In this document: positions 1 through 64,000 of the stretch, one piece after another
Numbering within the stretch: position 1 is the stretch's first letter
Layout: each line of letters opens with the position of its first letter
Assembly (NCBI GenBank): GCA_019307065.1
Contig: JAFDKH010000006.1
Coordinates: 42,881-106,880, forward strand
Source: Deltaproteobacteria bacterium
GTDB lineage: Bacteria; Myxococcota; B64-G9
Length of the DNA: 64,000 bases
Direction of reading: 5' to 3'
The notes under the pieces: generated by a model
Told to the model about the DNA's origin: nothing
Databases searched by the model: none
Seen by the model: the letters and a program-made list of their open reading frames with translations, nothing else
Made by a program: the position numbers and the translations under genes

Positions 1-858
1 GGTTCGATGGGCTGGGCGCAGAGCGAGTTGGCCAGTAACTTCTCCACCTTTATCGAATCGGCCGAAACCATGGATGTCGATTTCCACGTCGGAGTAATCG
101 CCACCGAAGTCAACGACCCCGAAACCGACCAGGGCTCCCCGCCGCGGGACATTTTTCCGGGTGTTCTGATTCAAACAGATACCAGCCCGAAAATCATTAC
201 CAACACGACTCCCGATGTCTCGGGTGCGTTTGCCAACAACGTCAAGATCGGCACCTGCTGTTCGGATGAACAAGAGGCCGGTTTGCAGGCCGCCTGGATG
301 GCTCTTAGCCCGCCCAACGTGGACGATCCCAGCATGAACGCCGGCTTCCTGCGCGAAGATGCCAAGCTGTATATTATCTGCGTCAGTGACGAGCAGGATC
401 AATCCAAGGGCACGCCCGATTTCTATGTCGACTATTTCTCTTCGATCAAGGGCTATCGCAACACTGAAATGATGAAGGTCAGCGCAATTGTGATTCCTTC
501 GCCCAAGCCAGGCGGCTGCGGGGCCGATTCTTCTTCGCCGGGCACCCGCTATATCGAGGTAGCCGACCGGACCGGGGGTATTTTTGAATCGCTCTGCACC
601 AGTAACTGGGCCCAGGCCCTGGACAACCTGGGAATCGACGCCTTCGCCTCGATTCGCGAATTCCCGCTCTCGCGGCCGGCCGACGAGAACACCATTGTAG
701 TTACCATCAACGACGTCGAGATTCCCGAGGCCTCCAGCGAGGGTGGGGCCGACGGCTGGACATATTACGAAGACACCAATACCATATACTTTGGAGATGA
801 TTACGTTCCCGAAAAGGGAGACAAGATAGAAGTTTCGTATACTGCAGTTTGTCTGTAG
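1..858 (+). CDS. VWA-like domain protein, C-terminal part (5' end outside window)
   Basis: Open frame from base 1 (GSMGWAQSELASNF...); closely matches the C-terminal part of the next ORF (GSMSEEQSDLINNF..., GTCCSDEQEAGL, FPLSRPAD). Confidence 0.8.
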   Translation, partial: GSMGWAQSELASNFSTFIESAETMDVDFHVGVIATEVNDPETDQGSPPRDIFPGVLIQTDTSPKIITNTTPDVSGAFANNVKIGTCCSDEQEAGLQAAWMALSPPNVDDPSMNAGFLREDAKLYIICVSDEQDQSKGTPDFYVDYFSSIKGYRNTEMMKVSAIVIPSPKPGGCGADSSSPGTRYIEVADRTGGIFESLCTSNWAQALDNLGIDAFASIREFPLSRPADENTIVVTINDVEIPEASSEGGADGWTYYEDTNTIYFGDDYVPEKGDKIEVSYTAVCL

Positions 859-894
859 TTCGCGCGGTTTTTTTGCCGCGAGGAGGATAGAGCC

Positions 895-3800
895 ATGAAG
901 CCGAATCGTGCAATCCTGTTTTTATCGGCCCTGATGCTTTTCTTGGTAGCCGTGAATTGCGAGTGCGACGACGGGGGCGGGGTGGAAACCGCCGCACCGA
1001 ATGTCGACAGGTTCCATGTCGGTGATTCGGAAACTCCGCTGCCGATCGACCAATTCTCCGATACACCCGAGTCGGGCGAGTTGTCGATCGACTTCGGCTT
1101 GATAGACGTGGATACGATTGGCCGCAAATACTTGTTTTTTCGCAACGGCGGCAAGTCCGATCTGATCTTGTCCAACGTTGAGATGAACGCGGGTTCGAGT
1201 GCCGATTTCATGGTGGCCTGCAACAAGGCCGGCATCTTTTCCGACTGCCCGATTACCGGCGGCGAAACTTTGGCGATCCCGTCCGGGGCTGACCTGGTTT
1301 TCCAGGTGTCCTATGCTCCCAAGGATGTCGGACTCGATAGCGGCAGTTTCGTAATCCAGCTCAACGTTCCCGATCATAAAACCATTACAGTAAATCTCAA
1401 CGGCGAGGGCGTGACTCCCGAGGTCAAGGTATGCATAACCGAGTGCATCGGCGATCAAAACGGGGCCGCTTGTATGGCCGGAACAGAAATATGTAACGAC
1501 GCCGTAGCCCCGGATGACTTGCAGATGCCCTTTGGCGAGGTGGACATGGACACCACTTTGCGGCGCCACGTAGTCATCACCAACCAGGGCGATCGGCCAC
1601 TCCAAATCAGCGGGCTCAGTTTTTCGACCGGTGACTTCAACCAGTTCCAGATCGACAAGAACGGCCAAGATCTGCCCGGCATTTTGCCGGTCGGCCAGCA
1701 GGCCGAGATTTTCGTGATCTACGATCCGGGAACCGGGGGTGCCCATAGTTGTGCTTTGAAGATTGTTTCGAATGACGTCAACGAGCGTGAAATACGGGTG
1801 CAGCTTAGCGGCCTGGCCATGGCCCCCCGGGTTTGTCCCAGCCCGCTGTTTCTGGATTTTGGCAACGTGGCTTCGGGCGAAACCCTGGTCAAGACCTTCG
1901 AAGTCAAGAATTGCGGTTTGCTCGATTTGAATTTGATGAACGTGGCCATGAACATAGATTCCAGCTCGGATTTTACATTATTGAACTTGCCCGGCTTGCC
2001 GCTGAACCTGCCCCCGGATCAAGTCGTCAATATCGAAGTTCAGTACGCCCCGCCTTCCCAGGGTACCGATCACGGCGGGGTCGATCTCTTTTCGAATGAC
2101 CCGGCCTCGAACCCGGGCAACAATTTAACCGGCACGGTGGCCCTGTCGGGGCAGTCTATTCCGCGAGCCTGCGACATTCAGGCCACTCCATTTGCGATTA
2201 GTTTCGGCGGCGTGGTCGTCAACGGTGACCAGACAGTCGACTTGATTATCAGCAACCAGGGGACCGACACCTGCATCTTGAATGACGCAGCCATAACTGC
2301 AAATTCGGCCAACAACGAATTTGAAATAGTAAGTCAACCGAGCGCCAATACCAACTTCGACCCGGGCGATACCTTGGTGATTCAAGTCAAGTACCACCCG
2401 ATCAATCTCGGTTCGGATGTCGGCACCCTGACCTTGTACGGCAACGACAAGGACGCCAGCGAAATTCCAGTCGATCTGAACGGCAGCGGGGTCGACTCGG
2501 CTGTTTGCGATCTGAGGGTGACTCCCACCAGCCAGAATTTCGGCATGATCAAGGTCAACAACACCCAGGCCGCGGCAGTTGTATTAGAAAACCGGGGCCA
2601 GGAAGTCTGTTCGATCACCCGGCTAGAATTAAAGCAAAGCGCCATGCAGCCGGGTAACTTAGAAATCACTTCGAACCATTCGTTGCCGATTACCCTGGTT
2701 GGCGGGGCTTCGACTCAGGTCGAAATCACCTTTGCGCCCGATCACCCCGGCGATCACAAGAGCTATCTGTGGCTCAACGCCAACGATCCCGATCTGCAAA
2801 TCGGAGGAATCGATTGCATCTGGAACAAGGGCGCAGCAATCGCCATGGGTGAGGCTTGCATATCGATCAAGGGCAGCTCCGCCGAGGGTACCATCGCGGT
2901 GGTTCCGGCCGAACTGGATTTCGGGGTTGTGACTGTCGGCTGCGCCTCGCCCGAACTGCACGTGACGGTCTACAACCTGGGCGGCATCGCTTTGAACATC
3001 AGCAGTATCTATCTGGCTGATCCGGGCGGGCCGTTTCAGATTCGGTCGGCCCCGAATACACCGACAGTAATCAATCCGGGTTCAGATATTGAACTACGTT
3101 TGCGTTATGTCCCGCCTGATACCAATACACATCATTCGACTTTGTACATCGAGTCGGATGCATCCAACGCGCCCTTGTTCGGCGTGCCGCTTTACGGACG
3201 CGGGACGAATATCACCGATCAAACGGATGTCTTTCACCAGCCCGACCAGGTCAAATCGGATGTCCTGTTCGTGATCGACAACTCCGGTTCGATGAGCGAA
3301 GAGCAATCTGACCTGATCAATAACTTCGACTCATTCATCAACCACGCCATAACCCTGGATGTGGATTTTCACATCGGCGTAATCACGACCGAGGTCAATG
3401 ACGCCGAAACCGGACAGGGCAGCCCGTCTAGAGATATTTATCCGGGTGTTCTGGTGCATCCGTCCAGCCGGCCCAAGATCATCACCAACACTACGCCCAA
3501 CCTGACCGATGCTTTCACCGACAACGCCAATGTCGGCACCTGTTGTTCGGACGAGCAGGAAGCCGGCCTGGAAGCGGCCTGGATGGCACTCAGCCCCGGT
3601 TACATCGATGACCCGGCCAAGAACGGCGGGTTTCTGCGCGAAGACGCCAAGTTGTACATTATCTTGTTGAGCGACGAGCAGGATCAGTCCGCCGGCGATC
3701 CTGATTTCTACGTGGACTTCTTTTCCTCGATCAAGGGTTACCGCAATACCGAGCGGATGGCTGTCTCGGCCATCGTCGGTGACTCACCCAGCGGTTGCGC

Positions 3801-4146
3801 CACAGCCGATAACGGCTCGCGCTACATCGAAGTCGCCAATCGGACTGGAGGCATTTTCGTGTCGATCTGCACCTCCAACTGGGCCCAGTCTTTGCAAAGC
3901 CTGGGGTTGGACGCCTTCGCCGCCATCCGTGAATTCCCCTTGTCGCGGCCGGCGGATTCGAATTCGATTGTCGTGACCGTCAATGGTTCCACTGTTCCCA
4001 AGGCGAGTTGCAATGATTGTGATGCCTGCCACGACGGCTGGGTCTACTATCCCGACACAAACACGATTTGTTTCGGAGCCAACTACGTGCCCGAGATGGG
4101 CGATGTGATCAACGTCAGTTACACGGCCGAGTGCATTATTCCCTGA
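895..4146 (+). CDS. Choice-of-anchor-D repeat protein with C-terminal VWA-like domain, putative lipoprotein
   Basis: N-terminal hydrophobic segment ending in VNC; repeated 'LDFGNV..G....V...N.G...L.I......F' Ig-like modules; 'DVLFVIDNSGSM' MIDAS-type motif. Confidence 0.85.
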   Translation: MKPNRAILFLSALMLFLVAVNCECDDGGGVETAAPNVDRFHVGDSETPLPIDQFSDTPESGELSIDFGLIDVDTIGRKYLFFRNGGKSDLILSNVEMNAGSSADFMVACNKAGIFSDCPITGGETLAIPSGADLVFQVSYAPKDVGLDSGSFVIQLNVPDHKTITVNLNGEGVTPEVKVCITECIGDQNGAACMAGTEICNDAVAPDDLQMPFGEVDMDTTLRRHVVITNQGDRPLQISGLSFSTGDFNQFQIDKNGQDLPGILPVGQQAEIFVIYDPGTGGAHSCALKIVSNDVNEREIRVQLSGLAMAPRVCPSPLFLDFGNVASGETLVKTFEVKNCGLLDLNLMNVAMNIDSSSDFTLLNLPGLPLNLPPDQVVNIEVQYAPPSQGTDHGGVDLFSNDPASNPGNNLTGTVALSGQSIPRACDIQATPFAISFGGVVVNGDQTVDLIISNQGTDTCILNDAAITANSANNEFEIVSQPSANTNFDPGDTLVIQVKYHPINLGSDVGTLTLYGNDKDASEIPVDLNGSGVDSAVCDLRVTPTSQNFGMIKVNNTQAAAVVLENRGQEVCSITRLELKQSAMQPGNLEITSNHSLPITLVGGASTQVEITFAPDHPGDHKSYLWLNANDPDLQIGGIDCIWNKGAAIAMGEACISIKGSSAEGTIAVVPAELDFGVVTVGCASPELHVTVYNLGGIALNISSIYLADPGGPFQIRSAPNTPTVINPGSDIELRLRYVPPDTNTHHSTLYIESDASNAPLFGVPLYGRGTNITDQTDVFHQPDQVKSDVLFVIDNSGSMSEEQSDLINNFDSFINHAITLDVDFHIGVITTEVNDAETGQGSPSRDIYPGVLVHPSSRPKIITNTTPNLTDAFTDNANVGTCCSDEQEAGLEAAWMALSPGYIDDPAKNGGFLREDAKLYIILLSDEQDQSAGDPDFYVDFFSSIKGYRNTERMAVSAIVGDSPSGCATADNGSRYIEVANRTGGIFVSICTSNWAQSLQSLGLDAFAAIREFPLSRPADSNSIVVTVNGSTVPKASCNDCDACHDGWVYYPDTNTICFGANYVPEMGDVINVSYTAECIIP

Positions 4147-4218
4147 TTATCCTCTTGTCACTTTGACCCTGAGCTTCAAGGCCGGAGGGTTTTAACCTCT
4201 GCCGTTGTGGAGGCGCGC

Positions 4219-5886
4219 ATGAAAACCAATGATCAAAATTCCAGCCTGAGCCGCAAATTGCTAACCGGCAGTTTGCTGCTATTTTGCGCCAGTCTGCTCT
4301 GTGCGCCCAGCTGTCAGGAGAAACCGGCCGATTCGCGCCCTGCCGCGAAGGAGAAAAAAGCAGCTGCCGAAAACAAGCCTCCCAAGACGGCTCCTTCGGC
4401 AGCGGTTTTTTTGCCACAGGTAGCCGGCGGATTTTATCCGGCCGATGCGGGTGATTTGAAAAGTTTGCTCAGCCGGCAACTCGAAGCTGCCACACCCGCT
4501 GCCGCTAAAGTCAAAGGCGATCTGCTGGGGATCTTCGTGCCGCATGCCGGCTACCGCTACTCGGGCCCGGTTGCCGCGCAGGCCTTTGCCGCCTTACATG
4601 GGCGAAAGTACGAACGGGTTGTCGTGTTGGGCCCGGCCCACCGCAGAAACTTCGCGCAGCCGGCTTTGCTGGACGCGAGTGCCTACCGAACACCCCTGGG
4701 AGATATTCCGATCGATCGGTCTGCCATAAAACGTCTGGCTGCCAGCGGAGCGGCCAGGGTCGACGAATCCAAGTTCAGAGACGAGCATGCTCTCGAAGTC
4801 GAGTTGCCTTTTCTGCAGGCCAGCCTTGCGGATTTTAAACTGGTACCGATAATGATCTCACGGGCCGACCCGGCCGCGACTTTGAAACTGGCCCGGGCTC
4901 TGAACGATATTTTTCCATCGAAAGACACTTTGTTTGTCGCCAGCACGGACATGTCGCATGACTTCCCCTACGAAGTCGCGGTTGCCATGGACAAAAACGC
5001 GATCCGTTTGATCAAGGCCCTGGACTCGAAAGGTTTGCAGGCCGCCTATCAAGAGTATCGCCGAGCTGGAATGGGAGTGAAACTGAACAAAGACGGCCGG
5101 CCCGAACCCAATTGCGCCCAGCTGTGCGGAATGGGCCCGGTTTTGACCCTGTTGGAGTTGGCCCGCATGCACCCGGCCGCCAAAGTCGAAATCCTGGATG
5201 TGCGCAACTCGGGCGATATCGTCGGCGACAAGAGCAGCCGCATCGTCGGCTACTTTTCAGCCACCGTAAGTTTAGAAAAGCCCAGGCCGGCTGCCAAGAA
5301 GAAGACCTCGGGCTCGACCGGCGACTTCCTGAACCAAGAGGAAAAACAGGCGTTATTGAAGATTGCACGAACTACCCTGGAAGTTTACTTAGACAGTAAA
5401 GAAGTGAAGGACTTCGAGCCGACTTTGCCCAAGCTAAAAGAGCCCGGGGCCGCTTTTGTAACCTTGAAAAAACACGGCCGGCTCAAAGGCTGCATCGGTT
5501 ACATGGAACCCGTCGATCCTTTGTGGAAAATGATTCGCGATCGAGTCATTGACGCTGCCGTGCATGATTCACGCTTTAAGCCGGTAACCAAAGAAGAGCT
5601 AAAAGACATCACCATCGAAATCTCGGTTCTCTCGCCGCGGGTCTTGGTCAAAGACCCGCTCAAAGAGATTGTGATCGGCCGCGACGGAGCCTGGCTGGAG
5701 ATCGGCCGGTCGCGAGGCGTCTTTTTGCCGCAGGTCCCGGTCGAGCAGCACTGGGATACGGTTGAGATCTATCTGGACCACCTGTGCCGCAAAGCCCGCG
5801 TCAACCAGCCCGGTTGCTGGAAATCGGCCGAGGCCCGCCTTCAGCGCTTTACCGCCCTGGTATTTTCAGAGGCTGGGCACGAATAG
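4219..5886 (+). CDS. MEMO1-family (AmmeMemoRadiSam protein B) fused to AMMECR1 domain (protein A), with export/lipoprotein-like N-terminus
   Basis: GGFYPAD...GIFVPHAGYRYSGPVAA...VVLGPAHR...STDMSHD (MEMO) then AAFVTLKKHGRLKGCIGYMEP...AAVHDSRF (AMMECR1); ATG with GGAGG 5-6 nt upstream. Confidence 0.88.
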   Translation: MKTNDQNSSLSRKLLTGSLLLFCASLLCAPSCQEKPADSRPAAKEKKAAAENKPPKTAPSAAVFLPQVAGGFYPADAGDLKSLLSRQLEAATPAAAKVKGDLLGIFVPHAGYRYSGPVAAQAFAALHGRKYERVVVLGPAHRRNFAQPALLDASAYRTPLGDIPIDRSAIKRLAASGAARVDESKFRDEHALEVELPFLQASLADFKLVPIMISRADPAATLKLARALNDIFPSKDTLFVASTDMSHDFPYEVAVAMDKNAIRLIKALDSKGLQAAYQEYRRAGMGVKLNKDGRPEPNCAQLCGMGPVLTLLELARMHPAAKVEILDVRNSGDIVGDKSSRIVGYFSATVSLEKPRPAAKKKTSGSTGDFLNQEEKQALLKIARTTLEVYLDSKEVKDFEPTLPKLKEPGAAFVTLKKHGRLKGCIGYMEPVDPLWKMIRDRVIDAAVHDSRFKPVTKEELKDITIEISVLSPRVLVKDPLKEIVIGRDGAWLEIGRSRGVFLPQVPVEQHWDTVEIYLDHLCRKARVNQPGCWKSAEARLQRFTALVFSEAGHE

Positions 5887-5917
5887 AAAAGCGTATCTGT
5901 TTTCGTGTTCGACCTAA

Positions 5918-6979
5918 CTAAGGGCTCACGTAACTCTCGAGGTCTTGGTATTTCGAGCAGGCATTTTGAAAAGGTGTTGCCCAATCACCGGTGAAGTTGG
6001 TGTTGTTCAATACCTCGATGTGCAGGTGCGGGCCGTAGGAGTAGCCCAGGTCTCCCATCTCGGCGATCTTTTGGCCCTTGGTTACGCAATCGCCGACTGA
6101 AACATTGGCCGAGCGGTTGTGACCGTAGGTGGAGTAGAACCCCGGGCTGTGCTTGACGATTATCGCGTATGGTCCCCGGCCGATAGTCGGGCCGTCGAGC
6201 CACATCGGGCCGATGTAAACGACTTTGCCGGAGGCGATAGACACAATGCGTTCACCGTTGGTGCCGCAAATGTCTGTGCCGGTGTGGAACCCGCAGGTTT
6301 GATAGTCGACCGGTACGCCGAAGGCCTGGCATACCCAGTGAATGTTCGGGCAGGGCCATGTAAAACTTGTCGGCTTGGCGCCCTCTCCGCAGGGGGGCGT
6401 ATCGGTCACGCAGATGTTGTCTTCGCAGAGGGGAAAGTCCTCCAGGGTGCAGTGGGCGTCGGTTCGGCAGGCGACACAGCTTTGCTCCAGGCAGTAGGGC
6501 TGGGAGGCCTCAGTGCACTCCTGATCGGTCAGGCAACCGGAAGTGCGGCAGGTTCCCTGTAGGCATAGTGGTTGGGCCTGGTCCGTACAGTGTGCGTCTG
6601 CGCGGCATTCAACGCAGGTATTGGTCAGACAATAGGGTCTGTCCAGGGTCGTGCAGTCTTCGTCCTGGGTGCACCCGCTTTGGACACAGCTACCGGCCTG
6701 GCATGTGAATATACCGGTTTGCGGACAGTCACCGTCGTCTCGACAGGCAACACAACGGCTGTCAACACACCAGGCTTGGCCGGATTCGGTGCACTCATTG
6801 TCGCTGATGCAACCGGTCGAGATCGGAACACAAACCGCCTCCAGGCAGTGGTACCGGAGAGGATCGGGACAATCGGCGGGCGTGGTACATTTTGTTGGCG
6901 CCCCGCCGGAGCAACTCACTTGTGCCAGGATCAGCACAGCGACGGTCAGGCTCAAGATGACAACAGCCTTGGTTCTCAT
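5918..6979 (-). CDS. M23-family peptidase with N-terminal Cys-rich repeats, putative lipoprotein
   Basis: HTGTDI and GPHLHIEV M23 metal motifs; Cys-rich repeats (CTDQAQPLCLQGTC); start with AAAGGAG. Confidence 0.85.
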   Translation of the reverse strand: MRTKAVVILSLTVAVLILAQVSCSGGAPTKCTTPADCPDPLRYHCLEAVCVPISTGCISDNECTESGQAWCVDSRCVACRDDGDCPQTGIFTCQAGSCVQSGCTQDEDCTTLDRPYCLTNTCVECRADAHCTDQAQPLCLQGTCRTSGCLTDQECTEASQPYCLEQSCVACRTDAHCTLEDFPLCEDNICVTDTPPCGEGAKPTSFTWPCPNIHWVCQAFGVPVDYQTCGFHTGTDICGTNGERIVSIASGKVVYIGPMWLDGPTIGRGPYAIIVKHSPGFYSTYGHNRSANVSVGDCVTKGQKIAEMGDLGYSYGPHLHIEVLNNTNFTGDWATPFQNACSKYQDLESYVSP

Positions 6980-7005
6980 CTTAGCTCCTTTTTGCAGACT
7001 ACGAA

Positions 7006-8499
7006 TCAGTAACAAACCTTATCTGCCAGCAAAACTTCGATCTTGTCGGTAACAGAAGTCGATGCTGCCAGATCGGCGAAGCCGTCTCCGTTCAGATCGC
7101 GAGCCACTATTCCGCTGGGCCGGCCTGAAACCGGATATTGCACCGCGGAGGCAAAACCCCCGCCTTCAACAGCAAACATTACACTGATGCTGTCGGTCAG
7201 GAAATTTGCCACGGCTAGATCGAGCAACCCGTCTGAATTGAAATCAGCCGCCGCGGCGGTCCGCGGTTCACCGTTTGGTTCGGTGGTGAAGGCCAGCGGG
7301 GCTGCCAGGCTGCCGTCGCTGTTTCCGCGCAGCAAGCTCACCGAGTGAGCGTAGCGGTTGACGCTGACGATATCGTTGTGGCCGTCACGGTTGAAATCGT
7401 TAATAAGCAGATGGGTGCAGCCTTGCCCGGCATCGAAATCCGCCCGTGCTCCCAGAGATCCGTCCGGCTGTGCCAACCATACACTTGCAGTGTTGGCCGT
7501 GCGGTTGGCGGCAACAACGTCCAGCCGACCGTCAGCGTTCAGGTCACCCAACGCGACCCAAACGGGTTCGGCTGCTCCGGGCAGGGTGCTTTCAACCACA
7601 AAGCCACCGTCCCCGTCCCCGGCCAGTATGATCAGTTGATTGCGTCCGTGGTCGGCAACGATCAGGTCAAGGTCTGTGTCTCCGTTCACGTCTCCGGCGG
7701 CAATGCCGAGTAGCGTACCGCCGACATCGATCAACTGGGCATTGGCAAAATCAAACTGGCCGGCCGCCAGGGTCTGGTTTTTCAAAATGGCCACCTTGCC
7801 GGTGAAGTCGGCGGCGGCGATGTCCGTCAAACCGTTTGAATTAAAATCCGCCAGGGCCGTGACCCAGGGCCCGGAGCCGGCTGGAAAGCTCAGCGGCGAG
7901 CCGAAACTGCCGTTGCCCAGGTTTGGCAGCACCACGACCGAGGAGGCGTCATCCGAGCCCACTACGAGATCAAGGGCGCCGTCTCCGTCCAGGTCAGCGG
8001 AGTTGAGAAAGGCCGGGTCTTCCGGCCCGGTATACGGCTGGGCGACCCCGAAGGTGCCGGTCGGATCACAGCATTCTCCCTGGCGCGGCGTGTTTTCACA
8101 TTGCCTGTCCCGGCAACTGTCGATCGTGCATGGATCATTGTCGTCGCAGTCCGCGTCCAAAGCGCAGCCTCCGTCACACTTAGTGTCCAATTCATCCGTC
8201 CAGCCGTCACAGTCATCATCCAGGTCGTTTTCGCAGGTGCCCGGGTGATCTTTGCCTTCGACTGAACAGCAACGATTTTGATTGCAGCAAAGACCGTCTA
8301 TACAGGCCCACCCGGCGGGGCAGTCCAATTGCTGGCAATCAGCTAAGCGGCAGGTCTCATAGAAACATAAGAGCGTGCCTTCGCAATCCAGATCCGTCTG
8401 GCAGCTGTCTCCTTCTTTGGAAATAGACGAAAAGCAGCCGCCGCCCAGTAAAAAAACGAACAGGCAGCTTACCACAACGCACGAACTGGCAGATTTCAC
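7006..8499 (-). CDS. FG-GAP/VCBS repeat lipoprotein with Cys-rich N-terminus
   Basis: Repeated 'ADLDGDGALDLVVG', 'GDVNGDTDLDLIVAD', 'RDLNGDGFADLA'; GTG start with AAGGAG. Confidence 0.85.
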   Translation of the reverse strand: MKSASSCVVVSCLFVFLLGGGCFSSISKEGDSCQTDLDCEGTLLCFYETCRLADCQQLDCPAGWACIDGLCCNQNRCCSVEGKDHPGTCENDLDDDCDGWTDELDTKCDGGCALDADCDDNDPCTIDSCRDRQCENTPRQGECCDPTGTFGVAQPYTGPEDPAFLNSADLDGDGALDLVVGSDDASSVVVLPNLGNGSFGSPLSFPAGSGPWVTALADFNSNGLTDIAAADFTGKVAILKNQTLAAGQFDFANAQLIDVGGTLLGIAAGDVNGDTDLDLIVADHGRNQLIILAGDGDGGFVVESTLPGAAEPVWVALGDLNADGRLDVVAANRTANTASVWLAQPDGSLGARADFDAGQGCTHLLINDFNRDGHNDIVSVNRYAHSVSLLRGNSDGSLAAPLAFTTEPNGEPRTAAAADFNSDGLLDLAVANFLTDSISVMFAVEGGGFASAVQYPVSGRPSGIVARDLNGDGFADLAASTSVTDKIEVLLADKVCY

Positions 8500-8632
8500 G
8501 ATAGTGCTCCTTGTTTTTCTTTGTCATTTGCAATAATAACTTACTAATGCAATTTAGTTAAGCATCGATGGAGCTTGACTATATCGAGAGCAGATCCTTG
8601 ACGAAGCCAGATAACGGCTCGGAGGGAGTTTG

Positions 8633-9205
8633 ATGAAGAGAAACCCCGTTCTCTACATTCTGATCGCATTCGGCGCTCTTCTACTGCACCTTTTTTGGCG
8701 GGCCTTTCGCGACAGGTTGCGCCACGGCACTTATATAGAAGGACGCGAGGCGGGGCGTCGCGCCATCGAGACCTATCACGGCAAGTTCGTATTCGACCCG
8801 CGTAGTCGCAATATCCGTATTAAAACACCCAAGGGGGGCCTGTTCCGCCTGGCCTATGATGACATAGTCTGTCTGAACTTCGAGAAGGGCTGGCAGCAAG
8901 CGACGATGTCCGAGTTCCTCTTCGAGGACTCCAGCATCTTAGACCTGAGCGGCAGGTACCGCGACCGCATGCACAGCTACAATGTCTTTATCAAGACCCG
9001 CAACGGGACGGTCCCATTTTTTACTGTCTCGCAGTACGAGGTGCGCGATTTTTTGGATTTCGTCACCCCCATCTTGCAGGGCATCCTGAAGCTGCTGCAC
9101 CTTCGGCGCAATGTCCGCGACTACGCCAACGAGATCCGCGACAAGGTAACGCAGGCCTTCGCCAGCGAGGGCATTCAACTCCAGCCCGGTCGCGACTGGA
9201 TGTAG
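8633..9205 (+). CDS. Hypothetical protein with N-terminal membrane segment
   Basis: ORF with SD GGAGGG before ATG; LYILIAFGALLLHLFW TM segment; no family recognised. Confidence 0.65.
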   Translation: MKRNPVLYILIAFGALLLHLFWRAFRDRLRHGTYIEGREAGRRAIETYHGKFVFDPRSRNIRIKTPKGGLFRLAYDDIVCLNFEKGWQQATMSEFLFEDSSILDLSGRYRDRMHSYNVFIKTRNGTVPFFTVSQYEVRDFLDFVTPILQGILKLLHLRRNVRDYANEIRDKVTQAFASEGIQLQPGRDWM

Positions 9206-9313
9206 CTTTTTGCCACTCTTTCTAACTTGACAAATTGGTAAAATCTCGTTTTTAGTCAACTATGTTAAGAATTCCCAAAGCTTTCTTTTCTTTTAGTTAC
9301 GAGGTGATTTGTC

Positions 9314-10123
9314 ATGAATCTTGAGACCGTTGTCTACGAGACAGACGAACAGGTGGGGATAGTCCGCCTCAATCGACCGGCGCGGATGAATGCCGTGATC
9401 GAGCAGATGTACCTGGACTTGCAGACCATAATGGACGAAGTTGCCAAGGATCCTAACGTACGGGTCTTGATCTTGACCGGTACTTCTTGGCAACGCGACC
9501 AGAAGACCAAACAGGCGTTTTGCGCCGGGGCCGATCTCAAGGAACACGCGGCGGGCAGTCGCTCAGCATGGCAGAAGCGCGAGTATATCATGCTGGCCCA
9601 CGAGACCACGCGCCGGCTACACGATCTGAAAATGCCGGTAATCGCAGTCGTCAACGGACCGGCCAGGGGGGCCGGGACCGAAATGGCTCTTAATTGCGAT
9701 TTCCTTTTCATGGCCGACGAGGCCAGCCTGGCCTTTAGCGAGACCGGCCTGGGTACCTTTGTGGGCGGTGGTGTTACCCGGCACCTGAGCCGGCTGATTG
9801 GCATGCAACTGGCCAAGTACCTGGTATACTCGGGCGAGGTACTCAGCGGCAAGCAGGCCGTCGCTGTTGGATTGGCCTTGCGCTCATTCCCCATTGATCA
9901 ACTGTTCCAGGAAAGTATGTCCTTCGCCCGCCGTCTTTCAAAGCGGGCGCCCGTTTCGATGGCCTTCGCCAAGGATCTGCTCCAGGCAGCACCGGGACGC
10001 GACTTGCGGACCGTTCTGCTGGCCGAGGCCGAGGCCATCCTGGCCTGCATGAACACGGCGGATTGGCACGAGGGCATCGCTTCATTCGCTGAAAAAAGAG
10101 AACCCGTTTTCGAGGGGAAGTGA
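9314..10123 (+). CDS. Enoyl-CoA hydratase/isomerase family protein
   Basis: Crotonase motifs: FCAGADLKEHAAG, AVVNGPARGAGTEMALNCDFLFMADEASLAFSETGLG. Confidence 0.9.
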   Translation: MNLETVVYETDEQVGIVRLNRPARMNAVIEQMYLDLQTIMDEVAKDPNVRVLILTGTSWQRDQKTKQAFCAGADLKEHAAGSRSAWQKREYIMLAHETTRRLHDLKMPVIAVVNGPARGAGTEMALNCDFLFMADEASLAFSETGLGTFVGGGVTRHLSRLIGMQLAKYLVYSGEVLSGKQAVAVGLALRSFPIDQLFQESMSFARRLSKRAPVSMAFAKDLLQAAPGRDLRTVLLAEAEAILACMNTADWHEGIASFAEKREPVFEGK

Positions 10124-12282
10124 CCATGACACTCGAATGCGCCATGCGTGCCAAATCAGTTGCGGTAGTGGGGGCCTCCAGGACGGAGACCAAGCGAGGT
10201 TACCAGGCAATCAAGATACTTCTTGATGAAAAATTCGAAGGATGCATCTACCCGGTAAACCCAAAAGAAAAGAGCATCCTGGGCATCAAGTGCTACGAGA
10301 AAGTCTCCGATATAGAAGACCCGGTCGAGATTGTCTTGATCACCACCCCGGCCGCCAGCATCCCGGCAATCTTAGAAGATTGCGGTATCAAAGGCGTCTG
10401 CGGGGCCGTCATCATCGCCGGCGGCTTTTCAGAGATCGGCCAGGACGGCAAGAAACTCGAAAGCGCGATGGTCGAGACAGCCCGCAAAAACGACATTCGC
10501 CTGATCGGCCCGAACACCTCGGGTATGATAAACGTAGCCAACCGTCTCAACCTGGTCGGTCTACGCAATGTGCCCCAGGGGGACATTGCCCTGCTCTCTC
10601 AGAGCGGCAACATGGCTTTAACGCTAATTACCGAGGCGTCGATAAAAAGTTCGAAAGGGTTTTCCTACTACGTGGGAGTCGGCAACGAAGCCGATACCCA
10701 TTTTCACGAGTATCTGAAGATCTTCTTGGATGATCCCGAAACCAAGGTCATCTTGATGTACGTGGAAGGCATGCGCGACGGCCGGGCATTCTTGCAACAG
10801 GCCTATGAGACGACCCGACATAAACCAGTCATCATGCTCAAGAGCGGGCGCTCGGCCACCGGGCAGCGCACGGCCGGTTCTCACACCGGTGCGCTGGCGG
10901 GTCTTTCCGAAGTAGCGCGAACCGCCTTCAAGCGGGTCGGAGTCGTAATCGTGGAAAACTCCGACGAGATGTTTCCCGCGGCCGAGACGCTTTCGAGCCT
11001 GCCCCCCGTCAGAAACAATCGCATCGCCATCCTGGCCGACGGAGGCGGGCACGCCACCATCGCCGCCGATCTGCTCTCCGACGCAAACATCGACATTCCT
11101 ACTCTGAGCGATAAAACACAGGACAAGCTGCGCGAGATTCTTCCGGCGGCGGCCGCGGTTAGCAATCCCGTCGACGTGGCCGGCGGAGCGGATGCTAACC
11201 CGCTCGTGTTTGCCAAGTGCGCCAAAATTTTGCTGCGTGACCCGCAAATCGGCGGGCTATTACTGGTTGGTCTGTTCGGTGGTTACGGCATCCGCTTCTC
11301 TAAGAGCCTCGCCTTCGAGGAAGAGGATGCGGCGCACCAGATGGGAAAGCTCGTGCGCACCACGAAAAAACCGATTGTGGTTCACTCCCTCTACAACTAT
11401 GCCAAGCCGCATGCGCTCGATCTGCTGCGCTACTACGGCATCACCGTCTACGACTCGCTGGAGATTGCCAGTAAGTGCATCGGTGTCCTGGCCGACCATG
11501 GCAACTTTCAAAATAGCTACGAGGCCCAAACCAACTTTGTCTTTGACTGGGGGGCCAAGGCAAGGCGTGCAGGGAAGGACATCATTGAGTTGGCTCGCAG
11601 TGAGTGTCGCACGGTCCTGTTGGAGCACGAGGCCAGGAGCATGCTCGAACTGCACGGCGCCAAGTATGGCGTCTACCGGCTTGTCGACTCGGCCGACGAG
11701 GCAATCGAGGCGGCCGCCTCTATGGAAGGTCCGGTGGCGATGAAGATCGTCTCCCCTCAGATCTTGCACAAGAGCGAAGCCGGGGGTGTAAAGCTGAACC
11801 TCACAAGCGACGAAGATGTGCGTCGAGCCTACGAAGAAATCAGCGTCAGAGCACAAAAGTACGATCCGACAGCCGATATACGCGGAGTCCTGATCTCCCC
11901 AATGGCGCGCGAAGGACTGGAACTCATCGTTGGCACTAAAATCGACGATCAGTTCGGCCCGGTGATCATGTTTGGAATCGGCGGCATCATGGTGGAGATT
12001 CTCAAGGACGTCTCGTTTCGCGTAATGCCGTTGACGAACCGCGAGGCGCGCTTGATGATCGACGACATTCGCTCCGTGGCCCTGCTTGACGGTTACCGCG
12101 GCCGACCGCCCGTAGGTAGAAAGGCACTCCGCAAGTTGCTGCTGACCGTCTCGGAAGTAGTCGAGGCCTATCCGGACATCCACGAGATGGATCTCAACCC
12201 GGTTATCGCCTACCAGGACGGGATCGAGATCGTCGATGCGCGCATCCTGCTCAAGGCGCCTGATTTGTGTGCTAATACCTGA
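10120..12282 (+). CDS. Acetate/acyl-CoA ligase (ADP-forming), fused alpha-beta form
   Basis: CoA-binding domain (SVAVVGASR...IYPVNPKEKSILG), GPNTSG, GRSATGQRTAGSHTGALAG, C-terminal ATP-grasp (PVAMKIVSPQILHKSEAGGVKLNL). Confidence 0.92.
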   Translation: MTMTLECAMRAKSVAVVGASRTETKRGYQAIKILLDEKFEGCIYPVNPKEKSILGIKCYEKVSDIEDPVEIVLITTPAASIPAILEDCGIKGVCGAVIIAGGFSEIGQDGKKLESAMVETARKNDIRLIGPNTSGMINVANRLNLVGLRNVPQGDIALLSQSGNMALTLITEASIKSSKGFSYYVGVGNEADTHFHEYLKIFLDDPETKVILMYVEGMRDGRAFLQQAYETTRHKPVIMLKSGRSATGQRTAGSHTGALAGLSEVARTAFKRVGVVIVENSDEMFPAAETLSSLPPVRNNRIAILADGGGHATIAADLLSDANIDIPTLSDKTQDKLREILPAAAAVSNPVDVAGGADANPLVFAKCAKILLRDPQIGGLLLVGLFGGYGIRFSKSLAFEEEDAAHQMGKLVRTTKKPIVVHSLYNYAKPHALDLLRYYGITVYDSLEIASKCIGVLADHGNFQNSYEAQTNFVFDWGAKARRAGKDIIELARSECRTVLLEHEARSMLELHGAKYGVYRLVDSADEAIEAAASMEGPVAMKIVSPQILHKSEAGGVKLNLTSDEDVRRAYEEISVRAQKYDPTADIRGVLISPMAREGLELIVGTKIDDQFGPVIMFGIGGIMVEILKDVSFRVMPLTNREARLMIDDIRSVALLDGYRGRPPVGRKALRKLLLTVSEVVEAYPDIHEMDLNPVIAYQDGIEIVDARILLKAPDLCANT

Positions 12283-12447
12283 GACGGTTAATTCACTCCT
12301 GAGCGAGGCTCTGTGGTGGAGTGGCAGTGAAGCAAAAAGTGTGCGCGGCACGATCTGGCCGGTCTTGACAAGTGGGCACCATTTCTTACACAGTCTCGGG
12401 TAAGTTCGAAGTGAGTGCCATTCATTCCAAGCGAAAGAGGTGTGCCC

Positions 12448-13410
12448 ATGGCAGAAGTAACCCACGAAAACATCAAAGCGTTGATCGAATCGGCTAAACA
12501 GGAAGGCAGTCTCATGCGCTGCACGTTCAAGTGTCCGGTATCGGGCACTCTTGTTGAAGCCCAGGCCGGAATCCAGAAAGGCCGTGGTCTGGGCGACATT
12601 GCCAAGCGTTCGGTGAAGCGCAGCCTCTCCTGGCGAATCCGCTACGGAATCTCCCGCCTGGTGCGCAGTGCCCTGGGTCACGGGATCGCCGGGCGCATAG
12701 CCGGCGACGTGGCCGGGTCGGCGGTTTCGGGCACCATGAGCAAGGGCGACCAGGTTTACTCCGAAGACGAGAAGCAGGCAGCCGTTGTGCAGGCCTTCTT
12801 GAACGTGTCGACCCAGTTCGTCTGGGACGGCAGTCGGAGCACATGGGTATCTTCGCAGGCGGCCGCCGCCGTGCTGACCGATTTTGCGAAATTATTGAAC
12901 GACCGGCCGGTCGACCAGACCTACGATCGGGGTGTGCTGGCGCGAATGCTGGTGGAAGTGGCCCGGGCCGACGGTAATCTGGCGGACGAGGAAAAGGAGT
13001 TTCTGGCCGGATTCATCTCGTCCGATCTGGGCAGCATAGACGAGCTGGCCAAAAAACCGCTGCTGTCTCCCGCCGAACTGGCCGAGACGACCGGCGGCGG
13101 CGTGCGCGATACCATGTTGATGATAGCCTGGGGCCTGGCCTGTACTGACAAGAACCTGGCCGGGGCGGAGACCCGCAGGCTGGCCGAACTGGCAAAGGGA
13201 TTTCAGATTGGTGAGGCACGCACGGCGGAGCTCAAGCGCTTTGCGCAGCAGTTTGTCATCGATCAGGCCCTGGACCACGTTTACCCGGACGGCAAGCTGG
13301 ACAGCGCGGCGCAAAGCGAAGTCTTTCAGTTCGCCCAAGGCATCGGCCTCGAGCGCAGCGAAGCCGAGCGGGTCGAGATTCGTTACCGCAAGCGCAATGG
13401 TTTGGTATAA
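12448..13410 (+). CDS. TerB-like domain protein
   Basis: Helical 'LARMLVEVARADGNLADEEKEFLAGFI' typical of TerB/DUF533-like folds; ATG preceded by AGAGGTG. Confidence 0.6.
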   Translation: MAEVTHENIKALIESAKQEGSLMRCTFKCPVSGTLVEAQAGIQKGRGLGDIAKRSVKRSLSWRIRYGISRLVRSALGHGIAGRIAGDVAGSAVSGTMSKGDQVYSEDEKQAAVVQAFLNVSTQFVWDGSRSTWVSSQAAAAVLTDFAKLLNDRPVDQTYDRGVLARMLVEVARADGNLADEEKEFLAGFISSDLGSIDELAKKPLLSPAELAETTGGGVRDTMLMIAWGLACTDKNLAGAETRRLAELAKGFQIGEARTAELKRFAQQFVIDQALDHVYPDGKLDSAAQSEVFQFAQGIGLERSEAERVEIRYRKRNGLV

Positions 13411-13431
13411 TATCCGCGCGGGGTTCCCAGG

Positions 13432-14748
13432 ATGAAGCAAGCGTACGCGATTGTTCTCTCCTGCGTGTGTCTTGCAGGTTGCAACGGCAGCTCCAGCGGT
13501 AAAGACGGCGGCGACGGTGGCTTCGTTTTCTTTGGCGAATGTCCTTTTCCCTATTCTGTGCCCCAAAAACACACGATCACCGACGATAGGGGAATGGAAC
13601 ACCACCCGCTGGACAGGCATGTGCGTTGCCAGATCAAGTACGAAGACCTCGACGCTGAGGTTTTCATCAAAGCGGAACCGTTCAAGATTGAAATGCAGTC
13701 GACCTACTACAACGTGATCGCCGCCTATGTATGCCGGGCTGGCCAGGTGGATGTGCTACCGGAAGGCATGGCGGAGTTCGGCAGCATTGGTCGTCATTCC
13801 TGGAAAACCATGGATGTCGCCATTGAAGGCAAACGCTACGTCTTCAGCATGAGCGAAATCTGCGTGGGCCATCGACCGTGCACGCCCTGGCCCGATCAGT
13901 TCGATGTTCGACGGCTCGACGACGGTAGCTTGATCACCGAAGGAGTTTTGAGCATGTGTGCTGGAGTGGGTGACAACGGCTATCCCGCACCATTGGTGCC
14001 CCAGGTGCGCATTCCCCCCGAAGGCGAGGGTGTTCCCTTCAGCATGGGCTCTTTGGACGGCGACCCGGATGAACAGCCCCCGGTAACCTTCGACATCTAC
14101 CCGGTCCGCATGGATGTCCGCGAGGCCAGCAACTCCGATTTTGCCGCCTTCCTAACCGATCACGGCAACGATTGCGATGGTCACCCCTGTGTCGATACAC
14201 AAGCGGAGAGTTTCCAACTCGAGCAGACAGACGGAATCTGGAAGCCGAAAGAAGGTTATCAAGATTACCCGCTGGTTCACGTGTCCTGGTACGGCGCCGC
14301 CAGCTACTGTAGTTGGCGGCGGATGCTTCTGCCCCACGAGGCCGCCTGGGAGATCGCCGCCTCAGGAATGGGCACCAGGCGCTATCCCTGGGGTGACGAG
14401 GATCCCACCTGTGATCGGGCCCTGTTCGACGCGTGCTCTATCAGCGCTCCCGGACCTGTTTGCAGTATACCCCAAGGAAACTCCCGCGAGGAGATCTGCG
14501 ATCTCTCCGGCAACCTGGCAGAGTGGCTGGCCGGCTGGTACCTGGCCGACTTCTACGCCACCTGCGGCACCATGACGTACTCGTGTGCCCGCAGCACTTA
14601 CGAAGACACCGGCGAAAAATGCGTCCGCGGCGGAAGCTTTCTCGATCCCGCCCACAACCTCAGGGCTACAGACAGAGACCGCAGGCAGCCGTCGATCACA
14701 GCCGCGGATCTCGGCCTGCGCTGCATCTCCGGCAACCCCTCTTTTTGA
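13432..14748 (+). CDS. Formylglycine-generating-enzyme/SUMF1-domain lipoprotein
   Basis: Lipobox LAGC; FSMGSLDGDPDEQP...YPLVHVSWYGAASYCSWRRMLLPHEAAWEIAA...YPWGDE...CDLSGNLAEWLAG...CVRGGSF. Confidence 0.88.
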   Translation: MKQAYAIVLSCVCLAGCNGSSSGKDGGDGGFVFFGECPFPYSVPQKHTITDDRGMEHHPLDRHVRCQIKYEDLDAEVFIKAEPFKIEMQSTYYNVIAAYVCRAGQVDVLPEGMAEFGSIGRHSWKTMDVAIEGKRYVFSMSEICVGHRPCTPWPDQFDVRRLDDGSLITEGVLSMCAGVGDNGYPAPLVPQVRIPPEGEGVPFSMGSLDGDPDEQPPVTFDIYPVRMDVREASNSDFAAFLTDHGNDCDGHPCVDTQAESFQLEQTDGIWKPKEGYQDYPLVHVSWYGAASYCSWRRMLLPHEAAWEIAASGMGTRRYPWGDEDPTCDRALFDACSISAPGPVCSIPQGNSREEICDLSGNLAEWLAGWYLADFYATCGTMTYSCARSTYEDTGEKCVRGGSFLDPAHNLRATDRDRRQPSITAADLGLRCISGNPSF

Positions 14749-14823
14749 CTAGTAAAGTCCGCTATTTTCCGCAGAGCTGTTTTTTTTTCGCAAACCGTCT
14801 ACAATCATCAGTAGAGGTTCAGG

Positions 14824-16248
14824 ATGCGGAAATTTTTGTGTTTCACGGTCGCCGCCCTGGCGGTTGTGCTCATGTCTACAGGTAGCGTGCTGACGTTCGG
14901 CTGTGGTGCTTCAAGCCCATGCGATGGAGTCGATTGCTCCGAGCACGGACACTGTCTGCCCTTCGGCGACTTGCCGTTGTGTGTCTGTGACTTGGGGTAT
15001 CATGCCGACAAGATAACTTGCTTGAAAAACGATCCATGCATTAAGGTCACCTGCTCGGGACATGGATACTGCGGGGAGCAGGGCGATAAGCTCGTGTGTG
15101 TTTGCGATCAGGGCTACGTCGTGGATGGATTGAACTGCGTCGATCCCTGCGAGGTGGATGGAGTGATTTGTGTTGAACCCTGTGAGGGGGTCGACTGCTC
15201 GGGACATGGACATTGCGAAGAGCAGAACGGTGAGCCAGTCTGTATTTGCGATAAGGAATATCGCGCGGAAGGACTTGAATGTTTAATGGTCTATTGCGAG
15301 GAGCGTTGTCTTGAAGACGACTGGTGCGTGGAATGCCCGGAACAAATCATCAGTGTTTTTGTTGATATACAAGGAACTTCGCCCCAGAATGTTTACCTGG
15401 TTTCATGGTTCGTTGATGCGCGCGTATACCGCTGGAATGGAAGTGTCTGGATCAGAGCGGCCCTCTTCGAAGATGAAATGATTTCACATGTCTGGAGCAG
15501 CGGCCCGGACAACGTTTTCTTCGTCGGAGCAACCTTTGATTTCAACAACCCAGAGAGCGGCGACGGCATCGCCCGTCGTTTCGACGGGGAAAGCTGGACA
15601 CAAGTGGCATACATCGAAAATACAGGTCTGGCAGATGTCTGGGGCTCGGGTCCCGACAATGTTTACTTCGTCGGCGGTGGCGGCACGGTACTTCGTTTCG
15701 ACGGGGAGAGTACCGCACAGGTGGACATTGGGACCATCAATGACCTGAGAAGCATCTGGGGCTCGGCCAGCGACGACGTATGGGTGGGCGGCTCGGGTGG
15801 TTTCCTGACCCATTTCAACGGCACCAATTGGGAGCCAGTGGAATCCACGACAGCCTGGGACATTGTGAGCATCTCGGGCTGCGCGAGCGGCGACGCCTAT
15901 GCCGTAAGCAACTACCTCGACGTGACCGATTCCAAACTCGTCAGGGAGAGCGAGATTTTGCACTATAACGGATCGAGGTGGCAAACGGTCTTCGGTTCCA
16001 GTGAAGGCGAGAAATACTACTTGATGGACGTCTGGTGCGCGGATGCTCACAACGTCTACGCCTCGGGCCTTGTCAAATGGAGTGACCCCTGGAATAGTCA
16101 CTCGGCAGGAGTCGTGGTCCACTTCGACGGCGAATCATGGGCCAGAGTGCTAACTGACACCTCCTTGCACGGTTATTATGCCATTTGGGGAACCGAGCCG
16201 AATAACTTATACACCGTCGGGTCCACGGTGCTGCACCATAGGCCATAA
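14824..16248 (+). CDS. Secreted protein with EGF-like/Cys-rich modules and beta-propeller-type repeats
   Basis: Repeated 'CEGVDCSGHGHCEEQNGEPVCICDKEY'; C-terminal 'VWGSGPDNVYFVGGGGTVLRFDG' repeats. Confidence 0.8.
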   Translation: MRKFLCFTVAALAVVLMSTGSVLTFGCGASSPCDGVDCSEHGHCLPFGDLPLCVCDLGYHADKITCLKNDPCIKVTCSGHGYCGEQGDKLVCVCDQGYVVDGLNCVDPCEVDGVICVEPCEGVDCSGHGHCEEQNGEPVCICDKEYRAEGLECLMVYCEERCLEDDWCVECPEQIISVFVDIQGTSPQNVYLVSWFVDARVYRWNGSVWIRAALFEDEMISHVWSSGPDNVFFVGATFDFNNPESGDGIARRFDGESWTQVAYIENTGLADVWGSGPDNVYFVGGGGTVLRFDGESTAQVDIGTINDLRSIWGSASDDVWVGGSGGFLTHFNGTNWEPVESTTAWDIVSISGCASGDAYAVSNYLDVTDSKLVRESEILHYNGSRWQTVFGSSEGEKYYLMDVWCADAHNVYASGLVKWSDPWNSHSAGVVVHFDGESWARVLTDTSLHGYYAIWGTEPNNLYTVGSTVLHHRP

Positions 16249-16383
16249 CAGGGGAGTTTTATGAAACAAGCAAATTGTAGCATTGGGGGAAATGGCACTG
16301 GTATGTATTGCCGTCTGCGTAATGTATAATATTACTATCCGGTAGTTGTTCACATGATCGTGACCCCAGGGGAGGGTAGTTTA

Positions 16384-19296
16384 ATGGAAGGCGGAGCTTC
16401 ATTTCCACGCTTGTTTTTCCCAGTGACATTACTTGCCGGTATCTTACTTCTGGTGCCTGGGTGTCAGACAGGTGCCTGCGATCCGGCTTGTGGCCCTGGC
16501 GAACTTTGTGAGCTCGGGCGTTGCTACACCATTGAGTGCCAGCTAGATCTTGATTGTGACGATGCTTCATCTTGCACCAGGGATGTGTGTCAATCAGATC
16601 GTAAGATGTGCGTACACTTACTGGAGCCGTCAGAAATTGGAGAGGGGCCGGTGGGAGAACCTACCTGTTCAAATGGAATAGATGATGATTGTGACGGCTG
16701 GACAGACGGAGGGGATAACGATTGCCAGACTGATGTTTGCAACGAAAGTGGCTGGTGCTGGACGAAACCACTGCCGCAGGGCAACACCCTGGCCGGAGCA
16801 TGGGCTTTCGGTTCAGATGATGTCTGGGTGGTTGGCGATGGCGGCACAATAATGCACTGGAATGGAACTGCTTGGAAACTTGAAAAGAGGCAAGCAGAAA
16901 GCGAGTTTCTATCAGTTTGGGGCCATTCTTCAGATGATATCTGGGTGGTGGGAAAAGCAGGCGTGATCCTTCACCGGCAAGGAAATGTTTGGGAGGAAGT
17001 GCCAAGTGGTACCACAAACAATATCCACGGGATATGGGGTGTGTCGGAAAACGATGTAGTGGCGGTAGGAGCGGGAGGTACTATTTTGGAGTGGCACGGG
17101 ACAGCCTGGACCGCGGCAACCAGTGGCAGCATGTATACTCTCAGTGCTGTATGGAGTGCGCCCAACGGCGAATTCTGGGCAGTAGGTGCGGAAGGGACAA
17201 TTCTTCATCGAATGGGAAACAGTTGGTCGCCGACGGCAAGTGGTACGCGGGAACATTTATACGGAGTGGGGGGAACAGACGAAAGCGACGTCTGGGCAGT
17301 CGGAAATAGAAATACAATCCTACACTGGGAAGACGGCGCATGGTCTGGTGATTCTTCTATGCCGGGCGACGATTTGAAATCAATTTTGGCGTTTCCTGAT
17401 GGAACTATCTATGTAGTTGGTGACGGAGGGGTCATACTCGAACGTGGCGCTTATGGCTGGGTATCAAGCGATTCACGGACTAACTCAAATCTACTTGCCG
17501 TAGTTGGCTCGAATCCTGACTCTGTTTGGGCTGTGGGTGCTGGAGGAACCATGGTTCAGCGAAGATATGGATTTTGGACAGCCTTTCTTGGAGGAGAACC
17601 TTACCAACTGGAGGATATATGGGGTGCTTCGCCTGATGATGTTTGGGCCGTTGGTTTCTGGGGTACCATATTGCATTGGAATGGCCGGAATTGGCACGAT
17701 GTTGTGAGTGGAACAGCGACAATGCTCTATGGCATATGGGGCTCATCCGCTATCGACATCTGGGCGGTTGGCGAGGGGGGAATCATCCTGCACTGGGACG
17801 GCAGGTCTTGGAGCAAGTTTGATAGTGGAACAAGCGCGGAATTGGCCAGTGTGTGTGGGACTTCGCCGATCGATGTATGGGCAGTCGGGGAGAAAGGCAC
17901 CATTCTTAGTTGGAATGGACGAGAGTGGATACCTGCTTCCATTGATAGTGAAGTGGAACTGCAAGACATTTGGGGTACGAATGAGGATGTTTGGGCAGTG
18001 GGCTGCGATCTGGATAGTAGTAGAATGCCGAGGGGTGTAATTTACCACTGGGACGGCGAGCACTGGTCAATGAACTACTCCGATAAACGGGAGGAGAACA
18101 GTTGCTATTACTCGATTTGGGGTAGTGCTCCCGACGATGTCTGGGTGGCAGGCCAGAACGGCATCATTCTTCACTGGGAGGGTAGAGACTGGCGAAAGGT
18201 TGATGCCAAAATATTTATGGACATCAAAGGTCTTTGTGGAACCTCGTCAACTGACATGTGGGCCGTGGGAGAGAGCAGCGAACTCGTACACTGGAATGGA
18301 ACATCCTGGTCGGGGACAACCGTGCAGAATCTAGATCTACATTTAAGTAAGCCTTGGTGCTTCTCGCCCGATCACGTTTGGGCTGTCGGCTACGAGGAGA
18401 ACTTTCTATCTAAAAGATGGGGTGTGCCTGTTCGGTATGCTGATGGCAACATCTCTGCATTCGTTGATACTGCACATGCACTTGGCTCTATTTGGGTTGC
18501 TGCTCCTGACGACATCTGGGCCTTGGGTCGGAACATTCTACATTGGAATGGACGCGACTGGTCTACCGTACCAACTTGGGAGTTCGAGTCGTCTGGTTCT
18601 ACAGATGCGTGGGGTTCTTCACCATCATCTGTCTGGGCCGTTTCGGGATGGCGGGTCCTACATTGGGATGGTTCATTGTGGTCTACGACACATCAATTCA
18701 ACGATGCGTTGCACCCCGGACAACTCAAGGCGATATGGGGTTTCTCCGACTCGAACTTGTGGGTCGTCGGCACGGATTCAGCATCGGGCATTGGTAAGGG
18801 AGTTGTCTTCCACTGGGACGGTCAAGCATGGGAGGAGATTCCTGGTGAGGCTTCGGGGCCTAGCTATCACGATGTCTGGGGGGCTGCTAATGATGAACTA
18901 TGGGTGGTTGGATCGGAAGGTAAGATTCTAAGATGCGATCTGACTTCCTGTCTCCCGGCAGCTAGTGGTACGAATGAAACCCTGGTGGCTGTCTGGGGAG
19001 CGACGGCTAATGATGTCTGGGCGGCCGGCGCGAGTGGAGCTATGGTTCATTGGGATGGCAACTCTTGGGAAGTAGTACCTTCTGGAAACTCGAACACTAT
19101 ATTTAGTTTGTGGGGGATTTCGGAAACGGAAATCTATGCTGAGTGCGACAGTGGACTTCTCGAATGGGATGGGCACTCCTGGAACCCAGTCAACATAGGA
19201 ACGTCGGCTCATCCTACAGCCGTTGGTGGAAGTGCCGAGTCCGGGATTTGGGTGCTGGTTTCTGGTGGGGGCATTCTTCACCGAAACCGTCCTTAG
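16384..19296 (+). CDS. Lipoprotein with about 21 tandem ~39-aa beta-propeller-type repeats
   Basis: Lipobox LVPGC; recurring 'WGsspdDvWAVGegGtILHWnGrsWs...sGt...l..V'. Confidence 0.85.
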   Translation: MEGGASFPRLFFPVTLLAGILLLVPGCQTGACDPACGPGELCELGRCYTIECQLDLDCDDASSCTRDVCQSDRKMCVHLLEPSEIGEGPVGEPTCSNGIDDDCDGWTDGGDNDCQTDVCNESGWCWTKPLPQGNTLAGAWAFGSDDVWVVGDGGTIMHWNGTAWKLEKRQAESEFLSVWGHSSDDIWVVGKAGVILHRQGNVWEEVPSGTTNNIHGIWGVSENDVVAVGAGGTILEWHGTAWTAATSGSMYTLSAVWSAPNGEFWAVGAEGTILHRMGNSWSPTASGTREHLYGVGGTDESDVWAVGNRNTILHWEDGAWSGDSSMPGDDLKSILAFPDGTIYVVGDGGVILERGAYGWVSSDSRTNSNLLAVVGSNPDSVWAVGAGGTMVQRRYGFWTAFLGGEPYQLEDIWGASPDDVWAVGFWGTILHWNGRNWHDVVSGTATMLYGIWGSSAIDIWAVGEGGIILHWDGRSWSKFDSGTSAELASVCGTSPIDVWAVGEKGTILSWNGREWIPASIDSEVELQDIWGTNEDVWAVGCDLDSSRMPRGVIYHWDGEHWSMNYSDKREENSCYYSIWGSAPDDVWVAGQNGIILHWEGRDWRKVDAKIFMDIKGLCGTSSTDMWAVGESSELVHWNGTSWSGTTVQNLDLHLSKPWCFSPDHVWAVGYEENFLSKRWGVPVRYADGNISAFVDTAHALGSIWVAAPDDIWALGRNILHWNGRDWSTVPTWEFESSGSTDAWGSSPSSVWAVSGWRVLHWDGSLWSTTHQFNDALHPGQLKAIWGFSDSNLWVVGTDSASGIGKGVVFHWDGQAWEEIPGEASGPSYHDVWGAANDELWVVGSEGKILRCDLTSCLPAASGTNETLVAVWGATANDVWAAGASGAMVHWDGNSWEVVPSGNSNTIFSLWGISETEIYAECDSGLLEWDGHSWNPVNIGTSAHPTAVGGSAESGIWVLVSGGGILHRNRP

Positions 19297-19336
19297 GTGA
19301 TGGACGACCAGACCATCTAAAGCGATTGGGTTTCGT

Positions 19337-21004
19337 ATGCGGAAGATTTATCTGTCAACACAGGCGCAGGAACTAGGACTTGTTGGCATTGCCATTTGTA
19401 TTCTGCTTACTACATTTGGCGCGAGCGCGCAGTCGGTCGCTGAGCAGCTCGACCTGAAGGCCGAAGAAGCGGGGCCAACTAACCCGATTTTCAAGCCGCT
19501 CGAGCTTCGAAAATGCCTGCCGGCCTGGCTCGAGGTGGAGGCGGAAGAAACGAAGAAGATAAGAGAGAAGTACCGAGCTATAGACATGATAATTGGTCCT
19601 AGACCAGATTTGAAGCTTCAGGAGATGTTGTTTGGTCTGGCCTTGAACTTTTACTACGAGTACCAAACCTACTTTTTGCGTTCAAAACAGCTGGAAGAAA
19701 AGCTTCGGGCGGATCCGAAAAACGAAAAACTCAGGCGCGAGATTGAAAGCAAGCGTGCGAAGTTGAAGCTGAACGAGGGCAAGTGGCTTTCGAAAGCTAT
19801 CGACGTGCTTAGAAAGATTGTCGAGAAGTACCCGAAGCACAAACATATTGACGAAGTGTATTCACTCCTGGGCGAGGTTTTGTGGTTCAGTGGCAAGGAA
19901 AAAGAGGCGTTGAAGATACTGAAGCATCTCATAAAGAAATTTCCACGCAGCAAATTTGTTGCGAGAAGCTACATGTTCTTCGGCGAGTTCTACCTTGGGA
20001 AAAGAAACCTAGAGAAAGCCAAGTTGGTCTTCGAAAGAGCAGTCAGAGACAAGGAGCCTGAATACTCCGCTTGTGCAACCTACAGGATTGCTTTGTGCCA
20101 CCAGCTAGTTGGAGACAGCCAGAAGTCCGTCGAATGGTTCAAAAAGGCGATATCGATCACTCCAAAAGGCAGCCCGATACGAGCTGCTTCGGCGAAAACT
20201 CTGGGTTTCATCTATGACATGGTTGCCGTGCCCGCGGGCTGGTTCTGGATGGGCTGTAACCCGGAGGTGGACAAGGATTGCTCATTCAACGAGAAGCCGG
20301 GGCGCAAGATCTACCTGGATGGGTTCTGGATCGACCGGACCGAGGTCACCATATTTCAGTACGGCCGGTGTGTTAAGGCTAAAGCCTGTTCGGCGGAGGG
20401 ATTGAGAGGGCTGCCCTGGCGTGAATTTGGTGAGGCGTATGGACCGGACTGGTGTACAAGGTTCAAAGAGCGATGTAAAAACAACCCGGTTACGCGTGTT
20501 AATTGGGAACAAGCGCAGTCTTACTGCAAATGGCTAGGCAAGAGGCTGCCCACTGAGGCGGAGTGGGAGAAGGCGGCCCGGGGGGCAGATGGCCGCAAGT
20601 ATCCCTGGGGAAACGAGGAATACAAGGCCGGCAAGCAGCTGGCAAACATCGCAGATAAGCAGTATGAGAAGCGAGGCTACATACATCCCGTAGTAAGGCA
20701 TGATTACGATGATGGTTTCTCTTGGATTTCACCAGTCGGATGTTTTCCGAAAGGGGCCAGTCCGTGTGGTGCTCTGGATATGGTAGGCAACGTGTGGGAA
20801 TGGGTGTCCGACTGGTACGCTGACAGCCACGACCCGAATGCGTCAGATCGAAACCCACAGGGACCCGCGACCGGAAAACACCGCGTCCTACGCAGACTCT
20901 ATGGAGTAAGACCAACGTCCCCTATTTCTAGTTTTACTCCCCTGGATTGCGGTCCAGGACGGACAGGATCTCATCCAGCTCCCAGGGTCTTCGAAAGAGA
21001 ATAG
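19337..21004 (+). CDS. TPR-repeat protein with C-terminally truncated SUMF1/FGE domain
   Basis: TPR-like helices; FGE motifs VPAGWFWMGCNPE..., RLPTEAEWEKAARG, YPWGNEE, GNVWEWVSDWY; the expected RVLRGGSW...GFRC tail is absent after RVLR. Confidence 0.8.
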   Translation: MRKIYLSTQAQELGLVGIAICILLTTFGASAQSVAEQLDLKAEEAGPTNPIFKPLELRKCLPAWLEVEAEETKKIREKYRAIDMIIGPRPDLKLQEMLFGLALNFYYEYQTYFLRSKQLEEKLRADPKNEKLRREIESKRAKLKLNEGKWLSKAIDVLRKIVEKYPKHKHIDEVYSLLGEVLWFSGKEKEALKILKHLIKKFPRSKFVARSYMFFGEFYLGKRNLEKAKLVFERAVRDKEPEYSACATYRIALCHQLVGDSQKSVEWFKKAISITPKGSPIRAASAKTLGFIYDMVAVPAGWFWMGCNPEVDKDCSFNEKPGRKIYLDGFWIDRTEVTIFQYGRCVKAKACSAEGLRGLPWREFGEAYGPDWCTRFKERCKNNPVTRVNWEQAQSYCKWLGKRLPTEAEWEKAARGADGRKYPWGNEEYKAGKQLANIADKQYEKRGYIHPVVRHDYDDGFSWISPVGCFPKGASPCGALDMVGNVWEWVSDWYADSHDPNASDRNPQGPATGKHRVLRRLYGVRPTSPISSFTPLDCGPGRTGSHPAPRVFERE

Positions 21005-22250
21005 GTATGCCGTCGAGTTCCTGATCGGTTCGGAGCGTGGCGTTGACTATCCCCAGGCATTTTGGTTGATAGGCCGATATGAAACTCCTTGCCGAACGGG
21101 AAAGCTGGGGACGGGTGAATTCAGTTGCCTTTACTTCCAGGGCGACCAGGCGCTGTCCTCGGCGCACGACGAAGTCGATTTCCGCTCCGTTCTTGGTACG
21201 CCAGTAAAAGATTTGATCGAGAAGATCGGTTCGCTTGAGTAACTCGGAGAAGACAGCATTTTCCCACAAGGCGCCCTGGTCCGGACGCCGTGTGCTGGGG
21301 CCAAAACCTGCGAACATCGAGTTTCTGAGCCCGTTGTCGATCAGGAACACTTTGGGTCGGCCGGTGATTTCCGTCCGCTTTCCACCGGCAAAAGGGGGCA
21401 GCAGGTGCAAAATGTGAGCATCGGCGGCGATGTCCAGATAACGGCTAGCTGCCGAGCGTGAAATCCCGGCCCGGGAGGTCCAGGCAGAAATGTTGACGAG
21501 GTTGCCGATGTCCGCGGCCGAAAACTCCAGAAGCTTGCGGAATGCGGCCGGGTATTCGATAGTGTGAAAATCTGAAGCATCCTTGAGCACAAACGCTTCG
21601 ACTAGATGAAGAAGCTCGCGCCCCGGTTCTTTTTCGAACCATGGTTTCGGGTAGCCGCCAAATACGAGCAATCGCTCCCAGGCAGTTCGGCAGGCTTGTT
21701 CACGCAGAGCCGGAAGCTGATCCTGTGGAAAAGCACCGGCTAACTCGTCGATCGAAAACGGCAGCAAGCGGGTGCGCCGGGCTCGTCCCGCCAGGGATTC
21801 GCGTGTTTTGGCCTGGAACTGCAATGACGAGCTCCCCGTGGCTATGATCCGCCGATGAGGCTGAAGGTCCACCAGGCCCTTGATAAAGAGCGGAGCATCT
21901 TTAAGGTGTTGGATCTCTTCGAGCCAGAGGATGGACTCGTCGACCAGGATTTCGGTGAGTGCAAAAAGAGCCTCTGCCGGAGATCTACAAAACTCCTGAA
22001 TGGCGGGTTCTTCGGCGTGGAGTTGGACGACCGGATCACTTTGCCGGCAAAGCTCGTGACGGATCCAGGTGCTTTTACCCGCCTGGCGGGGTCCGACAAC
22101 CAGCTGTGCAGAACCCGGACGAAGATCGAGCTGTTTATTGCGTGGAAGATAGGGATCAGGCAAACCCTGGCGAAGTATTTCCGGCTGGCTCTCAAGCTTA
22201 CCAAGCCAAGGATTGCGAATCATAAGAACCGCGAGAAGGCGTTCATCCAT
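20934..22250 (-). CDS. AAA ATPase, DUF4143-type
   Basis: Walker A VVGPRQAGKST; ILWLEEIQ; ATGSSSLQF; LRNSMFAGF; ENAVFSELLKR...FYWRTKNGAEIDFVV...VALEVKA. Confidence 0.9.
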   Translation of the reverse strand: MDERLLAVLMIRNPWLGKLESQPEILRQGLPDPYLPRNKQLDLRPGSAQLVVGPRQAGKSTWIRHELCRQSDPVVQLHAEEPAIQEFCRSPAEALFALTEILVDESILWLEEIQHLKDAPLFIKGLVDLQPHRRIIATGSSSLQFQAKTRESLAGRARRTRLLPFSIDELAGAFPQDQLPALREQACRTAWERLLVFGGYPKPWFEKEPGRELLHLVEAFVLKDASDFHTIEYPAAFRKLLEFSAADIGNLVNISAWTSRAGISRSAASRYLDIAADAHILHLLPPFAGGKRTEITGRPKVFLIDNGLRNSMFAGFGPSTRRPDQGALWENAVFSELLKRTDLLDQIFYWRTKNGAEIDFVVRRGQRLVALEVKATEFTRPQLSRSARSFISAYQPKCLGIVNATLRTDQELDGIPILFRRPWELDEILSVLDRNPGE

Positions 22251-22279
22251 GCTAAATTATCCTTAGAGGGTAATTTAGC
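22251..22279 (-). promoter_or_regulatory. Inverted repeat adjoining the ATPase start codon with SD-like AAGGA in the loop
   Basis: Minus strand: GCTAAATTA-ccctctAAGGA-TAATTTAGC-ATG; perfect 9-bp arms. Confidence 0.55.
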
Positions 22280-22347
22280 ATTACTGTATGAATGTGTCAA
22301 GTTCAGAAAGATCTACCGAGAGAGAAGAAATCATTGCCATCAAAGTA

Positions 22348-22396
22348 GTAACGCTCAGTGTTGGTAACGTTTGACGTTAGTAACGCAATAAGTTAC
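22348..22396. promoter_or_regulatory. Putative HigA operator region with clustered palindromes
   Basis: GTAAC at 22348-22352; TAACGT-TTG-ACGTTA (22365-22379); GTAAC-N7-GTTAC (22380-22396); directly upstream of higB. Confidence 0.5.
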
Positions 22397-22408
22397 TATA
22401 CAAGAAGA

Positions 22409-22666
22409 ATGATACGGTCTTTTCGCAACAAGAGCACCGAATCCATCTGGAAAGGCGAGGTATCTCGTAGCCTGCCGCGTAACATTCAGGATGTGTCCAG
22501 GAGGAAACTGAGGATGATTAATAATGCACAAAACCTCAACGATCTCAGAGTTCCGCCGGGCAATAGAAAAGGCCAGCACAGTATTCGCATTAACGACCAG
22601 TGGCGAATTTGCTTTCGTTGGTCTAAAGGGGATGCACTTGAAGTGGAAATTGTGGACTACCACTAA
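22409..22666 (+). CDS. higB: HigB-type toxin
   Basis: MIRSFRNKSTESIWKGE...RRKLRMINNAQNLNDLRVPPGNR...GQHSIRINDQWRICFRW: canonical HigB/RelE-fold sequence. Confidence 0.92.
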   Translation: MIRSFRNKSTESIWKGEVSRSLPRNIQDVSRRKLRMINNAQNLNDLRVPPGNRKGQHSIRINDQWRICFRWSKGDALEVEIVDYH

Positions 22667-22680
22667 AAGAGGTGATTGAG

Positions 22681-22983
22681 ATGGCCGGAAAGAAACTCAG
22701 AAATATTCATCCTGGAGAGGTGCTTGAAGAAGAATTCCTCAAACCTCTGGGCATCACTCCCTACCGTTTGGCCAAGAGCATCGCTGTTCCCCAAACGCGG
22801 ATCTCCGAGATTTGCAAGGGACGCCGTTCAATCTCCGCAGATACAGCTCTTAGGCTGGCAAGGTATTTCGGCACGACTGCCAAGTTTTGGTTGGGCTTGC
22901 AGCAGGATTACGATTTGGAAGAGCAGACCATGAGACATGCTAAGGGGATCGAAGCAATTCAGCCCCTGGATGCGACTGGGTAG
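22681..22983 (+). CDS. higA: HigA-type antitoxin, XRE family
   Basis: IHPGEVLEEEFLKPLGITPYRLAKSIAVPQTRISEICKGRRSISADTALRLARYFGT. Confidence 0.93.
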   Translation: MAGKKLRNIHPGEVLEEEFLKPLGITPYRLAKSIAVPQTRISEICKGRRSISADTALRLARYFGTTAKFWLGLQQDYDLEEQTMRHAKGIEAIQPLDATG

Positions 22984-22995
22984 ATAAGGTCAACT

Positions 22996-24204
22996 ATGTT
23001 AAAAATCCCCATGACTTCCATGTTGCTCCTGGCCCTTTTGATGACTTGCTGTAGTTCCAGCGACGGCGCGGTGGATGCGGGCGAGGATGCCGCCGGCGAC
23101 AGCGGAACTGACGCGGCGGACGGGTTGGACGGGCAGGCCGACGATTTTGGGGATATGGGAGACACCCCAGAAGACGGGACCGCCCAAGACGCGGATGGAG
23201 GTGAGGACGAGGACGGGGATAACCCGGGGGACGATGCTCCGGCGATGCTGAGCCTGACGTCTGTGGACCCTTCGCAAGGCGGCGCATCGGTGACCACTTC
23301 GGTGAGCCTGCTGGGTACCGGTTTTGGAAGTGGGCTCGAAGTCTATGTAGGCGGTGTGCCGGCTGCGGACGTCACTGTTGTCTCATCCGAAGAGGCCACG
23401 GCCGTCTTCGGTCCGGTCGAACCGATCGACTGCGGTATAAAAGACATTCGCCTGGTCCTCGGGGGGAGTGAGTCCACGTTGTTACAAGGCTTCGAGTACT
23501 GGTTCGACGAGGACCCGATAGTTTTCGTGCACGGCTACTTGATGACCTCCCTCGAGTGGAACAGCATGATCGAGGGGTTTCGCGATCGCGGTTACCCCGA
23601 CGAGCGTTTGTTCGCCATCAATTACCAGAACTCGCTGGACAGCAACATCGTCCACGCCCGCGACGAGCTGTCGGTTTTTGTCGAAGACGTTCTGCAGCAG
23701 ACCGGTGCGAGTCGGGTGGACCTGGTCGGTCACAGCAACGGCGGCATGTCCTCGCGTCTGTGGGTCGTTGTGTTCGGCGGCCACGAAAAGGTGCGCGATT
23801 TCGTCTCAGTCGCCGGCACCCACCACGGCAACGAGTTGGCCTGCCTGGCCTCCTGGTCCGGGGAGTCGGCCGAGGAGCAGTGCCCGGCCTACGCCAGCGA
23901 GGCGGACAGTCACAACGGCGTGCAGTGGATGCTGAACGGAGATCCGGACACGCCTGACATCGACGAGACCCCCTTCGGCCGGGAAGACGGCGGCTTTGTG
24001 GCCTACAGCGCCCTGTGGACCGAGGACGACTTGATCAACGTCCCGGCCCACACCAGCTGCCTGAACCAGATGCAGCGCGGAGACTGCAGCGATCCGGTCA
24101 ACATCATGTATAGCGGAGTTGGTCACATTGAAATGGTATCGAACCCGGCCGTAATCGAGACCGTCTTCGACCTGGTTCGCGTTTACAACATTAGCAAACC
24201 ATAG
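22996..24204 (+). CDS. Secreted alpha/beta hydrolase (lipase-like) with Asp-rich linker and IPT/TIG domain
   Basis: MTCCSSS lipobox-like; Asp-rich stretch; 'VDPSQGGASVTTSVSLLGTGFGSG' TIG-like; 'DPIVFVHGY' and 'VDLVGHSNGGMSSR' nucleophile elbow. Confidence 0.85.
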   Translation: MLKIPMTSMLLLALLMTCCSSSDGAVDAGEDAAGDSGTDAADGLDGQADDFGDMGDTPEDGTAQDADGGEDEDGDNPGDDAPAMLSLTSVDPSQGGASVTTSVSLLGTGFGSGLEVYVGGVPAADVTVVSSEEATAVFGPVEPIDCGIKDIRLVLGGSESTLLQGFEYWFDEDPIVFVHGYLMTSLEWNSMIEGFRDRGYPDERLFAINYQNSLDSNIVHARDELSVFVEDVLQQTGASRVDLVGHSNGGMSSRLWVVVFGGHEKVRDFVSVAGTHHGNELACLASWSGESAEEQCPAYASEADSHNGVQWMLNGDPDTPDIDETPFGREDGGFVAYSALWTEDDLINVPAHTSCLNQMQRGDCSDPVNIMYSGVGHIEMVSNPAVIETVFDLVRVYNISKP

Positions 24205-24250
24205 TGTTATTGAACAGGTTCGAGCAGTGAGGTTACGATTGGGGCACGAA

Positions 24251-25648
24251 CTAGAAATGCGCCGACATGGATAAGGCGATCAGGCTGACCACCGACTTGT
24301 AAGTCCCGTTGGCCTTGCCGTTGGGAATCAGGTGCTCTGGGTCCCCCCAATCGCCGACATCGTTGTCCTTGGTGCCTTGCCACATGGCCAGCATGTAGCC
24401 GAAATCTATCTTCCACCAATCCATAGCGTAGCCGACCCCGGCACAGATCAAATCGCGGCGGCCGTCCGGTAAGGATGGATCGTAAGTTTCAGGGGGCACC
24501 GGGCTCGAAACCATGCCGTAGCCGAGACGCAACTTGAGGTTGTCGATGACTTCGTATTCGGCGCCCAAAGAGATCTGCCAGGACGAATGCCAGTTCTTTT
24601 CCATCGGGTCCTGGGCCGCGGCGCAAGGCGGATCCAGATCGGCACAATCGAAGTGCAGATCGATCTCCTTAAAGGACGAGAAAAAAGCGATATAGAAATC
24701 CAGCGCGATTTTCAACTTTTCGACACCCAAATAGGCTACGCCGAAGTTCATGTTCATCGGCAGATCGATTGTGACGCTGCCGGAGTCTTTGGCCGGCAAG
24801 TCAATACCTGACCTGTCGACTGTGATCTGGCCGGCCTCGTTGAAGGTAAACGTAGCGTCGCCGCTAAAGGGCAGGCTGACCCCACTTCTGACCGAGGCGC
24901 CGATTGCGATCTGGTCGGGCAGTTCGGCATATAAGGCCACGTTCCAGCCGTGACCCGTGGCGGTCCCGGTCATGCGCATTTCGCCCCAGGGATCTTGAAG
25001 GGCGTATAACATTTCGCCTATGCGAAGATCGATGTGCTTGGTCAGCCGGGCGGTACCGTAGACGAAGTTGTAGCCTGCGGCAACCGAGAGCTTGAAAGAG
25101 TCCTTGAAGCCGGCCAGCTCGGCGATATCGATTGCTACCACCGGCTGGGTGAAAAAAGTCTGGACTTCGGACTCGGTCCCGATGAAGCGCCCGTCGAAAT
25201 CGCCCGGCCAGAAAGTACCCATGCCAAAGGGGTTGTTGACTCCGATCCCAACCGATACTCCGGAAGACGGTATCTTATAAGATGCGTACAGGTGAATGGG
25301 TGTATAGCCTTTGACTTTAGCACTCGTGTCGTTCATGCCGTCGTTGATCTGAACCGGGTCGGGTTCGCCAATGCGCTGATAGGTCCGGTCCGGATCGGGG
25401 TTCTTGGCGGCCGTATAAGAGACGCTCGGGATTATCCCGGTCATGCCGATTTCGACATGAAAGCCGTCGAGTTCACTAATTGCGGCCGGATTGAAATACA
25501 AAGCGTTGACGTCATCCGACGAAGCCGTGCGTGCATCGGCCATGCCGGTTGCCGATGCCCCGTGTTCGTAGATTAAAAATCCTCCGGCGTACGCACTTGA
25601 ACAGGCCAACAGCAAAGAAAAACCCAGCAAGAGGCATGAACGTTTCAT
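24251..25648 (-). CDS. OmpP1/FadL/TodX-family outer membrane porin
   Basis: Signal peptide; 'GGFLIYEHGASATGMADARTASSDDVNALYFNPAAIS...G', terminal aromatic MSAHF. Confidence 0.88.
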   Translation of the reverse strand: MKRSCLLLGFSLLLACSSAYAGGFLIYEHGASATGMADARTASSDDVNALYFNPAAISELDGFHVEIGMTGIIPSVSYTAAKNPDPDRTYQRIGEPDPVQINDGMNDTSAKVKGYTPIHLYASYKIPSSGVSVGIGVNNPFGMGTFWPGDFDGRFIGTESEVQTFFTQPVVAIDIAELAGFKDSFKLSVAAGYNFVYGTARLTKHIDLRIGEMLYALQDPWGEMRMTGTATGHGWNVALYAELPDQIAIGASVRSGVSLPFSGDATFTFNEAGQITVDRSGIDLPAKDSGSVTIDLPMNMNFGVAYLGVEKLKIALDFYIAFFSSFKEIDLHFDCADLDPPCAAAQDPMEKNWHSSWQISLGAEYEVIDNLKLRLGYGMVSSPVPPETYDPSLPDGRRDLICAGVGYAMDWWKIDFGYMLAMWQGTKDNDVGDWGDPEHLIPNGKANGTYKSVVSLIALSMSAHF

Positions 25649-25662
25649 GAGCTACTCCAGTG

Positions 25663-25700
25663 AAAAAAAAAGCGCGGGACCTGTTTGTCAGATCCCGCGC
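25663..25700 (-). terminator. Rho-independent terminator for the 25724-26683 gene
   Basis: Minus strand GCGCGGGA-tctgacaaacagg-TCCCGCGC followed by a run of about 9 T. Confidence 0.85.
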
Positions 25701-25723
25701 CGAATTGCTAGTTAGGCAGCAGA

Positions 25724-26683
25724 TCAACCGGCTGGAGGAATCATCTGGAAGAAGACGAACCCGCCCTTGGGGGCCGCCTGCTGGGAGCTGAAGGTCATGC
25801 CGGTTTTCTCGGCATTGATGACCGTGATACCGCCAAAATTCAAAGCTGGCAGAATGAACATGCCGTTGGCCGAGGTCTCCGTGCCGGTGGTTAGATCCGT
25901 GAATGTGGCGTTCGGGTAGTATACGCTGGTTGGTTCGTTCCAATTGCCGGACTGATCCTGGATTTTGATGACCGCTCCAGCGACCTTGTCGCTGTTTGCA
26001 TCGACGACCATGCCCATGACGAAGCCGTCGGCATCGGGGTCGATATCGGACAGCTGGCCGATTGCTGCTACCATCGCCGCCGGGACTGCCATGGCTGCCG
26101 CGCCCGAGGTACAGACTTTTTCTGAGTTTTCCAACCAGCCGACTACGCCGGTGCCGGTCGGGTAGAGCGTCCCGTCAACACCATCCCAGGCAGGATCATC
26201 GGTGATAACCACGGCGCCTAAGGCGATCGAAGTCACGTCGAAGCATGCTAGAGCAAAAGCGCCGCCGGCACCTGTGGTGGTGGCCGAGTACAAAGTCGGG
26301 TCCGAAGAGGTCAGGGCTTCCATGGGTGAAATGGCGGCAACGCCGACGCCTTCAGCGCCTGCGCCGGTCGATATATCAACGACCATGCCGGTGATGTCGA
26401 CGAAATACTTACCGGCTTCGGTGTCAACGCAGCAGTCGGTGCACGCGCCGCCCAGGCATTTTTCGCCGGTCGGACAGGGAACCGCGTCGCAGCACTCGAC
26501 TCCACCTTCGCAAACGACAACACAGGTGCCGCTTTGGCATTCTTGACCAGTCGGGCAGGGAACCTCGGTACAGCACTCGGCCCCGCCTTCGCATGTTGCT
26601 TCGCTGCTTCCGCAGTTAATGAAAGCCAGCCCTAAAGAAAGAGCTACCAGAAGAGACAATCCCACAGTCAGAGTTTTCTTCAT
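25724..26683 (-). CDS. Cys-rich lipoprotein with carboxypeptidase-regulatory-like beta domains
   Basis: Lipobox-like AFINC; CEGGAECCTEVPCPTGQECQSGTC repeats; beta-rich 'GAGGAFALACFDV' segments. Confidence 0.65.
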   Translation of the reverse strand: MKKTLTVGLSLLVALSLGLAFINCGSSEATCEGGAECCTEVPCPTGQECQSGTCVVVCEGGVECCDAVPCPTGEKCLGGACTDCCVDTEAGKYFVDITGMVVDISTGAGAEGVGVAAISPMEALTSSDPTLYSATTTGAGGAFALACFDVTSIALGAVVITDDPAWDGVDGTLYPTGTGVVGWLENSEKVCTSGAAAMAVPAAMVAAIGQLSDIDPDADGFVMGMVVDANSDKVAGAVIKIQDQSGNWNEPTSVYYPNATFTDLTTGTETSANGMFILPALNFGGITVINAEKTGMTFSSQQAAPKGGFVFFQMIPPAG

Positions 26684-26858
26684 TATTAATCTCCTTTAGA
26701 CATGTTTTTCTTGTGAATAGTTGGCCAACTCTAGGTCAAAGGATTGTGCCTGTCAAGGTTTGCAACGCGGTGTTTTTTAGGCAGACTTGAAAGAACTTCG
26801 GCGATCTGTAAAGCTATCTGAAGTCTCATAAAAAAGACTATTTGGCAGGAGGTGCCTT

Positions 26859-27278
26859 GTGATCAGAATAGTACCTGCAATCTGGATTTTGTTGTTACTA
26901 GTGCTTAGCGGATGTCCCAAGAGAGAACAGCCACCCGAATCTGCCTATGATCCCAAACTGCTCGAAGCCGCCCGAGCGGCAGCCAAAGACCGTGAGCTAG
27001 ACGAGCAGGACGTAAGCCAGGAGGTTGAGCAACCTGAGGGTCCGGTGGAATGCACGCGCCAGGACGGGGGATGTAAAGCCGGTTACATCTGTTGGGATTC
27101 TCACTTCTGCAAACAGGGTTTCGACGACCAGTGCAGCCAATCCGGCGACAAGCGTTGTCACAAAGAATGTAACGAAAACAAACATTGCCCCAAAGAAATG
27201 CCCTATTGTGTAGAAAAACCAATTTTTTCAGGATCCGAGCGAGGCAAGACGGAGAAGTTTTGTGTCGAAAAAAAATAG
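26859..27278 (+). CDS. Small Cys-rich lipoprotein
   Basis: GTG start with AGGAGGTG; lipobox LSGC; Cys-rich C-terminal half. Confidence 0.7.
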   Translation: MIRIVPAIWILLLLVLSGCPKREQPPESAYDPKLLEAARAAAKDRELDEQDVSQEVEQPEGPVECTRQDGGCKAGYICWDSHFCKQGFDDQCSQSGDKRCHKECNENKHCPKEMPYCVEKPIFSGSERGKTEKFCVEKK

Positions 27279-28695
27279 CGAATCTAATAATAAAAAACAG
27301 CCCGGCCCCGCCCGAAACATCGCCAAGATACCCCAAGAGCTGAAAGATCTTTTTGGTTTTTCAGCAGCCTGTAGCTGTGGAAAGGTCCATAGTGTCGAAC
27401 TCAAAGGCGCCTCGATTCGTCCGGGTGCCATCGATGAGCTTGTCGACTGGGCTCGTCAGCTGGGTTTGGGCCGAACAGTCTGCATCGTCGTCGATCGGAA
27501 AACCCGCCAACTGGCCGGAGAGCGCGTAAAGAAACTCCTGGATAAAGATGGCTTCAAAACCAGTCTGTGCGTTGTCCCGGACGGCAAAGGCAACCGTCCC
27601 CACGCCGACCAGGCCGGCCTTGCGTATGTCGAGGCTGCTCTTGGGGGCGTGGATTTCGCGGTCGCAGTCGGTTCCGGTACGCTCAACGATCTGACCAAGC
27701 TGGCATCTTTCAGAAAAAATATTCCCTACCTGGTTGTAGCTACGGCGCCTTCAATGAACGGCTACACTTCGGCTATTGCGGCCGTGATGCTTCAGGGTGT
27801 CAAACGCACCCTGGACTGTCATCAGCCCCTGGCCGTGATCGCCGACCTGGACATCATCACCCGGGCTCCGGCCGAATTGATTGCCGCCGGGCTTGGCGAC
27901 CTGGAGTCGAAGCCCACCGCGACCGCCGACTATCGACTGAGTGGGGCAATCCGCAACGATTATTATTGTGCGGCGCCCGAGCAGGTTGTCTTACAGGCCG
28001 AAGCAAAAGTAGCCGAGGCGGCCGCTGATATCGGCATGCGCGATCCACCGGCTATAGCCTTGCTGACCGAAGCATTGTTGCTTTCGGGTATTTCGATGAA
28101 GCTGGCCGGAGTCTCGTCTCCGGCTTCGGGCGGCGAGCATCTTATCAGTCACTTTTGGGACATGAGCGCCGCGGACGAGGGTCGCGTGGAGGGCTGGCAT
28201 GGTGCTCAGGTGGGGGTCGCTACGATTGTAACAGCCACCCTCTACGAGCAACTGGGTAAGCTAAATCCTGCCAGTATCAATATCGATCAACTTGTTGCTA
28301 AAAGTCCCGGGCTGGATGAAATCGAAGCTCGGATAAAAAGCCGGCATGCTACGCGGGCCGAAGAAGTTTTCAAAGAATACAAAAAGAAGCATTTAGAACC
28401 TAAGCAGCTCAGACGCGAGCTCGGAACGATAGTAGATGGCTGGGATGATTTGTGGGCCGAAATCGGGCAATCATTGCGCCCGGGAGCCAAGGTTCGCTCG
28501 ATTTTAGCAGCCGCCCGGGCGCCAGTTAGCGTTAGTCAACTGGGACTTAGTCCGGGGCACTTGCGGCGAGCCTTTGTGGCTGCCCGCGAGATCCGCGGCA
28601 GGTATACTGTTTTAGATCTTGCCGCAGACCTTCAGATTTTGGACACCGCCGGGGAGGCAGTTTTACAGGCCTCGGGCTGCCTGGCGGAAGGATAA
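27262..28695 (+). CDS. egsA: sn-glycerol-1-phosphate dehydrogenase (AraM/EgsA family)
   Basis: VGSGTLNDLTK; ATAPSMNGYTS; AAGLGDLESKPTATADYRLS; SGISMKLAGVSSPASGGEHLISHFWDM with metal-ligand-type His; GTG start. Confidence 0.85.
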   Translation: MSKKNSESNNKKQPGPARNIAKIPQELKDLFGFSAACSCGKVHSVELKGASIRPGAIDELVDWARQLGLGRTVCIVVDRKTRQLAGERVKKLLDKDGFKTSLCVVPDGKGNRPHADQAGLAYVEAALGGVDFAVAVGSGTLNDLTKLASFRKNIPYLVVATAPSMNGYTSAIAAVMLQGVKRTLDCHQPLAVIADLDIITRAPAELIAAGLGDLESKPTATADYRLSGAIRNDYYCAAPEQVVLQAEAKVAEAAADIGMRDPPAIALLTEALLLSGISMKLAGVSSPASGGEHLISHFWDMSAADEGRVEGWHGAQVGVATIVTATLYEQLGKLNPASINIDQLVAKSPGLDEIEARIKSRHATRAEEVFKEYKKKHLEPKQLRRELGTIVDGWDDLWAEIGQSLRPGAKVRSILAAARAPVSVSQLGLSPGHLRRAFVAAREIRGRYTVLDLAADLQILDTAGEAVLQASGCLAEG

Positions 28696-28801
28696 AATTT
28701 TGTTTGCATTGCCAACTACAGAGTGTTAGCTTGCCGTTCTCAATGAATAGTTGTCTAAGGCCATTAGGCCCGGCACACAGGGCCACAGAAAGGGGATTCG
28801 C

Positions 28802-28984
28802 ATGCCTAAGAAAGAAATCCTGGTAGTAGTCAGCAAGATTAAAGAGTACATCAAATCAAAGAAGATGATGACCTCCGGTGATCTGGCCGCAGGATTGAGC
28901 ACCGAGGTATATGACCTGATCGACAAAGCCATCAAACGCTGCAAGGCTAACAAGCGCTCTACCGTTCGATCTGACGATCTCTAA
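28802..28984 (+). CDS. Putative bacterial single-histone-fold protein (60 aa)
   Basis: MPKKEILVVVSKIKEYIKSKKMMTSGDLAAGLSTEVYDLIDKAIKRCKANKRSTVRSDDL; C-terminal KRSTVRSDDL aligns without gaps to the archaeal histone GRKTIKAEDI motif (R..T....D clamp); SD AAGGGG. Confidence 0.75.
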   Translation: MPKKEILVVVSKIKEYIKSKKMMTSGDLAAGLSTEVYDLIDKAIKRCKANKRSTVRSDDL

Positions 28985-29020
28985 GCTCGAAGGTTAGGCT
29001 TCCCACCTCCGGCACTTGGC

Positions 29021-29704
29021 ATGGAAGAGCCGGGACTGATCCAGTCAATACTGGATTACATTGTTCAGCACGCAGACGGGCTGGGCGCAGTTGTCCTATT
29101 CTGCTCATCTCTGATCGAGTACGTCTTTCCTCCCTTTCCGGGAGACGTGATAACCTTGTTCGGCGCCTGGCTGGTGGTAAAGGGTGTCTGGAGCTTTCCG
29201 TTTGCCCTGATACTTGCGACCAGCGGCTCCCTGCTTGGGGCAGCTTTGGATTACGCTATCGGTGTTTGGCTCAGCCGCCGGCTGGACCGCTTGCCGGCCG
29301 AGAAAGATGTCAAGCGCTGGACGCCCTTAACCAAGGAAAAATACGGGCTACTGCTGGCCAAGTTCCGGCGCCACGGAGCGATCTACATTCTAATCAATCG
29401 ATTTTTACCGGGCATTCGGGCCTTTTTCTTCATAGTGGCCGGGGCCTCGCGAATGAGCTTGTGGAAAGTTCTGGTCTATGCCGCTATTTCTGCAGTAGTC
29501 TGGAATACGCTTCTGTTGGGGGCCGGCTATTCGGTCGGAGCGAACTGGGATGATTTACGCTCGCTGTTCGCCTCTTACACTACAGTCGTCTGGTGCCTGT
29601 TAGGAGTTGCTCTGGTCGGCGGGATTGGTTTTTGGCTGGTGCGCAAGCGCGGTCGGGCTGTTTTTGCGGCCCAAGCAAAGAGCGAAAGTGAAAAAGAAAA
29701 ATAG
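29021..29704 (+). CDS. DedA-family membrane protein
   Basis: EYVFPPFPGDVITLFGAWL; NRFLPGIRAFFFIVAGASRMSLWKVLVYAAISAVVWNTLLLGAGYSVG. Confidence 0.88.
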   Translation: MEEPGLIQSILDYIVQHADGLGAVVLFCSSLIEYVFPPFPGDVITLFGAWLVVKGVWSFPFALILATSGSLLGAALDYAIGVWLSRRLDRLPAEKDVKRWTPLTKEKYGLLLAKFRRHGAIYILINRFLPGIRAFFFIVAGASRMSLWKVLVYAAISAVVWNTLLLGAGYSVGANWDDLRSLFASYTTVVWCLLGVALVGGIGFWLVRKRGRAVFAAQAKSESEKEK

Positions 29705-30461
29705 CACAGCGCCGGATGAAGCGACTGACACAATTGCTTCCAACGCTTACGACCAGGCCGAATTCGTCGCCAATATCGGACACGACCTCAAGACCTATCT
29801 CAATCCGATCATCGGTTTCACCAGCGTGTTGCTGCTTGACAAGGCGGGCCTGGATTCAGATCAAGTTCATCAATTGGATCTGATTTACAGCTCGGCCCGG
29901 CAGCTGCTCAAACGGATCGATGCCATGGTGGAATTCCAACGGCTGAGCACCGGCGCGCCGGCCGGCTTAGTCGATTGGGTTTCTACCCGGGAAGTGTTTC
30001 TGGAGGTCAATCAGATATTCCAGGATTCAGCCGCCCAACGTGGAATATCTCTGGTTGACAGCCTGGAAACAGCGCCGGCCAGGCTGCGTACCAACCGGAT
30101 GATGCTGAATAGGGTGCTCAATGAACTTGTAGCGAATGCTTTGAAATTCACCGAGACCGGAACCGTGACGCTCACGGCAAAACGGGGCGAGCCTCCCGAG
30201 CCGCAAAAAGTAAGGTTGAGGTTTTGTGTTGTTGATACCGGTTCGGGGATAGGTCCGAAGCCGTTGGCGATTCTTCAGGCCAGTCTCGAAGCAGCCCCTG
30301 ATCTGGCAAGTCAGAGCTTCGCCGGTCTGGGACTGGGGCTGGCCCTGGCTCGCGAAGCAGCCAGGCGGCTCGGCGGATGGCTGGAAGTAAAAAGCACTCC
30401 TAATCAAGGCAGTACTTTTTCGCTGATTGTCGATTTTTTTGAGGATGATCTGGAAGAATGA
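29688..30461 (+). CDS. Histidine kinase (HisKA + HATPase), no recognisable sensor domain
   Basis: FVANIGHDLKTYLNPIIGFTSVLL; NELVANALKFTETG; VVDTGSGIGP; GLGLGLALAREAARRLGGWLEVKSTPNQGSTFSL; GTG start overlapping dedA. Confidence 0.82.
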   Translation: MKKKNSTAPDEATDTIASNAYDQAEFVANIGHDLKTYLNPIIGFTSVLLLDKAGLDSDQVHQLDLIYSSARQLLKRIDAMVEFQRLSTGAPAGLVDWVSTREVFLEVNQIFQDSAAQRGISLVDSLETAPARLRTNRMMLNRVLNELVANALKFTETGTVTLTAKRGEPPEPQKVRLRFCVVDTGSGIGPKPLAILQASLEAAPDLASQSFAGLGLGLALAREAARRLGGWLEVKSTPNQGSTFSLIVDFFEDDLEE

Positions 30462-30467
30462 AGCCGG

Positions 30468-31247
30468 CTAGACTGTCTCTTCTTCTTCTTCTTCTTCGTC
30501 TTCACGATTTGAGCCGGGCAGACGGCGGCGTACGAAGCGCACCAGCTCTTCAGCCGGGCCGAGAGCCAGCATGCCGGCCACCACAATCATGAACATTACA
30601 GCAAAGCCTGTTTTCAAGGCGGCAACCAGGACGAGAATCGCCAGTCCGATCACCACGAAGGCTGTTTGCTTTGACTTGGCCGCTTTGAATGTCCGGTAGT
30701 GAACGTTGCTGACCATCAGGAACGAAAGTAGAAGCACAACCACAATCATCAAGGGCTGATAGTCAAGGATCACCCCGCCCGAGCGATAGTGAACCAGGAC
30801 GAGCGATACCAGACTGGCGGCTGCCAGCGGAATTGGCGCTCCTAAAAAGTGCTTTGAGGGGCCATTGGATTGGGCCGCTAAAACATTGAAGCGCGCTAAG
30901 CGAATTACGCCGCAAGTGGCGTAGACGAAAGCCACCAACATGCCCCAAATGCCGAATTGGAACAGGGCCCATTTGTATATCAGAATGGCCGGGGCTACCC
31001 CGAATGAGATTGCATCAGCCAGCGAGTCTAGCTGAATCCCGAAATCGCTTTGAGTTTTTGTCATCCGGGCGACTCGCCCGTCGGCGGAATCAAAAATCGC
31101 CGCAAAGATTATAGCCACGGCCGCTTTGTAGAAACGGTCGGTTGCGCTCCCTTCGGTTGCCATGAGAATCGCGTATATTCCGCAGAAGATACTCGAGACA
31201 GTAAAGAGATTGGGCAAGATGAACAACATTGCTCGGCGCTTGGTCAA
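30468..31247 (-). CDS. pssA: CDP-diacylglycerol--serine O-phosphatidyltransferase family (CDP-alcohol phosphatidyltransferase)
   Basis: DSADGRVARMTKTQSDFGIQLDSLAD matches DG-x2-AR-x8-G-x3-D-x3-D; multiple TMs. Confidence 0.88.
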   Translation of the reverse strand: MTKRRAMLFILPNLFTVSSIFCGIYAILMATEGSATDRFYKAAVAIIFAAIFDSADGRVARMTKTQSDFGIQLDSLADAISFGVAPAILIYKWALFQFGIWGMLVAFVYATCGVIRLARFNVLAAQSNGPSKHFLGAPIPLAAASLVSLVLVHYRSGGVILDYQPLMIVVVLLLSFLMVSNVHYRTFKAAKSKQTAFVVIGLAILVLVAALKTGFAVMFMIVVAGMLALGPAEELVRFVRRRLPGSNREDEEEEEEETV

Positions 31248-31576
31248 ATTTCCTCCAACTCAAGGAACTAGCAACCTTCATGCCAATTAATGGCCGGATC
31301 GCGTTCAAAAAAAACACTTCAACTTCAACGCGTTGCGTCACAGGGGTTATGGATTGTTGTTAAAAGTGCGTAATTTGATTCACGGTTTCGTCACTATCCG
31401 CGAAATATTTTCCCTGATAGCTGGCGATTATCGCACAAAACACAATAAAAAGTCAAAGACAGACAGGTCATCCAAACGAATTGTCCGTAAACTATCCTGA
31501 CACGCTCATGATTGACAAAAAAGGGCCTTTTGGTTCAATGTGCTGATCGTTGAAATAAGATCGATGAGGAAAAGCC

Positions 31577-33154
31577 ATGAAGCTAGCAAAATACACAAGC
31601 GTGATTCTGATTGGGTTGGCACTTGTCGTAGCAAACTGTTCTCCCAAAGAACGGGCCCTGCCGTGTTCTAAAGATAGCGAATGCGCTTCCGATCAGATCT
31701 GTCTCGAGGGTCAGTGCACTTTAGTTGCCTGCAAAAGCGATCAAGACTGTCAAGCGACTGAGGCATGCATTGATCATGAGTGTGTCAAAAACACTGGTTG
31801 TACGACCGACGGTCAGTGCCAAATCGGGCAAATTTGTAAAAGCGGTGAGTGCCTGACGGGATGCCGGGTCAATCGCGATTGCGAAGCCGGCCTGGTGTGT
31901 TTGCCCGAAGAAGGCGAGCATGGCCAATGCGTAGAGTGCAAAGATCAAAGCAACTGTGAGCCGGGCGAGAAATGTATCAACCATAGTTGCGCAGCTCTAT
32001 GCGACACCAGCCAGGATTGCAGCCAGGGTTACTGCGACACCGTCTTGCATGCTTGTGTCGAGTGCCTGGTAGACGACCACTGCCCGGCTACGTTAATCTG
32101 CGAGGAACGGGCTTGTATCGCAGGTTGTCGCCAGGATGCCGATTGCGGCCAGGGTGAAATCTGCGAAAACAAAGTCTGTCTGGAGGGCTGTCGCCTGAAC
32201 AGTGATTGCCCTTCGGGCGAGTGTGACCAGCAAACTAACAGCTGTGTCGATTGTTCTTCCAAAGATCAGTGCTCGATCGGTGAACTGTGTATAAACGGTA
32301 AATGTGTGTCCGGCTGCGAATCGAATCGCGATTGTCCGGACGAATGGTACTGTCTGCCCGATCAATCCCAGCATGGCGAATGCGTCGAGTGCCGCAATGA
32401 CGGCGAGTGCCGAGATCCGCTCGAACCAGTCTGCGTTGACGGTTCATGCCAGCCCGAATGCGTACACGATAACGACTGTCCGAACGCCGGACAGCAGTGT
32501 ATCGACAATCACTGCGTGACTCTGGGTTGCACCGAAGCCAGTTGTGATTCGGGCCTTTGGTGCGATGTCGGTGACGGCCAGTGCAAGCCCGGCTGTGATG
32601 AGCAATCAGACTGCCTGGAGCCTAAAACCTGTAACTACCAAACCCATGAATGCGGGCAGTATGATTGCTGTGGCGGCTGCCCGGCCGATCAGTACTGTGA
32701 TTCTGTCTCATGTGTTTGTGTAAGCGGTTGCCAGAGCGCCGAAGATTGTCCGGTCGGATTCACCTGTGAAGCCAGCGGCAAGTGTTGGTGTACAGCCAAT
32801 GCGTGCCCCGAATACACAACCTGTTCCGTAACTAGCGGGGATTGTCAGCGCGATATCTGTAGCAATGATCAAGACTGCCCTTCCGGCTGGATATGCAACT
32901 TGAACACTCAGGCCTGCGAATCGGGCGGCGGTATTGAAGAAGGCGGCATATGTTTCGCGGATGAAGATTGCGATATGGTGGCCGGCCTGCTGTGCGACAG
33001 TTCTCTTTTTTGCTTGTACTGTCAGATGGCTGATCCGAATTTCACACCAACATTCACATGTCGGCTGGAGTGTTCATTGATGAACCCGATCTGTCCCGCA
33101 GGATACGAATGTTTATATCGGCACCTGGGACTTAAGGGCCTATGTATGCCTTGA
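31577..33154 (+). CDS. Cys-rich repeat (dickkopf-like) lipoprotein
   Basis: Lipobox-like VANC; about 12 repeats of C..D.DC..G..C..G.C. Confidence 0.8.
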   Translation: MKLAKYTSVILIGLALVVANCSPKERALPCSKDSECASDQICLEGQCTLVACKSDQDCQATEACIDHECVKNTGCTTDGQCQIGQICKSGECLTGCRVNRDCEAGLVCLPEEGEHGQCVECKDQSNCEPGEKCINHSCAALCDTSQDCSQGYCDTVLHACVECLVDDHCPATLICEERACIAGCRQDADCGQGEICENKVCLEGCRLNSDCPSGECDQQTNSCVDCSSKDQCSIGELCINGKCVSGCESNRDCPDEWYCLPDQSQHGECVECRNDGECRDPLEPVCVDGSCQPECVHDNDCPNAGQQCIDNHCVTLGCTEASCDSGLWCDVGDGQCKPGCDEQSDCLEPKTCNYQTHECGQYDCCGGCPADQYCDSVSCVCVSGCQSAEDCPVGFTCEASGKCWCTANACPEYTTCSVTSGDCQRDICSNDQDCPSGWICNLNTQACESGGGIEEGGICFADEDCDMVAGLLCDSSLFCLYCQMADPNFTPTFTCRLECSLMNPICPAGYECLYRHLGLKGLCMP

Positions 33155-33170
33155 CGCTTTGCCCGTTTAT

Positions 33171-33197
33171 AAACCGTCAAAACCGTCGAAACCGTCG
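33171..33197. repeat. Three tandem copies of 9-bp AAACCGTC(A/G)
   Basis: aaaccgtca-aaaccgtcg-aaaccgtcg read directly. Confidence 0.8.
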
Positions 33198-33218
33198 TAA
33201 AACACCATAACAGCACAC

Positions 33219-33294
33219 CGTCATCCCGGCAGGCCTCTAGCCGGGATCCATATTATGAAGACTGGGTCCCGGCCTTAGACATGCCGGGATGACG
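33219..33294. repeat. 76-bp palindromic/MITE-like element with 13-bp perfect terminal inverted repeats
   Basis: CGTCATCCCGGCA ... TGCCGGGATGACG; two internal CCCGGC-N9-GCCGGG hairpins. Confidence 0.75.
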
Positions 33295-33333
33295 AATTTT
33301 AATTCAGAGAGTTTTATGTTTTGTTAAAAAAAA

Positions 33334-34068
33334 TTAGCGGCAATCGGGGCAACTATCGAAAAATGACTTGTCTACTTTGATCTGCTTTGCGAAGTGGGTA
33401 AGCAAGAAGGTCGGCGCGAAGGCGCGCCCGCATTTGTCGCACTTGTGCATCGGTAAATCGCGGTGCCATCTGACGATCGAGCGCACATGATCGTCTTCTT
33501 TCAGGCCGATGCAGTCGGTCGGGCAAACCACCACGCAGGCGGCGCAGCCGATGCAAGCCTGGTTGGCTTCGTCATAGGGAGAAACCATCTGTTTGGCCAG
33601 GCCGCGTCCGGAGAACCCGATTGCGTCGGCCCCGACCAGCTCTTTGCAGACCCGTGAACACAAGCCGCACTTGATGCACTCCTGGCCTTCGTCTTTGACG
33701 AAAGGTGTTTCGGTTACCCCGTATTCTGCGGCCAACTCGGTCACTTGCCTGGCCGCGGGTGCCATGGCCATCAGCAACTGCAGAATGAGCTTGCGATGCT
33801 CGATGACCTTGGGGGTGTCCAAAAAGACTTCGATTCCTTCGAGGACCGGGTAGTTGCACGAAGTAGTCAGTTTTTGCCGCTTGCCCTTCTTGACTTCCAC
33901 CAGGCATAGGCGGCAAGCGCCGTAAGAACTGACCGCCTCGTGATAGCACAGCGAGGGTACTACGTACCCATAGCGGCGCAAGGCGCCCAGCAGGCTTTCT
34001 TCGTGAAGGCCCTCGTAGCTGCGACCTTCAATCTTGAAAGTGACTTGCTTGTCTTTTTTCTCAGCCAC
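33334..34068 (-). CDS. NuoG/HoxU-type iron-sulfur subunit (2Fe-2S plus 4Fe-4S domains)
   Basis: VPSLCYHEAVSSYGACRLCLVEV; ECIKCGLCSRVCKE; ACIGCAACVVVCPTDCI; C-terminal CDKC...CPDC; GTG start with AAGGAG. Confidence 0.88.
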   Translation of the reverse strand: MAEKKDKQVTFKIEGRSYEGLHEESLLGALRRYGYVVPSLCYHEAVSSYGACRLCLVEVKKGKRQKLTTSCNYPVLEGIEVFLDTPKVIEHRKLILQLLMAMAPAARQVTELAAEYGVTETPFVKDEGQECIKCGLCSRVCKELVGADAIGFSGRGLAKQMVSPYDEANQACIGCAACVVVCPTDCIGLKEDDHVRSIVRWHRDLPMHKCDKCGRAFAPTFLLTHFAKQIKVDKSFFDSCPDCR

Positions 34069-34078
34069 AACTCGCTCC

Positions 34079-35971
34079 TTATTCAACCCGGACGGCGTCG
34101 AACTTGCAGACATCCAGGCAGATGCCGCAACGGATGCATTTCGACTCGTCGAGCAGGTGGACTTCTTTTTTCTTGCCGCTAATCGCGTCCTCGGGGCACT
34201 TCTTGGCGCAGATCATACAGCCGGTGCAATTGGCGTCGACAATCGAATAGGTGATCAAGCCTTTGCAGACTGCGGCCGGGCATTTCTTTTCATTAATGTG
34301 TTGTTCGTATTCATTGCGGAAGTATTTTATTGTCGAAAGCAGCGGATTCGGGGCAGTCGTGCCCAGGGCGCATAGCGATCCGGCTATGATGGTTTTACTA
34401 AGTTGTTCGAGCAGTTCGATATCGCCGGGCCGCCCGTCGCCTGCGCAAATGCGTTCGATTATGGCTCCGAGCTGTTTGAGCCCTTCGCGACAAGTGACAC
34501 ATTTGCCGCAAGATTCGTCAGCCAGGAAATTGATGAAATAGCGCGCCAGGTCGACCATGCAGGTCGACTCATCCATGACGATCATGCCGCCCGAACCCAT
34601 CATCGAGCCGACCTCGGTAAGCTTGTCGAAGTCGACTTCCAAATCCAGCAGCGACTCGGGTAGACAGCCGCCCGAAGGGCCGCCGGTTTGGACCGCCTTG
34701 AATTTCTTGCCGTCGATAATGCCGCCGCCGATGTCAAAGATAATCTTGCGCAAAGAAGTACCCATCGGCACTTCGACCAGGCCGGTGTTGTTTACCTTGC
34801 CGACCAGGGCGAAGATCTTGGTGCCCTTGGAGCCGCCCCAGGGGTTGTCGCTCACATCGCCGGTGCCGATTGAAGTGTACCAGTCAACTCCGCGGTCGAT
34901 AATCAGAGGCACATTGGCCCAGGTCTCGACATTGTTCAGGTTGGTCGGCTTGTCGTAAAGCCCGGATTCGACGGTGTGGATGTGTTTGGCGCGCGGTTCG
35001 CCGACGAAGCCTTCGATCGAGGTCATCAGGGCCGTCGATTCTCCGCAAACGAAAGCCCCGCCGCCCTTGTTTATTTTGATATCGAAATCCATCCCCGAAC
35101 CAAGGATGTCTTGACCCAAGAACCCCATCTGGCGGGCCTGCTCGAGGGCGATTTCGAGTCTTTCGACGGCCAGTGGGTATTCGTGGCGAATATAGACATA
35201 GCCGGCCGGTTTTCCGGGATGGCCTATCGCGAAGGCGCCGATGATCATGCCTTCGATCACCGAATGCGGATTGCCTTCCATCAAGGAGCGATCCATGAAA
35301 GCCCCCGGATCGCCTTCATCTGCATTGCAGATGATATAGCGCACACCGTCGTCACAATTGGCTGCCCGGCATGATTCCCACTTGACTCCGGCGGGAAATC
35401 CACCTCCGCCGCGGCCACGCAGGCCCGAGGCCTTGATTTGCTTGCAGACTTCTTCGGGCTGCAGCTCTTTTAGCACCTTGGCCAAAGCCGCATAACCGCC
35501 GACACCGATGTAGTCATCGATCGAAGTCGGATCGATCTCGCCGTTGTAGGCCAGCAGCACGCGCATCTGGTTCTTATAAAAGGGCACTTCGGTTTCTTTT
35601 TCGTAGGCCTGGCCGGTGGCGTCTTTGTACTGCAGCTTCTCGATTATTTCGCCCTTGGCGACCGTCAGCTCGATGATATCGGCGACATGCTCGGGTTTGA
35701 CCCGCCGGTAAAGAGTTTGCGCAGGATGCAGGACCACCAAAGGACCCTGTTCGCAAAAGCCATGACAACCCGTTTGCCTGAGTTCGATCTCGTCTTTGTG
35801 CTTGCTTTGGGCCAGACTGTCTTCGAAGGCTTTGGCCAGTTTCTTGGCCCCGGACGCACAGCAACCGGTCCCGGCGCAAACCGAGATTACCTTACGCTCG
35901 GGATCGCGCCGGCTTTTGATTTTTTCGCTGAAAGCTGCGAGATCGGCGGCTGTTTTTATTTTTGTTGGCAT
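34079..35971 (-). CDS. nuoF: NuoF/HydB-type NADH-binding flavoprotein with N-terminal thioredoxin-like 2Fe-2S and C-terminal 2x[4Fe-4S] domains
   Basis: GLRGRGGGGFPAGVKWE; CNADEGDPGAFMDRSLMEGNPHSVIEGM; ESCGKCVTCREG; C-terminal CTGCMICAKKCPEDAI and CIRCGICLDVCKFDAV. Confidence 0.92.
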   Translation of the reverse strand: MPTKIKTAADLAAFSEKIKSRRDPERKVISVCAGTGCCASGAKKLAKAFEDSLAQSKHKDEIELRQTGCHGFCEQGPLVVLHPAQTLYRRVKPEHVADIIELTVAKGEIIEKLQYKDATGQAYEKETEVPFYKNQMRVLLAYNGEIDPTSIDDYIGVGGYAALAKVLKELQPEEVCKQIKASGLRGRGGGGFPAGVKWESCRAANCDDGVRYIICNADEGDPGAFMDRSLMEGNPHSVIEGMIIGAFAIGHPGKPAGYVYIRHEYPLAVERLEIALEQARQMGFLGQDILGSGMDFDIKINKGGGAFVCGESTALMTSIEGFVGEPRAKHIHTVESGLYDKPTNLNNVETWANVPLIIDRGVDWYTSIGTGDVSDNPWGGSKGTKIFALVGKVNNTGLVEVPMGTSLRKIIFDIGGGIIDGKKFKAVQTGGPSGGCLPESLLDLEVDFDKLTEVGSMMGSGGMIVMDESTCMVDLARYFINFLADESCGKCVTCREGLKQLGAIIERICAGDGRPGDIELLEQLSKTIIAGSLCALGTTAPNPLLSTIKYFRNEYEQHINEKKCPAAVCKGLITYSIVDANCTGCMICAKKCPEDAISGKKKEVHLLDESKCIRCGICLDVCKFDAVRVE

Positions 35972-35975
35972 GACT

Positions 35976-36434
35976 CTATTCCTGCTTGAGCGGTTTGAGG
36001 ACCCGGTCCAGTTTGGCCGAGGTCATGTTGCCGTGATATTCGCGATCGAGAATCACCAAGGGACCCAGGGCGCAGGCCCCGACGCAATTGACGGTTTCGA
36101 GGGTCAGGTTCATGTCGCTGGTTGTGCCGCTTTCGGGAACGTCGAACTGGCGCCTGATGTGATCGACTAGTTTGGGCGCGCCGCGCACATGGCAAGCGGT
36201 GCCCATGCAGACCGTACAGATGTGTTTTCCGCGCGGTTCGAGCGAGAAAGATGAGAAAAAAGTGGCCAGCGAGTATACCCGCGCCAGGGAGACATCCAGC
36301 TCCTGGGCTACTTTTATAATGTCTTCTTTTGGCAGGTAATTCTCCTGACCTTGAATGTCCTGGAGGATGGCCAGTAGAGCGGCCGGATCGCGGTCGTGTT
36401 TGTCTAAGATGGCAGCCAGCTTGGTAGTATCCAT
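35976..36434 (-). CDS. nuoE: NuoE/HydC-type 2Fe-2S subunit
   Basis: LLAILQDIQGQENYLPKEDIIKVAQELDVSLARVYSLATFFSSF...CTVCMGTACHVRGAPKLVD...TVNCVGACALGPLVILD. Confidence 0.93.
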   Translation of the reverse strand: MDTTKLAAILDKHDRDPAALLAILQDIQGQENYLPKEDIIKVAQELDVSLARVYSLATFFSSFSLEPRGKHICTVCMGTACHVRGAPKLVDHIRRQFDVPESGTTSDMNLTLETVNCVGACALGPLVILDREYHGNMTSAKLDRVLKPLKQE

Positions 36435-36443
36435 AGCGTCTCC

Positions 36444-37373
36444 CTACAAGACCAGGCCTTCGCGTCGCTCGAGCTTGCGATATTCGGCGTGAACCCGTTG
36501 CTCGATCTCGGCGATGGTGGCATCGTCCAGGTGGCGGAACCGTCCCTGAGGTTTCAAGTATTCCTTCAAAGGTCGAAATTCCTTGATGTGTATATTGAAC
36601 TTCAACTTGCCCTGTTCAATTTCATAAAGCGGAAAAACTCCGGTCTCGACTGCAGTGCGGCCGATGGCGATGGCCAGTTCGGGTTGCATGCGCCAGCCGG
36701 TCGGGCAGCAGGAGAACACGTGCAAGTAGGCCGGACCCTTGACCTTGGCTGCTTTTTCGACCTTGGCCGCCAGATCGAAGGGATAAGAAGGGCTGGCTGT
36801 GGCTACGTAAGGAATCCCGTGGGCCGCGGCTATTAATGTCACGTTTTTCTTCCAGGTTTGTTGCCCGATACTTTGACTGCCCGCAGGCGAGGTAGTCGTG
36901 GCCGCCCCGAAGGGGGTCGAACTCGAACGCTGGATGCCGGTATTCATGTAGGCTTCGTTGTCGTAGCAGACGTAGATCATGTCATGGCCACGTTCGAGGA
37001 CTCCGCTGAGGGCCTGTATACCGATATCGGCCGTGCCGCCGTCGCCGGCCATCCCGACCACGTTTATCTTGCGCTTGGGCAGCCTGCCTTTTTTCATCAG
37101 GATCTTCAGACCGGCTTCTACTCCGGAAGCTACCGCCGCGGCGTTTTCGAAGGCCACGTGAATCCAGGGGATCGCCCAGGCCGTGTCGGGATATGATGAG
37201 GAGATAATCTCCATACACCCGGTGGCCGAAGCAACAATTGTGTTGCGGCCCAGAACCTGGTGAATCAAACGTACGGCCAGCGCTTCTGCACAGCCCTGAC
37301 AGGCGCGATGCCCGGCCACGAACGGGTTGTCTTTGGGAAACAACCTGGCGGCAAATACATTCGGTCCTTGCAT
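36444..37373 (-). CDS. porB: 2-oxoacid (pyruvate):ferredoxin oxidoreductase beta subunit
   Basis: [70 protein letters not shown]. Confidence 0.92.
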
Positions 37374-37375
37374 GG

Positions 37376-38551
37376 CTACTCCCTCAAACCGACAATTGTA
37401 GGCTCGCCAACGTCACCGCCTGCACGGATTGCGAGCAGCTTGTCGAAAATATTTTCGAAATCTGAAGCCGGTGCGTCCCGGCCACCCAACCCGACGATGA
37501 ATTCGGCGATAGTTGGCCTATGTTGGCGGTGGTAAAAGGCGGCTTTGATTTCAGAGGCAACCGGACCGACCGGCCCGCCAAACGAGATCGCCCGATCCAT
37601 CACCCCGACTACCTTGATGTCGCCGATCGCTTCGAAAAGATCGTCGAACGGAAACGGTCGCCAGAGTCTCAAGCGGACCAGCCCGACTTTCTTACCCTGT
37701 TCACGACACCGGTCGACGGCGGTCATGGCCGTCTCGCCCAGAGCGCCCATGGTCATCAATACGACCTCGGCATCGTCGGCCCGGTAGGTTTCGACCGGCT
37801 TGTAAGAACGCCCGAATTTCTTGGCGAACTCGCCCAGGGTCTCGACTATGGGGCCATAGGAATCGGTCAGTAGCTGCTGTTGGACTTTTTTTGTCTCAGT
37901 ATAGATTTCCGGAATGCCGACCGGTCCCATGCTGATCGGCTTATCGACATCAAGCCGGATCAAGGGCTCGAACTTGGGCAGAAACGATTGCACCATTTCC
38001 CGGTCGGGCATCAGAACCGGTTCGATTGTGTGAGTCAGGATGAACCCGTCGAAGTTTACCATGACCGGCAGGGAAACTCTTTTATCCTCGGCCAGACGGA
38101 AGGCCCAGATCGTCAGATCCAGTGCTTCTTGCGCATTTTCGGCGAAGATCTGAATCCAGCCGATGTCGCGCTCGGTCATCACGTCGGAGTGATCATTCCA
38201 GATACTGATTGGGCCGGATAGAGACCGGTTGGCGACCGACATGACGATTGGAAAGCGCATGGCCGCTGCGATGAAAAGAATTTCGTGCATCAATGCCAGG
38301 CCTTGAGAGGCGGTGGCCGTATAGGTGCGTGCCCCGACCGCTGCGGTACCACAACAAACCGACATGGCCGAGTGTTCGCTTTCGACCGGCACGAAGGCAG
38401 CATTCAGTTCACCATCGGCAACCAATTCACTCAAGTGTTCGACAATATGAGTCTGCGGAGTAATCGGATAAGCGGCTACAACATCGGCGTCACACAGGCC
38501 AACCGCCTCGGCTATCGCAATCGAGGCTTCCATTCCGATGCGCTTTTCCAT
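37376..38551 (-). CDS. porA: 2-oxoacid (pyruvate):ferredoxin oxidoreductase alpha subunit
   Basis: [27 protein letters not shown]...[35 protein letters not shown]. Confidence 0.93.
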
Positions 38552-38847
38552 TACTCCTCCTCCTCGATCATGTTTATGCAGGCGGTCGGGCACTCGTGGG
38601 CGCAAATGGCACAGCCTTTACAGTATTCAAGATCAGCATCCGGCAGGCCTTCGCTTACTTGTCCGAAGTGGACACATCCCTCCGGGCAGAAGATCACGCA
38701 GATCCCGCAGCGAATGCATTTTTCATGATCCCAGACAGGTCGTTGCGAACGCCAATCCCCGGTACGGTTCTGGCGGGCGCTGCCCGGCACGGTGATAGCG
38801 GTTCCGACAGCTAGTTCGGTCCATTTGGGTGTTGCGCTCTGGGCCAT
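38551..38847 (-). CDS. porD: 2-oxoacid:ferredoxin oxidoreductase delta (ferredoxin-like) subunit
   Basis: KCIRCGICVIFCPEGCV; YCKGCAICAHECPTACI. Confidence 0.92.
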   Translation of the reverse strand: MAQSATPKWTELAVGTAITVPGSARQNRTGDWRSQRPVWDHEKCIRCGICVIFCPEGCVHFGQVSEGLPDADLEYCKGCAICAHECPTACINMIEEEE

Positions 38848-38858
38848 GTTGCGCCTCC

Positions 38859-39413
38859 TTATACGGCTTCGACGATCTTGGCTTCGGTCTGGGCTCGTCT
38901 AAAGGCATTGATGTTCTTTGCGGCAATGCGGCCGAAGCGTTCTTCGAGTGCGTGTTCTAGTTTTTCGTTTGATACCATCGGAACCGCGGCCATGGCTGCC
39001 CCGAGCATGGTCGTGTTGGTAATTAATCGACCGATTTCTTCTCGGGCAATATGGTTGGCATCCACAATTGCCAGCCGGGCGGTAATGTTGAATTCTTCGC
39101 GGATGGCCTGCGCGTCGCGACCGGTGTTGATCACTACTGTGCCGCCGGGTTTCAGGCCTTTGTCGATACGAACCAGGCGTAACAGTGAAGGATCGAGTAC
39201 CAGCACCAGCGACGGTTCCTGGATGGCGGCTCTATTCTTGATTGGTTTGTCGGAAACCCGGGCAAAAGCGATAACCGGGGCACCTCGTCGCTCGGGTCCG
39301 AAACTAGGAAAGGCCTGAGCACTTTTACCCTCGGCGATGGCCGCCTGGGCCAAGAGTTCGGCCGAAGTTACGGCCCCTTGGCCGCCACGTCCGTGAAACC
39401 TTACTTCATGCAT
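38859..39413 (-). CDS. porG: 2-oxoacid:ferredoxin oxidoreductase gamma subunit
   Basis: HEVRFHGRGGQGAVTSAELLAQAAIAEGKSAQAFPSFGPERRGAPVIAFARVSD. Confidence 0.92.
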   Translation of the reverse strand: MHEVRFHGRGGQGAVTSAELLAQAAIAEGKSAQAFPSFGPERRGAPVIAFARVSDKPIKNRAAIQEPSLVLVLDPSLLRLVRIDKGLKPGGTVVINTGRDAQAIREEFNITARLAIVDANHIAREEIGRLITNTTMLGAAMAAVPMVSNEKLEHALEERFGRIAAKNINAFRRAQTEAKIVEAV

Positions 39414-39551
39414 CGAAAGCCTCCAATATGGAATCAAGCACCAGATTTATAATTTCTATCAGCCACAAGAACAGCTAGAAATACTGCCCTACCTGACCAG
39501 TGTCAAGGGAAACTCGGTCACAAAAAAAGGCGGTAACTAAAAGAGGCGGTC

Positions 39552-39628
39552 GCGAGTCAAAACCGTCGCAAGTCAAGGCCGTCGCGGTTTTATCTTGTGA
39601 CCCAAGGCTCGGGACGGTTTTGACTCGC
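39552..39628. repeat. Intergenic 16-bp perfect inverted repeat with nested smaller repeats
   Basis: GCGAGTCAAAACCGTC (39552-39567) / GACGGTTTTGACTCGC (39613-39628). Confidence 0.8.
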
Positions 39629-39823
39629 TCCGATTTTATTTCTTCTGAAAACTCCTTGACACCCAAACTTACCCGACGCTATAGTCGGCCCGCTGTTAAT
39701 ATTGAACGCAGCTGGGGTTTTGGTAAAATAGACTCCACTTTTTGGGTATGATATAGTACAAAATTCGCCGGGCAGCTCAGCATTACAAGCGAAGCTTTGA
39801 TGCTTGAGTGTCAGGAGGGTTGA

Positions 39824-40306
39824 ATGGTCAGTCCGCAGCTCGTGATGTACGAAGAAGAGTACAAACAGATCAGCAGCGTCTGTGATCGTCTTTGCCGTGA
39901 ATCAAACTCCAAGGTTGTATTTGTGGTGGATAAGAACGGGCAGCTGATTGCGAGCGCTGGACAGACCGGCAACCTGGACACGACTTCATTGGCATCCCTG
40001 ACTGCAGGCAACATTGCGGCTACAGGTGGTTTGGCCAAGTTGATAGGCGAGAGGGAGTTTTCGATCCTCTTCCATGAAGGTGAGCGCGACAATCTGCACA
40101 TTTCGATTGTCGGCGGTCGCGTAATCCTGGTCGTGATATTTGACGGGCGCTCTTCTTTGGGACTCGTGCGTCTGAGAGTTAAAAGAGCGTCGCAGGAATT
40201 GGGTGCGATCTTCGAGGTCCTGATGCGCAAATTAGAAGACCCGGCGGCAGGTTCTCCTTTTACTGAGATCACGGACGAGGACATCGACAACCTATTCAAC
40301 GACTAA
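39824..40306 (+). CDS. mglB: MglB-like roadblock/LC7 protein
   Basis: CRESNSKVVFVVDKNGQLIASAGQTGNLDTTSLASLTAGNIAATGGLAKLIGE...SLGLVRLRVKRASQELGAIF; adjacent to mglA. Confidence 0.9.
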   Translation: MVSPQLVMYEEEYKQISSVCDRLCRESNSKVVFVVDKNGQLIASAGQTGNLDTTSLASLTAGNIAATGGLAKLIGEREFSILFHEGERDNLHISIVGGRVILVVIFDGRSSLGLVRLRVKRASQELGAIFEVLMRKLEDPAAGSPFTEITDEDIDNLFND

Positions 40307-40327
40307 CAAGGCTCTGAGGGCTCCAAC

Positions 40328-40915
40328 ATGTCCTTCATAAACTACTCTTCCCGTGAAATAAATTGCAAGATCGTATACTACGGCCCCGGTCTATGCGGGA
40401 AGACTACAAACTTGCAGTACATCTACGCAAAAACAAATCCAGAAGCCAAAGGTAAAATGATTTCATTGGCGACAGAAACCGAGCGGACCTTGTTTTTCGA
40501 CTTCCTGCCGCTCAGTCTTGGTGAAATCCGCGGTTTTAAAACACGCTTTCATTTATACACCGTCCCCGGCCAGGTATTCTACGATGCCAGCCGAAAACTA
40601 ATTCTCAAAGGCGTCGACGGGGTAGTCTTTGTGGCTGATTCGCAAATTGAGCGCATGGAAGCTAACTTGGAAAGTATGGAGAACTTGCGGGTCAACCTGG
40701 CTGAGCAGGGCTATGACCTCAAGGCAATTCCGTATATTATTCAATACAATAAGCGGGATCTCCCCAACGCGGCCAGCATCGAAGAACTTCATCGCCTGCT
40801 CAATCCTGACAATATTCCAGAGTTCCAGTCGATTGCCTCAACCGGATGGGGGGTTTTCGACAGCCTGAAGGCAATCGCGAAACTGGTCCTTCAAGAACTC
40901 AAAAAGGGACGTTAA
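40328..40915 (+). CDS. mglA: MglA-like small GTPase
   Basis: [33 protein letters not shown] (P-loop); [36 protein letters not shown]. Confidence 0.95.
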
Positions 40916-41043
40916 TCTCCTGGATTGACTCCTGACCCGCTTAATCTCTTAAAATTGGTTTTCTTAAACACTAAAGAATCTCGAACCAGTTGCCGAGTGT
41001 TTAGGGGGAATCTGGGCGATAGTTCGATATTTTATGAGCATGA

Positions 41044-41057
41044 GTGATTGAGATCAC
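41044..41057. promoter_or_regulatory. CRP-like palindrome GTGAT-TGAG-ATCAC upstream of Glt-like cluster
   Basis: Perfect 5-bp arms matching the CRP core; TTGACA at 41092-41097 downstream. Confidence 0.45.
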
Positions 41058-41218
41058 AGCGGAAGTGGCTGGTTCCCCGGTAAAAAAGCCGTTGACAGAG
41101 AAGGGAAATGTGGGCTAAGAATTATCTCCGATGTATGCCGTTTTTTCGTCTTTTCTGATGGCTTCCAATTCGGGGCGGAGGACTGGTTGTACTTCGTCTT
41201 CGATTGGGGAGGAACCCG

Positions 41219-41953
41219 ATGAGAATATATACGTATCCGACACTGGGACTAGTCTTGGCCTTGTGCCTATTACCTTGTTCGTCGTTTGCCCAGGAAGAAA
41301 AAGCACCGCCTGACGATTCTGCGGCCAAGGCGCCGGTTCCGACGGCCACTGAAGCTGCAAAACCAGCGACTGATGGAGCACCGTCGGATGAAGCTTACGA
41401 ACTGAAATTGCGAGATCTCGAAGAACGAGTCAACGAGTTAAAAGAGAAAATTTTCAGAACCAAGGCCCGGATACTACAGCTGCAAGAGACGGTCGTGACA
41501 GGTTCGATCGGGGCCGGAGCGCGGGCCGTGCTGATTCATCGCAACGAGATGGGGGGCGCCTTCAAGCTCGTATCGGTCCAGTACGCCCTCGATTCGCAGC
41601 CGATTTTCAAGAAAGTCGATGTTGACGGCGACCTGGACGGGATCGAGGAGAAAGAAATATTCAATGGCAACATCGTGCCTGGAAATCACAACATTGCAGT
41701 CCAGAAGGTTTTTCAAGGGCAAGGCTTTGGTTTTTTCTCCTATGTCAAAGGCTACAAATTCAAGGTTACATCCAGCTACACCTTCACAGCCGAAGAGGGC
41801 AAAATAATCAAGGTCAAGATAGTTGGTTTCGAGCGCGGCGGAATCACCACCTCGCTGGAGGAGCGACCAGCGGTACGTTATGACATCCAGATCGATAAGC
41901 TGACGCCGGCCCGGGCCAAGACGCTCCAAGAAAAGGCAGAGGAGTCAGGTTGA
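41219..41953 (+). CDS. Exported coiled-coil plus beta-domain protein of the Glt-like cluster
   Basis: Signal peptide ending SSFAQ; coiled-coil DLEERVNELKEKIFRTKARILQLQE; beta-rich C-terminus; SD GGAGGA. Confidence 0.7.
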   Translation: MRIYTYPTLGLVLALCLLPCSSFAQEEKAPPDDSAAKAPVPTATEAAKPATDGAPSDEAYELKLRDLEERVNELKEKIFRTKARILQLQETVVTGSIGAGARAVLIHRNEMGGAFKLVSVQYALDSQPIFKKVDVDGDLDGIEEKEIFNGNIVPGNHNIAVQKVFQGQGFGFFSYVKGYKFKVTSSYTFTAEEGKIIKVKIVGFERGGITTSLEERPAVRYDIQIDKLTPARAKTLQEKAEESG

Positions 41954-44337
41954 AAAGGGTTTTGTCCAGAAACCAGGCACGCCTGGGCCGGATTGGATCG
42001 CCGCTCATTTTGGGTGTCGCACTGAGTATGTTGGTTTCGTTCGAGGGCCGCGCAGATCTATTCGACGATCTATCGCGGGCATCCAAGCAACTCGAACTAC
42101 TCGAGACCAAGGCCAATCTAATTCAGAATCAGTACCTTCAATTCAGTGACCCCAAATCCAAATCCAGGATCTTCGAGCATCGCCTGAATGACGGCCAGGC
42201 TTTAATGCTGCTCAAGGATTATGTTCGAGCCGCCATTGTTTTTTACGACCTGGTTGAAAACGAAGCCTACAAAGACCATATCGGTTATACCGACGCAGTC
42301 TTTAGCTATGCCGAGGCGCTGTTCTTCAATAAAAACTTTATCGATGCCCGCAAATATTTTCTGCAAGTCATCGACAGCCGGCGCGGCAGGCCCTACCGGA
42401 AAGTAGCTCTGGTTCGCTTGATGCAGATAGCCCTGAACACCGAAGACTACGCAGTTGTGGACGATGCCTACCAGAAACTAGTCAAGGAATCCGCCAAGTC
42501 ATCACCGGAGGCTGAATACCTTTTCGGCAAGACCCTGTTCGTGCGCGGGAAGCTTCAAGAAGCAGCCAAGGCATTCTCCACTTTACGGACCGGTCAGTCT
42601 TTCTATTTTCAGGCGCGCTATTATCTGGGGGTTGTGTTCATTCGCCAGGGGCGGCACGAAGATGCCCTGAATATTTACAACGCCATGGTTCAGCTGGTGC
42701 CCAAGAGCGAGCAAGAAGTCGGCGTGATAGAGTTGACTCACCTGGCGCGCGGGCGATTATTGCATGATGCTCAGAGGGAAGGCGAGGCGCTGGATGCCTA
42801 TCAATCGATCGAGCACACTTCGCTTTATTTTGACGACGCCCTGTTCGAGATTTGCTGGACCTATATACAGCAGGGCGAGAAAAGCGAACAACCCGAAAAA
42901 CGACAGGCTTTTCTGCTCGAAGCATTGAGAACTCTGGAAATCCTCGAGGTTTCGACACCCGATAGCACCCTGGTGCCCCAGGCCAGCTTAATTAAAGGAC
43001 ACATCCTTGAGAAAATGGGAAAGTTCGAAGAAGCCGCCAAGGCCTTCATGGTGGTCAGCCACAACTACGCCAGTATCAAGCAGCAACTCGACGAGTTGGT
43101 TGCCAGCCACGATGACCCCGTTCGATATTTCAACGAGGTGGCCGGTAAGAACCTAGACTCGTTCGACTTGTCGACCTATCTGCCGCCCCTGGCGGTCAAG
43201 TGGATGAGCGGGCACGATGAAATGGCCGCCGCCCTGGGGGTAATGAAGGACATCGAATCCGGTCGTCGCTTTGTCAAGGAAGCCCGAAACTTGCTGGTGA
43301 AACTCGACGCCCTGCTGCAGGGTAAAGACCGGGTTAATTTGTTTCCGGCCCTCAAAGAAGGCACCAAGCGGGCCCTGGAGGTCGAGAACGGCCGGGTACT
43401 GCTCGAACGTAATCTGGCCCGGCTGGAGGAACGGATTGTGATCGAGCATGTTTCGGCCTCCGAGCGCAAAGAGATCGACAGAGCCCGCCAGGAGAGGGAG
43501 CACCTGGAAAAAATGGTCGACAAGCTGCCGACAACCAAAAAGGATTTCGATGCGCGCGAGAAGAAAATTCGGCACCAGTTAGAATCCCTGGAAAGATCGG
43601 TCTACGAATCGGGTATTGCCTTGCAGGGAATGAAGGCCCAGCTGAATGCCATGGAGGAGTGGATTCGCAACAACAAAAAAAAGCTTGAAGGCCGCGAAGA
43701 AGCCGTACGCGACTTCCGCGAGGAAATTCGCCGCGGCTGGGCAACCGCCAACCAGCTGCAGGCCGACCTTGACCAGTTGAGTAACCTGCTCTCGACAGAA
43801 AAAGCCAAGGCTGGCCTCGACTCTGAGACTCTTTCAAAGGAAGGCGAACTCAAGCAGCAGTATTCGAAGGCCTTGGGGAAAGAGCGCACGTTGGCCGAGC
43901 AAATACACAGCCGCCTGGGGCCCGAGGGCACCTCGCAGGTTACCCGGATCAACTCCATGCGACTGCGGGCCGACAAGTTGCGCCAGAAAATTTCGATGAT
44001 CAATAGTGAGATTGAGAAGAAAGTCACTCGTAAAGCCCAGAAGTTGCAAGTCCAGGCCGATGAAGAAAAAAAGCGCCTGAGTATTTTTGAGAAATCTTTG
44101 GCTAAACTCGAGCAGGAATCGGAAAACCTGGCTGGCGAAGTGGCTTATCAAGCCCTCGAACAGGTGCGTCAGAAATTCTACCGACTGGTTCTGGATGCAG
44201 ATGTAGGAGTCTTGGATGTTGCCTGGAGCCGCAAGCAGGAAAAGACCAAGAGTATTTCAGAATTGGGTAAAAAATTGGGTCAGGAACGAAAACGGTTACA
44301 TAATGAATTCAAGAGTGTTCTTCAAGAAGTCGAATAG
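41950..44337 (+). CDS. TPR plus coiled-coil envelope protein
   Basis: TTG start overlapping previous stop; TPR-like helices then long coiled-coil from about residue 480. Confidence 0.75.
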   Translation: MKRVLSRNQARLGRIGSPLILGVALSMLVSFEGRADLFDDLSRASKQLELLETKANLIQNQYLQFSDPKSKSRIFEHRLNDGQALMLLKDYVRAAIVFYDLVENEAYKDHIGYTDAVFSYAEALFFNKNFIDARKYFLQVIDSRRGRPYRKVALVRLMQIALNTEDYAVVDDAYQKLVKESAKSSPEAEYLFGKTLFVRGKLQEAAKAFSTLRTGQSFYFQARYYLGVVFIRQGRHEDALNIYNAMVQLVPKSEQEVGVIELTHLARGRLLHDAQREGEALDAYQSIEHTSLYFDDALFEICWTYIQQGEKSEQPEKRQAFLLEALRTLEILEVSTPDSTLVPQASLIKGHILEKMGKFEEAAKAFMVVSHNYASIKQQLDELVASHDDPVRYFNEVAGKNLDSFDLSTYLPPLAVKWMSGHDEMAAALGVMKDIESGRRFVKEARNLLVKLDALLQGKDRVNLFPALKEGTKRALEVENGRVLLERNLARLEERIVIEHVSASERKEIDRARQEREHLEKMVDKLPTTKKDFDAREKKIRHQLESLERSVYESGIALQGMKAQLNAMEEWIRNNKKKLEGREEAVRDFREEIRRGWATANQLQADLDQLSNLLSTEKAKAGLDSETLSKEGELKQQYSKALGKERTLAEQIHSRLGPEGTSQVTRINSMRLRADKLRQKISMINSEIEKKVTRKAQKLQVQADEEKKRLSIFEKSLAKLEQESENLAGEVAYQALEQVRQKFYRLVLDADVGVLDVAWSRKQEKTKSISELGKKLGQERKRLHNEFKSVLQEVE

Positions 44338-47300
44338 ATATTCGGCTTACCTGGGTGTGCTGATCGCGATCGTTTTGAGCGCTGGGGCGGTTCTTGCCCA
44401 AGATCCTACCGCCGAAGGGAAGACAGCCAAAGAAACCGCCGCGCCCACGGGCGAAGCTGTTGAAAAAAAGGACGCCAAAGAAGCCAAGGATGCTGCGGTC
44501 GAGAAGCCGGCGACCGAACTGACCGAAGAGCAGCGTGAAGTCGCCGAGATGCTGGCGATTGTCGAGGAATTCAAAGAACAAAACAAGGCCTACAGGAAAG
44601 AAGTCCAGCAGATTGTAGAGCGTAAATACGATCAGCAGCGCAAGGCGGTTGTTGGCTCATTCAACCGGGCAATTAGCGACCTGGAAAAGGAAGAGAACGA
44701 TCGCCGGACGGAAGCCATCAAGGTTTTCGAAAAATTCCTGAGCAAATATCCAGATGCCCCGGAATATACCCCAGGAGCTTTATGGCGTCTGGCCGAGCTT
44801 TATTATGAAAAATCAAAAATCGAATATACCGAAGAAGAAGACAGCTACGACCAGGCTTTAGCGGCTTTCAATGACGGAGCCAGCAAAGTCGAACCAACTC
44901 CCCCGGCACCTCATTTTGAGCGGACCATCAGCCTGCTCCAGCGACTCGTCCAGGACTTTCCCGATTACAAGTTGATCGACGGCAGCTACTACTTGATGGC
45001 TTATTGTTTGCAGGAGCAAGGTGAACCAGAGGAAGCTCAGGCTTCATATGTAACCTTCACGCGCCGATTTCCCAAGAGTAAATTTTTACCCGAGGTCTGG
45101 ACCCGGCTTGGCGAGTCTTACTTCGAAGACCCCAACAAGCTTGATCAGGCGATCGATTCCTACAAAAACGTGCTGGATTATCCCGACAGCCGGATGTACG
45201 ACAAGGCGCTCTACAAACTGGCCTGGACTTACTACAAAGTCGATCGGTTTGATGAAGCCGTCGAGAAGTTCGATCATCTGATTGCCTGGGCGGATGAAGA
45301 AAAAGACAAAAAGGACGGTGACGTATCGCGCTCCGAACTTCGTAAAGAATCGATGCAATATCTGGCAATTTCATTCGCCGAGGACGAATGGCAAGGTTCC
45401 GGAGTCGCCAATGCCGCTGCCTATTTTCAGAAACTCGGCGGGCGCGGCTATGACGGAGAATTTTTTCGCAAGCTCGGCGAGGTCTACTACATTGATGCCA
45501 AGTACGACAAGAGCATCGACGCCTATCGTGAAGCAATCAAGCGTTACCCGCTGGATCCAATCAACCCCAAGTTGATGTCGTCGATCGTCGACTCTTATTA
45601 CCGTATGCAGCAGCCCGATAAGGCTACCCAGGCCCAGGAAGAACTAGTGGCTGCTTTTGGCCCGGGAACGCGTTGGCGTGAAGCCAATAAAAACGAGACC
45701 GATGCCATATTGGAAGCCGACAAGTTGGCTGAAAATGCTTTATATACGGCGGCGGTCCGTCACCATACCCTGGCCCAAAGGTTTAAAGAGCAAGAACGAC
45801 CGGAGGAAGCCCGGCAAGAATACGCCAAGGCGGCGGTTGTATATTCCGACTATATGAATCGCTTCAAAGATTCTCGTGACAGCTACAAACTTCAATACTA
45901 TCTGGCTGAGTGCTACTACTACTCGCTTGATTTCGAAAAAGCCGCCATTGCCTACACTGTCGTGCGCGACTCAGTTGAAGGCAGCGAGTTTCTGTCCGAT
46001 TCGGCAAATGCGGTGGTGCTGTCCCGTCTCAACCTGACCAAGGAAGCCGAAGAAGCCGGCCGGCTGGCAGCCTTGACGGTCTATACAAGCAAAGACCGGC
46101 CCAAGGATCTCGAACTGAAACCCAGAGATATTCCACCCTTGAGAACAAAGTTGATCGAAGCCTGTGATGCATTCGTTGCCAAGCTGCCCAAAGATGAACA
46201 AGTCGATAACATGGTGTTCAGATCAGCCCGGATTCTCTATGCCTATGATCATTTCGATCAGGCTCGCGAGCGCTTCTCCCGGGTGGTCGCAGATTCCAAA
46301 GACAACGACATGGTCACCAGTTCGATCAACTTGATCATCGAAAGTTATTTAGTGACCCAGGATTGGCAGCAGGTCGAGACCTGGAGTCGCAAGCTGGCCA
46401 AGCTTTCCAGGGACCCAATGCAGAAAAAGGCCCTGAAAGAGTTCGAGTTGGGCGCTCGTTTCAACAAGGCCAACGGTTTCATGACCACAGGCAAACAACT
46501 ATCCGATGACGGCCGGCAGGAAGAGGCCCAGGACAAACTGGATGAGGCCGCCAAGGAATTCATCCGCCTGGTGGATGATGATCCCTCGGGCAAGACCTCG
46601 GACAAGGCCCTCAACAACGCTGCGCTCTGCTTTACCTGGTCGAATCGGCCGATGTCGGCCGGTAAGGTCTATGAACGCATTGTCAAAGAATATCCTTCAA
46701 GTGACTTTGCCGATCAGGCCCTGTTCTTGATGGCCGCCAGCGCAGAGGGCAGTTACCAGTTCCAGCGGGCGATTAATAACTATCTCAAACTGGTAAACAA
46801 TTATCCCAAATCGAAATTCCGCTCGGATTCGCTTTATAATGCCGCGGTTGCCTTAGAGGGCGATCAACAATATGGCAAGGCGGCCAAGGCATTCGAACGC
46901 TACGCCAAGCTGTTTAAAGATCGCGAAGATGCGGGCGATAACTTCTTCAGGGCCGGAAAGGTTCTCGAGAAGTCCAAGTCTTGGAAAAATGTAATCGCGA
47001 TCTATACCCGCTTTATAAAAACCTACCGGCGGGACCCCGGGCAATCGGAAAACATTGTAGCCGCCCAGGGCAAGATTGCCGAGGCTTGGGCCAAGCGCAA
47101 AGACAAGCGCAAAGCCAAGAAGAGCTATTGGGAAACCATCAAGCTGTTTGGCCGTTACAAACTTTCAGGCGGGGGTGTTGCGGCCGAAGCGACAGCCCGG
47201 GCGAAGTTCATGTTGACCGAGATGGAATTGGGCAAGTACGAGAACATCACCTTTGCTGTCCATCCGCGCAAGCTGACCAAGACCCTGAAATACAAAGCCG

Positions 47301-47725
47301 AGACCTTGAAGAAAATGGAAGAGAAATACAAAACCATTTTCAAATACAAGCGAGTGCAATGGACGCTGGCTGCTTATTACCGCTTGGGATATTTGTACGA
47401 GAATTTTGCAAATGTCTTGGTCAATGCGCCCTGCCCCAAGGGCCTCAATGAAGAAGAGTGCGACATTTACAAGGGCAAGCTCGAAGATTTTGCCGAGGCG
47501 CCGATCAGGAAGGCAGTCCAGGCTTTCCAGGAAACCATGCAGCAGTCAAAATCATTCAAGTTCGTCAATGAATGGACCGAAAAAGCTTATGCAAGCCTGA
47601 ACCGGTTTGAGCCGCTGCAGTTTCCCCTACAGAAAAAACCGGCCAATGCGCTTGTGATGGATAGATATGGCCCGCTGCCGATGTTGCGCGCGGCAGAAAC
47701 CGGGATCAAGCCTTCGGGCAAATAG
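44303..47725 (+). CDS. Large TPR protein, GltD/AgmU-like by size and context
   Basis: Signal peptide (GVLIAIVLSAGAVLAQ); many TPR units (EVWTRLGESYFEDPNKLDQAIDSYKNVLDYPDS); overlaps upstream gene. Confidence 0.75.
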   Translation: MNSRVFFKKSNRYSAYLGVLIAIVLSAGAVLAQDPTAEGKTAKETAAPTGEAVEKKDAKEAKDAAVEKPATELTEEQREVAEMLAIVEEFKEQNKAYRKEVQQIVERKYDQQRKAVVGSFNRAISDLEKEENDRRTEAIKVFEKFLSKYPDAPEYTPGALWRLAELYYEKSKIEYTEEEDSYDQALAAFNDGASKVEPTPPAPHFERTISLLQRLVQDFPDYKLIDGSYYLMAYCLQEQGEPEEAQASYVTFTRRFPKSKFLPEVWTRLGESYFEDPNKLDQAIDSYKNVLDYPDSRMYDKALYKLAWTYYKVDRFDEAVEKFDHLIAWADEEKDKKDGDVSRSELRKESMQYLAISFAEDEWQGSGVANAAAYFQKLGGRGYDGEFFRKLGEVYYIDAKYDKSIDAYREAIKRYPLDPINPKLMSSIVDSYYRMQQPDKATQAQEELVAAFGPGTRWREANKNETDAILEADKLAENALYTAAVRHHTLAQRFKEQERPEEARQEYAKAAVVYSDYMNRFKDSRDSYKLQYYLAECYYYSLDFEKAAIAYTVVRDSVEGSEFLSDSANAVVLSRLNLTKEAEEAGRLAALTVYTSKDRPKDLELKPRDIPPLRTKLIEACDAFVAKLPKDEQVDNMVFRSARILYAYDHFDQARERFSRVVADSKDNDMVTSSINLIIESYLVTQDWQQVETWSRKLAKLSRDPMQKKALKEFELGARFNKANGFMTTGKQLSDDGRQEEAQDKLDEAAKEFIRLVDDDPSGKTSDKALNNAALCFTWSNRPMSAGKVYERIVKEYPSSDFADQALFLMAASAEGSYQFQRAINNYLKLVNNYPKSKFRSDSLYNAAVALEGDQQYGKAAKAFERYAKLFKDREDAGDNFFRAGKVLEKSKSWKNVIAIYTRFIKTYRRDPGQSENIVAAQGKIAEAWAKRKDKRKAKKSYWETIKLFGRYKLSGGGVAAEATARAKFMLTEMELGKYENITFAVHPRKLTKTLKYKAETLKKMEEKYKTIFKYKRVQWTLAAYYRLGYLYENFANVLVNAPCPKGLNEEECDIYKGKLEDFAEAPIRKAVQAFQETMQQSKSFKFVNEWTEKAYASLNRFEPLQFPLQKKPANALVMDRYGPLPMLRAAETGIKPSGK

Positions 47726-47746
47726 AGATCAGAGGCAAAACGAGAA

Positions 47747-49414
47747 ATGCAGATACGCCTGAAAAGAATCGACTGCCTGATATTGAGTATCCTGCTGGGT
47801 GTTTGTGCGGGCTGCGCCTCGACGCCCGAGACGAAGCCCGTCGAGAAACCGGTGGTCGAGGAAGACGTATCCACAGCCGAAAAGGAAGAAGTCGTTCCAC
47901 TGACCGAAGAAGACCGTGATAGTCCGGGCGAGCAGGACAAGACCGCCGAGGATACAACCACGGAAGTTGTCAGCGAAGAAAAACCTGTCCCGATTCCGAC
48001 AGAGCCATTGGGCGAAGAAACCTCGGAGCTTTTAGCTTCGGCGGCTCAGATGGCAAAGAGCGATCCGGCCGGTGCCAGAAAAATCGTCGAGCAAGCCGCC
48101 AAGGATAATCCCAAATGTTTCCAGTGCCACTACAACAACGGTGTCCTGCTTGAGGCCGAGGGAAAATTTAATCAGGCCCAAGCTGCCTATCGAAAAGCAC
48201 TCTCAATTCATCCGGCCCATATTGAATCAGTAGTCAATTTGTCGAATTTATTGGTTCGGCTGGGCAAGCCCCGAAAGGCTCAATCGTCGGTGACTGCTGC
48301 GATTCGGGCCGCACCCCGCGATCTTGACCTGAGAAACCAACTGGCCGCGGTTTTATTGTTTGCCAACAAGAGAAAAGAAGCTGCCGACCAGGCCAAGGGC
48401 GTTCTGGCCGTCGATGAAAGAAACGTTCAGGCCATGATTTACCTGGGTCAGGCTTACTACACCTGGGGCAAATTGGAGCTGGCCGAACGCATTTTGCTCA
48501 AGGCCAACAAAATCGATGAAACCAACGCCTTGATCCATAACCGTCTGGGGTTCGTTTATTTAGCGATGGATGACAACACTTCGGCGATTGCTTCGTTCAA
48601 AAAAGCCGTCGAGCTCGATCCCGACAATCCCGAGGTTCGCAACAACCTGGGAGTTTTGTACAGCAAGGCTTTCGATTTCACAGGCGCCACCGAGCAGTTG
48701 CGACGCTCGGTTGCCCTGGAGCCTGGTTTTTTTGAGGCCTATATCAACCTGGGCAACGCTCTGCGCGGAGATAAGCACTTCAAAGAAGCCGAGGAGGCCT
48801 ATAACAAGGCTGCCCAGATTCGCCCGAACGACAAGCGGGCTGTCTTCAACTTGGGTCTTTTGTATCTGGACGATGAGATTCCTGGCTATGCTAAATCGAA
48901 GCGATTGGCTCTGGCGGTTGAAAAACTCGAAAAGTTCAAGCGAAAAGGCGGCCGGCATCCCAAGCTGGCTGACTATTTAAAAGAGGCCAAAAAGAAACAC
49001 GAACGGGCGGTCAAGTCCGAATTGCGCAAGAAAAAGCGCGAAGAAGATAATCGCCGTAAGGAAGAAGAGGCCCGACTCAAGGCCGAGGCCGAGGCCAAGG
49101 CCAAAGCCGAAGCCGCTGTTCGAGCAAAAGCCGAGGCAGAAGCCAGAGAGAAAGAAAAAACCGAAGCCGACGCCAGGGCTAAGGCCGAAGCTGAAGCCAA
49201 GGCCGATGCCAAGGCTAAGGCCGATGCCAAGGCTAAGGCCGATGCCAAGGCTAAAGCCGATGCTGAAGCTAAAGCCGATGCTGAAGCCAAGGCCAAGGCC
49301 GAAGCTGAGAAAAAGGCCAAGTCGGGTGCCGGTAAAATTGGCGGCGGCAAGGACGACGATGACAAATTAGATCGAGGAACTGACGGATCCAAAGTCGGAG
49401 GCGATGAGAAGTAA
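47747..49414 (+). CDS. TPR lipoprotein with C-terminal Lys/Ala/Glu-rich repeats (GltE/AglT-like by context)
   Basis: Lipobox VCAGC; TPRs (IESVVNLSNLLVRLGKPRKAQSSV); (KAKADA)n tail. Confidence 0.78.
   Translation: MQIRLKRIDCLILSILLGVCAGCASTPETKPVEKPVVEEDVSTAEKEEVVPLTEEDRDSPGEQDKTAEDTTTEVVSEEKPVPIPTEPLGEETSELLASAAQMAKSDPAGARKIVEQAAKDNPKCFQCHYNNGVLLEAEGKFNQAQAAYRKALSIHPAHIESVVNLSNLLVRLGKPRKAQSSVTAAIRAAPRDLDLRNQLAAVLLFANKRKEAADQAKGVLAVDERNVQAMIYLGQAYYTWGKLELAERILLKANKIDETNALIHNRLGFVYLAMDDNTSAIASFKKAVELDPDNPEVRNNLGVLYSKAFDFTGATEQLRRSVALEPGFFEAYINLGNALRGDKHFKEAEEAYNKAAQIRPNDKRAVFNLGLLYLDDEIPGYAKSKRLALAVEKLEKFKRKGGRHPKLADYLKEAKKKHERAVKSELRKKKREEDNRRKEEEARLKAEAEAKAKAEAAVRAKAEAEAREKEKTEADARAKAEAEAKADAKAKADAKAKADAKAKADAEAKADAEAKAKAEAEKKAKSGAGKIGGGKDDDDKLDRGTDGSKVGGDEK
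49196..49290 (+). repeat. In-frame 18-bp tandem repeats (GCCGATGCCAAGGCTAAG) encoding KADAKA
   Basis: Consecutive near-identical 18-mers read directly. Confidence 0.85.
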
Positions 49415-49482
49415 GCAGCCGCTTTAGTTTAGGGATTCAAAGCTTGACCAGCTTGAGGAGTTCCTCTATAAGGGAATGCAGC

Positions 49483-49725
49483 ATGACTAGAATAAAATTG
49501 TGGTTGGGGTTAGTTGTTGCTCTGCTGATTGCAGTTCCCGCAATGGCTAAGAAAAAAGCAGTAAGACAGGTAGTGATCGAGGAGGTGACGCGAGTAGAAG
49601 GTAAGATACAGAAACCCGAAGTATGGTACCTTTTGCCGCGTTCAAATCTAAATTTTGAGGGCTTGAAGCTGGAGCAGAAGCTTGTTCCAAAGATTGAAGA
49701 GTCTGTAAAAAAAGATCCGTTTTAG
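49483..49725 (+). CDS. Small secreted protein (80 aa) between TPR and TolQ genes
   Basis: MTRIKLWLGLVVALLIAVPAMAKKK signal peptide; VEGKIQKPEVWYLLPRSNLNFEGLKLEQKLVPKIEESVKKDPF. Confidence 0.7.
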   Translation: MTRIKLWLGLVVALLIAVPAMAKKKAVRQVVIEEVTRVEGKIQKPEVWYLLPRSNLNFEGLKLEQKLVPKIEESVKKDPF

Positions 49726-49757
49726 GGCGGAATTTGCAATTCTCTGGAGGAACCACG

Positions 49758-50519
49758 ATGACATCCAAAAGACCGGTCTCAATGAAAACAATCATGGGTC
49801 TGTTATTGCTTTTCCCGGCCGTTGCCTGGGCAGCCGAAGCTGCCTCGGACGACACCGGCTTCATGAGTTCGATTGCTGAATTCTTCGATGCCGGCGGCCC
49901 GTTCATCTATGTTAATTGCATAACCCTTTGTTGGGGTATTGCAATAATCATTGAGCGCATCATTTTCATCTTCTTCAAGTACAACGTGAATGCCGAGGCG
50001 TTCATGGCGCAAGTACAGAAGCTGGTAATGGCCAATGATATTGAGCGCGGAATCAAGCTGTGCAATGCGGCTCCGGCGGCGGCCTTACCCAAAGTGGTCA
50101 AGGCCGGTTTGACCCGGGCCAATCGGGGAGAGGCGGAGATCCGCAACGCAGTCGAGGAGGCCATTTTGGAAATCGTGCCGGTGCTTCAAAAACGAACCGG
50201 CAACCTGGCCCAGATTGCCAATATGGCGACGCTGCTCGGATTGCTGGGTACGATTACCGGCTTGATCACGGCCTTTGGTGCCGTGGGCGCCGTTAGCGCG
50301 GAGCTCAAAGCCAAGGTACTTGCCCAGGGTGTTGCCGAGGCCATGTACACGACTGCCTTTGGATTGGGCATCGCCGTTATCTGTATGATTGGCCACATGT
50401 TTTTGACCAACATGACAAAAAAGATCATAGACGAAATAGATCAGTACTCGGTTAAGCTGGAAAACCTACTGATTACAAGGGGAAAGGGAAACTCTAACGC
50501 ACTCGATCGGATGAGTTAA
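49758..50519 (+). CDS. MotA/TolQ/ExbB proton channel family protein
   Basis: NLAQIANMATLLGLLGTITGLITAFGAVGAVSAELKAKVLAQGVAEAMYTTAFGLGIAVICMIGHMFL. Confidence 0.92.
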   Translation: MTSKRPVSMKTIMGLLLLFPAVAWAAEAASDDTGFMSSIAEFFDAGGPFIYVNCITLCWGIAIIIERIIFIFFKYNVNAEAFMAQVQKLVMANDIERGIKLCNAAPAAALPKVVKAGLTRANRGEAEIRNAVEEAILEIVPVLQKRTGNLAQIANMATLLGLLGTITGLITAFGAVGAVSAELKAKVLAQGVAEAMYTTAFGLGIAVICMIGHMFLTNMTKKIIDEIDQYSVKLENLLITRGKGNSNALDRMS

Positions 50520-50597
50520 CCCTTTACACCAATTGCCAGGAACTTTTCGGACAGACGGGTGTCTTTTCTCTAGCAGGTAAAGCAAGAAGGCGGACAA

Positions 50598-51203
50598 ATG
50601 GGACGAAACGTCAGGAAACCTTCAGACCGATCGAAATCAAGCACCCCGGCGGTTGAGCTCAACCTAATACCATATATGGACATCGTTTTCAGTCTGGTGG
50701 CTTTCATCTTGTTCACCTCGACCGGTTTGGTTCAGGTTGGGGTCGTCAACGTCAACGCACCTCGTTACCAAGATCCCCTCGAAATAGGCATGGGCAAGCA
50801 GGACGAAGAAGATCCCAAGAAGCAACTCAATCTTACGGTCGGTATAACTTACAAGGGTTTGTTCATTGCCGGGGTTGGCGGAGTTTTGGGCGAAGTGGAT
50901 GCCGCGGCCGAGGGTGAGGCTGAAGCCCCCAAGGGCCCTACGATTCCGCTGCTGACTTCCGATCAGATTTGTCGAGAGGCTTTAGCGAGAAATACGCCCC
51001 CGTCAGTTAGCTGCTACGACACGAAAAAGCTGACCATCGAAATGATCAAGATAAAAAACGAGTTTCCCCAGGAAACCAAAGTAATTATTTACGCTCAACC
51101 CGACGTGCCTTACGAGGTCCTGGTAAAGATCATGGATGCGACTCGTGATCATGAGGGACGGGCGCTTTTTTACGATGTGATCCTCAGCCCGGAAATTGCC
51201 TGA
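50598..51203 (+). CDS. ExbD/TolR-family protein
   Basis: VELNLIPYMDIVFSLVAFILFTSTG; QETKVIIYAQPDVPYEVLVKIMDATRD. Confidence 0.9.
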   Translation: MGRNVRKPSDRSKSSTPAVELNLIPYMDIVFSLVAFILFTSTGLVQVGVVNVNAPRYQDPLEIGMGKQDEEDPKKQLNLTVGITYKGLFIAGVGGVLGEVDAAAEGEAEAPKGPTIPLLTSDQICREALARNTPPSVSCYDTKKLTIEMIKIKNEFPQETKVIIYAQPDVPYEVLVKIMDATRDHEGRALFYDVILSPEIA

Positions 51204-51230
51204 GTTGTTTTGGTGTGAGGAGAACCAGAC

Positions 51231-51836
51231 ATGAACCAACAACCACCCGCAGCCAGCAATCCGCAAGCACCCGCGACCGGCGGCCCGCCTGAGGCAGCCC
51301 CGAGTCTCAAACCCAAGAAACTCAAGAAGCGCGGCGGGTACGAACCGGTTAGTCTGAATATGTTGCCGATGATGGCTCTGTTCACGGTCATTTTGTGTTA
51401 CTTGCTCAAAGATTATTCCTCTGATCCGGTTCAGATTTCTCCTTCTCCGGATACGAGCTTGCCGTATTCGTCATCCAAGCTGTCGCCCCAGAAGGCCCTC
51501 CAGGTGGCCATCTCGCAGCGCAGCATCTTGGTTGATAACCGTAAGGTCGCCGAGGTGAAAAACGGCCGGGTGACGGCTGCCTATAAAAAGGATAACAATC
51601 CGTCCTCGATGTATATTGTTCCGCTATACGATGCATTGAAAAAGAAGGCCGATCGGAACAAGTTGATTGCCCGCTACAACAAACAGAAACAAGAACTGCA
51701 ATTCAAGGGCCTGCTGACCATAATTGCCGATAAGCGCATTCCGTTTCGCTTACTGACCGAGGTGCTCTATACCGCCGGCCAAGCCGAGTATGGCCAGTAC
51801 AAATTTGCAGTAATCAAGATGGTACAAGAAGAGTGA
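51231..51836 (+). CDS. ExbD/TolR-like protein (second copy)
   Basis: EPVSLNMLPMMALFTVILCYLLKDYS; GLLTIIADKRIPFRLLTEVLYTAGQAEYGQYKFAVIK. Confidence 0.85.
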   Translation: MNQQPPAASNPQAPATGGPPEAAPSLKPKKLKKRGGYEPVSLNMLPMMALFTVILCYLLKDYSSDPVQISPSPDTSLPYSSSKLSPQKALQVAISQRSILVDNRKVAEVKNGRVTAAYKKDNNPSSMYIVPLYDALKKKADRNKLIARYNKQKQELQFKGLLTIIADKRIPFRLLTEVLYTAGQAEYGQYKFAVIKMVQEE

Positions 51837-51874
51837 TGACAAGTTGAGTTAGAAGTCGATAAGGACACAAGGCC

Positions 51875-53248
51875 ATGGTTGAAACACAGAATGAACATAT
51901 TCTTCGAATCGGAGTCATCCGCGCCGGTAAAATCATCGAAGAAAAGCTGATCCGTAAGAGAACGACTGTTACTGTCGGGACCGGCACGCGCAACACCCTG
52001 GTATTACCGACCACCGACGCCCCCAAGAGTTATCCTCTTTTCGAGTGTAAAGGCAATGAGTACTATTTGTCCTTTACCGACAAGATGACCGGCCGGATCT
52101 CGGTTGGCGACAAGGCCGCCGATCTGCAGTCGATCAAGGGACAGAACCTGGTACGCAAAACCGGGTCGAACTATCATCTCAAGCTGAGCGATGCCTCGCG
52201 CGGAAGAGTTTCGATAGGTGAGTTTATTTTACTCTTCCAGTTCGTCAAACCACCACCAGAGCCGGCTCGGCCCCAGTTGCCTCAAATTGTCAAGGGCTAC
52301 TGGATGCGCAACATCGACTGGCCCTATGCTTCGTCTTTCGGGACTACCTTCGTCTGCATGGTTGTGATCTGGATCTGGGCCGCCAATGTTCCGCTGCCAA
52401 AAGAACCGACCATTGATGATATTCCCGACCGTTTCGCCAAAATGATCATGCCCGACAAGGAAATGAGCAAACCTGACGAAGATGGAGCCGGGGCCGGCAA
52501 GCAGGCCGACGAGCCCAAGAAAAAGAAAAAGGAAAAGAAAGTCGAAGAAACTGCCGGTGACGGCGCGGGCGATTCCAAAGAAGCCAAGGCGGCCTCGGCG
52601 GCGGTCCGCCGGGCGAACATGGAGAAAAAGGTTTCCGGGCGCGGTTTGCTCAAAGTGCTGGGCACCAAGGGCCCCGGAGGTTTTGCCCGGGGCGGGGCGG
52701 TCGCCGATGTTTTCGGAGACGGTTCGATAGAAGGAACTGGCGAAGGGTCTTTTAGCGGGATTGGTGGCCTGGATGTCGCCACAGCGGCCGGCCAAACCGG
52801 TCAGCGCGGTGTCGACGGGGCAGGTACAACAGCAGAGATCGGTGACATGGGTACCCGTGGAGTGGTTGGCAAGGCAGGCAAAGGCACCGGGCGCAAAAAC
52901 GAGGCCCGCGTGGTTGCGCGAGTGACATCGGCCGCTTTGCAGGAATTCGATTCCGACTCTCGCAGCCAAAGAGACATTGTCAAAGCGATCCGCCGGCGCA
53001 TCGGCGGCATCAAGCACTGTTACGAGAAACGCCTCAAACGAGACCCGGACCTGAAAGGTAAGATCGTTATCCGCTTCGTGATTCACTCCGGCGGCAAGGT
53101 GATCGAGGTGGAAATAGTCCAAAATACGACTGGAGACAGTGAATTGGGGGCCTGTATTGCATCGCGGGTCAAGTCAATTCGCTTTCCGGCCACTGACGGC
53201 GGCGAAACCAGCGTCACCTATCCGTTCATTCTGGCGCCGGGTGGTTGA
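51875..53248 (+). CDS. FHA-like N-terminus, TM, TonB-like AgmX/PglI C-terminal domain (GltG/PglI-like)
   Basis: N-terminal beta domain (TVTVGTGTRNTLVLP...YPLFE), TM (FVCMVVIWIWAANV), C-terminal 'IRRRIGGIKHCYEKRLKRDPDLKGKIVIRFVIHSGGKVIEVEIVQNTTGDSELGACIASRVKSIRFPA'. Confidence 0.87.
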   Translation: MVETQNEHILRIGVIRAGKIIEEKLIRKRTTVTVGTGTRNTLVLPTTDAPKSYPLFECKGNEYYLSFTDKMTGRISVGDKAADLQSIKGQNLVRKTGSNYHLKLSDASRGRVSIGEFILLFQFVKPPPEPARPQLPQIVKGYWMRNIDWPYASSFGTTFVCMVVIWIWAANVPLPKEPTIDDIPDRFAKMIMPDKEMSKPDEDGAGAGKQADEPKKKKKEKKVEETAGDGAGDSKEAKAASAAVRRANMEKKVSGRGLLKVLGTKGPGGFARGGAVADVFGDGSIEGTGEGSFSGIGGLDVATAAGQTGQRGVDGAGTTAEIGDMGTRGVVGKAGKGTGRKNEARVVARVTSAALQEFDSDSRSQRDIVKAIRRRIGGIKHCYEKRLKRDPDLKGKIVIRFVIHSGGKVIEVEIVQNTTGDSELGACIASRVKSIRFPATDGGETSVTYPFILAPGG

Positions 53249-53315
53249 TGAAACAGCCCCTAATCCAGCAACAACTCAACATTTATCATACGATCTAAGG
53301 GCCGGGGGACTTACG

Positions 53316-54347
53316 ATGAAGGCCTTGTGGCTTCGTGAAGTACAAGCAACTTTGCAGCGAAAAGACTTCCTGGAATGGTGGCAGTCTTTACTCGATCTCG
53401 AGCAGAAACTGGCAGCGGTTCGCTCACGCTACGATGAATTGCTGGCTCAGGAAAACCTGATGGGTTTCAGGGCAGAGTTCACTCAGAAAAATGCGATCGA
53501 CGCGTTGTATCTGGCCGGCGAATACGAAGACAATGCCGCGCAGCTACTGGCTGAGGCCTCTGAAGTCGAGAATAAATCTTATGAGGCGGTTGCCAATTTT
53601 GAAAGTCAGCGAATTCGCGTAAGTGACAATTTTTCGCAGATGGGTGCCGTTGAGCACTATTTTTTGAAGCTGCAAACCGAGGTTCGCTCACTCAAGGCGA
53701 CTCTGGAAGGTGCCCGGGACCAAGAGAAACGCGAAGAATTCGCGCGGATCCTCAAAAAGAAAGAGGCCGATTTAACCAAACGAGAACAAGAATTGAGAGA
53801 AGCTTCCGGCCTGTATGAACGCGAGAACAACAAAAAGATGAGTCTCTGGGAAGAAGTTGAGCAGATGTGGACCCGCAGCCTGGATATCAATCTTGGAGTT
53901 TCCGAGAAACGCGTCAAGAGCAAGCGCGCCCGGCGTGAATCGGAGCGTTTGTTCAAAGACGCCGAGCACCACAAGCAAAAAGCCCAGGCCTTGAAGGGCG
54001 AGGCAGAGGAGGCCAACGCCAAAACAGAAGAACTCCAGCGCCTGATCGACGACTTGCGTTCCTCGGCGCGCAGATTGTTTGGTTGTCTCTTGGGTGAGGA
54101 GTTTCTCTACTGGCCGCGCCGCGAGAATATCAATGATGTATTTTGCGTACCGCTAAATGATCATGCCGAGGGATTCAACATCGAGTTGCGGGCCAGGAAC
54201 ATATATTTGATAAACCGCCAGCGCGGTGTGGAATTCATCGAGCCGCTGCCTCCCGACGGCGACACCCGCGCGGATGTCGATCAACGAATTGATAAATTTT
54301 TCTTTGAAAGCAAGACCGCCCAGGCCCTCAAAAACAAAGACTCTTGA
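53316..54347 (+). CDS. Coiled-coil hypothetical protein
   Basis: 343 aa, heptad-rich (LKATLEGARDQEKREEFARILKKKEADLTKREQELREASG); no recognised family. Confidence 0.7.
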   Translation: MKALWLREVQATLQRKDFLEWWQSLLDLEQKLAAVRSRYDELLAQENLMGFRAEFTQKNAIDALYLAGEYEDNAAQLLAEASEVENKSYEAVANFESQRIRVSDNFSQMGAVEHYFLKLQTEVRSLKATLEGARDQEKREEFARILKKKEADLTKREQELREASGLYERENNKKMSLWEEVEQMWTRSLDINLGVSEKRVKSKRARRESERLFKDAEHHKQKAQALKGEAEEANAKTEELQRLIDDLRSSARRLFGCLLGEEFLYWPRRENINDVFCVPLNDHAEGFNIELRARNIYLINRQRGVEFIEPLPPDGDTRADVDQRIDKFFFESKTAQALKNKDS

Positions 54348-54480
54348 ATCGTTCTGGGCCGGTCCGCGGCCCTATATCCCGTTGATTGGATTATTTGTCG
54401 AAATCTTGCTTGAACTTGCGGGTCATGTTAGGGTCACTCTGGATCTGGATCGCGAGTAGTAACGAATAAAGGGGTCTATC

Positions 54481-54927
54481 GTGAACAAGGCGGAAGAACT
54501 TCAGAAATCACGCCTGTTTGAAGGGCTGCTCCCAGAAGAAATTGAGATGCTTGGCGAGGTTACCCAGCAAAAGAAATATACTGAGGGGGAAGTCGTCTTC
54601 AAGCAAGGTGATGTGGGCGATTCATTGTACTTGTTGGTTGAGGGTGCCGTCGAAGTGCTTCACAAGCGCGAAGATGGCAAGGAGCACATCATCACAGTCC
54701 TCGAAGCGCCAGAATTTTTTGGAGAAATGTCGCTGATCGACAAGGAGTACAGATCGGCAACGATTCGGGCCAAGCGAGAAGCAGTAATGCTTTGTTTGAC
54801 AAACGAAAATCTTCACTCTTTCGCCCGCGTCTATAAAAACGGGTTTACCCTGGTAGTCATCAATATTGCTAGAGTTCTCAGCTCCCGCCTGCGAGAAACC
54901 AACCAGAAGTTAATCGAAAAAATGTAG
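54481..54927 (+). CDS. Cyclic-nucleotide-binding domain protein, no DNA-binding domain
   Basis: FKQGDVGDSLYLLVEGAVEVLHK...FGEMSLIDKEYRSATIRAKREAVML; 148 aa, ends without HTH; GTG start. Confidence 0.9.
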   Translation: MNKAEELQKSRLFEGLLPEEIEMLGEVTQQKKYTEGEVVFKQGDVGDSLYLLVEGAVEVLHKREDGKEHIITVLEAPEFFGEMSLIDKEYRSATIRAKREAVMLCLTNENLHSFARVYKNGFTLVVINIARVLSSRLRETNQKLIEKM

Positions 54928-55039
54928 CTAAAGGCTTGGTTTGGATGTGCCGATTCTGATCGACGATACAGGTGCCTGCGGCTATACTAGTAAAATCAGG
55001 ATTAGGAATAACCAGGTAATTCACGAGGAGTAACGCAGG

Positions 55040-58000
55040 ATGAAAAAGGGGATGATCGACAGGTTTGTGCAATGTTGCGGCTGGCCGCTGTCTCTCTTGG
55101 TTGTGATACTGAGCAGCATCGCGGCCCTGGCCGCATCTCGAGTTCAAGGTTTTCCGGTGCAGTTAGAAGATTCGGCCGAAGAGAGTTCTTTGGTTGCATT
55201 CGACATCGACGCTGACGGCCAATTGGAGTTCGTTGTCGCTACGCACAAAAAGCTGCATGCTCTCGAGGCTGACGGAAATCCGGTGGCCGGTTTTCCGATA
55301 ATCCTCAAGGCTGCGATTGTTACCGGCCTGACGGTTGGAAACCTGGGCGGCGGCAATCAAGATCAACCTGCCCGGACAGCAATTTTTTTCGGTACGAATG
55401 ATCTGCAGCTAGTCGGGCTGGACGGATCGGGTAAAAGCCTTCCCGGTTTCCCGAAAGCCGTAGATTCGCTGTTGGCCGGACCGCCCAGCCTGGTTGATCT
55501 GAATGGTGACGTTCAGCTGGAAATAGTCTTCGGAACCAAAAATGGCAAGATCTACGCTCTTAACGCCGATGGAACAGCCGTCGCGGGCTATCCGGCCAAA
55601 GTAGGTACAGCGGTCTCTACCGCTGTGACTGTCGGCAAGTTCAAGCCGGCCGCCAAACTGGTTTTCTTTTTCGGGGACGAAAAGGGCGGCTTGCACGCCT
55701 GGACAGCACCGGGCAAAGAGCTTTCAGGGTTTCCGGTTCGGGCAAAATACACCGTAACTTCCCAGCCGGTCCTGGGTGATATCGATAATGATGGTAGTTA
55801 CGAAGTAATCTTCGGGTCTAAAGACTTCAAGATCTACGCCGTCAAATCCGACGGGTCAATGGCTGAAGGTTTTCCAGTGACTACCGGCTACCGAATTTAT
55901 TCGACTCCGGCTCTGGCCGATGTAGACAACGACGGCAGTGTGGATATAGTTACGACCGGCGGGGACGGCAAGCTATACGTGCATGGTAGCCAGGGCAAAC
56001 TAATCAAGGGGTTTCCAGTCAAGGCCGGTAAACGACTGCGCGCATCGCCGGTTGTCGGCGACGTCGATTACGACGGGCGAGTAGAAATAGCCGTTGGGAC
56101 CGACAAGAACAGGTTGGCGCTTTATCGCAATAACGGCAAAGCCTACCCGGGTTTCCCCGTCAGAATGCCGGATCGCGTGGATGTCACTCCTTTGCTTACA
56201 GACATCAACAATGACGGCCTGGTTGAGGTGGCTGCAATTAGCCGCAACGGCAGCCTGGCGGTTTTCAGAATGATAAAAAAGGGGAAATCTGCAAAACCGC
56301 TGGCCTGGCCCGCAGAAGGGCGCGACTCGCGACGAAGCGCCCGGACTTACCCGAACCCGCCCAGCTATCTGGAATTGAGCTTGTCTCCCAAGATGCCGCG
56401 TACAACAGATTCATTGAAACTTGACTATCAGTTCTTCGATATGGACGGCGATGCCGAGCCCAAAACAGCTATTCGCTGGTATCGCAACGCTAAACCCGTG
56501 CCGGGTTTTGAACAAGCTCGTGAGGTTCCTGCTTCGGCTACTCGCAAACACGATAGTTGGCATTTCACTCTTCAAGGCGAGAAGTCTGGAAGATTGTTCA
56601 AGAGCCGGCCAATCAAGATTGTCAATACAGCGCCCGAACCGCCGCAGATAAAGATTTTGCCCGATCCAGCTCGAACCGCTGACAATCTCAAGCTGGAGAT
56701 AGGCGCCCAATCAAAGGATGTCGACGGTGACAAGGTTCGCTATTCGATAACCTGGTTGAAAGACAGGTTGCCGATCAAGGGGTTCAAGAAAGCCACAGTC
56801 TGGAACAAGAGAACAATGGCCGGACAGCGCTGGACGGTGGTGGTCACTCCCCATGACGGCCAGCTGGCCGGTAGCCCTGCCCGAGCGTCGCTTGTGATTG
56901 CAAATACAGTTCCAAGCACGGCAAAATTTCACTTAGAGCCGGCCCGTCCGACTGTTACTCAGGAGATTAAGGCGGTTATCGATAAAGCCGGAACCGATCC
57001 GGACAAACAGTCAGTCAGCTATCATTACAAGTGGAGCGTTGATGGCCGGGTTCTAAACCTGCCGATTGATACGGCCGTTTTGCCGGCCGGGCTCGTGGCC
57101 AAGCACGAAAAAATCACTCTTGAACTGGCTTCGTTTGACGGCCAGGCCGAAGGTGGAAAATCACAAATGCTGGCTGAGATAGCCAACACTCCGGCCCAGG
57201 CACCCAAAATTCAAATTGTTCCGGCCGCCGCCGGTACCCAAGATGTCTTAACGATCGAGATCAAAAAGCCGGCCGCCGATCCCGACCATGACGCGCTAAG
57301 CTACCAGGTCTTATGGAGTCGGGCAGGCAAGCCCTACAATGGCACGCATGCCCGCGCCTATCGCTTGCCGGCCAGTGAAACTAAAAAGGGTGACAAATGG
57401 ATCGTGACGGTTACTGCCCTAGACGGCGAGAGCCAGGGCAAGCCGGCCCGGGCGGAAGTTACTATTAGAAACTCGGCCCCCCAGGCGCCGGTACTCAAAG
57501 GCAAGCTTGCCCGGCCTCAAACAACCAGCGATCTGATTGTGCAGGTGGTCAAGCCGAGCTTTGATCCGGACGGCGATCCGCTTACTCAAGAAGTGGTCTG
57601 GTACGAAAGTGTCAAACCCGGCAAGTCGAATCGTGAAATCGCCCGTGGAAAAGACATGTTCAAATTTCCGGCAGCCAAGACCAAAAAGAACACCAGCTAT
57701 CTAGCGCAGTTGACGCCCTCGGATGGCAACCAGGCCGGACCGGTTGCCAGTCAGTGGTTTGAAGTCCAGAATACTGCGCCTGCCGGATGCAAGCTGGCTA
57801 TCAAACCCGCCCGGCCGACCAGCGGCGCCAAGCTCGAGGCCGTCTTAGTGCAACCGTCCGGCGATCCGGACGGCGATCGAATCAAGATGAGCTATCGATG
57901 GTATCGGGATGATGCACCGGTCAAGACCGGCAAACATCCGCAACAGATTGACGGCCAGCTGGTTAAGCGCGGCCAGCAATGGACTGTCGTGGCAATCCCT

Positions 58001-58921
58001 AATGACGGCCAGAGCGACGGCCCGGCCTGTGAGGCCGAGGTTGCAGTAGTCAACAGTCCTCCCAGCCCGCCGCGGATAGAATTAAGACCGGCCAAGCCGA
58101 CCACGCTTGATCAGCTGAGCTGTTTGGTCAGCAGTCCCAGCCGGGATCCTGACGGGGATAAAATTCAATTGGAAACCAGCTGGAAAGTCGACGGGCGTGA
58201 AGTGCCGGCTGGAATCACGAGTACTTCAGTCAGTAAGGGAATGTTGGTCAAAGGCCAGCATTGGGAAGTAACCGTCACGGCCAGCGACGGAGAACTTCAA
58301 AGCCCGCAGGTGAAGGCCAAAGTCGTGATCGCGAATTCCCCGCCCGGCCCGCCGCGGGTTGTGATTCGTCCGGCCGTTCCGCTTTCGTCGGAGGATTTGC
58401 GCTGTCATCTGGCCGGCCCGACCGTTGACCCGGACGGTGACGCATTAACCAATGAGTTCGAGTGGTTTTTAGTAAAAAGAAAAAAGGACAAGCCGACCGG
58501 TAAAGCGGTTCACCGGGGATCGGTTTTGCCTGCCAGGTTGACCCGCAAGGGCCAATGGTGGGTTTGTGCGGCCCGGGCCAAAGACGATCAGGCGTTGGGC
58601 AAGCAAGCCTTTAGCAGAACTCAGGTAGCCAACGCAGCCCCTAGCGCTGCGGTTGTCGAAATTCTCCCCGGAAATCCAAAATCGGATCAGGCAATTCGAT
58701 GTGTTCTGAAGACCGCAGCCATTGACCCCGACAACGACAAGATCCGTTACCGCTTCGAGTGGACCAAAGACGGGCTGAAACAGCCGTTCGCCGCCCAGAC
58801 CGACAATGTGCCCGCCCGCCTGACAAAGGAAAATGATATTTGGCAATGTACGGTTTATGCATCGGACGGGAAGCAAGAAAGCCCGCGAGCCGAGAGCGCC
58901 GAAGTCGTGGTGCAGCGCTGA
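55040..58921 (+). CDS. Secreted FG-GAP/PQQ-like beta-propeller protein with about 9 Ig-like repeats
   Basis: Signal peptide; DIDNDGSYEVIFGSKDFKIYAVKSDGS repeats; C-terminal repeats with N(T/S)xPxxP...DPDGD...W..VVTxxDG. Confidence 0.87.
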   Translation: MKKGMIDRFVQCCGWPLSLLVVILSSIAALAASRVQGFPVQLEDSAEESSLVAFDIDADGQLEFVVATHKKLHALEADGNPVAGFPIILKAAIVTGLTVGNLGGGNQDQPARTAIFFGTNDLQLVGLDGSGKSLPGFPKAVDSLLAGPPSLVDLNGDVQLEIVFGTKNGKIYALNADGTAVAGYPAKVGTAVSTAVTVGKFKPAAKLVFFFGDEKGGLHAWTAPGKELSGFPVRAKYTVTSQPVLGDIDNDGSYEVIFGSKDFKIYAVKSDGSMAEGFPVTTGYRIYSTPALADVDNDGSVDIVTTGGDGKLYVHGSQGKLIKGFPVKAGKRLRASPVVGDVDYDGRVEIAVGTDKNRLALYRNNGKAYPGFPVRMPDRVDVTPLLTDINNDGLVEVAAISRNGSLAVFRMIKKGKSAKPLAWPAEGRDSRRSARTYPNPPSYLELSLSPKMPRTTDSLKLDYQFFDMDGDAEPKTAIRWYRNAKPVPGFEQAREVPASATRKHDSWHFTLQGEKSGRLFKSRPIKIVNTAPEPPQIKILPDPARTADNLKLEIGAQSKDVDGDKVRYSITWLKDRLPIKGFKKATVWNKRTMAGQRWTVVVTPHDGQLAGSPARASLVIANTVPSTAKFHLEPARPTVTQEIKAVIDKAGTDPDKQSVSYHYKWSVDGRVLNLPIDTAVLPAGLVAKHEKITLELASFDGQAEGGKSQMLAEIANTPAQAPKIQIVPAAAGTQDVLTIEIKKPAADPDHDALSYQVLWSRAGKPYNGTHARAYRLPASETKKGDKWIVTVTALDGESQGKPARAEVTIRNSAPQAPVLKGKLARPQTTSDLIVQVVKPSFDPDGDPLTQEVVWYESVKPGKSNREIARGKDMFKFPAAKTKKNTSYLAQLTPSDGNQAGPVASQWFEVQNTAPAGCKLAIKPARPTSGAKLEAVLVQPSGDPDGDRIKMSYRWYRDDAPVKTGKHPQQIDGQLVKRGQQWTVVAIPNDGQSDGPACEAEVAVVNSPPSPPRIELRPAKPTTLDQLSCLVSSPSRDPDGDKIQLETSWKVDGREVPAGITSTSVSKGMLVKGQHWEVTVTASDGELQSPQVKAKVVIANSPPGPPRVVIRPAVPLSSEDLRCHLAGPTVDPDGDALTNEFEWFLVKRKKDKPTGKAVHRGSVLPARLTRKGQWWVCAARAKDDQALGKQAFSRTQVANAAPSAAVVEILPGNPKSDQAIRCVLKTAAIDPDNDKIRYRFEWTKDGLKQPFAAQTDNVPARLTKENDIWQCTVYASDGKQESPRAESAEVVVQR

Positions 58922-58954
58922 AAACACAACCTGTTGGAATAACTACACTTTGTA

Positions 58955-58970
58955 TGTGATGGATATCACA
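58955..58970. promoter_or_regulatory. CRP-type binding site TGTGA-N6-TCACA
   Basis: TGTGATGGATATCACA, both half-sites consensus. Confidence 0.7.
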
Positions 58971-58990
58971 GCAGTCGGAGGGGAAAAGAG

Positions 58991-59018
58991 TTGACAATGA
59001 CCCTTGGAGCTCTATAAT
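58991..59018 (+). promoter_or_regulatory. Sigma70-type promoter TTGACA-N16-TATAAT
   Basis: Both hexamers consensus, 16-bp spacer, upstream of 59088 CDS. Confidence 0.75.
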
Positions 59019-59087
59019 TACCCGGCACCGAAGCTTCAAGAATTTTCACAATTCCGGGGTGTTGGAGACTGATGAGGAGGTGCGCCG

Positions 59088-59639
59088 ATGAGAAGATTTT
59101 TTATAGTATTGATGATTGGTTTGTTTGTTGTACCGGCCCTGGCACAAGAGGGCGGCGAAGGCTCAGCCTCTGCGGGTTTTGAACAAGCGGCCGAATTATC
59201 GGATTCCGAAAAGCTGGATCGGGCGACTGGATATTTGGGTGAAATGAAGGGGGTCTTGGGGCATGTCTTGAGGCTTCTCAAAGACGCTCGCGAAGAAAAA
59301 GACGTTATCAAAGTCAACTGTGTCAACGAAAAGCTCACCAATATCAAGGGGCTTATTCGTATTTCCGAACAGGCCGAGATGACCTTGCAAGAGGCCCTGG
59401 CCAAAGGGGAGAAGGACACCGCCACCCACGAGTTTCACAAGATTTCGATCTCCCACCAGAAAATCAAGATACTCAGAACCGAAGCCGAGCAATGTGTCGG
59501 TGAATTGGCTTTTGCAGTTGGAAAAACAACCGTGGAAGTAGAAATCGACAAAGATCAGGTTCCCGAGGACGATCCGACCAATGTCGAACTTCCCGAGACA
59601 AATATAATAAGACCGCCGGCGGCGAGTCCTTATCAATAA
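59088..59639 (+). CDS. Exported helical hypothetical protein
   Basis: Signal peptide (MIGLFVVPALAQ); SD GAGGAGGTG; no recognised domain. Confidence 0.75.
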   Translation: MRRFFIVLMIGLFVVPALAQEGGEGSASAGFEQAAELSDSEKLDRATGYLGEMKGVLGHVLRLLKDAREEKDVIKVNCVNEKLTNIKGLIRISEQAEMTLQEALAKGEKDTATHEFHKISISHQKIKILRTEAEQCVGELAFAVGKTTVEVEIDKDQVPEDDPTNVELPETNIIRPPAASPYQ

Positions 59640-59744
59640 ACAGGGGACGATTTTTTGAATTTTATGGGGTATTGAGTAAACTTTCATACAAACTGTGACG
59701 ATCCTCAGTATTCGAAAATAGATTTTAACAGGACCGATTCGCAT

Positions 59745-60995
59745 ATGGGTACGACAGCAATGAAGACAACCTGCTTGCCTGCAATTATTCGAATATTTGT
59801 CGTTGTTCTCTTGGCTACAGGGGTCAGCGCGAGCAGTGCCGCCCGCGGCCTGGGAATCAAGGCCGGTGAAGGCCGCCTGCACCCGTCTCTCGATCTAGAC
59901 CTGGTCTACGATACCAACCCCAGTTACGCTTCGGAGGATGTTTTTTCTGATCTGGTGCTTAGAATCCGCCCGGGTATCGCCTTGAGTTTCCCCTCAGAGG
60001 TTGTCGAATTCGAACTCGAGGGCAAGGTCGGCTACGATTACTTCTTCGGGATCGACAAAAAAAATAATCTGAGCTCGGTCGCCGGCGAGGCCGATATGCG
60101 CCTCGGCTTCAATCCCAAGGGCCAGGTCAGCTTCTTCATCGAAGACACATTCTCGCGCAGCAGCGACCCGCGCTACGGGGCTGTCTCCGGCAGATTCGAT
60201 CGAACAAATAACGAGGCCAAGGCCCATTTGCAGATCAAACCGGGCGGCGGGGCGCTGATGTTCGATCTGGCCTACGGGTTCTTTATCGACTGGTTTGACG
60301 ACTCTGGCTCGAATAGCACGGCCCTTTCCAACTATGGCCACCGGGCCTATTTTTCGGGCAAATGGAAGTTCCTGCCCAAGACGGCCGTGACGGTTGATTT
60401 CGATGCCGACATCAGACGCTATCCAAATTCCTACACTGGCGGCGCTAAAAACTCGGATGTCAACGCCATTCGCGCCACGGTCGGTATGCTGGGACAGATT
60501 TCGCCCAGCATCGCCATCACGATCAAGGCCGGCTACGGTGATACTTTGCTGCCGTCCGATAACACCGGCTCGGATTATCGTTCGGCAATCGGCCAGGCCG
60601 AAATGACCTTCAAGTCGGGCACGACCTTCATTCAGTTCGGCTATTCGCGTAATTTCCAGCCGGTGGTGATGTTCAGTTATTTCGGGCAAGACCGGGTCTA
60701 TGCCCGCTTGCGTCAGCAGATTGCCGGTAAATTTACTTTGGCACTTGATGCAAGCTATGATTATTTGGCCTACGGCGATGATGTGACCGGCGACCAACAA
60801 GACGGTCGCACCGATCATTTCGTCTCGGGCGGGCTGTCTTTCGACTATCACATCATCGACTGGATCGAAGTCGGACTGGCCTACGACATCCAGGCCCGCA
60901 TCTCCGGCTGGCAACAGGTGACGGCTCCGGGCGGCTCACAAGATGTCGACTACAACAAGCACATGTTCACTTTGCACATCGGCGTAGACTACTAG
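59745..60995 (+). CDS. Outer-membrane beta-barrel protein, candidate polysaccharide secretin/porin
   Basis: Signal peptide; alternating amphipathic strands, C-terminal FTLHIGVDY; immediately upstream of OPX gene. Confidence 0.8.
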   Translation: MGTTAMKTTCLPAIIRIFVVVLLATGVSASSAARGLGIKAGEGRLHPSLDLDLVYDTNPSYASEDVFSDLVLRIRPGIALSFPSEVVEFELEGKVGYDYFFGIDKKNNLSSVAGEADMRLGFNPKGQVSFFIEDTFSRSSDPRYGAVSGRFDRTNNEAKAHLQIKPGGGALMFDLAYGFFIDWFDDSGSNSTALSNYGHRAYFSGKWKFLPKTAVTVDFDADIRRYPNSYTGGAKNSDVNAIRATVGMLGQISPSIAITIKAGYGDTLLPSDNTGSDYRSAIGQAEMTFKSGTTFIQFGYSRNFQPVVMFSYFGQDRVYARLRQQIAGKFTLALDASYDYLAYGDDVTGDQQDGRTDHFVSGGLSFDYHIIDWIEVGLAYDIQARISGWQQVTAPGGSQDVDYNKHMFTLHIGVDY

Positions 60996-61044
60996 GCCAA
61001 TACGACCTAATATAGCCATGCTATGAATTGAGGCAGGTGGAATC

Positions 61045-61638
61045 ATGCTAAAGTCAATAGTTGCCTTCATGATTCTGGCCATGGCTGTTACGAGCTGTTG
61101 GCGAAGAACCCCTGAAACTCCCGAAGTGAAAGCCCACGCCTATATTCCGGCTTCGACTCTCGGGCCGGGCGACGTGTTCGAGGTGAAAGTCTACGACGAG
61201 AAGGAACTCAGCGGCGTCTACCGCGTTTCTTCGGCCGGGACAATAAGCTTTCCCCTGATCGGCAAGCTGCAAGTCGACGGGATGACCAGCATCGCCGCCG
61301 CCGACTTGATCCAGGATCAACTAGGCAAGAAGTACATCAGAAACCCGCAAGTCAGTATTCTGATCAAGGAGTACAACTCGAAAAAAGTCTCAGTTTTCGG
61401 ACAAGTCAACAAACCGGGGACCTTTCAATATGAAGATCGCATGTCCGTCATAAAAGCGGTCAGCATGGCCGGCGGGTTTACCAAAACAGCAGCCAAAGAC
61501 GACACCTATGTAACCCGTCTGGTCGAAGGCGACGAAAAAAAATACCGGGTTCCGGTCGAATCGATTGCCAAGGCCGAGGCCAAGAACTTCATGCTCGAGC
61601 CGGGCGACATCATTTATGTCCCTGAAAGCATCTGGTAA
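61045..61638 (+). CDS. Polysaccharide export (Wza/OPX-family) lipoprotein, short form
   Basis: LGPGDVFEVKVYDEKELSGVYRVSSAGTISFPLIGKLQVDGMT; VSVFGQVNKPGTFQYEDRMSVIKAVSMAGGFT; PGDIIYVPES. Confidence 0.92.
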   Translation: MLKSIVAFMILAMAVTSCWRRTPETPEVKAHAYIPASTLGPGDVFEVKVYDEKELSGVYRVSSAGTISFPLIGKLQVDGMTSIAAADLIQDQLGKKYIRNPQVSILIKEYNSKKVSVFGQVNKPGTFQYEDRMSVIKAVSMAGGFTKTAAKDDTYVTRLVEGDEKKYRVPVESIAKAEAKNFMLEPGDIIYVPESIW

Positions 61639-62743
61639 GCTGGTTGCACTCTCGCGGCCCAGCCTGGGGCCGGAAGAAGAGCAAGCCGTAATACGTGTAT
61701 TAAGATCCGGGCGCCTGGTGGCCGGCCCCGAAGGCGAAGCCTTCGAAGACGAGTTCGCCGGGTTGACCGGCAGTCGCTATGCAATCGCGGTCTCATCGGG
61801 AACCACGGCCCTTTTCTTGGCCTTGCTGGCCCTGGATATCGGTTCGGGTGATCAAGTAGTCGTTCCGGCCTACTCGTTCATTGCGACGGCCAATGCGGCT
61901 AAAACCGCCGGAGCCGAGGTGGTCCTGGCTGATGTAGAGTTGAGTTCGATGAATCTGGACCCGGCCTCGCTGGCCAGAGCTATAAACTCGCAGACAGCCG
62001 TCGTAATGCCCGTTCACCAGTTCGGATTGCCGGCCAACTTAGAAGCCATTGCTCAAGTCGCGGCCCAAGCCGATCTGGTCGAAGATGCAGCTTGTGCAGC
62101 CGGAGCTCAGATTAAAAGCCAGCCGATCGGCCGGCCGCATGGGCGCCTGGCTTGTTTTTCATTTCACCCCAGGAAAGTAGTCACTACCGGCGAGGGCGGA
62201 ATGATAACTACTAACGATGAGTTATTAGCTGAACGTTTGCGCGCCCTGAGACAACACGGCTTCAGCCACGAGCGAGCCGAGCTGCCGGGCTTCAACTTCC
62301 GCTTGAGTGAGATAGCCGCAGCCCAGGGACGGGTGCAGCTTGAGCGCTTACCTGATTTACTGAGTAAGAGAAAATCGGTCGCCCGGCAGTACCAGGAGTG
62401 CCTGGCTGGCCTCGATTGGCTGGGGCTCCCGCCTGATGAAAACGACGAGCGGCACACCTTCCAGTCGTATGTGGTCCGGCTCAAGAGCGGTGCGCCCGGG
62501 ACGCGCGAGCAATTCATGACTCACCTGAAAGATACGAAAATCGAGTGCCAGGCAGGTGTTGTTCCCATTCATCAACATCCGGCTTATAGCCGGAATGCCC
62601 ATATGCCGTTGCCGGTGTCCGAGCAACTCGGCCGGACGGCCCTTTTCCTGCCGATGCACGCCGAGCTCAGCCAGGCGGAGGTTGAGCGGGTCTGTACGGC
62701 GGCTTTGCAGTTCGGGCGCAAAGAAATTCCAGCTAAATGTTGA
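61616..62743 (+). CDS. DegT/DnrJ/EryC1/StrS-family aminotransferase
   Basis: AVSSGTTALFLALLAL; VVPAYSFIATANA; EDAACAAGA; CFSFHPRKVVTTGEGGMI (PLP Lys). Confidence 0.93.
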   Translation: MSLKASGKLVALSRPSLGPEEEQAVIRVLRSGRLVAGPEGEAFEDEFAGLTGSRYAIAVSSGTTALFLALLALDIGSGDQVVVPAYSFIATANAAKTAGAEVVLADVELSSMNLDPASLARAINSQTAVVMPVHQFGLPANLEAIAQVAAQADLVEDAACAAGAQIKSQPIGRPHGRLACFSFHPRKVVTTGEGGMITTNDELLAERLRALRQHGFSHERAELPGFNFRLSEIAAAQGRVQLERLPDLLSKRKSVARQYQECLAGLDWLGLPPDENDERHTFQSYVVRLKSGAPGTREQFMTHLKDTKIECQAGVVPIHQHPAYSRNAHMPLPVSEQLGRTALFLPMHAELSQAEVERVCTAALQFGRKEIPAKC

Positions 62744-62774
62744 CCGGGCAGCTTTGGTCCAATAGTTTCAGAAT

Positions 62775-63812
62775 ATGACCTATCTCGAAAAAGAAATCAG
62801 ATCGCAACCAGAAGTAGTTGAGAAACTGCTCAGGCTGGAAGCAAAAAACATTTTAAAGATTGCCGACTCGCTCAAGCGAGCCGATATCCAGACCGTCTTC
62901 GTTGTCGCCAGAGGATCGTCCGATAACGCCGGGCTGTACGGCAAGTACTTGTTTGGTTCGAGAAACCGGTTGGTGACCACCCTGGCGACACCATCATTGT
63001 TTACATTGTACAAACGCCCGCCCAACCTGAAAGGATGCTTGATCCTGGCCATCTCGCAGTCGGGGGCCTCTGACGATCTCTGTCAGGTAGTTGCCGAAGG
63101 CAAGCGCCAGGGCAGCCGCGCAGTGGTTATTACCAACACGATTAAGAGCCCGCTGGCCGGGCTGGCCGATGATGTCATTTCACTGCATGCCGGGCCCGAA
63201 CGCAGCGTGGCCGCGACCAAGACCTACACCGCCCAACTGATGGCCCTGGCCATGTTGAGTGCCGGCTTGAGCGGACGCGCTCGGGATCAAGACGCCTTGC
63301 AAAAAGTAGTCGAGTTCCAAAGGCAGGCGCTAAAAGATTCTGCGGCGATTTCCGCAATGGCCCAGCGCTATCGCTACATGGAAAGATTGGCCGTCATCGG
63401 CCGTGGTTACAATTATGCGACTGCTTTCGAGCTGTCGTTGAAACTCAAGGAACTCGCCTACCTGACAGCCGAGCCGTCTTCGAGCGCCGATTTTCGGCAC
63501 GGACCGATTGCGATCGTCGAACAAGGCTACCCGGTCTTGTTGATTGCTCCTAAAGGCAAGACCCTGGCCGATATGCGTCAGCTGGTCGAATCTCTCGAGG
63601 CTCGTAGAGCCGAGCTGCTGATTATTTCGGACGACCGCAAGATACTGTCCCGGGCTCGAACGGGGCTGCCGATAAAACCAGGCCTGCCGGAATGGCTCAG
63701 CCCGCTAGTCAGCGTGATACCCGGCCAGCTCTTTTCCATGTACTTAGCGGCCGCCCGCGATTGTCCCCTGGATAAGCCTCGCGGCCTGTCCAAGGTGACC
63801 AGCACCAAGTAA
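62775..63812 (+). CDS. SIS-domain protein (GlmS isomerase-domain-like, no glutaminase domain)
   Basis: VVARGSSDNAGLYGKYLF; ISQSGASDDLCQVVAEGK; GRGYNYATAFELSLKLKELAYLTAEPSSSADFRHGPIAIVE. Confidence 0.9.
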   Translation: MTYLEKEIRSQPEVVEKLLRLEAKNILKIADSLKRADIQTVFVVARGSSDNAGLYGKYLFGSRNRLVTTLATPSLFTLYKRPPNLKGCLILAISQSGASDDLCQVVAEGKRQGSRAVVITNTIKSPLAGLADDVISLHAGPERSVAATKTYTAQLMALAMLSAGLSGRARDQDALQKVVEFQRQALKDSAAISAMAQRYRYMERLAVIGRGYNYATAFELSLKLKELAYLTAEPSSSADFRHGPIAIVEQGYPVLLIAPKGKTLADMRQLVESLEARRAELLIISDDRKILSRARTGLPIKPGLPEWLSPLVSVIPGQLFSMYLAAARDCPLDKPRGLSKVTSTK

Positions 63813-63831
63813 CATAACCGGGGTCAGACAC

Positions 63832-63887
63832 CCCCACTTGACACTTAATATTTTGAAAAGGAATGATAGCACAAGTGTCAAGTGGGG
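63832..63887. repeat. 15-bp perfect inverted repeat (CCCCACTTGACACTT / AAGTGTCAAGTGGGG)
   Basis: Arms 63832-63846 and 63873-63887, 26-nt loop. Confidence 0.8.
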
Positions 63888-63906
63888 ATTCCGCTGCAAA
63901 ACCCCT

Positions 63907-64000
63907 TTACTTGCGAGCGGCTCGTTTTGCCCGCGGGGGTGGCACACGAGCACGAATCAAGTGAAGTTCCCCGCGTTTGAGAAGTTCCCATTGCACCTCC
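63907..64000 (-). CDS. Possible C-terminal end of a CDS running off the window
   Basis: Open minus frame ...EVQWELLKRGELHLIRARVPPPRAKRAARK*; too short to identify. Confidence 0.3.
   Translation of the reverse strand, partial: EVQWELLKRGELHLIRARVPPPRAKRAARK

Follow-up and report, generated by a model that had tools for sequence, protein, structure and literature searches.

The open reading frame at 28802–28984 of the window, by which we mean the whole 64,000-nucleotide stretch analyzed, is real and encodes a bacterial histone. We propose that this protein is a face-to-face (FtF) α3 histone, a tetrameric DNA wrapper most likely accessory to HU/IHF, and we put the probability of this reading at roughly 0.85. 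The analysis establishes the fold by homology and by model, the conservation of key residues, selection on the gene and the pattern at its locus. The protein is a well-supported further example of a histone type described in 2024–2025 and not a new sort; the useful addition is the pattern of presence and absence of the gene at a single site.

Results

The histone gene and its product

The histone gene and the features discussed with it are as follows.

27262..28695, + strand: glycerol-1-phosphate-dehydrogenase-like (G1PDH-like; Fe-ADH_2) gene, the upstream conserved neighbour, separate from the histone
28787..28801, + strand: putative ribosome-binding stretch AGAAAGGGGATTCGC, directly 5′ of the histone ATG
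28802..28984 (stop codon included), + strand: bacterial histone gene, assigned here to the FtF type, 60 aa, from translation, homology and an AlphaFold2 model
29021..29704, + strand: DedA/VTT-domain membrane protein, the downstream conserved neighbour
29607..30461, + strand: histidine kinase (HisKA + HATPase_c), the next conserved neighbour; its start codon is not settled and the frame listed overlaps the DedA gene

Direct translation from the ATG at 28802 to the TAA at 28982–28984 gives 60 residues, identical to the product in an earlier note on this DNA. The Shine-Dalgarno sequence that the note had reported corresponds to the purine-rich stretch AGAAAGGGGATTCGC, and the equivalent ATG in relatives is likewise preceded by similar elements (GAAAGGGGAATCAC, GAAAGGGGTGTGGTC and GGAAAGGGGATTTAAA). 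Because of these elements in relatives, the ATG is favored over an alternative TTG start at 28751, which would give 77 codons. The short-form start is conserved in relatives. The predicted product has a mass of 6.7 kDa, a pI of 9.7 and a net charge of about +5.5, in keeping with the small, basic protein described before. Scans of the sequence around the gene for promoters and terminators were negative. The gene is single-copy in its genome, where a search for a second histone returned profile matches only at the noise level (E of 0.18 and 0.5).

The gene is under purifying selection. Comparison of the window histone gene with those of its two closest relatives gives a dN of 0.11–0.12 and a dS of about 0.9, without full saturation of dS, and a dN/dS of about 0.13.

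The protein matches solved bacterial histones

When the protein was compared with PDB sequences by phmmer (E ≤ 1), four distinct sequences were matched and all of them are small prokaryotic histones. They are HLp of Leptospira perolatii (9QT0; E = 1.4e-15, 59.5 bits), HTkC (E = 3e-5) and two HBb/Bd0055 constructs (E of about 1e-4; 26 bits for HBb). A family profile built from 14 homologous sequences matched HLp at 1.5e-24, HBb at 9.9e-15 and HTkC at 3e-13, with only faint matches to NF-YB and HMfA. Local alignment to HLp scores 162, whereas 2000 shuffles average 24 and reach 49 at most. Considering this score and the phmmer E-value of 1.4e-15, the reading frame is not a chance one. Homologs in related genomes are 42–81% identical, and the nearest named relatives are from 'Deltaproteobacteria' and Planctomycetes metagenome-assembled genomes (MAGs).

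The Pfam check against CBFD_NFYB_HMF suggested in the earlier note did not detect the protein, though the comparisons with solved bacterial histones succeeded. No histone model of Pfam or NCBIfam matched, and hmmscan gave no PF00808 match at E ≤ 1. The sole Pfam line was DDRGK, at an E-value of 0.03 and under its cut-off. A PF00808 search of the whole genome found no match at the histone locus and sub-threshold matches only elsewhere. Since the Pfam histone model misses a true histone here, a negative Pfam result would mislead, and this standard model overlooks proteins such as the window histone.

The AlphaFold2 monomer reached a best pLDDT of 84.6; it was run on a shallow alignment of six sequences, and one of the five models was confident at that value while the others scored 57–71. 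The model has α1 at residues 2–19, α2 at 28–49 and a short helical turn at 57–59. By Foldseek against the PDB, its best matches were HLp (TM 0.81, rmsd 1.5, 56% identity), then HTkC and then HBb. The bacterial histone fold proposed before is thus borne out by both sequence and predicted fold. It had also been stated that the chain stops where α3 begins. The C-terminus is indeed truncated, but the model is helical at 57–59, and this one-turn α3 is the truncated helix, of 3–4 residues, of prokaryotic α3 histones. As a one-turn α3 is normal for these proteins, the chain is not cut short.

The gene is present or absent at a conserved locus

The DedA gene adjoins the histone gene in all five histone-bearing genomes of the family. 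Four family genomes keep the order G1PDH-like, histone, DedA and histidine kinase. A fifth genome (G008) has adjacent histone, DedA and kinase genes, and no G1PDH-like gene was found at that site. The remaining four of the nine family genomes (G001, G005, G006 and G007) are 90–98% complete. Their G1PDH-like and DedA genes abut, separated by few bases, and a histone was found neither at this locus nor in the rest of the genome. Identity to the nearest relatives is 81% for the histone and 39–64% for the neighboring proteins. A nine-genome tree of flanking proteins (two genes) placed the histone-less genomes together, but weakly (55% support), and a DedA-only tree did not group them; either a single loss or a single gain would fit the pattern.

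The conserved neighborhood raises the possibility that the histone fold serves local or regulatory DNA binding, tied for example to the adjacent membrane and lipid genes and the kinase, rather than general wrapping. The company of DedA and kinase genes in every histone-bearing family genome would fit such a role, as would the dispensability of the histone gene at the family level. However, four genomes keep the same neighbors without the histone, other histones of the phylum lack these neighbors in the flanks examined, and the DNA-contact residues match those of a non-specific binder. We therefore consider a local role improbable, although it fares slightly better than the other alternatives below.

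The G1PDH-like protein (27262–28695) matches PF13685 and scores 199 bits against the NCBIfam G1PDH model, for which the cut-off is 413; it carries an extra C-terminal part. G1PDH is known mainly from the synthesis of archaeal lipids. The window protein may be AraM-like or a divergent relative, and its gene is a conserved neighbor of the DedA gene whether or not a histone gene is present. Secreted-looking cysteine-rich repeat proteins (25724–26683 and 31577–33154) flank the histone locus.

Residues of the FtF subtype

Schwab et al. 2024 (PMC11390915) distinguish, among α3 histones, FtF tetramers from bacterial dimers and from smaller groups. FtF histones conserve an R and an N, spaced by four positions, that lead into the RxTxxxxD motif, and bacterial dimers lack both (PMC11390915). 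These tetramer residues are numbered R48 and N52 in the FtF profile and R49 and N53 in HLp (PMC11390915, PMC12701072). The window histone has R46 and N50 at these positions, and its RxTxxxxD motif with the RD clamp is formed by R52, T54 and D59. None of these five residues varies among the 14 homologs, which upholds the Arg-Asp clamp and the R52, T54 and D59 conservation recognized previously.

The closest characterized sequence relative is itself an FtF histone. Crystal structures of HLp (9QT0, 9QT1 and 9QT2) show a DNA-wrapping tetramer (Hu et al. 2025, PMC12701072) whose tetramer contacts are R49, N53 and R55 with S52, T61 and F63, and whose DNA contacts are A13, S14, K15, K17, K21, T27, G29, T56 and T57 (PMC12701072). 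The two proteins are of the same length class (63 aa for HLp and 60 aa here) and align without gaps at an offset of three, with 32 of 58 aligned residues identical (55%). R49, N53, R55 and D62 of HLp are all identical in the window histone, so that the R/N/R set of the tetramer and the RD clamp are common to both. Seven of the nine DNA-contact residues are also identical, the exceptions being A13, which is V10 here, and T56, replaced conservatively by S53. The proteins differ at the remaining tetramer-contact positions, where S52, T61 and F63 of HLp are A49, D58 and L60.

The protein had been filed with Bd0055. The histone fold of that assignment holds, but the subtype does not: with the FtF residues R46 and N50 present, R52 likewise invariant and the tetramer and DNA contacts of HLp mostly kept, the filing is one branch off. 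HBb/Bd0055 of Bdellovibrio bacteriovorus (PDB 8CMP, 8FVX, 9EZZ and 9F0E; PMC10627809, PMC11317129) shares the histone fold, the one-turn α3, the RD clamp and the S-K motif of α1. It forms DNA-bending dimers (PMC10627809, PMC11317129), whereas the window histone is predicted by homology to be an FtF tetramer. A permanently dimeric histone of this kind, bending DNA as HU/IHF does, would belong to the same α3 family; the profile matches HBb strongly, and the folds match at TM 0.74–0.76. Yet HBb scores 26 bits against 59.5 for HLp, has S and D at the R46 and N50 positions and carries a one-residue insertion in loop 1. Bacterial dimers lack the R and N that are invariant here, and the dimer-type histones of the same phylum (L020, L021 and L024) are a visibly distinct set without them. 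A dimer is therefore also improbable, marginally more so than a local role.

Archaeal histones were compared as well. HTkC of Thermococcus kodakarensis (an archaeal FtF histone, PDB 9F2C, PMC11390915) has the same fold (TM 0.74), is 43% identical over the part compared and shares the Arg at the R46 position and the RxT motif, but it has a Glu in place of N50. The nucleosomal HMfA and HMfB share the histone fold and RxTxxxxD in loop 2/α3; unlike the window histone, they have longer α2 and α3 helices and assemble into hypernucleosomes, and they match the family profile very weakly (E of 0.06 and 0.49). It is highly unlikely that the gene is an archaeal contaminant or was acquired from archaea very recently. 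One could cite for this the FtF histones of archaea and the estimated 5.7% contamination of the assembly, but the gene order is conserved across separate assemblies of the family, and every one of the closest relatives found comes from a bacterial MAG.

For the preferred FtF reading, we infer dimer, tetramer and DNA wrapping from the solved relative HLp. Two chains would pair head to tail through their long α2 helices, and two such dimers would join at two sites formed by the end of α2, loop 2 and the one-turn α3. R46, N50 and R52 would serve these dimer-dimer contacts, and the resulting tetramer would be ring-shaped. The ring would be wrapped by about 60 bp of DNA without sequence specificity, held by S11, K12, K14 and K18 of α1, T24 and G26 of loop 1, and S53 and T54 of loop 2.

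A probable accessory role beside HU/IHF

Genes for HU/IHF (PF00216) are present in all nine family genomes, with seven in the genome of the window histone and two to seven in relatives. Near-complete relatives have four to seven with or without a histone, and histone-less genomes carry no extra HU copies. Codon adaptation was not informative: of 277 ordinary stretches of 60 codons, 109 reach the score of the histone gene, and ribosomal-protein genes do not stand out from ordinary genes in this genome. With codon usage uninformative, seven HU/IHF genes coexisting with the histone and four family members lacking it, there is no support for the histone being a principal or an abundant component of the nucleoid. 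HU is absent from Leptospira and the FtF histone of L. interrogans is essential (PMC12701072); here, in contrast, HU/IHF genes are many and some relatives are histone-less. The window histone is probably an accessory DNA wrapper beside HU, and it would act as neither the sole nor an essential nucleoid protein.

There is about an even chance that the DNA-wrapping FtF histone is an optional extra nucleoid protein in this HU/IHF-rich family, gained or lost singly at one fixed site. If this is true, natural histone-plus and histone-minus relatives are directly comparable. A compact FtF histone found alongside HU/IHF, in a family where some relatives lost it or never had it, would bear on the question of whether bacterial histones replace, complement or merely accompany the usual nucleoid proteins.

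Other histones of the phylum

FtF histones were previously reported from Spirochaetota, Planctomycetota, Bdellovibrionota and Myxococcota (PMC11390915, PMC12701072). As of the HLp paper of December 2025, HBb and HLp were the only bacterial histones characterized both structurally and functionally (PMC12701072). Among 179 genomes of the phylum, 39 match the family profile, some dimer-type histones being among these matches. One genome (G037) encodes both an FtF-type and a dimer-type histone (L013 and L024). Tandem histone folds in one frame, apparently doublet histones, occur at G028:C18:525886-526263 (L020) and G044:C11:628994-629365, in frames of 269 and 244 codons, respectively. Two same-phylum histones (L019:1096-1365 and L022:891-1136, the latter on the minus strand) have long lysine-rich N-terminal tails that resemble eukaryotic H1-type tails; that of L019 includes KKKAPAKKKAPAKKK.
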